The notes under the pieces were generated by a model, which was not told the DNA's origin, searched no databases, and worked only from the letters and a program-made list of their open reading frames with translations. Below, in pieces: positions 1 through 32,692 of a stretch of DNA of 32,692 bases. Origin of the DNA: Deltaproteobacteria bacterium (GTDB taxonomy: Bacteria > Desulfobacterota > Desulfarculia > Adiutricales > JAFDHD01). A program made the translations under genes and the position numbers. The stretch is from assembly GCA_019308995.1 (NCBI GenBank), contig JAFDHD010000025.1, positions 1-32,692 of the forward strand, given 5' to 3'. Position 1 is the first letter of the stretch. Every line of letters starts with the position of its first letter.

Positions 1-200
1 TTTCAAAATAGCTCGTCGGAGGCGGCGGCTTCTCCGCTTGCGGCATAGGAGTTGATTTGATAGATTAACCAAACACTAGGGGGACACTGTCAACTCAAGT
101 CTGATTCAGGACAATCCCAAATGGTGACAAATACGGTGACAGTCGGTCAGGATGGCGTAATTGGTAGGAGTGAGGGAGAGGGGCAAGTTGTTGATATTAT
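1..200. other. Intergenic region 3' of the tRNA gene
   Basis: No convincing gene is seen. The first 51 bases could be the tail of an upstream reading frame ending at TAG 49-51, but this is too short to identify. GGTGACA occurs twice (123-129, 135-141), and TGACAGT at 137-143 is an inverted match to ACTGTCA at 86-92. The stretch is on the 3' side of a tRNA-Leu gene, a common integration position for mobile elements, but no integrase and no second copy of the tRNA 3' end is present in the window. Confidence 0.4.
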
Positions 201-288
201 TGGTGCCCGGGGCCGGAATCGAACCGGCACGGGGAAGAACCCCGAGGGATTTTAAGTCCCTTGCGTCTACCAATTCCGCCACCCGGGC
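201..288 (-). tRNA. tRNA-Leu (anticodon UAA)
   Basis: The reverse complement folds as a class II tRNA of 88 nt. The acceptor stem is GCCCGGG/CCCGGGC, the T-arm contains GGTTCGATTCC, the anticodon stem is AGGGA/TCCCT around loop CTTAAAA, and there is an extended variable arm (CGGGG...CCCCG). The anticodon reads TAA, so it decodes the leucine codon UUA. The long variable arm and GGTGGCGGAATTGGTAGAC in the D region are typical of bacterial tRNA-Leu. The CCA tail is encoded at 201-203. Short open frames crossing this gene on both strands are not real. Confidence 0.97.
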
Positions 289-624
289 ATGCGAATATTT
301 AACTGTCTGGCCCACAGAATGTCAAGGCTTAACTCATAACCAAATGAAATGACAGGTCTTTGGATTAAAGTAAATCGAGAAGTAAACTACAACCTCTGGT
401 TAGGAAAACAACAATATTACCTCTGAACCCAGTCGAACCCATGATGGCGGGAAATACCGTTAGCTAACTTAGATAGTTCTTATGGTTCTTATAAAACCAC
501 TTGACACTTCTCATGCTATAAGATATAGGCGAAAACATATTTCTGTGGCTGAATCGAGTTAAATAGCTCTTTAACTTGGCCCTGTTCAAATGTGGTTTCT
601 TCTTAATGAGGAGATTTGCTCGCG
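289..624. other. Intergenic region upstream of the ferredoxin operon
   Basis: This 336-bp stretch separates the divergently read tRNA-Leu gene from the ferredoxin operon. No reading frame with recognisable protein features is seen. It contains the candidate promoter at 501-529 and the ribosome-binding sequence GAGGAG at 608-613. I saw no riboswitch-like fold or repeat. Confidence 0.5.
501..529 (+). promoter_or_regulatory. Candidate sigma-70 promoter for the ferredoxin operon
   Basis: A perfect -35 hexamer TTGACA (501-506) is followed after 17 bases by TATAGG (524-529). This would start transcription near 535 and leave a leader of about 90 nt. It is supported by sequence match and position only. 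Confidence 0.45.
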
Positions 625-1335
625 ATGTATATTGATAAAGACCTTTGCCAAAGTTGCCTTGACTGCCTGCCTGTCTGTCCCATGGGCGCGATCATGCTGA
701 AGGATAAAGAGGTTATTATTGACTATGAGATGTGCGTCGAATGCGGGGTATGCCGCCGCTTCCGCATCTGCCCTGAAGACGCAATAAAACAGGTGGAAGA
801 AATTCCTTATCCGAGAATTATCAGGGCGGTCTTTTCAGATCCGCTGGTGACGCACGAAAGCACAGGGATTGGCGGTCGCGGCACCGAAGAGATGAAGACA
901 AATGATGTTACAAATAATTTTACTTTGGGAAAAATCGGTTTTTCCGTGGAATTAGGACGTCCTGGTGTGGGGGCTTATCTGAGTGATCTTGATAAAGTAG
1001 CCAGGAAGGTTACCTCCATGGGGGTTATATTTGCCGAAGAGAACCCGGTCATTCCCTTGATTGCAGACCGTAAGACCGGGGCATTGAGACCGGAAATCCT
1101 TAAAGAAAAGGTGCTGAGCGCCATTGTCGAGTTTCTTGTGCCAGAAGAAGATGCACTTGACTTCATTGACGAATTGAAAAAATTCATGAATGAGGAACTG
1201 GAAACAGTAGCCACGATGAGCGTTATATCTCGGGCTGACCAAAATGGAGATTCTGAGTTTCTGAAAAAGTTGAAAGATCATGGGGAAACTCCTTATCCCA
1301 ATGGTAAGGTCAATATCGGGATGGCGATTGTCTGA
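625..1335 (+). CDS. Two-cluster [4Fe-4S] ferredoxin with uncharacterised C-terminal domain
   Basis: A 236-residue protein. Residues 1-50 form a bacterial-type ferredoxin: C8, C11, C14, C18 make a standard cluster motif, and C37, C40, C43, C49 a second in which the last spacing is five residues rather than three. The remaining ~180 residues form a domain containing GRGTEEMKTNDVTNNF and ELGRPGVGAYLSD. I recall this combination from uncharacterised ferredoxins of anaerobes; no catalytic role is known to me. ATG 625 is preferred over the in-frame TTG at 616 because GAGGAG (608-613) is well placed only for the ATG. The next gene begins 12 bases after the stop, so the two are very probably co-transcribed. 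Electron transfer is inferred; the C-terminal domain may bind a substrate or partner. The protein has no signal peptide and should be cytoplasmic. Confidence 0.8.
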   Translation: MYIDKDLCQSCLDCLPVCPMGAIMLKDKEVIIDYEMCVECGVCRRFRICPEDAIKQVEEIPYPRIIRAVFSDPLVTHESTGIGGRGTEEMKTNDVTNNFTLGKIGFSVELGRPGVGAYLSDLDKVARKVTSMGVIFAEENPVIPLIADRKTGALRPEILKEKVLSAIVEFLVPEEDALDFIDELKKFMNEELETVATMSVISRADQNGDSEFLKKLKDHGETPYPNGKVNIGMAIV

Positions 1336-1347
1336 TCAGGAGGAGTC

Positions 1348-1962
1348 ATGACGCATACGTTAAATAGAAGAGGTCTTTCAGAAGACAGGACTCATGATGA
1401 AATTGTTATTCTCTGCATGGCTCAACAAAAACAAAAAACTCAAAAACAGGAAGCCCTGAAAGAGATAACTCGAACGATCCTTAAATATAAACCGGATAAT
1501 ATCATGAGCGCTCCCCTTGGGGCTAATGAGGAAGCGATCATCGCTATGTCGGTCGGTGCTGGTATTATCACCGCGGTTTTTAATAATAATGAAGATGTTC
1601 GGAACGTGGTCGCAGAGATTAAATCAAAAAAACTGGGTGTATCCATGGTGCTTTCCGGCCTCTTTGAGGATGTGCGGGGTATTTGTGCGGCGAATAACAT
1701 GCAAGAACATACCTATCACATATCTTTGGGTATTTTCGGGAGGACGGACAAGCTGCCAGACGATAAAACCATGGAAATCACCACTCAGTGCGGCCATGCC
1801 TTGATCTCTCCTCACCTGGTAAATGATATTGTCAAAAAAATAAAGAAAGGCAAAATGACCGGGGCAGAAGGAGCAAGACTGCTCATCAAGCCTTGTGTTT
1901 GCGGAGTCGGAAATCCGAAGAGGATAGAAACAATCCTCGATGAAATGGCAAAAAGCGAGTAA
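1348..1962 (+). CDS. Conserved hypothetical protein with cysteine motifs, partner of the ferredoxin
   Basis: A 204-residue soluble protein that I cannot assign to a characterised family. It starts at ATG 1348 behind GGAGGAG, 12 bases after the ferredoxin stop. Visible features are an N-terminal MTHTLNRRG, a central segment SMVLSGLFEDVRGIC, then SLGIFGRTDKLPDD, ITTQCGHALISPHLV (C148, H150) and KPCVCGVGNPKR (C183, C185). The repeated Cys/His positions could bind a metal or Fe-S cluster, but this is inference. The pairing with a ferredoxin gene suggests a redox role. It lacks transmembrane segments and a signal peptide. Function unknown. Confidence 0.75.
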   Translation: MTHTLNRRGLSEDRTHDEIVILCMAQQKQKTQKQEALKEITRTILKYKPDNIMSAPLGANEEAIIAMSVGAGIITAVFNNNEDVRNVVAEIKSKKLGVSMVLSGLFEDVRGICAANNMQEHTYHISLGIFGRTDKLPDDKTMEITTQCGHALISPHLVNDIVKKIKKGKMTGAEGARLLIKPCVCGVGNPKRIETILDEMAKSE

Positions 1963-2021
1963 GGAGATGTCAAAAGACATCCCAGAATCACTGACAATTT
2001 TTACCAAAGAAAAATAGTACT

Positions 2022-2429
2022 TTGTCTAAAAAATTCCCCTTACAATCAAAAGGATTTCACCCGTTTGGTGAATTAATCGGCCTTAATTTTATAAAATTCG
2101 AGGCCGGATATAGTCAGTGCGCTTTAGAGGTAAACGAAAAGCTGCTTAATCCACATCACGTGGCGCATGGTGGTGTTATCTATTCGATGGTTGATACAGG
2201 CATGGGCGGGGCGCTTTACCAGGTCTTGAAAAAGGATGAACTCTGCACCACCATTGAAATCAAGATAGCATACTTCGCGTCCGTAGCCTCGGGAACGCTC
2301 ACCTGTGATACACGAATAGTTCATAAAGGCAAGAGAATCGCTACCCTGGAATCGGAAGTAAAAAAAGGAAAAACACTTGTCGCCAAGGCGATGGGAACAT
2401 TTCTTATATATTCAACGAAGAAAAGTTAA
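2022..2429 (+). CDS. PaaI-type hotdog thioesterase
   Basis: A 135-residue single-hotdog protein, the usual length for PaaI/YbgC-like acyl-CoA thioesterases. The helix-strand signature HVAHGGVIYSMVDTGMG is present, with HGG at 49-51 and acidic D58, where the PaaI family keeps its active-site residues. It should hydrolyse an acyl- or aryl-CoA thioester in the cytoplasm; the substrate cannot be read from sequence. The start is TTG 2022, because an in-frame stop lies at 1992-1994 and no ATG or GTG fits; the ribosome-binding site is weak. It follows the unknown gene at 1348 by about 60 bases and may be read from the same promoter. Confidence 0.85.
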   Translation: MSKKFPLQSKGFHPFGELIGLNFIKFEAGYSQCALEVNEKLLNPHHVAHGGVIYSMVDTGMGGALYQVLKKDELCTTIEIKIAYFASVASGTLTCDTRIVHKGKRIATLESEVKKGKTLVAKAMGTFLIYSTKKS

Positions 2430-2580
2430 TATCCTAGAAACTCACTTCATTTTCATAAGGATAAATCATCTAAAACTGGCTGGAGGTAAGGCTGTTCAAG
2501 CAGTTCGTCCGGTATCTTGACAATGAATTATGACAGACTGGCTTTGCAGGCTTGATGTTGAGTTGAAGTCGATCCTGAAC

Positions 2581-4200
2581 TCATTCGGTAAAGCCAGGAG
2601 CCGGGCCGCGCGTATCCTTTTCTTCTGATTCTGGTAAACCATACTCATCCTTGGGTCTGAGGACCAGTTTAAGCCCCTGACGTTTAGCTTCCTCCTCATA
2701 CGAACCCCTACTCTGCCTGAGCGCGCCCATGGGCGTTACGACAATAGCGGCCTGATTCTGGACCGGGCAGAAATATTCGCAATAACCGCAGCCAGCACAC
2801 CTGTCTTCAATCACGTGCGGCACAGGAACCTCGTGCTCCGGTTCATCTTTAAACACCACGGCGTCAAAGGGACAGACCTCATCGCAAACCAGACATTTCT
2901 TCTGATGCTCCCAGGCCAGGCACGCATGGCGCAGAATAACGGCCGTGCCTAGCTTGGCCCATATTCGTTCGTTTTTTAACAGGTTTGTAATTGCATTTGT
3001 CGGGCAGACCTCACCGCAGCGTATACACTCAGGATCGCACGGACCGCGCCGCATATTGAGCGCCGGGCTGAAAAGACCGATAAATCCAGCTTGAAACCAG
3101 ATCGGCTGAAGCGTATTGGTCGGACAGGCAGCCATACATTCGCCGCAGCGCACGCAGCGCGATAAAAACTCCTTCTCCGGTAAAGCGCCTGGCGGCCGGA
3201 TGAGTCTTGGGTCGGCAACCTGACCAAGCGCACCCTGATTGGAAACCGCCTTCAGCCCGGTGAGGCTGATGGCGGCTGTGACAGCTCCAGTCAGTCCCGA
3301 AGCGATAAACCGGCGGCGGGTTTGCGAAAATTCAACACCATGAGAAGGCTGGCCGGGAACCTCGCTGGTAAAGGCGACCGCATCAACAGGGCAAACCTTT
3401 TCACAGGTTCGACAAACGATGCATTCTTCATGAAGCGTGAGACAGGGGTCTTCCGGGATCGCACCCATGGGACAAGACTCAACGCACTTCCCGCAGTCCG
3501 TGCAATCTTCAGTCACGCGGCGGCGCAACAGCGGCTTTCTGGAAACAAGGGCCAGGAGCGCCCCTGAAGGGCAGAGGTAGCGACACCAGAAACGGGGTGA
3601 AAATCTGGCACTGGCAAAGATAGCGGCAAAAAAAACCAAAATAAAAAACTGGGTGGCAAAACGGGGGGTTTTGATCTGAGCAAAAACAAGGCTGCTGATA
3701 CCGAATCGGTCAGCCAGAGGCTGAATGATGCTGAGGATTCCGTCTGCGAAAAGCGCGAAAACGGGATAGACAACCAATCCATAGAAACGGGTGATCAGCG
3801 AAAGGGGAGCGGCGATGAAGATGAGGGAGACGCCCAGAACGGCGGCCCCAAATAAAAAGGCAATGATATAGTATTTGATCGGCCGTAAGTTTCCTAATCG
3901 TGGCCGTTTTTCATGTGAAGGGCAGAATATCTTGTCAGTACCGTCCAAAGTGGTGCCCAAGGGACAGATGTATCCGCAAAAGATTCGGCCGAGCACGAGG
4001 GTGATCAGAAGCACCAGAATGGCTGTAAGAAAGCTCAGGGAAAAGTACCTGGCGCTGACGAGCGTTCCCATAAAATGGGTTGGGTCGAGCTGGAGAAAGG
4101 AGTCAACAGGTAGGTAAGACCCAAATGAAGTAGAAGCTACTATTAGGAAAAAAAGAAAAAGGGCGAGGCTGATAAGCTGGATGGCGCGGCGGAGAGACAT
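2581..4200 (-). CDS. Membrane polyferredoxin, NapH-like and NapG-like halves fused, with internal Tat-like motif
   Basis: A 539-residue protein. Residues 1-215 are NapH-like: hydrophobic segments near 7-24, 52-70, 110-130 and 183-198, with FCGYICPLG (75-82) and WCRYLCPSG (205-213), the paired CxxxCP motifs of NapH/CcoG-type proteins. Two [4Fe-4S] motifs follow (C233-C243 region and C260-C270 region). A twin-arginine-like sequence TRRRFIASG (294-302) then leads into a hydrophobic stretch to about 316. The rest is NapG-like, with four further cysteine clusters (C349-C359, C388-C399, C436-C443, C468-C478). That totals six potential clusters for electron transfer at the membrane. Its ATG overlaps the stop of the DUF362 gene (TGATG), indicating translational coupling. 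The redox partner is unknown; no nitrate reductase or other terminal reductase gene is nearby. Confidence 0.85.
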   Translation of the reverse strand: MSLRRAIQLISLALFLFFLIVASTSFGSYLPVDSFLQLDPTHFMGTLVSARYFSLSFLTAILVLLITLVLGRIFCGYICPLGTTLDGTDKIFCPSHEKRPRLGNLRPIKYYIIAFLFGAAVLGVSLIFIAAPLSLITRFYGLVVYPVFALFADGILSIIQPLADRFGISSLVFAQIKTPRFATQFFILVFFAAIFASARFSPRFWCRYLCPSGALLALVSRKPLLRRRVTEDCTDCGKCVESCPMGAIPEDPCLTLHEECIVCRTCEKVCPVDAVAFTSEVPGQPSHGVEFSQTRRRFIASGLTGAVTAAISLTGLKAVSNQGALGQVADPRLIRPPGALPEKEFLSRCVRCGECMAACPTNTLQPIWFQAGFIGLFSPALNMRRGPCDPECIRCGEVCPTNAITNLLKNERIWAKLGTAVILRHACLAWEHQKKCLVCDEVCPFDAVVFKDEPEHEVPVPHVIEDRCAGCGYCEYFCPVQNQAAIVVTPMGALRQSRGSYEEEAKRQGLKLVLRPKDEYGLPESEEKDTRGPAPGFTE

Positions 4201-5120
4201 CAGAGCGTCATAGTCTTTATGGTCAGGTTTTCCACGTCCATGCGCCCTAATCCGCGTTTATGAGCCTCCAGGATGTGACCCACCTGTCGGGGCTTGAATC
4301 GTCTGCCATACCACTCGAACATGGAAACCGCACACGCATCCGCGGCGACCATATCCTTGGAGACAATGATCTTCTTTTCATGAAGGACCTTACCCGGCCC
4401 ACCAGGCCCGTTCGTGGACAGCACCCGGCTGGCGTCAATTACCGCCAGATCAGCTTTGAGCAATGTACATAGGTCCACAATGCTCGTATCCAGATCATAC
4501 CGCCAGTGCATGGCTCGGCGCTTTCTAATAAGCCCCATCATACCTTTCATGGAAAGACTCACACCAGCGGCCGCGTGAGACTTGGCCACAGGTGCGGCGA
4601 TGAGCACATCGCTTTTAAGCACCTCCTTCATGACCTCGTTACTGGTCATATCCGTGGCTTTGGGGATGTCAACCCTCTTAAAATGTTTGCTGCTGGTGAT
4701 CATCGCCACCGTGCAGTCATCAATGGGGTTACAGGTATCATAAATCCCGGAGCGCTCCAGGCAGCGCTTGGCCGAGGCAAGAGGATTGTCCAGGATCAAC
4801 ACCTTGGCCGCCCCCGCCTCTTTGCACATGACCGCAAGCTCCCGAACGACTTCAGGATGCGTGTTCGTAGCTGACTCCGGTGGGTGAGAGAAACTCATGT
4901 TCGGCTTAATCAACACCCTATCCCCAGGTTTTACGAATTGACCCATGCCGCCTAAAAGGTTCAGCGCGGCCCGTGTCGCCGCCCCTGGCGCGCCCTCGAC
5001 AACAACAATATCCGGTTCGCCAACCGCCATACTTTCTTTTGGCAACAGCAATCCGGTCGAACCTGCCGCCAGCGCGAAAGCGCCTTGAAGATGGTATCTC
5101 AAGAAATCTCGACGATTCAT
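4200..5120 (-). CDS. DUF362 domain protein with Tat signal
   Basis: A 306-residue protein. The N-terminus NRRDFLRYHLQGAFALAAG is a good twin-arginine signal (RR at 3-4, hydrophobic core 12-26), so export in folded form is predicted. The mature part is a DUF362 domain: VKPGDRVLIKPNMSF, then PVAKSHAAAGVSLSMKGMMG, the family's conserved lysine/glycine segments. DUF362 proteins often occur beside or fused to ferredoxin domains in anaerobes; their biochemical role is not settled. GGGAG stands five bases before the ATG. The gene is first in an operon with the polyferredoxin, which it overlaps by one base, so the two probably work together at the outer face of the membrane. Confidence 0.85.
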   Translation of the reverse strand: MNRRDFLRYHLQGAFALAAGSTGLLLPKESMAVGEPDIVVVEGAPGAATRAALNLLGGMGQFVKPGDRVLIKPNMSFSHPPESATNTHPEVVRELAVMCKEAGAAKVLILDNPLASAKRCLERSGIYDTCNPIDDCTVAMITSSKHFKRVDIPKATDMTSNEVMKEVLKSDVLIAAPVAKSHAAAGVSLSMKGMMGLIRKRRAMHWRYDLDTSIVDLCTLLKADLAVIDASRVLSTNGPGGPGKVLHEKKIIVSKDMVAADACAVSMFEWYGRRFKPRQVGHILEAHKRGLGRMDVENLTIKTMTL

Positions 5121-5249
5121 CTTATCTCCCTATCAATCTCGATGAGGTTATAAACATACCATAAACCTTCAGGCCTTGCATGGGCCATCCTGGCAATTTA
5201 TAAATTCTGGGAATATGTTGAGGCAGATTAGCCTTATAATCCGGCCAGC

Positions 5250-5963
5250 TTACTCCAGGTACTTGCTCCGATCCGCCATAAAATCTTTATATACCCGGTA
5301 GTATTCCGTCTCCTCATAATCTATCTCTTTGATAGGGATAGTGTCAAAGCTGTAAATAGATGCCTGCGGAACTGCCAGGAGAATCGGAGAATGCGTGGCG
5401 ACAATGAATTGCGCGTGCCCGGCCTGGCTCATATCTTGCAATAATTTAAGCAACTCCAGTTGACTTTTTGGAGAAAGAGCCGTTTCAGGTTCATCTAAAA
5501 AATAAAGCCCTTTGATTTTATAGCGAGCCCTGAAAAAAGATAGTAGGGATTGGCCATGGGATTGGGTTATCAGCGATTTGCCTCCGAAATATTTGAGCAC
5601 CCCAGGGTCCGTTGTGGCCCATTCATCCAGGATTTGAGCAAAATTTCTAAATATCCCGGAGGAAAAAAATGATCCGGGCACCAACCCGTCAATCCATTCC
5701 ACGGCGATGAACCTGTAGAACTCCCCTTCGTGAGGGTTAAATTGAAAGCGGGTTCTTTCAATGCCGCGCCAGATGTGGATGCCGCATTTGAGAGCCAGGG
5801 CCTCCAGCAAGGTTGATTTTCCGGTGCCATTTTCTCCAATAAGGAAGGTTACGGGCGCATGAAACAAAATACTTCTGGTTCGATGAAAGATCTCCAGATT
5901 AAAAGGATATTGCTCCCTGGTAGGGTATTTTTCAGGGGAGAATGTAACCTTCTTAAGATGCAT
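5250..5963 (-). CDS. Stand-alone ABC/SMC-type AAA ATPase
   Basis: A 237-residue predicted ATPase. Walker A is GENGTGKST (43-51), an ABC-like signature SHGQSL lies at 135-140, Walker B is LYFLDEPE (153-160), and a switch histidine follows in VATHSP (H191). The length and motifs match small AAA_21/AAA_23-type ATPases related to SMC/RecF, not transport ATPases. It has no membrane partner gene and no TOPRIM or nuclease domain. Neighbours on either side are redox genes of the same strand separated by 41 bp (aldehyde oxidoreductase upstream) and 129 bp (DUF362 gene downstream), so it could be transcribed with them, but no functional link is evident. Function unknown beyond ATP binding. Confidence 0.8.
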   Translation of the reverse strand: MHLKKVTFSPEKYPTREQYPFNLEIFHRTRSILFHAPVTFLIGENGTGKSTLLEALALKCGIHIWRGIERTRFQFNPHEGEFYRFIAVEWIDGLVPGSFFSSGIFRNFAQILDEWATTDPGVLKYFGGKSLITQSHGQSLLSFFRARYKIKGLYFLDEPETALSPKSQLELLKLLQDMSQAGHAQFIVATHSPILLAVPQASIYSFDTIPIKEIDYEETEYYRVYKDFMADRSKYLE

Positions 5964-6004
5964 TGAGATTTTTCTTCCAGTGAGCGGCTGATTTCATGAA
6001 TAGA

Positions 6005-7915
6005 TCAAACGACAAGCCCCTCTCGTGCCAGTCCTTCCGCAACTTCAGGTAGATTCAGTTCCTCAAGTTTCGCCCTTGTCTGGAGGCCGGTGGGGCCATC
6101 CCAGCCGCGAATCTGGTAGTACTCATCCTTCATTTTTTCAAATTCATCCCTGTCCACGACCAGCCCCTTTCGTGAAAAGGGCTCGCCGTCTTTGCCTGGA
6201 ACGAGGCAATTCGGATTGCCATAATCGCCTCTCAGGCCGATGGTGAAATTATATTCCCTGATAGTGTCATGTTCCCTGCCCGCGTGTCCTTCCCTGGCGA
6301 GAATGGCTCTTTGCAGATTAAAGACGCGCTCCCCTATTTTGTACAGGCTTTGTTCGTCAATAGCCATTCCTGTCACGGCCGCACACACCTGACTTTCCAG
6401 TGTCGGATCGCCAACGTGATCTTCAGTGACAGGGCTATGGATAACGGGCCAGGAAAAATCACACAGGATCAGGGACTCCTTGGCATACTGGCGATTCTGA
6501 ATCCTGGCGGCTGACATGGCCTTGCCTTCATAGGTCGAAAAGTCACCGCAAATTTCGTCTCCCCAGAATCGTTTGGCTATGGCCCGAAACACATCGGAGG
6601 TCATGTAACTATCTCGCATCCCCATCTCACGGCCGGCCCACATCAATGCCTGGGAGCTTACTTCGTGAAGCTGCTGAATGGGCATTCTGGGCTCCACCGC
6701 ATAGAGTAGGCCGGTGGTAAGATATAATCTGGCGCCATAAACGGAATTCTCTCCGGACTTGGCCATATAATCTGTAATATATTGTTCAGAATTCTGCCCT
6801 ACCCTTTCAGCCGCTTTAGTGGTCCCATCGGCCAGTACCTCACCGAAACCCTCCCGGAAGGAGATTTTTTTAAGCAGTGTTTCGATAAATTCAAGGCTCC
6901 CCAGTTTGGTTAAAGGTAGACCGGTTTCTTCCTCAGTCAGGACGCCCGCCTTATGACATCTGCTCAGCCACATGATCATGGTCTCCACAGAACGCGTATC
7001 CAGCCCATAATCGTCACACAATTTATTGGCCTGAAAGGAGACTTCGGTAACCTTTCCATAATAACGTTGAGCTCGAATCTCATAGAAAAAGGCTGACTGG
7101 CAAATATATTTGCCAACCTCTCCATTTTCTGCCATATAGTTGGCCCTCATGCATCCATTGATACAGCCGAAGCAAATATCTTTTTTAAGCCGCTCCGCGG
7201 GCAGCAATGTTGGCCAGACGCCTGGGGGTGGCTTTAATTCACGCACTTTTTTCCTCAAGACCCGGACTTTATCCCTGTCAGCGACCTCAATCTTTCCTTG
7301 CCCTCTTACAGCAATGGCTTTAAGGTTTTTTGAGCCCATAATTGAAGCCATACCGTTTCCGCCGCTGGAATCCTGGTCGGCGAGCATGGTAGAAAAACTG
7401 ACCTGGTTTTCCCCGGCAACACCGATCGCCACGATACGAAACGATTTATCCAGTTCCTCCTTCAACCGATTACGTGTATAGATGGCTCCTTTGTCTTTGA
7501 GAAAAGAGGCGTCCTTCAATTCCACCTTGTCATCATCAATCAACAGGTAAAGTAACTTATCCGCCTTCCCATGCGCGATAATACCGTCATAACCAGCGAA
7601 TTTTAACTGTGCACCCCAGGCGCCGCCCAAATTACAATAAGAGAACTGATTGAAGACTGGAGATTTGCCAGAGACCTGCCACCTGGACCCGGCCAGACCG
7701 GGAACACCGCCAACAGGACCGGTCATGATGACAAGCCGATTCTCAGGATCGAAAGGACCGGCTTCTTTGGGTACTTCATCCCAGTGAACCTTAACTGCAA
7801 TTCCCCTGCCGCCTAAGAACTGGTTCGCATAAATTTCGGTCGGGATGGTGCTGATATCGCCCGTCGAAAGGTTTATTTTTAATATCTTGCCAGCATATCC
7901 TTTTCTGGTTGGCAT
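6005..7915 (-). CDS. Aldehyde ferredoxin oxidoreductase family protein (tungsten enzyme)
   Basis: A 636-residue protein of full family length. It should carry a bis-pyranopterin tungsten cofactor and one [4Fe-4S] cluster, and oxidise an aldehyde to a carboxylate with ferredoxin as acceptor in the cytoplasm. The N-terminus GYAGKILKINLSTG and GGRGIAVKVHWDEVP is typical. The cluster ligands are C248, C251, C255 (CFGCINGC) and C485 (LILCDFSWP); CDDYGLDTRS (300-309) is the family's conserved pterin-domain segment. GGAGGT lies eight bases before the ATG. Related family members include BamB of class II benzoyl-CoA reductase, but no bamC-I-type partner genes are in the window, so an aldehyde or unknown substrate is more likely. 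Confidence 0.92.
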   Translation of the reverse strand: MPTRKGYAGKILKINLSTGDISTIPTEIYANQFLGGRGIAVKVHWDEVPKEAGPFDPENRLVIMTGPVGGVPGLAGSRWQVSGKSPVFNQFSYCNLGGAWGAQLKFAGYDGIIAHGKADKLLYLLIDDDKVELKDASFLKDKGAIYTRNRLKEELDKSFRIVAIGVAGENQVSFSTMLADQDSSGGNGMASIMGSKNLKAIAVRGQGKIEVADRDKVRVLRKKVRELKPPPGVWPTLLPAERLKKDICFGCINGCMRANYMAENGEVGKYICQSAFFYEIRAQRYYGKVTEVSFQANKLCDDYGLDTRSVETMIMWLSRCHKAGVLTEEETGLPLTKLGSLEFIETLLKKISFREGFGEVLADGTTKAAERVGQNSEQYITDYMAKSGENSVYGARLYLTTGLLYAVEPRMPIQQLHEVSSQALMWAGREMGMRDSYMTSDVFRAIAKRFWGDEICGDFSTYEGKAMSAARIQNRQYAKESLILCDFSWPVIHSPVTEDHVGDPTLESQVCAAVTGMAIDEQSLYKIGERVFNLQRAILAREGHAGREHDTIREYNFTIGLRGDYGNPNCLVPGKDGEPFSRKGLVVDRDEFEKMKDEYYQIRGWDGPTGLQTRAKLEELNLPEVAEGLAREGLVV

Positions 7916-8208
7916 TTGGGCTGACCTCCTTCAATGACTTTCTCTTCGGATTTCATAAACCCTTGCACGCATTGCATCATGGCACAGCCATATGGGATCA
8001 ATCAAGGAAAAATCTAGTCTCCGTTGAGATAAATGGATAGTCCTTGACTGAAACCGTTAAGAGAGCTTATGTTAAAAAATGATGGAGTCAAATCTATCTG
8101 GGCGGAAACCTGGTTTGGAAATCATTTATTGGACTGTAGAACTGGATCATTGAATGATGAGGACCCTAAAACGATTGTCAAGCAATCTGGCTGAAGAGGG
8201 GACGTAAT
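7916..8208. other. Divergent intergenic region between aldehyde oxidoreductase and malonyl-CoA decarboxylase
   Basis: This 293-bp region must hold both promoters for the divergent genes on either side. No clear paired -35/-10 hexamers stood out. It contains one small reading frame, 8069-8194 (41 codons), with weak support. Confidence 0.4.
8069..8194 (+). CDS. Possible 41-residue leader ORF upstream of malonyl-CoA decarboxylase
   Basis: ATG 8069 follows AAGAGAG closely, and the frame runs to TGA 8192-8194, only 14 bases before the decarboxylase start. The product would contain the stretch VKSIWAETWFGNHLLDC and has no signal or membrane segment. I do not recognise it. It may be a chance open frame; position directly before an operon start is the only reason to list it. 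Confidence 0.2.
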   Translation: MLKNDGVKSIWAETWFGNHLLDCRTGSLNDEDPKTIVKQSG

Positions 8209-9624
8209 ATGGCACAAAAAAACCAGGCTCATCATAGAGGCGGCAACTCGAAACCAGCCATAGCAGAGTCGGAGAAACAGCAAGTGGAGTCCTTGATTCA
8301 AGCAGTAAGGGAGACCCTGGACGCCTCGGCTGTAGAACCTGTGAGACTCCAAAAGATTAGGGATGGTTATCTGCACTTGACCGCTCAGGATAAGGGTGAT
8401 TTTTTTTCACGACTCCTGAACACTGTTGAGGTTCAGCCTGATGATATCAACCCTCTTCTGGAACAGCTTTCCTCAGCTATCAATGACCCGTCTCGCTGGC
8501 AACAGGCTCTGATTGATCTGCGATCGGGAATAGAAAGCCCGCGACTGCGCTTGTTTCGCCACTTCATCAGCCTGCCAGGCGGACTGAAGTTCCTGCTGGA
8601 CCTTCGGGCTGATATCCTGTCCGCCCTTCGTCGCGGCATGCCAGAACTGAGCCCTTTAGATCGTGATCTGGTCTATCTCTTTGAAGCATGGTTTCAGGGG
8701 GGGTTCCTCTTTCTGGAGGAGATTTCACTTGATTCTTCCTTCCGGCAGATCGAAATCATTAAGAATGGGGATATGGTTCATCCCATGACCAGCCTCGAAG
8801 AGATGGGGCAGCGCCTGGGCCGAGACCGCCGCTGCTTTGCCTTATACCACCAGGCCATGCCCGAGGAACCAGTGGTCTTCATTGAGGTCGCCTTGACAAA
8901 GGGGATCGTCAAATCCATTCAAGAAATCATTGGTCCGCGGATTGAGTCGAAAAAGGAGCAGGCGCAGAAGGACACAGCCGTCTTTTACTCCATCAATAAT
9001 ACTCAGAATGGTCTCGCCGGCCTGGGACTGGGCCAGTTCCTGATTTTTCAGGTGGTGGACTATTTGAAAAAGGACGCCCCGGAGATCAAAACCTTCTGTA
9101 CGCTCAGCCCCATGACCGGCTTCTGGCCGCGATATCTCAGACCTATGCTGGAAGGCGCATCCGAAGGCCTCAACATGAAGATAGATGACATGATGAAGGT
9201 CTTTGACAAGCAGGTCCGAGCCCTCTTGAAGCAGGAATGTATTAGCCAAGGAGGCAGCGAAGAAAGCGATTTCGCCAAAACACTACTTCAGGTTTTTTCC
9301 AATCCTAAGTGGATGGAAAATAAAACATTGTTGAGAACCCTAAGTAAACCGCTCGAACGTCTAGGATACGCCTATCTGACCGAAGAAAGTGATCGAGCCG
9401 GAAGGTACCTGGACCCGGTCGCCAATTTCCACCTAGGTAACGGGGCTACCCTATCGCCGCGAAACGTGAACTTCGGGGCTACCTGGACCCCCCAGGGTCT
9501 GGAGGGATCTCTGAGCCTCATGGTGAATTATATGTACTCTCAGAACTGGTGGCGGCAGATAAGGGACTCCATGGCTAAGCTAGGCGGACGCCTGCCTGGA
9601 TTGTCCCGACCCTGGGGCAGATAA
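8209..9624 (+). CDS. Malonyl-CoA decarboxylase
   Basis: A 471-residue protein, matching bacterial and eukaryotic malonyl-CoA decarboxylases in length. The enzyme converts malonyl-CoA to acetyl-CoA and CO2. The N-terminal helical domain covers about 1-180. The acetyltransferase-like catalytic domain follows, with FIEVALTKGIV (224-234), the active-site serine in VFYSINNTQNGLAG (S261), TLSPMTGFWPRYL (298-310) and the catalytic histidine in NFHLGNGATL (H408). Start ATG 8209 has GAAGAGGGGAC upstream. No malonyl-CoA synthetase or dicarboxylate carrier is adjacent; the divergent aldehyde oxidoreductase is the nearest neighbour. Both key residues are intact, so activity is expected. Confidence 0.93.
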   Translation: MAQKNQAHHRGGNSKPAIAESEKQQVESLIQAVRETLDASAVEPVRLQKIRDGYLHLTAQDKGDFFSRLLNTVEVQPDDINPLLEQLSSAINDPSRWQQALIDLRSGIESPRLRLFRHFISLPGGLKFLLDLRADILSALRRGMPELSPLDRDLVYLFEAWFQGGFLFLEEISLDSSFRQIEIIKNGDMVHPMTSLEEMGQRLGRDRRCFALYHQAMPEEPVVFIEVALTKGIVKSIQEIIGPRIESKKEQAQKDTAVFYSINNTQNGLAGLGLGQFLIFQVVDYLKKDAPEIKTFCTLSPMTGFWPRYLRPMLEGASEGLNMKIDDMMKVFDKQVRALLKQECISQGGSEESDFAKTLLQVFSNPKWMENKTLLRTLSKPLERLGYAYLTEESDRAGRYLDPVANFHLGNGATLSPRNVNFGATWTPQGLEGSLSLMVNYMYSQNWWRQIRDSMAKLGGRLPGLSRPWGR

Positions 9625-9626
9625 CT

Positions 9627-9664
9627 AGCCTCAGAAACAGTTTAAAGGTTTTTCCCTTTAGGCT
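9627..9664. terminator. Candidate hairpin between convergent genes
   Basis: TAAAGG (9643-9648) pairs with CCTTTA (9655-9660) around a T-rich six-base loop, and AGCC (9627-9630) can pair with GGCT (9661-9664) after a bulge. It sits between the ends of the convergent decarboxylase and NIPSNAP-like genes. It lacks a clear T-tract, so terminator function is uncertain. Confidence 0.28.
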
Positions 9665-9714
9665 TCTCCAGCCGGAACTCAAGAATTGTATGAGTCCTGC
9701 ACAAGCCGCCTGAA

Positions 9715-10212
9715 TCAAATCTCCTGGTAACGCTCGTCCAGTCCTGGCATGAAGTAGGGACCGCCCGGGCTTACCCCGCCCTCAAGGAACTGAGCCGAGA
9801 TTTCCAAGGTCAGGGAACGCCGCACACGTAAGGCCTCGCGGCACTTTTTCCAGTCAGGCCCGTTGCCTCCAAGGCGCGCTGCTTCCCGCGTCATCTTCCA
9901 GTGAGCCATACTGGCGTAACGTGTAAGGAGATAAACCTCGTCCCAATCCGGACTGAGTTCTGTTTCGCCTGACGGCGGCACTACTTTCCACATCCCCACA
10001 ATTCGGGCTCCAATCTTCTCGAAGAAAGGCCAGACCCCCTCTTCACTGACGCGGCGGAACTCCTCATAACCTCCTTTCTTGATCCTCCAGTGACGGAGCA
10101 CGGCAATCTCATGACCTGACTGCGCCACATCGTTCCGAACTGGCCTCTTCTCACTCTCAACGGTCTTTCCGTTCTCAACTGTACCGCCTATGAACCTTTT
10201 CTCGTCCGCCAT
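9715..10212 (-). CDS. NIPSNAP-like / dimeric alpha-beta barrel protein
   Basis: A 165-residue soluble protein. A charged leader of about 35 residues precedes a ferredoxin-like alpha-beta domain beginning with EIAVLRHWRIKKGGYEEFRR and running through the strands ARIVGMWKVVP and DEVYLLTRYASMAHW. This layout (a start strand with RxxRIKxG, then helix, then strands around a W/Y-rich core) resembles NIPSNAP-family domains. No enzymatic residues can be named. It ends with a tyrosine/glycine-rich tail. The ATG follows AGGTGA by six bases. It stands alone between a convergent decarboxylase and a divergent reductase gene. Family assignment is by pattern only. Confidence 0.6.
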   Translation of the reverse strand: MADEKRFIGGTVENGKTVESEKRPVRNDVAQSGHEIAVLRHWRIKKGGYEEFRRVSEEGVWPFFEKIGARIVGMWKVVPPSGETELSPDWDEVYLLTRYASMAHWKMTREAARLGGNGPDWKKCREALRVRRSLTLEISAQFLEGGVSPGGPYFMPGLDERYQEI

Positions 10213-10650
10213 CTTTTATCACCTATCCCCTTCCTGACTCATCGCATTAAATGTGAAGAGCGGGCTTTTGTTATTACAGATTAAAACGACCTGGATTATT
10301 GAAAGCAAAATATCGCGTGTCAAGGAAAAAAGAATAAATACTATCGTTTCAGAGGATTCGGTCTTTATGGCCTTTATTAATCGCTTGACAGATCAAGATA
10401 ATGTACTTTAATGTCTGGAATATACCAATTCTATTCATATTTAAGCTGTTCTTAAATCATCAAGGCCGAAAATACGAGACTTGGCTTTCTAACGCCCCCA
10501 GAACCTTAGTCTCAAAGATATATTTAACTAGTTATAAAAATTGTGAAAAAGGCGCCTATAAAATGGTAGATACAATTTCTAATCAGAGCAAGCTCAAACT
10601 TCATGTTAAATTTCGCAATTACTTTAACCTTTTCATCATAGGAGATTAAT
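10213..10650. other. Long divergent intergenic region with leader
   Basis: This 438-bp AT-rich region separates the NIPSNAP-like gene from the saccharopine-dehydrogenase-like gene. It holds a good promoter match at 10385-10412. The downstream ~230 bases would form an untranslated leader. A frame of 82 codons beginning at 10401 exists but has no RBS and no protein-like features, so I treat it as non-coding. I could not fold the leader into a known riboswitch class by eye. Confidence 0.45.
10385..10412 (+). promoter_or_regulatory. Candidate sigma-70 promoter with long leader
   Basis: TTGACA (10385-10390) and TTTAAT (10407-10412) are separated by 16 bases. Transcription would begin near 10419, giving a leader of about 230 nt before the gene at 10651. 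Confidence 0.5.
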
Positions 10651-11889
10651 ATGTCTAAGAAGAAGATGCGAGTTGTTGCCTTAGGCGGCTGCGGGGGAAT
10701 GGGGCAGTTTGCAGTTCGGACTGCCCGGCCCTTCGACTTTGTGGATGAGATCGTTATTGCTGATATAAATGGTGAACGTGCGCGGGATTTCGCAGAGCAA
10801 TGCGGTTCCAAGGCGAGTTCAGTTGAAGTCAATGTAGAGGATAAAGAAGCCTTGAGGCGTCTCGTTTCGGGAGCCGATGTCCTCCTGAACATGGTTGGGC
10901 CTTACTACCAATTTGGTGTACCAATCCTGCGCACTGCGATCGAGGCCGGATGTCACTACATTGATATCAATGATGACTGGGAGCCGACCCTTGACATGTT
11001 GAAACTCGATGAAGAGGCCCGCCAGGCAGGGATCACCGCCATCATCGGTATGGGCGCCAGCCCGGGCGTCTCGAACCTGCTCGCGGTCAAGGCCATGAGT
11101 CTTCTCGACACGATTGAGGACCTTGTTACAGGATGGGGGGCTGGACTCACCGGTGATGAGGATGTGGAAAAGCCGGGCGAAGGGGGTACTTTCGGCGCTG
11201 CAATTGAACACTGGGTGCAGCAATTCACAGGAAAAATCCGCCTCCTGCGCAATGGGGAGCTGGTAGATGTTTCCCCTCTTGAAAAAATAAAGCTCAACTA
11301 TCCTGGCATTGGTCAGGTCACGACTTATACGGTCGGGCATCCGGAACCGATAACACTGCCGCGGTTTAAGCCGGAAATTCAAAACAGTTGTAATGTCATG
11401 GACTTCCCACCACAGATCATCACGGTTTTACGCTGGCTTTCCGAAGAGGTGGATTCCGGGCGAAAAACCATCCGTGAGGCCTCGGACTGGTTAGAGAGTA
11501 TGACTGACGATTGGTCTATGAGGATGTATTTTTCAAAGCTGGGGCTTCGGATTCTTTTAACCAGTCTTCGTAATGTCCTGAGTCCTAAAAAAAACCTCAG
11601 CACACTGTTCGCTCTTGCGACCGGAACCCGCGATGGCAAACAAACTACAGTCGGGGTGACCCTCTCCAGTTGGCCAACCGGTGGCATGGAAAAGATGACC
11701 ATGGGAGCCATAACCGGCGTGCCCGTTGCGCTTGCCTTGGCGATGTTCGCGCGGGGGCAGATTGACCGGCCGGGTGTATCGGCCCCGGAGAATGTCATTG
11801 ACCCTGACGCGTTTTTCGACGAACTCGCATTATGTTGCACACCGACGTATGCAAACGCCAGAGAGCTCCTGGTCATTTCGATCTTGTAA
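10651..11889 (+). CDS. Saccharopine dehydrogenase-like NAD(P)-binding protein
   Basis: A 412-residue protein with an N-terminal Rossmann fold: VVALGGCGGMGQFAVR carries the nucleotide-binding glycines, EIVIADIN ends the second strand, and DVLLNMVGPYYQFGVPILR (with the GPY/F segment) matches Sacchrp_dh_NADP proteins. GCHYIDINDDW continues the family pattern. It is likely a cytoplasmic NAD(P)-dependent oxidoreductase. The substrate is not evident: true saccharopine dehydrogenases are usually found with lysine pathway genes, which are absent here. ATG 10651 follows AGGAGA by six bases. The long leader could carry regulation. The next gene is 80 bases downstream behind its own candidate promoter. 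Confidence 0.8.
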   Translation: MSKKKMRVVALGGCGGMGQFAVRTARPFDFVDEIVIADINGERARDFAEQCGSKASSVEVNVEDKEALRRLVSGADVLLNMVGPYYQFGVPILRTAIEAGCHYIDINDDWEPTLDMLKLDEEARQAGITAIIGMGASPGVSNLLAVKAMSLLDTIEDLVTGWGAGLTGDEDVEKPGEGGTFGAAIEHWVQQFTGKIRLLRNGELVDVSPLEKIKLNYPGIGQVTTYTVGHPEPITLPRFKPEIQNSCNVMDFPPQIITVLRWLSEEVDSGRKTIREASDWLESMTDDWSMRMYFSKLGLRILLTSLRNVLSPKKNLSTLFALATGTRDGKQTTVGVTLSSWPTGGMEKMTMGAITGVPVALALAMFARGQIDRPGVSAPENVIDPDAFFDELALCCTPTYANARELLVISIL

Positions 11890-11916
11890 ATCACCATACA
11901 GTACCTTGCATCTTGG

Positions 11917-11945
11917 TTGACATATATGGTCTTATGATGGATTAT
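11917..11945 (+). promoter_or_regulatory. Candidate promoter for the sugar-type ABC importer
   Basis: TTGACA (11917-11922) is followed after 17 bases by GATTAT (11940-11945), 32 bases before the start of the binding-protein gene. The -35 is perfect and the -10 matches 4 of 6. Confidence 0.38.
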
Positions 11946-11977
11946 AAACAAGTAATAATACTTAGGAGGTGGTGATC

Positions 11978-13324
11978 ATGTGGCGACGTATTTTTATGGT
12001 TTTTGTTATTTTATGTCTTTTAATACCTTTCGCTCAACAGGCCCAAGCCAAAACCCAAATCACCTTCTGGACCACTGAGGTGGAACAGGACCGACTAAAA
12101 ATTCAAAAAGATATCGCTCATAAGTTTGCCCAAAAAACTGGCATTGATGTTCGCGTGATTCCAGTACAGGAAAATTTATTGGCCGAAAAAGTCACTGCTG
12201 CTTATGCAGCAAAGTCCCTCCCGGACGTTCTCTTCCACCCCATTGACTTTACAATTGGATGGGCTGAGGCGGGAATTCTGGATACTCAGTCCGCAACCGA
12301 GGCCATAAAAAGCTTAGGCAGGGAAACCTTTGGCGCAGGTACCCTCAACCTCGTTCGAGTGCCAACCGGTTACGCCGCGATCCCCATAGATGGATGGGGT
12401 CAAATTCTTCTCTTTCGCAAGGACCTTTTTAAGGCAAAAGGATTATCCACTCCTGACAGCTGGAACAGCATTATTAAGGCAGCGGAGGCGCTCCATAATC
12501 CGCCTTTGATCTGGGGCTTCGAAGCGGCCACGGATCCTAGCCAGTCATATACCCAGCAAGTTTTCGAACACTTCGCGTTATCTAATGGGGTTAAACTCGT
12601 GGGACCATCAGGAGACATTGCCCTCAACACTCTGGAGATGATCCAGACGCTCAAATTTTATAAGGACCTAACCCGGTTCTCCCCACCAGGAAATATTTAC
12701 TGGCTTCATACCCGGATGGATTATCTCTCAGGACGCGCGGCCATGATTATCTGGTCGCCTTTTATCCTGGATGAGCTTTCAGGTCTGAGGCGGGATCAGC
12801 CCGTCGTTCCGGATATTGTAAAAGGGCAGAAGGGATTCCTGGCCAAGAATACCGGCTTCGTTAGCATCATTCGGGGACCTAAAGGAGCGGCGCAATATGG
12901 TCAGCTCAGTTACCTGGGCATTACAAAAGATGCAAATACGGCCCTGGCAAAAAAATGGGTGATGTATCTTTTGAGTGATGGCTACCTGAAATGGCTGAGC
13001 ATGGCTCCGGAAGGGAAACTGCCTGTTCGAAAAGGCACCGCTCAGTCGCCAAATCGTTTCATCGAAGGGTGGAAGGACCTCGAGTTTGGAGTTACGACCC
13101 GGGCTAGGATTTCGGAATATTACGGCATGGAGACTGTAAAAACCATTGTCAGCGGGGTGGATGGATTTGACCGCTGGGGGTTTGCCAAAGGCAAGGGAGC
13201 CCTTATTTCTAAAATCTATGGCACCAAGGTGATTCCCAAAATCCTCAAACGATATCTCGACGGCGAACTCAGTGCCGAGCAAGCCGCCCGGCTCATGAAT
13301 GAACGGGTAAAAGCTCTGGAATAA
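11978..13324 (+). CDS. ABC importer solute-binding protein (family 1, sugar type)
   Basis: A 448-residue secreted protein. A Sec signal peptide (MWRRIFMVFVILCLLIPFAQ) ends in AQA about residue 24. The mature part ITFWTTEVEQDRLKIQKDIA, with VTAAYAAKSLPDVLFHP, is the usual opening of family 1 extracellular solute-binding proteins of the MalE/UgpB group. It should capture a sugar, polyol or glycerophosphodiester and present it to the permease pair encoded next. The ATG at 11978 is chosen over in-frame GTGs at 11969 and 11972 because AGGAGGT occupies 11964-11970. The gene is first of four co-directional importer genes. No glycoside hydrolase or sugar kinase is nearby to suggest the ligand. Confidence 0.9.
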   Translation: MWRRIFMVFVILCLLIPFAQQAQAKTQITFWTTEVEQDRLKIQKDIAHKFAQKTGIDVRVIPVQENLLAEKVTAAYAAKSLPDVLFHPIDFTIGWAEAGILDTQSATEAIKSLGRETFGAGTLNLVRVPTGYAAIPIDGWGQILLFRKDLFKAKGLSTPDSWNSIIKAAEALHNPPLIWGFEAATDPSQSYTQQVFEHFALSNGVKLVGPSGDIALNTLEMIQTLKFYKDLTRFSPPGNIYWLHTRMDYLSGRAAMIIWSPFILDELSGLRRDQPVVPDIVKGQKGFLAKNTGFVSIIRGPKGAAQYGQLSYLGITKDANTALAKKWVMYLLSDGYLKWLSMAPEGKLPVRKGTAQSPNRFIEGWKDLEFGVTTRARISEYYGMETVKTIVSGVDGFDRWGFAKGKGALISKIYGTKVIPKILKRYLDGELSAEQAARLMNERVKALE

Positions 13325-13395
13325 AGCTGGATTTTTAAGCTCTCCATGAATGTATATCTTGTTGGATCAAGATTGCGGGGTACCGTTTTAACCCT

Positions 13396-14346
13396 ATGAA
13401 ACAGCAAACGCTCACGCTCTCAGGCCGGGAGGCCAGGCTTGCCTTCTGGATGCTGGCCCCGACCTTTGCAATCGTTTTCGTTATCATCATCTTCCCGGTT
13501 GTCTGGAACGTCTGGCTGAGCCTGAAACCGGTCACTCTCGGAGATCTTCGAGGCGCTTCTCTTTTTAAATTTAACCTGACGGTAACAAATTTTCTTAAGG
13601 TTTTCACGGATCCGGACTTTGGAACCGTCTTCCTGACCACGATAATCTATGCCACGCTGGGGAGCGCCTTATCTATTTTTCTAGGATTGATTGCGGCTCT
13701 CCTTGTCAACGGGGAATTTCCCGGCCGCAGTCTGTTGAGGGGACTTTTTCTTTCCCCTTATATTACTCCAGTGGTGGCCGTCACTTTTACCTGGAGTTTT
13801 ATTCTCGATCCACAACTTGGGGTCCTGAACTGGCTGGCGGTGGATAAAGGCCTCTTTAGTCAGCCGATCCCTTTCCTCTCCCAGCGCTGGTGGGAATTGA
13901 ACCTGCTGGTGGGCACGGTGCGTATTCCCCTGGCGCTTACTTCGGTGATCTTTTTCGAAGGCTGGCGTTATTTCCCTTTCGCTTTCCTTTTTCTCCTGGC
14001 GCGACTTCAGGCCATACCTGAAGATCTTTACCAGGCTTCAGCAGTTGACGGGGCCAGTCCTTTTCAGCGTTTCCGCCACGTGACGCTTCCTCAGCTTTAT
14101 TTAGTTTTGGCCAACCTCTTTCTCTTTCGCTTTATATGGACCTTCAATAAATTCGACGATATCTTCCTCTTGACCAGAGGGCAGGCCGGGACAGAGGTTC
14201 TAACGATCAAGGTCTATGATTACGCCTTTGGTGAATTCAACATCGGGGCCAGTTCAGCGGTGGCCATCGTCCTCTTTGTCACGCTGGCCCTCTTCCTTAT
14301 TATCTACTTCCGCTGGATCGCCAGGGAGGCTCAAAGCTTTTTATAG
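13396..14346 (+). CDS. ABC importer permease, MalF/UgpA type
   Basis: A 316-residue integral membrane protein with about six transmembrane segments (first near 18-38, last near 290-310). The cytoplasmic EAA loop reads EDLYQASAVDGASPFQRFRH, the expected contact with the ATPase. It forms the channel with the permease encoded next. ATG 13396 lacks a strong ribosome-binding site and lies 71 bases after the binding-protein stop. It ends with TAG, one sign that amber is an ordinary stop in this genome. Confidence 0.9.
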   Translation: MKQQTLTLSGREARLAFWMLAPTFAIVFVIIIFPVVWNVWLSLKPVTLGDLRGASLFKFNLTVTNFLKVFTDPDFGTVFLTTIIYATLGSALSIFLGLIAALLVNGEFPGRSLLRGLFLSPYITPVVAVTFTWSFILDPQLGVLNWLAVDKGLFSQPIPFLSQRWWELNLLVGTVRIPLALTSVIFFEGWRYFPFAFLFLLARLQAIPEDLYQASAVDGASPFQRFRHVTLPQLYLVLANLFLFRFIWTFNKFDDIFLLTRGQAGTEVLTIKVYDYAFGEFNIGASSAVAIVLFVTLALFLIIYFRWIAREAQSFL

Positions 14347-14355
14347 GAGCGACGC

Positions 14356-15228
14356 TTGCTAAGATTCATGGGCAAAGAATTAAATCGTGAAAAATTTGAA
14401 ATAATGGCCATTCGCATCCTCAGGATAGCCGGTCTGGTGTTTTTCATCATCATCGTAGCCTTCCCTTTTTACTGGATGCTGGTCTCATCTTTTAAATCCC
14501 TGGAGGAACTCCTTTTAAAACCCGCTAATTTATGGCTGGACCTTCGAAAACTCAATCTTAACGCTTACTCTGAAGTTCTCTTCACACATGGTTTTGCACG
14601 ATATATTTTAAACAGCACCTATGTCTCAATCATCACGGTCGTGTTATCTGTAACTCTGGCTACCATAGGCGGCTATGCCGTGACCCGACTTCGTTTCCGC
14701 GGACAGGGTTTGATGTCCTTGGGCATTTTGCTTATCTATATGTTCCCGGCCATTGTTCTGGTTATTCCGCTGTATGTTATATTTTCAAAGTTTGGACTTC
14801 GCGATTCAGTCAACATATTGGTCCTGGTGTATCTGGCGCAGACGCTTCCAGTAGCCCTGTATATGCTGCGAAGCTACTTCCTCACCCTTCCTCCTGAGAT
14901 GGAGTATGCAGGATTGACGGACGGGTGCACCCGGTTCGGCGTGATCTGGCGTATCGTCATTCCTCTCTCAGCCCCGGCCCTGGCCAGCGTGGCCCTGTTC
15001 ACTTTTATGATCGCCTGGAATGAGTTTCTTTTCGCCTTCATGTTTCTGGACACCCCTGAAAAATTTACCCTGTCACGCGGGGTGGTCCAGCTTGCTGCAA
15101 GCGTCCACCTGTCCAAACAGCTGGTTATGGCTGCTTCCGTTATGGTCACGGTTCCGATTTTGGTCCTCTTTCTTATTTCTGAACGTTTTCTGGTTCGTGG
15201 GTTGACCGCCGGGGCCATGAAAGGCTGA
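14356..15228 (+). CDS. ABC importer permease, MalG/UgpE type
   Basis: A 290-residue membrane protein with about six transmembrane segments; the first is near 25-45. The EAA loop is PPEMEYAGLTDGCTRFGVIW, and the conserved AFPFYWMLVSSFKS opening is typical of MalG-like permeases. TTG 14356 is preferred because AGGAG (14345-14349) is six bases upstream; ATG 14368 would be 18 bases away. The second EAA residues (E-Y-A-G-L-T-D-G) deviate slightly from the E-A-A-x-x-D-G consensus but keep the key glycine. It is separated from the first permease by nine bases and from the ATPase gene by two. Confidence 0.9.
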   Translation: MLRFMGKELNREKFEIMAIRILRIAGLVFFIIIVAFPFYWMLVSSFKSLEELLLKPANLWLDLRKLNLNAYSEVLFTHGFARYILNSTYVSIITVVLSVTLATIGGYAVTRLRFRGQGLMSLGILLIYMFPAIVLVIPLYVIFSKFGLRDSVNILVLVYLAQTLPVALYMLRSYFLTLPPEMEYAGLTDGCTRFGVIWRIVIPLSAPALASVALFTFMIAWNEFLFAFMFLDTPEKFTLSRGVVQLAASVHLSKQLVMAASVMVTVPILVLFLISERFLVRGLTAGAMKG

Positions 15229-15230
15229 TC

Positions 15231-16304
15231 ATGTCATCACTGACTCTGAAAGGTATTACCAAGCGTTTTGGAAAAGTTACGGCCCTTAGAGAAGCGAATC
15301 TGCACGTTGAGGATGGAGAATTCTGTGTACTTCTGGGGCCTTCAGGCTGCGGGAAAAGCACCTTGCTTAATATTATCGCCGGTCTGATTCCTCAGGATGA
15401 AGGTTTGGTGCTTCTGGATGGTGAGCCTGTAGATCAGCTTTCCCCCAGGGAGCGCGACGTGGCCATGGTCTTCCAGAACTATGCCTTGTACCCGCATATG
15501 ACCGTAGCGCAAAACCTGGGCTTCGGACTGCGTATGCGGCAGGTTCCCAAGACAATGATCCAGGACCAGGTCCTTGAAACGGCCCGTTTGTTGGGTATTG
15601 AGGACCTTTTAGATCGAAAACCCAGGGAACTTTCAGGTGGTCAACGGCAGCGGGTGGCCATGGGCCGGGCCCTGGTGCGGCGACCCAGGCTTTTCCTCCT
15701 TGATGAACCTCTGAGTAATCTGGATGCCCGCCTCAGGGCCAGTGTTCGCGTGGAACTAAAACAACTTCACCAGCAGATCCTAGGGACCATCACCTATGTT
15801 ACCCACGATCAGGTCGAAGCCATGACTCTTGGAGATAAAGTAGTAGTTATGAAAGACGGGAAGATCATCCAGACCGGCGCTCCTGAGAATATTTACGAAC
15901 ATCCTGCAGACACCTTTGTTGCCACCTTTATTGGATCGCCGGAAATGAATCTGTACAAGGGAAGAATCGTAAAAAAACAAGGGCGGTTGTCTTTTAAAGG
16001 GGATGGATTCATCCTGGAACTTGTCGGCCTTCAGACGGAACTCGAGGAAGGCGAAGTGGAGATAGGCATCCGTCCGGAGGACATCAAAATCGGTCAAAAG
16101 GAGGCCATTGTCCTTGAAGCCAAGGCGGAAATGCTGAGCAACATCGGTTCGGAGAAGTATATCCACGCCCGTCTCGGTCAGAAGAATCTTACAGCACGCG
16201 CTCCAAAAGAAGTCATACTCCGGCCCGGTCAAGCCATCCCCTTAACTATTGATCCGGCCAGGTTACATATCTTCCGTGAAGGACGCTCAATCGAGAGGCA
16301 TTAA
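15231..16304 (+). CDS. ABC importer ATPase, MalK/UgpC type
   Basis: A 357-residue ATPase that energises the preceding permease pair. Walker A is GPSGCGKST, the Q-loop follows in VFQNYALYPHMTV, the ABC signature is LSGGQRQRVAMGRAL, Walker B is LFLLDEPLSNLD and the switch histidine is in THDQVEAM. The C-terminal ~120 residues form the TOBE/OB regulatory domain that distinguishes MalK-like proteins (GSPEMNLYKG, then GIRPEDIKIG). The gene begins two bases after the permease stop, completing a four-gene importer. All nucleotide-binding residues are intact. Confidence 0.94.
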   Translation: MSSLTLKGITKRFGKVTALREANLHVEDGEFCVLLGPSGCGKSTLLNIIAGLIPQDEGLVLLDGEPVDQLSPRERDVAMVFQNYALYPHMTVAQNLGFGLRMRQVPKTMIQDQVLETARLLGIEDLLDRKPRELSGGQRQRVAMGRALVRRPRLFLLDEPLSNLDARLRASVRVELKQLHQQILGTITYVTHDQVEAMTLGDKVVVMKDGKIIQTGAPENIYEHPADTFVATFIGSPEMNLYKGRIVKKQGRLSFKGDGFILELVGLQTELEEGEVEIGIRPEDIKIGQKEAIVLEAKAEMLSNIGSEKYIHARLGQKNLTARAPKEVILRPGQAIPLTIDPARLHIFREGRSIERH

Positions 16305-16377
16305 ACTCCTATTCCCACCGCTTATTCGTCTCTTTCAGTGTAACAAAACCCTGTGACCCTGCCAGACAGGGATCATC

Positions 16378-16407
16378 TTGTCAGAATACTGCATGTTATA
16401 CTCTAAT
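16378..16407 (+). promoter_or_regulatory. Candidate promoter upstream of cheR
   Basis: TTGTCA (16378-16383) and TCTAAT (16402-16407) are 18 bases apart, about 100 bases before the cheR start. Each matches its consensus at five of six positions, but the region is AT-rich, so chance matches are possible. Confidence 0.3.
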
Positions 16408-16507
16408 TATGAACGGTGCTAGCTTCATGACCTTTGGATAAATAATTATGAAAACAAAAATTAAATTGAGCCACTCCCTGGACTAGAAATTCGACAGGAT
16501 AACTATT

Positions 16508-17332
16508 TTGGCCAGGATTAAAGAAAAAACCTTTCGCCGGATCGTAAATATTGTCTATCGGGAATCTGGCATTGTTCTCCAAACAAAACGAGAGCTTGTT
16601 GAGGCCCGTATTGCCGGTCTCTGCCGAAAAAAAGGGTATGAAAGCCCGGAAGTGTTTCTGGAATACCTGGAAAAAGACATCACTGGTTCTGCTATGGTCG
16701 AGCTACTGGACAAGATCAGTACGAATGTAACCTATTTTTTTCGAAAAAAAGCCCATTTTGAATTTCTGGTAAAGGTGATAATGCCCGATTTGATGACCAG
16801 AAAAAAGTCAGAAGGCTCAAACAGGGTCCGGTTTTGGAGCGCGGCCTGTTCCAGCGGGGAAGAACCCTAGAGCCTGGCGATGGCCACGCATGAATACTGG
16901 GGAAATGGTGATGGATGGGACTTTAAAATTCTCGCCACTGACATCTCGACCGAGGTCTTAAAAAAGGCCCGGCAGGGCGTATATTCACGCCAGGAAGTTC
17001 TTAAGGCGCCCCCTCACCTTGTCCAGAGCTATTTTTCATGGACCGGTGATCGTCACAACCCTCTCTATGCAGTTCATAACGAGATCAAGCAGATGGTCGT
17101 TTTCAGAAGATTAAACCTGCTTGAGCAAACCTATCCTTTTACCGGCCTGTTTGACCTGATCATGTGCCGCAATGTGATGATCTATTTTGACCAGGAGACA
17201 AAGGAAGCCATACTAAAGCGGTTTTATCGTTGTATGCACAAAGGCGCCAGTTTGTTTACCGGCCACTCTGAATCTCTGTCTGGATACGAGCATTACTTCA
17301 AGCGAGTCAAGGCGGCTGTTTATAGAAAATAG
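16508..17332 (+). pseudogene. cheR: CheR-type protein-glutamate methyltransferase interrupted by an in-frame amber codon
   Basis: One frame of 274 codons before the terminal TAG encodes a whole CheR: N-terminal helical domain (1-85), then the SAM-dependent methyltransferase with RFWSAACSSGEEP, ILATDISTEVLKKAR, FDLIMCRNVMIYFD and SLFTGHSESL. CheR methylates chemoreceptor glutamates. At codon 121 (16868-16870) a TAG stands where the family has the tyrosine of GEEPYSLAM, in the SAM-binding motif. Nothing else is damaged and no frameshift is present, so a single base change from TAT or TAC is the likely cause. The product would be a 120-residue N-terminal fragment unless the stop is suppressed. 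Start TTG 16508 has AGGA eight to nine bases upstream. No other chemotaxis gene except a distant cheY at 20.3 kb is in the window. Sequencing error is the main alternative. Confidence 0.85.
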
Positions 17333-17333
17333 A

Positions 17334-18467
17334 CTATCCGGTTGAGCGTTTTTCTATCCAGCCGCCACCGAGAAGAAGATGATCATCATAAAAGGCGGCA
17401 GCCTGGCCCGGTGTGATAGCTGATTGAGGCTGACAAAAAACGATTTCAGCTCGATTGTCTGGGAGCTGCCTAACCTGAGCCAAGGCCGGACGATGACGCG
17501 AGCGAATCTGAACTTTAGCCAAAAAATGAGGTTCAGGGGGCGTAAAACTCCAGACCAGATCACGAACAAAGACATTCCGGGACAGAGTTTGTTCTTTTGT
17601 GCCCAGGACAATCTGGTTTCTTTCAACGTCCAAGGCCAGAACGTAATAAGGTTCCGGTCCAGGTATCCCAAGCGCCCGCCTTTGGCCGATGGTATAGTGA
17701 ATCAAACCTCGATGGCGTCCTAGAACACGACCCTCAAGGTTCACGAACTCTCCGGGGGTGATTTCCTGGAGAGCAAGACGGGAGAGGATGAAGTCTCGGT
17801 AGTTTTCCCCGGCTAAAAAGCAGGCATCCTGACTCTCAATTCGGTGAGGCAGTCCAAGTTTGGCTGCCTCTTTTTCTACCTCGATCTTGCTCAGATCAGC
17901 TAATGGAAATATAGCCCTGGAGAGCATTTGGCCGGTGAGGCGGCAAAGGAAGTAGGTCTGATCCTTGGCCCGGTCATGCGCCCGAGACAAAACGGGTGTT
18001 TCACCCCCTGCGGAGGTGATCAGCCGGGCATAATGCCCGGTGGCCAGATATTCGGCTCCTCTCGCCTGAGCTATCTCCCAAAGAAGACCAAACTTTATCG
18101 TGGGGTTACAAGACACACAAGGATTGGGGGTCTCCCCTTGAGTATAGGCCCGAATAAAAGGGCTTACAATCAGGTTCTCAAATTCCGAGGATAGATCGAG
18201 GACCTCGAGGTCCAAGCCAAGAAGACGGGCCGCTTTCCGGGCCTGATCCAGCCCAGAGGGTTCGGCCGTCAGGATCAGATGAAAGGCCATGACTTCATAA
18301 CCTTTATCAATGAGACGCCGGGCGGCCACGGTCGAATCCACGCCGCCCGACATGGCCACGGCCACGCGGGCGCCGCGTTCGGGAAGGATTAGTTTTCTAT
18401 GGGTTTTGCTTTCAGTCAAGTAGCGCCTCAATGCAGTTGTCTGGAATAAAAAAAGGCCCGCCCCCAT
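17334..18467 (-). CDS. mnmA: tRNA-specific 2-thiouridylase MnmA
   Basis: A 377-residue enzyme that thiolates U34 of tRNA for Lys, Glu and Gln. The PP-loop AMSGGVDST lies at 38-46. Cysteines C117 and C120 (NPCVSCN) and C216 (SQDACFLAG) occupy the catalytic positions; the extra CxxC cysteine fits the MnmA group reported to bind a [4Fe-4S] cluster. GQRRALGIPGPEPYYV is the tRNA-binding segment. The first ~16 residues (GAGLFLFQTTALRRY) are an unusual extension; TTG 18417-18419, preceded by GAGGCGCTAC, would give a normal-length start. The stop is one base from the convergent cheR stop. The upstream minus-strand genes are a NIL-ferredoxin and an aminotransferase, possibly one operon. Confidence 0.93.
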   Translation of the reverse strand: MGAGLFLFQTTALRRYLTESKTHRKLILPERGARVAVAMSGGVDSTVAARRLIDKGYEVMAFHLILTAEPSGLDQARKAARLLGLDLEVLDLSSEFENLIVSPFIRAYTQGETPNPCVSCNPTIKFGLLWEIAQARGAEYLATGHYARLITSAGGETPVLSRAHDRAKDQTYFLCRLTGQMLSRAIFPLADLSKIEVEKEAAKLGLPHRIESQDACFLAGENYRDFILSRLALQEITPGEFVNLEGRVLGRHRGLIHYTIGQRRALGIPGPEPYYVLALDVERNQIVLGTKEQTLSRNVFVRDLVWSFTPPEPHFLAKVQIRSRHRPALAQVRQLPDNRAEIVFCQPQSAITPGQAAAFYDDHLLLGGGWIEKRSTG

Positions 18468-18515
18468 AATCGCGCTAATTAAAAAAGCGGACCCCGGCCA
18501 GAAAAAATGAGCTTC

Positions 18516-18929
18516 CTAAAGCACTTTCATACTGTTAAACTTGACCGACATAGCTCGCGGCGGGCAAACAGATACACAAAGCTCACAGGCGCTGCATTTC
18601 TCCGGTTCAAAAACAACTTCCATGTCCGGCCGTTTTATCCACAGAGCGCCGGTCGGACAGACCGAGATACAGGTCCCGCACTGGTAACAGACATTATCGT
18701 TCCGAAGAATTTCCTGGCCGACGTTCTCGACCCTAACACCCGTCTTCTTGAGGTAACGCACCCCCTGACTAACGTCTTTCCGCTGCCCGGAAAGCTCCAG
18801 CACCAGGCGTCCTTCCTGGTGCGGATAAATTACCGCGGAGAGGATGTTAAAGGTTAAATCAAACTGCTTCACCAGGTTGCAGACAATGGGTCTGCTGACA
18901 ACCGATCTGGGAAAATGTAAGCTGAGCAT
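18516..18929 (-). CDS. NIL-domain ferredoxin with two [4Fe-4S] clusters
   Basis: About 137 residues from ATG 18929. An N-terminal NIL domain (LHFPRSVVSRPIVCNLVKQF to about residue 75) precedes a two-cluster ferredoxin: CYQCGTCISVCPTGAL and CSACELCVSVCPPRAM. NIL-ferredoxins in methanogens (the MA1822 type) take part in reductive sulfur insertion for homocysteine synthesis; a sulfur-related role here is inferred. The best Shine-Dalgarno GGAGGT (18948-18953), right after the aminotransferase stop, is 18 bases from the ATG but four from an in-frame ATT (18942-18944), so the true start may be five codons earlier. An open frame extends back to 19004 inside the aminotransferase gene. It is followed by mnmA after 48 bases. 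Confidence 0.85.
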   Translation of the reverse strand: MLSLHFPRSVVSRPIVCNLVKQFDLTFNILSAVIYPHQEGRLVLELSGQRKDVSQGVRYLKKTGVRVENVGQEILRNDNVCYQCGTCISVCPTGALWIKRPDMEVVFEPEKCSACELCVSVCPPRAMSVKFNSMKVL

Positions 18930-18954
18930 CCTGGAGTAAGTAATGGCGACCTCC

Positions 18955-20136
18955 TTACTTAAGCCTGTCCCGGACGCGCTTAAATCCAGGCAAGGCCTTT
19001 TCAATTATTTTTTCATCAACACAGTAAGCCAGGCGGAAATATCCAGGTTTTCCAAATCCCGACCCAGGAACAATCAAGATATTTTCCTCTTGCATCGCTT
19101 GTGTGAAGGCAACATCGTCTTCTATCGGAGAACGGGGAAAAAGATAAAAAGCCCCCTGAGGTACAATCAACTCATACCCGCTATCTTTTAACCCTTTAAC
19201 AAAGATGTCCCGCCGCCTTTTATAGATCCCGATATCCACACATTGTCCCTGAAGACCGGCCACGGCGCGCTGCATTAAGGCCGGGGCGTTCACAAAACCC
19301 AAAATGCGGTTATTCAGAATTAAGCCACCAGTAAGCAGCTGCTTATCCGAAACGTTGGGATGCACAGTTAAAAACCCGATCCGCTCACCAGGCAGAGACA
19401 GGTCTTTTGAATAGGATGTCACACAAAGAACATACTCATAATGAGTAAAGACACTCGGCACCGCAGTCTCATCATAAACTATTTTACGGTAAGGCTCGTC
19501 TGAAATAAGGAACACAGGCCGCTCAACCTTAGAAGTGACCCTGGTTAGGAGAGCGCTCAGTTCGCGCAGGTTTTCCTCTGGATAAACCACACCAGTAGGA
19601 TTGTTGGGCGAGTTGATCAGCACGGCCCGGGTCTTATCGGAAACAGCAGCTTCGATATTGTCAATATTGAGTGTAAAGTCAGGATTGCTGTCCACCACCT
19701 TTATCACGCCGCCGTGGTTGTCCACATAGAAATTATATTCCACAAAATAGGGGCTGATAACAATAACTTCATCACCTGGGTCAAGCACCGTTTTGAGGGC
19801 GACATTCAGGCCGCCGCCTGCGCCCACGGTCATGATAACATCATCTGCAGAAAAGCTTAACTCGAATTCATCGCTCAGGTATTCTGCAACAGCGGTTCTG
19901 GTTTCAACCAATCCAGCGTTTGACATATAACCATGGAGTCCTGGTGTTTCGTCCACGGCCAATGCTTTTAAGGCGGTTTTAAATTCAGCCGGCGGTTCCA
20001 CATCCGGGTTTCCTAAAGAAAAGTCAAACACATTTTCCGGACCGATCTCAGCTCGTAATCGAGCCCCGGCCTCAAACATTTCTCGTATCCATGATGACCT
20101 CTGGATAAACCCCTGAATTTTATCAGCTACTATCAT
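18955..20136 (-). CDS. PLP-dependent class I/II aminotransferase
   Basis: A 393-residue cytoplasmic fold-type I aminotransferase of the aspartate/LL-DAP aminotransferase-like group. Visible residues: FDFSLGNPDVEPP at the N-terminus, SPNNPTG (176-182), the pyridine-nitrogen aspartate in ISDEPYRK (D213), the Schiff-base lysine in SYSKDLSLPGERIGF (K244), and the carboxylate-binding arginine in GYFRLAYCVDE near the C-terminus. The amino-acid substrate cannot be read from sequence. Its ATG has AAGGAG only one base upstream, an unusually short spacing. It heads a probable operon with the NIL-ferredoxin, whose Shine-Dalgarno begins at its stop, and mnmA. Confidence 0.9.
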   Translation of the reverse strand: MIVADKIQGFIQRSSWIREMFEAGARLRAEIGPENVFDFSLGNPDVEPPAEFKTALKALAVDETPGLHGYMSNAGLVETRTAVAEYLSDEFELSFSADDVIMTVGAGGGLNVALKTVLDPGDEVIVISPYFVEYNFYVDNHGGVIKVVDSNPDFTLNIDNIEAAVSDKTRAVLINSPNNPTGVVYPEENLRELSALLTRVTSKVERPVFLISDEPYRKIVYDETAVPSVFTHYEYVLCVTSYSKDLSLPGERIGFLTVHPNVSDKQLLTGGLILNNRILGFVNAPALMQRAVAGLQGQCVDIGIYKRRRDIFVKGLKDSGYELIVPQGAFYLFPRSPIEDDVAFTQAMQEENILIVPGSGFGKPGYFRLAYCVDEKIIEKALPGFKRVRDRLK

Positions 20137-20253
20137 GCTCCTTTTCGCTCTCTTTCTTAGAATAAATGTCTTCTTAAACCTAGGCCGAAAAAAACAGACC
20201 TCTACTTAAGACTTACCAAAATAATCCTAATAGCTCAAATACAATTTATGTTT

Positions 20254-20634
20254 TCAGGAAAAAATTTTATTGATTTTGTCACTCAGCGTCTCAGTGGTGA
20301 AAGGCTTGACCACATAATTGCTGACCTTGGCTTTCACTGCTTCAATGATGTTATCCTGCTGGGCTTCGGCAGTAACCATGAGGAAAGGGGTGTCATGAAT
20401 TCCTTCACTCTGGCGAACATGGCGCAGAAGTTCGATACCGGTCATCTTTGGCATGTCCCAGTCGGAAATAATCAGGTCTATTTTCTCCTTTTTCAGGATA
20501 TCAACCGCTGTGGAACCATCATCTGCTTCCACGATATCATTGAAATTGAGCTGGCGAAGAATATTCTTAAGAATCCGCCGCATGGTGGAGAAATCATCAA
20601 CAATCAATATTTTCATATTCGTGTCAGCTGGCAT
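20254..20634 (-). CDS. CheY-type single-domain response regulator
   Basis: A 126-residue receiver domain without output domain. The acidic pocket is in ILIVDDFSTMRR, the phosphoacceptor aspartate in LIISDWDMPKMTG, the switch threonine in FLMVTAEA and the conserved lysine in YVVKPFTTE. The high similarity in form to chemotaxis CheY (MKILIVDDFSTMRRI is the classic start) suggests it controls flagellar motor switching, or passes phosphate in another two-component path. GGGAG lies nine bases before ATG 20634; ATG 20616 is the alternative. No kinase or other che operon is adjacent. It lies 117 bases upstream of the aminotransferase gene on the same strand. Confidence 0.92.
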   Translation of the reverse strand: MPADTNMKILIVDDFSTMRRILKNILRQLNFNDIVEADDGSTAVDILKKEKIDLIISDWDMPKMTGIELLRHVRQSEGIHDTPFLMVTAEAQQDNIIEAVKAKVSNYVVKPFTTETLSDKINKIFS

Positions 20635-21059
20635 AACTCAAGACTCCCAATATCTTTTCTGATACTTAAAATAGAACAAATATTTTTCCCAGTATCAACC
20701 CAATTCTAGCGCGAGCCTTTAAACGATCCCGGCAGGAAACCAGTCCCCCCGGCGGATTTTATCCGTAATCTCGCCCGAGCCAGACATAGATTCCCTAAAC
20801 TTATTGTACGCTAGTGTCATGAGTTACAAGTTCGTTCACAAAATTTCTTGATATTTTCTAAAATCTGATCTGCGGTTTTTGTCCAGATAAATTCTGCTAA
20901 TCTGCCTTACGACGCACAGGAAAATCATTTGAATTGACAAAGCTGATCTACCTGGGTATTCTTCATCAATCTCAAAACGGAAGTAGTAACCAATATTTTG
21001 CCAAAGCGGTCTTTGGTCCCAGTATCCGAATAAAACGCGAGGAATTGAAAGGAGAGTGT
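20635..21059. other. Divergent intergenic region between cheY and HU gene
   Basis: A 425-bp region containing the candidate HU promoter at 20934-20962. An open frame precedes the HU start in the same phase from 20934, but it has no ribosome-binding site and no conserved character, so it is treated as leader. The cheY promoter should lie in the left half; no confident hexamer pair was found. Confidence 0.45.
20934..20962 (+). promoter_or_regulatory. Candidate sigma-70 promoter for the HU gene
   Basis: TTGACA (20934-20939) and TATTCT (20957-20962) are 17 bases apart, giving a leader of about 90 nt before the gene at 21060. Confidence 0.45.
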
Positions 21060-21335
21060 ATGAATAAGAGTGATTTAATTAACGAGGCGGCCAAGATTTT
21101 AAATACCAAAAAAGAGGCTGAGACTGTGGTCAACTGTGTTCTTTCCAGTATAAAAGAGGCCGTAGTAAACGAAGAAAAGGTCGCTTTGGCTGATTTTGGT
21201 AGTTTTGACGTCAAGATAAGGAAGGCCAGGAAGGGTAGGAATCCTCAGACCGGGGAGGAAATTCAAATCGCAGAGAAGAAAGTCATCCAATTCCGCCCGG
21301 CAAAATCCTGGGGAGATGAGGTAAATAACAGATAG
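21060..21335 (+). CDS. HU-family DNA-binding protein
   Basis: A 91-residue histone-like protein of the normal HU length. MNKSDLINEAAKIL forms the first helix, VALADFGSFDVKIRKAR precedes the DNA-binding arm, and GRNPQTGEEIQIAEKKVIQFRPAK contains the RNPxTG arm tip that inserts into the minor groove. It should bind and bend DNA as a dimer in the nucleoid. ATG 21060 is chosen because AAAGGAGAG lies just upstream; the frame is open further 5' but without signals. Single gene with its own candidate promoter. Confidence 0.94.
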   Translation: MNKSDLINEAAKILNTKKEAETVVNCVLSSIKEAVVNEEKVALADFGSFDVKIRKARKGRNPQTGEEIQIAEKKVIQFRPAKSWGDEVNNR

Positions 21336-21430
21336 TTGAGCCTATAAGGATTTCTGGTGGTAAATATCGAGTTCTTTTCGACGCTGGCAGAAAGATCAGT
21401 TTAGGGCAAAAGACAGTGGCGAAATACTGA

Positions 21431-21466
21431 TTAAAAGGGTTACGAGGCAGTTGCCGCAGAATTCAG
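21431..21466 (+). repeat. Dispersed intergenic motif, copy 1
   Basis: Contains TTAAAAGGG then GGCAGTTGCCGCAGAATTCAG. Related to copies at 22439-22488 and 27119-27166. It lies about 100 bases before the metallo-hydrolase gene. This is the most diverged copy, lacking the exact CTAAAGGGTGAT box. Confidence 0.5.
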
Positions 21467-21569
21467 ATGTAATATTGTTTTGGTGAAAGTCACGTCCACG
21501 CCTGGGAATAAATTCTGGCTGAGTTTATAAAAAGATCGTTGACCAGGGCTGCCGCGAAAAGGATTTGAT

Positions 21570-22412
21570 ATGCAGACAGTTAAAAAAAGGATACTGGTTG
21601 AGACCGACTATATCGGGGCCAATGTAAGCTGCATCTCCACAACACGGGGACTGGTTTTTGTGGATAGCCCATTTTTACCTAAGGATGGCAAAAAATGGGC
21701 TGACCTTACCAAAGAGCGAACAGGTAAGGACATAGCTTATGTCATCAATACGGATCACCATTATGACCATTTGATGGGAAACGTATTTTTAACCAATAAT
21801 ATTATCTGCCATACCACAGCGGCCAAAGGCATGGGTTACCTCAGAAATAAACCGGCCCTGAAAGCAGTAATCAAGGATGCATTCCCCGATGTACTCCCAA
21901 AATATGAATCCGACATTGATCAACTTATCATTGTTACACCACACATTACATTTGAAAGAAAGCTTACACTGGATATGGGGAATGCCACGATTGTTCTCGA
22001 ATTCGTCGGCGGACATTCGCCTGCCACTATAATAATTTATTTTGCCGAAGAAAGGGTTTTGTTTACCGGAGATAATGTCGAAGGGCAATTCCCCTTTTTT
22101 GGGCAGGCCCATTTTGGGAAATGGAAGGAAGCCCTCAAGAAAATGCTTTCAATGGATATTGATGTAGTAGTTCCTGGGCACGGTTCGGTGGGTGGAAAAG
22201 AAATGGTTGAAAACTATCTCGCCTTTTTTCAGGAGCTGGAAGGTGAGGTGAAGGATTTCCAGCGCCAAGGGCTCACGATTGATGAAATGGTAGTAAGGAG
22301 TAAAACCATTAACTTTTTCCCAAATGAAGAAACCGGAGCCCAGGACCTTGCCGGATCCTGGATAGGAGCCCAGTATAAGTCAGCCGCAAAAGCAGTACTG
22401 GGAGAGGCCTAA
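21570..22412 (+). CDS. Metallo-beta-lactamase-fold hydrolase
   Basis: A 280-residue MBL-fold protein without signal peptide. The metal site is recognisable: TDHHYDHLMGN (61-71), GGHSPATIII, FTGDNVEG and VVPGHGSVGG. The usual HxHxDH motif is altered, with aspartate 62 where the first histidine normally stands, while H64, D66 and H67 are kept; adjacent H63 could compensate. MBL proteins of this kind hydrolyse thioesters, lactones or similar substrates; none can be named here. ATG 21570 follows AAAAGGA. A dispersed repeat precedes it, and a HdrB-like gene follows after 98 bases, so a shared transcript is possible. Confidence 0.85.
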   Translation: MQTVKKRILVETDYIGANVSCISTTRGLVFVDSPFLPKDGKKWADLTKERTGKDIAYVINTDHHYDHLMGNVFLTNNIICHTTAAKGMGYLRNKPALKAVIKDAFPDVLPKYESDIDQLIIVTPHITFERKLTLDMGNATIVLEFVGGHSPATIIIYFAEERVLFTGDNVEGQFPFFGQAHFGKWKEALKKMLSMDIDVVVPGHGSVGGKEMVENYLAFFQELEGEVKDFQRQGLTIDEMVVRSKTINFFPNEETGAQDLAGSWIGAQYKSAAKAVLGEA

Positions 22413-22438
22413 GTGACCTGCCTCCAGAAACCGAATCT

Positions 22439-22488
22439 CTAAAGGGTGATTTAACAGTATAACTTTGGCGGTTGCCAGATAATTCAGG
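22439..22488 (+). repeat. Dispersed intergenic motif, copy 2
   Basis: CTAAAGGGTGAT (22439-22450) and GGCGGTTGCCAGATAATTCA (22467-22486) are separated by 16 bases. The first box is identical to that of copy 3 at 27119-27130. It ends 22 bases before the HdrB-like start codon. Confidence 0.6.
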
Positions 22489-22510
22489 ACAATATAAAGG
22501 AGACCGCAAA

Positions 22511-23302
22511 ATGCATCCATTAATAAATCAGGAAATGCTTGAAACGATCCGTACCACAGGCAAGACTAATGACAGTCTCCCTGACAGGACAGATGTGCTT
22601 GAAAAACATGGACTTCCATATGACCGACCGGCGGAAAACGCAATCATAACCGGCTGTCAAATACTGGCCTCACTCCCGCACGTCCTGGCCTCGCTTTCAG
22701 GTCTATTGGACAAAAAAGATTTTTCCCACACTTTCCTCTCCGAGGAGTACTGCTGTGGCAACTATCTCTACCGACCCATCATCGCAGCCCGTGACGACGA
22801 GGCAATGACTGAGTGCCGCGAAATATCCAAGAAATTTGTGGCTAAAAATGTCAGCCGCGCTAAAGAACTTGGAGCCCAGCGCATTATTATTTTTTGTTCT
22901 CCATGCTATCCGGTATACAAGCATAGCATGCCGGAGGAAAACATCGTGTTTTACCCGGAGGCCATAAACGAGGTCGTGGAAACTGTAAACTTTGACCGGC
23001 GGATAGATTATTACGCCGGATGTTACAAACTACACAAAAGAATAGCGCCTGTGACCATGGACTTGAAGTCCACAAACGATATTCTGGCCAAGATGGAGGG
23101 ATTGGAAATAAACCGGATAAGCGCGCCAGAATGCTGTTTTAAACCGGCGGGCCTATCACACATGATTGATAACGTGAAAACCGATCTCATGGTCCATATC
23201 TGCACTGGATGCTATGGCCAGGCTAGAGCGAACCTGCCGAAAGACAAGGGGACCGAGGTGCTCATGCTCCCCGAATTTGTCGAAAGAGCTTTAAACCAAT
23301 AA
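22511..23302 (+). CDS. HdrB-like CCG-domain Fe-S protein
   Basis: A 263-residue soluble protein with two cysteine-rich CCG-type domains: C49, C81-C82, C129, C132 (ITGCQ, EEYCCGN, FCSPCYP) and C171, C208-C209, C231, C234 (YAGCYKLHK, PECCFKP, CTGCYGQ). This pattern occurs in heterodisulfide reductase subunit B and in GlpC/LutA-type proteins, where it binds noncubane Fe-S clusters for disulfide or electron transfer. The N-terminal ~40 residues are not part of it. ATG 22511 is preferred to an in-frame ATG at 22472 because AAAGGAGA precedes it. Neighbours are an MBL-fold hydrolase and, after a degraded stretch, a thiamine-diphosphate enzyme; no HdrA or HdrC is adjacent, so its partner is unknown. 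Confidence 0.85.
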   Translation: MHPLINQEMLETIRTTGKTNDSLPDRTDVLEKHGLPYDRPAENAIITGCQILASLPHVLASLSGLLDKKDFSHTFLSEEYCCGNYLYRPIIAARDDEAMTECREISKKFVAKNVSRAKELGAQRIIIFCSPCYPVYKHSMPEENIVFYPEAINEVVETVNFDRRIDYYAGCYKLHKRIAPVTMDLKSTNDILAKMEGLEINRISAPECCFKPAGLSHMIDNVKTDLMVHICTGCYGQARANLPKDKGTEVLMLPEFVERALNQ

Positions 23303-23855
23303 CCGAATATAGACGAGATGAAATCTTCACCCCTCGATGTTTCCAATATAGTATTTTAGGATAACTTTTTGAAATCCCAATAAGTTTACTATACCAAAAG
23401 TATGTATAGATATGACTCGATGGACCTCCGGTTCTGACGCATGCACGTATGTTTTACCTGAGGACCCTATATCATAGGCACAAGATGTGGAAGCGGTCAA
23501 ATTAAAGATCAGGCAATTTCGACCTCACTGTAGAGCTGTTTTTCCTGGGAGTTCGTTGAACTTGGCTTATTTATTAAAATTGCCTTTTGTGGCCAGTTGG
23601 AAAGCATCTCGAATCATTTCATTTTTTCACTTTCGCCGCGTCAAGCCTTATGGTATTCTGAACTCATCCCTCGCTTGAAAAGTAAGTTGTGGATACCCGG
23701 AGCATCTCACTGGCTGGTTAGTGAAGATCCTGAACTATTCAACAGAGTGATTCGTGATTTTATAAACAGATAATTGTACAAATTTCTCATAGTCATGTGA
23801 CGTGTAGATGCTATGATACTTTAATCTAAGCTTGAAAAAAAGGAAATCGAAGATA
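23303..23855. other. Degraded intergenic region
   Basis: A 553-bp stretch without an intact gene. It holds a repeat-like GCATGCACGTATG element (about 23431-23456) and the 3' remnant of an alpha/beta hydrolase (23633-23773). The ribosome-binding sequence of the thiamine-diphosphate enzyme ends it. A weak TATGAT at 23812-23817 has no matching -35. Confidence 0.55.
23633..23773 (+). pseudogene. C-terminal remnant of an alpha/beta-fold hydrolase
   Basis: This frame reads SPRQALWYSELIPRLKSK and then GASHWLVSEDPELFNRV to a stop at TAA 23771-23773. The order of a Y-x-E-L-I-P segment, then PGASHW (the catalytic-histidine loop), then EDPE-x-FN-x-x-x-x-DF is that of the C-terminus of many alpha/beta hydrolases. 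No nucleophile elbow or oxyanion region can be found upstream: the frame closes at a TAG near 23530 and other frames show nothing similar. It is therefore read as the tail of a deleted or decayed gene. The original substrate is unknown. Confidence 0.6.
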
Positions 23856-25652
23856 ATGAAAAAAATTATAGATCAAATCAGCCGAAGAAGGTTTCTGGGT
23901 CTTGTTAGCGGCGCTACGGCTTTTTTTTCAGCCGGAGGGTTGTTGACGCTTCCACGACCAAACTCCTCAAAATCAGGTATGGCCTACGCCGCTTCATTCC
24001 CCGAATATGATATTGCCGACCTGAAATCGGATACCCCGCATGGTGGCCAGCTGGTGGCCCACGCACTAAAGAGGGAGGGCGTAAAGTACCTTTTCGGCCT
24101 CTGCGGAGGACATATCAACCCCATCTTTGACGGGTGCCTGGATGAGGGAATCAAAGTTATTGGAACGCGTCACGAACAGGCCGCAGCACATATGGCTGAA
24201 GCATGGTCCCTGGTTACCGGTGAGATGGGGGTTTGCGCTGTCACGGCCGGACCGGGCCTTACCGATGCCCTTACCGGCGTGGCCAACGCCTATGAAAACC
24301 GAGTTCCCATGCTGATTCTGGGCGGACATAGTGATCTGAAGGACAATGACATCGGGTCTTTACAGGATATCAATCAGATAAATCTTTACGAATCAATTAC
24401 CAAGTGGGCACGCGTCTGTCATAAAACCGACCGGATCCCGGAATATATCGCCACAGCCTACCGGCACGCCCTGAGTGGAAGGCCCGGACCGGTCTACCTG
24501 GAACTGCCCCAGGATATTCTTAAAGCGAAAGTAAGCAAATCCAGCGTGAAATTCCCCAAGAACTACCGGACTCTTGAAAAACCGAGCGGCAGTTCCCGTG
24601 CCCTCCAGGCGGCCGCGGATATCATTGAGCAATCGAAGCGTCCTTTGATAATTGCTGGAACCGGCTGCCGATTTTCAAAGGCAGGTGATGCCATAGCCGC
24701 TTTTGCCGAACACAGGGGAATCCCAGTCATCACACGAGAAGGCGGGCGCGGCATTATACCGGATTCACATCCTCTTTCCCTTGGCCCCTCCTGCGGAATA
24801 TGGGGCCCCATAGGAATAGCCGATACCATAATTCTTCTCGGTTCACGGCTGAATTTTCAGCTTGGCTATGGGAAATATTTCTCAAAATCCGCCAAGATCA
24901 TACAAGTGGATACCGATTCAACAAATATAGGCTTCAATCGGGGTGCTGATGTTGGGATCATTGGCGATATCAAACAGGTCCTGGAGGACCTGAAAAGAAT
25001 AATACCGAACAATCCGGATCGTCAATGGGCCAGGCGATCAAAAACAAGAGTGAAGGCGACGGAAAAATGGATGCATGGCCGCACCCGGTTTGGAGGAACA
25101 CCGATCCATCCCAAGATACTGGCCGAAGGAGTTCGTGACGTGGCCGGTAGTGAAGCCTCGTATGTCGTGGATGGCGGATGGGTAGGCATGTGGGGCGGTG
25201 AAACCCTGCCCGCGGAGCGGCCGGGCGAATGTATTGGTGTTCAAACAGGACCGATGGGATGCCTGGGGGTTGGCGTACCGTATGCGCTGGCCATGAAGAT
25301 GGTTCATCCAGACCGCCCGGTGATCCTGTTTACCGGTGACGGCTCCTTTGGCTTTACGGCCGTCGAGATAGACACGGCCGTCCGTTATAATATCCCCATC
25401 GTATGCGTCGTAGCAAACGATCAGGCCTGGGGAATGATTAAGAGCGCTCAGGCTTATCATTATGGTCCAAATCGAATTGTCGGTACGGAATTGGGGCTTG
25501 TACGTTATGATAAATGGGTTGAAAGTTTTGGCGGCCATGGCGAATTTGTAGAAAATCCAAGCGAGATCAAACCAGCTATTGAAAGGGCCATAAAGTCGGG
25601 TAAACCGGCTTGTGTTAACGTCCTTGTAAGAACAGCCCCTCACAGAATATGA
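23856..25652 (+). CDS. Thiamine-diphosphate enzyme (acetolactate synthase-like) with Tat signal
   Basis: A 598-residue protein. The N-terminus has a twin-arginine signal, SRRRFLGLVSGATAFFSAGG (9-28), ending near AYA-A at about 45. The rest is a complete ThDP enzyme of the acetolactate synthase/2-hydroxyacyl-CoA lyase superfamily: catalytic glutamate in GTRHEQAAAHMAEAW (E107), TAGPGLTDALTGVANAY, a central domain with IIAGTGCRFSKAG, and a ThDP-Mg motif GDGSFGFTAVEIDTAV (494 on) ending in AND rather than the usual NN. It would make or break C-C bonds next to a carbonyl. Cytoplasmic homologues lack a signal; export is unusual and unproven. ATG 23856 is chosen because AAAGGAAA lies nine bases upstream; an in-frame TTG at 23832 is less likely. 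No FAD or regulatory-subunit gene is adjacent. Confidence 0.88.
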   Translation: MKKIIDQISRRRFLGLVSGATAFFSAGGLLTLPRPNSSKSGMAYAASFPEYDIADLKSDTPHGGQLVAHALKREGVKYLFGLCGGHINPIFDGCLDEGIKVIGTRHEQAAAHMAEAWSLVTGEMGVCAVTAGPGLTDALTGVANAYENRVPMLILGGHSDLKDNDIGSLQDINQINLYESITKWARVCHKTDRIPEYIATAYRHALSGRPGPVYLELPQDILKAKVSKSSVKFPKNYRTLEKPSGSSRALQAAADIIEQSKRPLIIAGTGCRFSKAGDAIAAFAEHRGIPVITREGGRGIIPDSHPLSLGPSCGIWGPIGIADTIILLGSRLNFQLGYGKYFSKSAKIIQVDTDSTNIGFNRGADVGIIGDIKQVLEDLKRIIPNNPDRQWARRSKTRVKATEKWMHGRTRFGGTPIHPKILAEGVRDVAGSEASYVVDGGWVGMWGGETLPAERPGECIGVQTGPMGCLGVGVPYALAMKMVHPDRPVILFTGDGSFGFTAVEIDTAVRYNIPIVCVVANDQAWGMIKSAQAYHYGPNRIVGTELGLVRYDKWVESFGGHGEFVENPSEIKPAIERAIKSGKPACVNVLVRTAPHRI

Positions 25653-25942
25653 TGGCCACCGGGCCTGGTTTGAATCATTCACTGACTTCATTTTAGTCTA
25701 AGGCGGGATGGCGGTTCCTTGCATCCTTGAACTTGAAGTTTCTTTCCCGAAATATTCAACATAAAATAGTTATATATTAATCGGCTATAACAATTTGAAA
25801 TTTAAAAAGTTTCCTATATCGACGGTAGTATTTAACGGGGGGCGACAGAGCCCGACTTTTTTCGGATGCACGTATTGCTTACAATTTAGCTGGCGTTGTG
25901 AGATACAAAATACATCCTCAAAGCGCTAGGAGGAATAAGCTG
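25653..25942. other. Intergenic region upstream of the pRiA4b-like gene
   Basis: No gene is seen in these 290 bases. GGATGCACGTATT at about 25864-25876 resembles elements at 23437 and 26644. The ribosome-binding sequence TAGGAGGA at 25927-25934 serves the next gene. Confidence 0.45.
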
Positions 25943-26572
25943 ATGGAGACTGATAATTCTCAAGTATATCAATTCAAGGTGACTTTGAACGGTATTCGTC
26001 CACCAATCTGGCGGAGAATTCAGGTTCCAGCCGAATATACGTTTTGGGACCTTCACGTTGCTATTCAGGATGCGATGGGATGGTTTGATAGTCATTTGCA
26101 CGATTTCAAGATAACTAATCTCTCCACCGGACACTATGAAAAATTCGGAATCCCGATTGAGGACGATATAGATTTTGGAGAGGAACCTCCAACCAAACCA
26201 GGTTGGGAGCACTATATTGCCGATTATTTTTCTCTGGAAAATTCAAAAGCAATTTACGAATACGACTTTGGTGATGGTTGGGAGCACACTGTTCTATTAG
26301 AAAAAATCATTTCGAGGGATGAAAAAAAAATATACCCCATATGCTTGGACGGAAAACGAGCCTGTCCACCCGAGGACTGCGGAGGCGTCTGGGGATACGA
26401 AAATCTTCTTGAAATTATTGCCGATCCAAATCATGAAGATTATGACACATGGATAGAATGGCTCGGTGAAGATTTCGACCCGGAATTCTTTGATGCAAAA
26501 TTGGTCGAATTTGATGATCCTACCGAAAGATGGAAATTTGCCTTTGAAGAATCAGACGAGTTGTTACATTGA
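25943..26572 (+). CDS. Plasmid pRiA4b ORF-3-like protein
   Basis: A 209-residue acidic protein of the pRiA4b ORF-3 family. The opening VYQFKVTLNGIRPPIWRRIQ, the conserved FWDLHVAIQDAMGWFDSHLH, the central YEYDFGDGWEHTVLLEKI and the CPPEDCGGVWGYENLLE segment are all present in order. The family is common on plasmids, in insertion-element contexts and in chromosomes; its molecular function is not established. ATG 25943 is fixed by TAGGAGGA; the frame is open to 25898 without a further signal. It stands alone, surrounded by repeat-bearing intergenic sequence. Confidence 0.92.
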   Translation: METDNSQVYQFKVTLNGIRPPIWRRIQVPAEYTFWDLHVAIQDAMGWFDSHLHDFKITNLSTGHYEKFGIPIEDDIDFGEEPPTKPGWEHYIADYFSLENSKAIYEYDFGDGWEHTVLLEKIISRDEKKIYPICLDGKRACPPEDCGGVWGYENLLEIIADPNHEDYDTWIEWLGEDFDPEFFDAKLVEFDDPTERWKFAFEESDELLH

Positions 26573-26762
26573 ATAAGATTCCAGACAAGTAACTGATGCC
26601 AGAGATATCAATAAGTAGAGACAGCCGGATCTCAGGTTCCTGCCCATGCGTGTATCTCTAATTTTAACCCAAGTCGTTTTCCCCAGAAATTTTGGATAAT
26701 CAAAGTCGCTTTTTATATTTCTCACCACGGTCGACATTGGGACTTCTGCGTTTCCGCTGAAT

Positions 26763-26907
26763 CACCACTACCGGGCGGTGTTTGGCCATGGCTGACGGGG
26801 TAAAATCCGTTTGACAGTGAGAGATTCAGTGAATTACTATGCCCTGAAGTGGGAAAATTGTCCGGTTTTCGATGAAATTGGTGGAAAATAGCCTTTTGGC
26901 AAGGAGA
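26763..26907 (+). repeat. Left copy of direct repeat pair flanking the exporter
   Basis: The first block, 26763-26783 (CCACTACCGGGCGGTGTTT at its core), matches 31623-31643 at 19 of 21 positions. The second block, CCTTTTGGCAAGGAGA at 26892-26907, is identical to 31749-31764. The blocks are 129 bases apart here and 126 in the other copy, so they form one colinear element with a diverged middle. Confidence 0.7.
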
Positions 26908-27118
26908 GCCATGTCTTTCGATCCGGCTCAATGCCTATTCCAAAGGCAAAACGCAGTGCCGGAAGGCTGGAAACAAGGGGCTCGCGGCTGATGCTGCATA
27001 GTTCCGGATAAAGTATCAGTTAGAACTTTTTTCTGTATTTATGATGAGAAATCGCTATTATCCGGCAGGTAAAAAGCTTTTAACAGTTCCATATGGTCAA
27101 TAAGGTGGATGGGGGTTG

Positions 27119-27166
27119 CTAAAGGGTGATAATAAGAGAAACGTGGCAGGTACCGCATAATTCAGG
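27119..27166 (+). repeat. Dispersed intergenic motif, copy 3
   Basis: CTAAAGGGTGAT (27119-27130) is followed after 14 bases by GGCAGGTACCGCATAATTCA (27145-27164). It ends 18 bases before the HlyD-type gene. GATTTGATATG at the start codon is also shared with the metallo-hydrolase gene start at 21570. Confidence 0.6.
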
Positions 27167-27184
27167 TAAACGAACAGATTTGAT

Positions 27185-28447
27185 ATGGATCGTCAGATAA
27201 AGAAAAAATGGTTTGGCCCGAAACAAATTTCATGGCTTGTATTTGTCGTGATCATCGCTATATTCGCAGTTTATTATTTTTTCTATCAGGATACCAGTTC
27301 GAAACTGAACGTGCGTACTGAAAAGATTATTATTTCAACTATTACGGAGGAACCATTTCAAGAGTTCATCCCTGTGCTTGGAAAGGTCATGCCGGTCACA
27401 ACAGTTTTTCTGGACGCCATTGAAGGAGGCCGGGTTGAAAAAAAGTTTGTTGAGGCGGGCGCCTGGGTCAAGGAAGGGGACAAGATCCTTCACTTGTCGA
27501 ACACCAACCTGGTTATCAATATTATGCAGCGGGAAGCGGAATATGTCACCCAGAGTGATAATCTGCAAAAGTCCCGCCTCTCCATGGAGCAGAAAAAGCT
27601 CGCTCACATAACCCTGATGGCTGAGCTGGATTATCAACTGCAAACAAAAATGCGTGATTACGAGCAGAGCGAAGCGCTTTTTCAAAAGAAAGTAATTTCG
27701 AGGAAGAAATACGCCGACGACAAGGAAATCTACGAGTATTTAATTAGGAAAAAGAGACTGGCTGAAGAGAATTTCACGCAGGAGATTAATTTCCGGCAAG
27801 TACAGATCGAACAATTTGAGGCTTCGCTGAAAAGAATGAGCGCGAACCTGGAACTAATAAAGGAAAAACTGGAATCGTTGACCATCAGGGCCCCCATCAG
27901 CGGGCAGTTGACAGTACTTAATGCGGAGATTGGAGAATCCAAGGCCCTGGGCCAACGTTTAGGCCAGATTAATGTCATGGATGACCTTAAAATTATTACC
28001 GGGATTGATGAACACTATATCGCACGGGTAAAAGAGGGAAATATAGGGACCTTTGATTTAGAAGGAAGCACCCATGAAGTCACCCATGAAGTCAACATCG
28101 TTAAAATCCTGCCGGATGTCCGCGAAGGGCAGTTTGTTGTTGAGCTGAAGTTCATCAAAAATCCGCTGTCAGAAATCAGGATCGGGCAGACTTTGCATAT
28201 TAAACTGACTTTGGGGGAACTAACCAAAGTGATCACAGTTCCCAGGGGTGGGTTTTACCAAAGCACCGCCGGTCAGTGGATATACGTATTGGACAGCACC
28301 GGGAGTTTTGCCACAAAAAGGAGTATCCGGCTGGGCCGTAAAAACGCAGATGTCTTTGAGGTATTGGAAGGACTGAACCCCAGGGAGAAAGTGATTACCT
28401 CAAATTACGATAACTTTGAAGATATGGATAAATTGATCCTTAAGTAA
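27185..28447 (+). CDS. HlyD/MacA-type periplasmic adaptor subunit
   Basis: A 420-residue membrane-fusion protein. One transmembrane anchor lies at about 17-36. A biotinyl-lipoyl-like strand follows (FLDAIEGGRVEKKFVEAGAW with VKEGDKIL), then a long charged helical hairpin (about 110-230, partly coiled coil) with the return lipoyl strand LTIRAPISGQLTVLNAEIGE, and a beta-barrel region with VPRGGFYQSTAGQWIYVLD. It should link the inner-membrane ABC exporter encoded next to an outer-membrane partner, which is not in the window. A perfect 12-bp tandem duplication (28070-28093) duplicates THEV at 296-303 in the beta-barrel. ATG 27185 lacks a strong ribosome-binding site. Confidence 0.87.
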   Translation: MDRQIKKKWFGPKQISWLVFVVIIAIFAVYYFFYQDTSSKLNVRTEKIIISTITEEPFQEFIPVLGKVMPVTTVFLDAIEGGRVEKKFVEAGAWVKEGDKILHLSNTNLVINIMQREAEYVTQSDNLQKSRLSMEQKKLAHITLMAELDYQLQTKMRDYEQSEALFQKKVISRKKYADDKEIYEYLIRKKRLAEENFTQEINFRQVQIEQFEASLKRMSANLELIKEKLESLTIRAPISGQLTVLNAEIGESKALGQRLGQINVMDDLKIITGIDEHYIARVKEGNIGTFDLEGSTHEVTHEVNIVKILPDVREGQFVVELKFIKNPLSEIRIGQTLHIKLTLGELTKVITVPRGGFYQSTAGQWIYVLDSTGSFATKRSIRLGRKNADVFEVLEGLNPREKVITSNYDNFEDMDKLILK

Positions 28448-28456
28448 GGAGCGCCG

Positions 28457-29134
28457 ATGATTAGAACGGAAAACCTTGTTAAAATTTACAGGACGGAAGA
28501 GGTTGAGACAACAGCCCTGAACAACCTTAGCTTAGAAATTAATGAAGGTGAGTTCGTTTCCATTATCGGGCCATCAGGCTGCGGTAAATCAACCCTTTTA
28601 AACGTACTGGGTCTGCTTGACAGCCTCAATGAAGGCAAATATTTTTTTATGGATCATGAGGTCTCGAAATATTCTGAAAGAAAGCGAACCAATTTGAGAA
28701 AAGCCAACATAGGCTTTGTCTTTCAGAGCTTTAACCTGATTGATGAGTTAACGGTCTTTGAGAATGTTGAGCTCCCCCTCCTTTACCTGAGCGTATCCTC
28801 ATCGGAGCGAAAGAAACGGGTAAAAGATGTGCTGGAGCAGACCGGTATATCCCATCGGATGAATCATTACCCACAATTGCTCTCTGGCGGTCAGCAGCAG
28901 CGTGTTGCGGTGGCTAGGGCTGTAGTAGCCAAACCCAAGGTTATCCTGGCGGACGAGCCCACTGGTAATCTGGATTCCAAACATGGTGGTGAAGTAATGG
29001 ATCTCTTAGCCGAACTGCACAAAGAAGGCACCACCGTTGTTATAGTTACTCATTCACCCGATTATGCCCAACGTGCCCAGCGTATTATCCAGCTTTTGGA
29101 TGGTGATGTGGTAACAGGAGAGGTGGCTGGTTAA
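28457..29134 (+). CDS. ABC exporter ATPase, MacB/LolD type
   Basis: A 225-residue ATPase of the LolD/MacB group. Walker A is GPSGCGKST, the Q-loop is in VFQSFNLIDELTV, the signature is LSGGQQQRVAVARAV, Walker B is VILADEPTGNLD and the switch histidine is in IVTHSPDYA. These ATPases work with FtsX-fold permeases as mechanotransmission machines, not as classic transporters. ATG 28457 lies nine bases after the adaptor stop with AAGGAG before it. Intact itself, it has only the interrupted permease gene as its evident partner. Confidence 0.93.
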   Translation: MIRTENLVKIYRTEEVETTALNNLSLEINEGEFVSIIGPSGCGKSTLLNVLGLLDSLNEGKYFFMDHEVSKYSERKRTNLRKANIGFVFQSFNLIDELTVFENVELPLLYLSVSSSERKKRVKDVLEQTGISHRMNHYPQLLSGGQQQRVAVARAVVAKPKVILADEPTGNLDSKHGGEVMDLLAELHKEGTTVVIVTHSPDYAQRAQRIIQLLDGDVVTGEVAG

Positions 29135-29200
29135 CCACCAGCCCAGATTGCGTAAAATTCCGGCTCCCAGTTTTCTTAACATCTCGAAGAGGACAAAACA

Positions 29201-31573
29201 GTGTTTTTAAATTATCTAAAAATCGCCTACAGGAATCTTTTTAAGTATAAGGCCTTCTCGCTGATCAACATCTCCGGGCTGGCCATCGGCATGACCTGCT
29301 GTTTCCTGATCCTGGTGTGGGTGATGGATGAATTGAGCTTTGACCGATTCCATAAAAATGCTGACAACCTGTATCGGGCCGTGGTGAGGGTAAAGAACGA
29401 CAACGGCGTTACCACCTCGATATGGGGTCCGGCTGCTTTAGGACCCGGCTTAAAACGAGAAATGCCGGAAGTTGTTGATTTTGCACGGTACGTCCCGGCT
29501 CCGCAGATAACCTTGCAGCATGAGGACGCCACTTTTAACGAACAAGTCGTATGGGTTGATCCGAGCTTTTTTAAGATGTTTACCTTCCCCGCCATAGCCG
29601 GGGATTTGGAAACAGCCTTCGAAGAACCCCTGGCTCTAGTCATCACCCAGAAAATGGCCAAAAAATATTTTGGCACCGATAAGGATGTAATCAACAAAGT
29701 CCTCAAAATGAGCAACAGGTACGATTATAAAGTCAAGGCGGTGCTCAAGGACATCCCGGCCACCTCCCATCTGAATTTCGATATTCTCGCGCCCTCTTCC
29801 AACCTGAAATACGTCGGATACAAGGATGACAATTGGATCTGGAACAATTGTATTACCTATGTCCAGCTTCAGAAAAACGTTCCTTACAAGAAATTCAACA
29901 AAAAGATCACTAACTACATTGAAAGCCATATGACCAAATTTACGTTTTCTGAAGAACTATTTTTGCAGCCTTTAACCCGAATTTATTTGTACTCGGATTT
30001 CAGTGGTGAAAGAAGCAGGCAGGGAAACATCACTCACGTCTATATTCTTTCAATTATTGCTGTCTTTATCCTTTTGATCGCCTGTATCAACTTCATGAAT
30101 CTTTCCACGGCCCGATCCATGAACCGCGTCACCGAAATCGGTATCAGAAAAGTAGTGGGAGCGCACCGGACCCATCTGATAGCCCAATTTTACGGGGAAT
30201 CGATCTTTCTTTCCGTGGTCGCCCTGGTTATCGCTCTGGGCCTGTCCGAGCTGCTGCTGCCTTCGTTCAACGCTATGGCTGGGAAACAACTGTCACATGA
30301 TCTGACCGGCAACTGGCACGTCATTCTGGGTATCGGCTTAATCACAGTCTTTACCGGCATCATCGCCGGAAGTTACCCTGCCTTTTACTTGTCCGCGTTT
30401 AAGCCAGCCAGGATTTTGCAAGGCTCTTCCAAGAAAGCCTCTAAAAGCGCTGTTCTGCGTAAAACTTTAGTAATTCTATAATTTGCCCTTTCGGTAATAC
30501 TGATTATCAGTACGGCAATTGTTTTTTACCAACTGCAATACATAAAAAATAAAGACCTGGGATATGACAAAGAGAATCTGCTGGTAATCCCCAACAGGAC
30601 AGGCCAACATATACGCAACAGACATAAAACGTTCAGGTATGAGTTGACGAAAAACCCGAAGGTCCTTGGGGCCACCGTTACTTCCCAAAATCCGACCAAC
30701 ATGGAATATGCCACAATCATTTTCAATTGGAGAGGGAAAAATCCAGAGGACCAGATTCTGATTCACGCTAACAGTGTAACCGTTGATTATGTCGACACAC
30801 TGAAGCTACAGGTCAAGGAAGGAAGAGGGTTTTCCGATAAAATCACCTCTGATCGAAGAGGAGCGATCCTGCTGAATGAAGAGGCGGTCAAGGTGATGGG
30901 ATTTACCAACCCGTTGGAGGAAACTGTTACCGTGGGAAAAACCAAATTAAGGGTGATCGGCGTACTAAAAAAATTTCATTTTTAGCCCATACATAAAAAA
31001 ATTGAGCCGATGATCATCTCTACGGGAAGGATCAGGGGTGGTTATACTATAGTCAGACTTCATCCAGATCAAATGGCTGAAACCATCGGATTTGTCAAGC
31101 AAACCTGGACTAAGTTTTTTCCGACCATTCCCTTTAACTATCACTTCCTTGATGAGGATTATGACAATCTGTACCGGGCCGAAGAACGGATGGGGACGCT
31201 CCTTAATTACTTTTCGATACTCGCCGTATTTATCGCCTGTTTGGGACTATTCGGGCTGGCCTCCTTCACCACTGAACAGAGGACCAAGGAAATCGGAATC
31301 CGTAAGGTTTTAGGGGCTTCCACACCCGGGATTATCATGCTCCTGGGTAAGGATTTCGCTAAGCTGGTTCTGATTGCCAATATCATCGCATGGCCGATTG
31401 CCTATTACGTCATGACAAATTGGCTCCAGGATTTTGCTTACCGGATTAATATCAATTGGCTAATTTTTCTGCTAACCGGCGTCCTATCCGTATTCATTGC
31501 CCTAGTTACGGTTAGTTTCCAGGCTACCAAAGCGGCTATGGCCAATCCGGTCAAATCGCTCCGATATGAATAA
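29201..31573 (+). pseudogene. FtsX/MacB-type ABC permease interrupted by two in-frame stop codons
   Basis: A single frame of 790 codons runs from GTG 29201 (AAGAGGAC upstream) to TAA 31571-31573. It encodes the full double-FtsX permease common in Bacteroidota-type exporters: IAYRNLFKYKAFSLINISG, GLAIGM, periplasmic domain, IGIRKVVGAHR before the first FtsX segment pair, and EIGIRKVLGAS in the C-terminal FtsX domain. Codon 427 is TAA (30479-30481) in RKTLVIL*FALSVIL, and codon 595 is TAG (30983-30985) in KKFHF*PIHKKIEPM. By family pattern both sites normally hold glutamine (FQFALS; FQSLHEKIEP), so each fits one C-to-T change. No frameshift occurs. Translation would make only the first half (426 residues, four transmembrane segments). 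The adaptor and ATPase genes are intact. Confidence 0.88.
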
Positions 31574-31618
31574 TGGTTTTAATATCCCCGAATCATACTG
31601 GAGATCGAATCCAATTCG

Positions 31619-31641
31619 ACGCCGCCACTACCAGGCGGTGT
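31619..31641 (+). terminator. Candidate terminator hairpin after the exporter
   Basis: Arms ACGCCGCC (31619-31626) and GGCGGTGT (31634-31641) pair fully with one G-U pair around a seven-base loop, and are followed by TTTAGCTTTA. It is 45 bases past the permease stop and overlaps the right repeat copy. The T-tract is interrupted, so activity is uncertain. Confidence 0.4.
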
Positions 31642-31764
31642 TTAGCTTTAGTTGACGAGTGGAAATAACTTTAATAAAAAAAACCAATATTTTATTCATC
31701 AGCTGGTCCTCAAGCCCTTGGTTTGGGGACCATATTGTTGAAAAATCACCTTTTGGCAAGGAGA
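31623..31764 (+). repeat. Right copy of direct repeat pair flanking the exporter
   Basis: Matches the left copy at 26763-26907 in the same orientation: first block 19 of 21 positions, last block 16 of 16. The pair encloses the adaptor, ATPase and permease genes and nothing else. Confidence 0.7.
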
Positions 31765-31923
31765 AGCAGGCCCTTCGAGTCAGTTTAAAACCTACTTTTC
31801 AGATAGCGGGTAGCGCCCCTAATACTGAAACAAGAAGCGACGTGTCACACCGTCAACTTGGCTGTATCATCATACCGTTACGGTTTTTGAGGTGTCTTCT
31901 AAAAATAAAAGGAGAGCCATGTC

Positions 31924-32416
31924 ATGAGGAGAGTAAAGAGAGAGAATACCAGGGTTTTTCATTTTCTAGGTCTGGCAGCCATTATCGCTTTGGGATTGTT
32001 TGTAATCGCTGCCCCATGCATTGCTGCTGATGATGATTGTAAGGGCGCTGTGGTTGTGGAACCAGATTGGGAGAGATCCTACAAGGCCGGTTATACGGAC
32101 AGCAACGGACATTTCAATCAGCGTATCCAAGCTTGAAAAAAATCCGGACCTCAGCCAGGCAGCCGTTGGATACACGGAGGCCTTGAAGAAAATCGGCAAT
32201 GGCAAGGCTGAACTCAAGAAAGAAACCAGGACCAAGCTGCCGGACGGAACCCCGGCGGTGGAGTTTGTCATCACATGGGTCACCAAGGCCAACGTAGCGT
32301 TGACCACCCGGGCCTTGACCGTGTACAATGAAGGCTATTCCATTTCTATGGGCACGCATACCTGGGCCGGGAATTCGCCGGATAAAAAGATCTTTTACAC
32401 CATTAAATTCAATTGA
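31924..32416 (+). pseudogene. Broken gene for a secreted protein
   Basis: The first frame (31924-32136) starts with a clear Sec signal peptide (RVFHFLGLAAIIALGLFVIA, cleavage near CIAA-DDD) and continues to WERSYKAGYTDSNG before losing sense. From about 32097 the +1 frame takes over as TDISISVSKLEKNPDLSQAA and runs to TAA 32414-32416 with a coherent soluble domain (LPDGTPAVEFVITWVTKAN, SISMGTHTWAGN). Either one frameshift separates two parts of one gene, or a deletion has joined two genes: the front resembles the start of a repeat-propeller-type secreted protein, the back an unrelated small lipoprotein-like domain. ACGGAC occurs twice at the junction (32096-32101, 32106-32111). The product as it stands would be a 70-residue peptide. 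Function unknown. Confidence 0.65.
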
Positions 32417-32432
32417 TAAAGGAGACATCGAG

Positions 32433-32692
32433 ATGACAAAGAAATCAAGGAACACTACCCGGAGAGAGTTTTTAAAAACCAGTGGAAAAATTGCGGGCAC
32501 CGTTATCTTTTCCGGCCTATCCGCAGGCAGTATGAGCGCTGTCCTGAAACCGAAAACAAGTGATGCTAAAGATGTTTCGCCTCCTGAAGGGAGAGGAGAT
32601 TATAAGGTTTTTTCCGCAGGGCAAATCGGTACGATGTCTGTCAAGAACCGGCTGGTGCGTTCGGCCACCATGATCGCTGCTGCTGCCCGGGG
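32433..32692 (+). CDS. Old Yellow Enzyme-type flavoprotein with Tat signal (5' part)
   Basis: The first 86 codons of a gene running out of the window. TTRREFLKTSGKIAGTVIFS is an excellent twin-arginine signal. After a linker of about 25 residues the frame enters FSAGQIGTMSVKNRLVRSAT, the N-terminal strand of NADH:flavin oxidoreductase/Old Yellow Enzyme proteins (the GxxxLKNRixRSAT pattern that starts the FMN-binding barrel). It would be an exported flavin enzyme reducing enoyl or similar compounds. ATG 32433 has AAAGGAGA 9-10 bases upstream, and the gene follows the broken gene by 16 bases. The assignment rests on a short segment. Confidence 0.7.
   Translation, partial: MTKKSRNTTRREFLKTSGKIAGTVIFSGLSAGSMSAVLKPKTSDAKDVSPPEGRGDYKVFSAGQIGTMSVKNRLVRSATMIAAAAR

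Follow-up and report, generated by a model that had tools for sequence, protein, structure and literature searches.

Results

Gene Content and Structure of the Exporter Locus

The window analyzed here is the whole of contig JAFDHD010000025.1 (32,692 bases), one of 228 contigs of a metagenome-type assembly, and it carries consecutive same-strand genes for a HlyD-family adaptor, an ABC transporter ATPase and a double MacB/FtsX-type permease (Table 1). As judged from domain content and gene order, the permease gene is the third gene of a predicted HlyD-ATPase-permease operon specifying a putative MacAB-like exporter, and it encodes two fused half-permeases. Its reading frame runs from a GTG start at 29201 to a terminal TAA at 31571–31573 and requires no indel. 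Thus, the initial annotation of this frame (790 codons, no indel, TAA at codon 427 and TAG at codon 595) is borne out in every respect by the assembled sequence.

Table 1. Coordinates of the exporter genes, the segments and stops of the permease frame, and the second interrupted gene of the window.
Feature	Position	Strand	Details
CheR methyltransferase gene	16508..17332	+	In-frame TAG at 16868-16870, invariant Tyr column
HlyD-family adaptor (membrane fusion protein)	27185..28447	+	Intact, 420 aa; Pfam HlyD_3 8.2e-11, HlyD_D23 1.4e-7
ABC transporter ATPase	28457..29134	+	Intact, 225 aa; Pfam ABC_tran 6.1e-35
Double MacB/FtsX-type permease gene	29201..31573	+	790 codons, two in-frame stops
First open segment	29201..30481	+	426 aa; MacB_PCD + FtsX; one complete half-permease and the start of hydrophobic segment 5
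Stop 1, TAA, codon 427	30479..30481	+	Homologue column invariant Gln, 88/88
Second segment	30482..30985	+	167 codons; second MacB_PCD domain, Pfam 4.1e-9
Stop 2, TAG, codon 595	30983..30985	+	Variable column; Gln in 11/88 homologues
Third segment	30986..31573	+	195 codons; second FtsX domain, Pfam 6.7e-10

Along the permease frame the Pfam domains follow the order MacB_PCD, FtsX, MacB_PCD, FtsX, and the two halves are mutually related (26% identity over 144 residues, E 3e-11). A hydropathy scan gave four membrane segments per half (4+4), those of the first half lying at residues 18–47, 274–306, 325–360 and 370–394, with stop 1 located inside the fifth segment (415–448), just past the first four-helix unit. 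In tblastn comparisons the frame aligns end to end with its homologues (almost full length for 87 of 88), which, together with the ordered Pfam domains, makes a chance origin of the frame impossible. As expected of a double MacB/FtsX-type (type VII) ABC permease, the domains alternate and an ATPase gene is linked, along with the adaptor gene that some operons of this class carry; the uninterrupted frame characteristic of this class is, however, absent. Across the 88 homologous loci, many of them short, an ATPase relative on the same strand was present in 12 and a HlyD relative in 7, at distances of up to ~4 kb.

Homologue Columns at the Two Stops and Preservation of the Gene

The homologue set (n = 88) combined the best 80 of at least 591 related stretches from a contig scan with eight full or partial relatives from a genome search, and none of the 88 contained a stop within its best tblastn segment. 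The permease thus has in-frame stops where its homologues are open, as in a nonsense pseudogene. At codon 427 all 88 homologues have glutamine (CAG in 57, CAA in 31), in agreement with the initial annotation, which had placed both stops at glutamine sites. This placement failed at codon 595, where the column is variable (N 16, E 14, K 13, Q 11, R 11, S 6, T 4, F 3, and others) and CAG is found in just four of the 88; the 12 homologues that are one change away from TAG at this position carry CAG (4), GAG (5), AAG (2) or TAT (1). Since glutamine occupies only 11/88 positions of this variable column, the former residue at codon 595 is not readable. Accordingly, of the two C-to-T events suggested earlier, CAA to TAA is supported at codon 427, whereas CAG to TAG at codon 595 cannot be deduced.

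Preservation of the remaining gene was assessed against 87 aligned homologues of nearly full length, which gave 99 comparable columns conserved at 90% or more. The permease departs from three of these 99 columns, all before stop 1, and from 0/45 after it; its deviation rank is 34 of 88 (numbering from 0, the most deviant). Since the conserved sites are otherwise kept and the gene, its stops aside, resembles a functional one, the lesions are either young or not real. In simple lesion models, with an assumed indel rate of 5–20% of substitutions and two thirds of indels frameshifting, the probability that both lesions are nonsense changes was 0.03–0.29, and each further nonsense change corresponded to ~26–34 neutral substitutions. 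Under these models, a gene with two nonsense lesions and no indel is no rarity and requires nothing extraordinary.

Distribution and Origin of the Permease

A search of 41 genomes of relatives yielded a strong permease match only in the window's own genome, with weak domain matches elsewhere, and the first half of the permease found no match in a genome of the same genus (G001, 90% complete). In a sample of the phylum, matches at E 1e-20 or better were present in five of 297 genomes, its own included. This sparse distribution implies that the permease is dispensable in the group. Homologues are closer in other phyla (up to 45% identity among the best 80 of at least 591) than in its own phylum (at most 38%), and in the phylogenetic tree the permease groups, at a weak support of 0.65, with a sequence from Aminicenantes, and sequences from Gemmatimonadota and Acidobacteriota lie nearby. 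Taken together, these comparisons point to a likely lateral acquisition of the permease.

The contig itself belongs to the genus, as both flanks of the operon match DNA of the same-genus genome (88% identity at 23829–25656, 83% at 32196–32412). A foreign contig or misbinning is not favored, given these matches on both sides of the operon and a tRNA-Leu gene on the contig. Third-position GC of the operon genes (0.47–0.585) is on the low side, but within the range, for the 172 genes compared (2.5th percentile 0.45, median 0.61). Just upstream of the operon lies a plasmid pRiA4b ORF-3-like gene (25898–26572, plus strand) with a third-position GC of 0.39, possibly also acquired.

In-Frame Stops Elsewhere in the Contig and Genome

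A Pfam scan of ten other ORFs of the window revealed a CheR methyltransferase gene split over two same-frame ORFs. The column of its TAG holds tyrosine in all 29 relatives fetched (TAC in 25, TAT in 4), and the same-genus orthologue is open. Apart from its stop the gene is well preserved and shows no acceleration (branch length 0.22 vs. 0.32 for the same-genus orthologue), so that an old pseudogene is not supported. With the CheR stop at tyrosine and codon 595 in a variable column, a common C-to-T cause was rejected as a general pattern; the theme of cytosine deamination, raised in the initial annotation, found no support when other nonsense changes were checked, the CheR stop not being a C-to-T change.

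A further gene at 31924–32416 (plus strand), encoding a small secreted-protein-like product, appears to switch reading frame between its N- and C-terminal parts. A short direct repeat lies near 32095, and in the same-genus genome the C-terminal part alone is present, behind unrelated sequence. Hence the absence of other decay noted at the outset is true of the permease gene but not of the contig, in view of the CheR TAG and this apparent change of frame.

Other comparisons yielded few interruptions. Stops were found in 0/81 ABC_tran matches elsewhere and in 1/35 AMP-binding family matches, the latter a 58-position remnant with an in-frame TAG (G000:C12:14284-14454, plus strand). Checked against the same-genus genome, one of 12 window genes (CheR) and none of 14 genes of another stretch (L162) contained a stop; in the reverse direction, one of 15 window ORFs (the gene near 32200) met a stop in the same-genus genome, compared with 0/14 for L162. 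A search for abutting same-frame segments, assessed visually and with no recourse to homology, gave seven pairs in the window, three of them representing the stops discussed here, and 23 pairs in 12 stretches of 19.9 kb, none of which was clearly a broken gene. When split genes were sought across the genome by coding potential, codon bias proved too weak and the known stops were missed. Overall, the excess of in-frame stops in this contig is small and partly owed to the choice of the window.

Discussion

We consider the permease gene, part of an accessory ABC exporter, to be probably a nonsense pseudogene of recent origin. At the level of sequence comparisons, this reading is favored by the uninterrupted homologues, by the dispensability of the gene in its group and by the failure to detect any machinery reading UAA or UAG; the TAA at an invariant glutamine and the small number of departures from conserved columns (3/99) lend support to the recent inactivation initially proposed. 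Provided that the assembled bases are correct, we infer that selection on the permease ceased with whichever stop arose first, and that the other would have been added while the gene was still free of indels and of visible losses at conserved residues. Translation would then cease at codon 427, yielding one half-permease and a part of helix 5, and the exporter is probably dead even though the genes of its adaptor and ATPase are open. Accessory genes such as this permease would be easily lost; the fate of young pseudogenes in Salmonella is the subject of PMC2916853. Against this reading, both stops rest on a single assembly consensus, and there is a mild tension between the 26–34 neutral substitutions implied by a further nonsense change and the 0/45 changed columns after stop 1.

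The main rival explanation, which we regard as unlikely but which deserves serious weight, is that the gene is intact in the organism and that its stops reflect erroneous base calls in a metagenome contig of thin coverage or mixed strains. The metagenome-type, 228-contig assembly is compatible with such errors, and the CheR gene has the same appearance as the permease, i.e., an indel-free stop in an otherwise intact gene of the same contig, which counts against a pseudogene and also fits miscalls; moreover, the CheR stop requires a transversion from either tyrosine codon. According to PMC11017572, internal stops in assemblies often have a technical origin, linked to low coverage or quality. 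On the other hand, the permease gene would need two independent miscalls and CheR a third, all within 32.7 kb, while the rest, as sampled by the ABC_tran and AMP-binding matches and the 12 stretches, looks clean, and by our own estimate three miscalled stops would imply ~0.2–0.3% wrong bases in the contig.

If the stops are real, the locus is another case in which an exporter gene carried by few genomes was rapidly lost, with lesions young enough to leave the rest of the protein well conserved. If they are an artefact, the locus cautions that an in-frame stop in a metagenome contig says little about biology, the more so as the same contig has a second such gene. Neither the pseudogene nor the artefact reading touches the genetic code, the former amounting to ordinary gene decay.

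An improbable alternative is that the product ending at codon 427 may constitute a complete, self-pairing MacB-like half that still functions together with the adaptor and the ATPase, both intact. The position of stop 1 right after the first four-helix unit would suit such a half-size permease, and, as described in PMC5985334, MacB and FtsX work as homodimers of four-helix units, while fused double units also exist. The product would, however, end in a truncated fifth helix, and the part behind stop 1 is still conserved (0/45 columns changed), which argues against any long history without it. The variant in which one stop has just split the permease at its module boundary, so that the remaining MacB-like half may homodimerize alongside the intact adaptor and ATPase, appears likewise improbable.

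Separate production of the second half from its own start, suggested initially as split translation, is highly unlikely: an ATG at codon 604, eight codons past stop 2, could give a 187-residue FtsX domain, but no start follows stop 1 for 54 codons, the first (TTG, codon 482, 55 codons past stop 1) lies beyond the fifth helix, which would be missing, and no Shine-Dalgarno-like sequence was seen by eye before this TTG or the codon 604 ATG when the claim was checked.

Equally hard to credit is a full-length permease made by decoding of the stops (suppression, reassignment, pyrrolysine or regulated readthrough), in favor of which we counted the end-to-end conservation of the frame and the reassignment of UAA and UAG to glutamine in eukaryotic nuclear genomes, as reported in PMC8629427. 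The TAG of CheR occupies a tyrosine column and that of FtsX a mixed one, so that no single meaning of this codon fits. None of 40 tRNAs (150 of 190 first-look candidates scored with Rfam; anticodons by ARAGORN) would read UAA or UAG, in an assembly that may miss some tRNA genes; RF1 is intact and over the cut-off, and the genome has another release-factor gene besides; PylS profiles gave three weak matches, all short of the cut-off, which was also the outcome for most control genomes. The 172 non-overlapping ORFs of 200 aa or more (from the window and the 12 stretches of 19.9 kb) terminate in TAA (65), TGA (63) or TAG (44), all three stop codons being normally used. On the tRNA set, release factors, PylS result and terminator use, stop reassignment, a suppressor tRNA and pyrrolysine were rejected, and the earlier view that recoding is unlikely, TAA being a normal stop here, is upheld.

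Comparison with Known Systems

The interrupted permease resembles bacterial nonsense pseudogenes, in which premature stops occur where homologues are open, with no difference in kind. Its full-length counterparts in Bacteroidota, KSB1, Aminicenantes and other groups (among the best 80 of at least 591) share ~38–45% identity with the whole frame and differ from it in their lack of in-frame stops, with zero such stops among the 88 homologues used. The nearest solved structures by sequence are those of MacB (PDB 5gko, 5lil, 5nik), a macrolide exporter permease with which each half shares the MacB_PCD and FtsX domains and the locus shares an upstream HlyD adaptor and ATPase, while the two fused halves, the separate ATPase gene and the two stops in frame set the permease apart. 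YbbP and BceB are fused double permeases of the MacB (type VII) superfamily with two extra helices between the units, as presented in PMC5985334. In comparison with them, the encoded polypeptide likewise has two MacB-like units and, as in YbbP, both periplasmic domains, but it differs in the 4+4 segments of the hydropathy scan, in the presence of an adaptor gene and in its interrupted frame.
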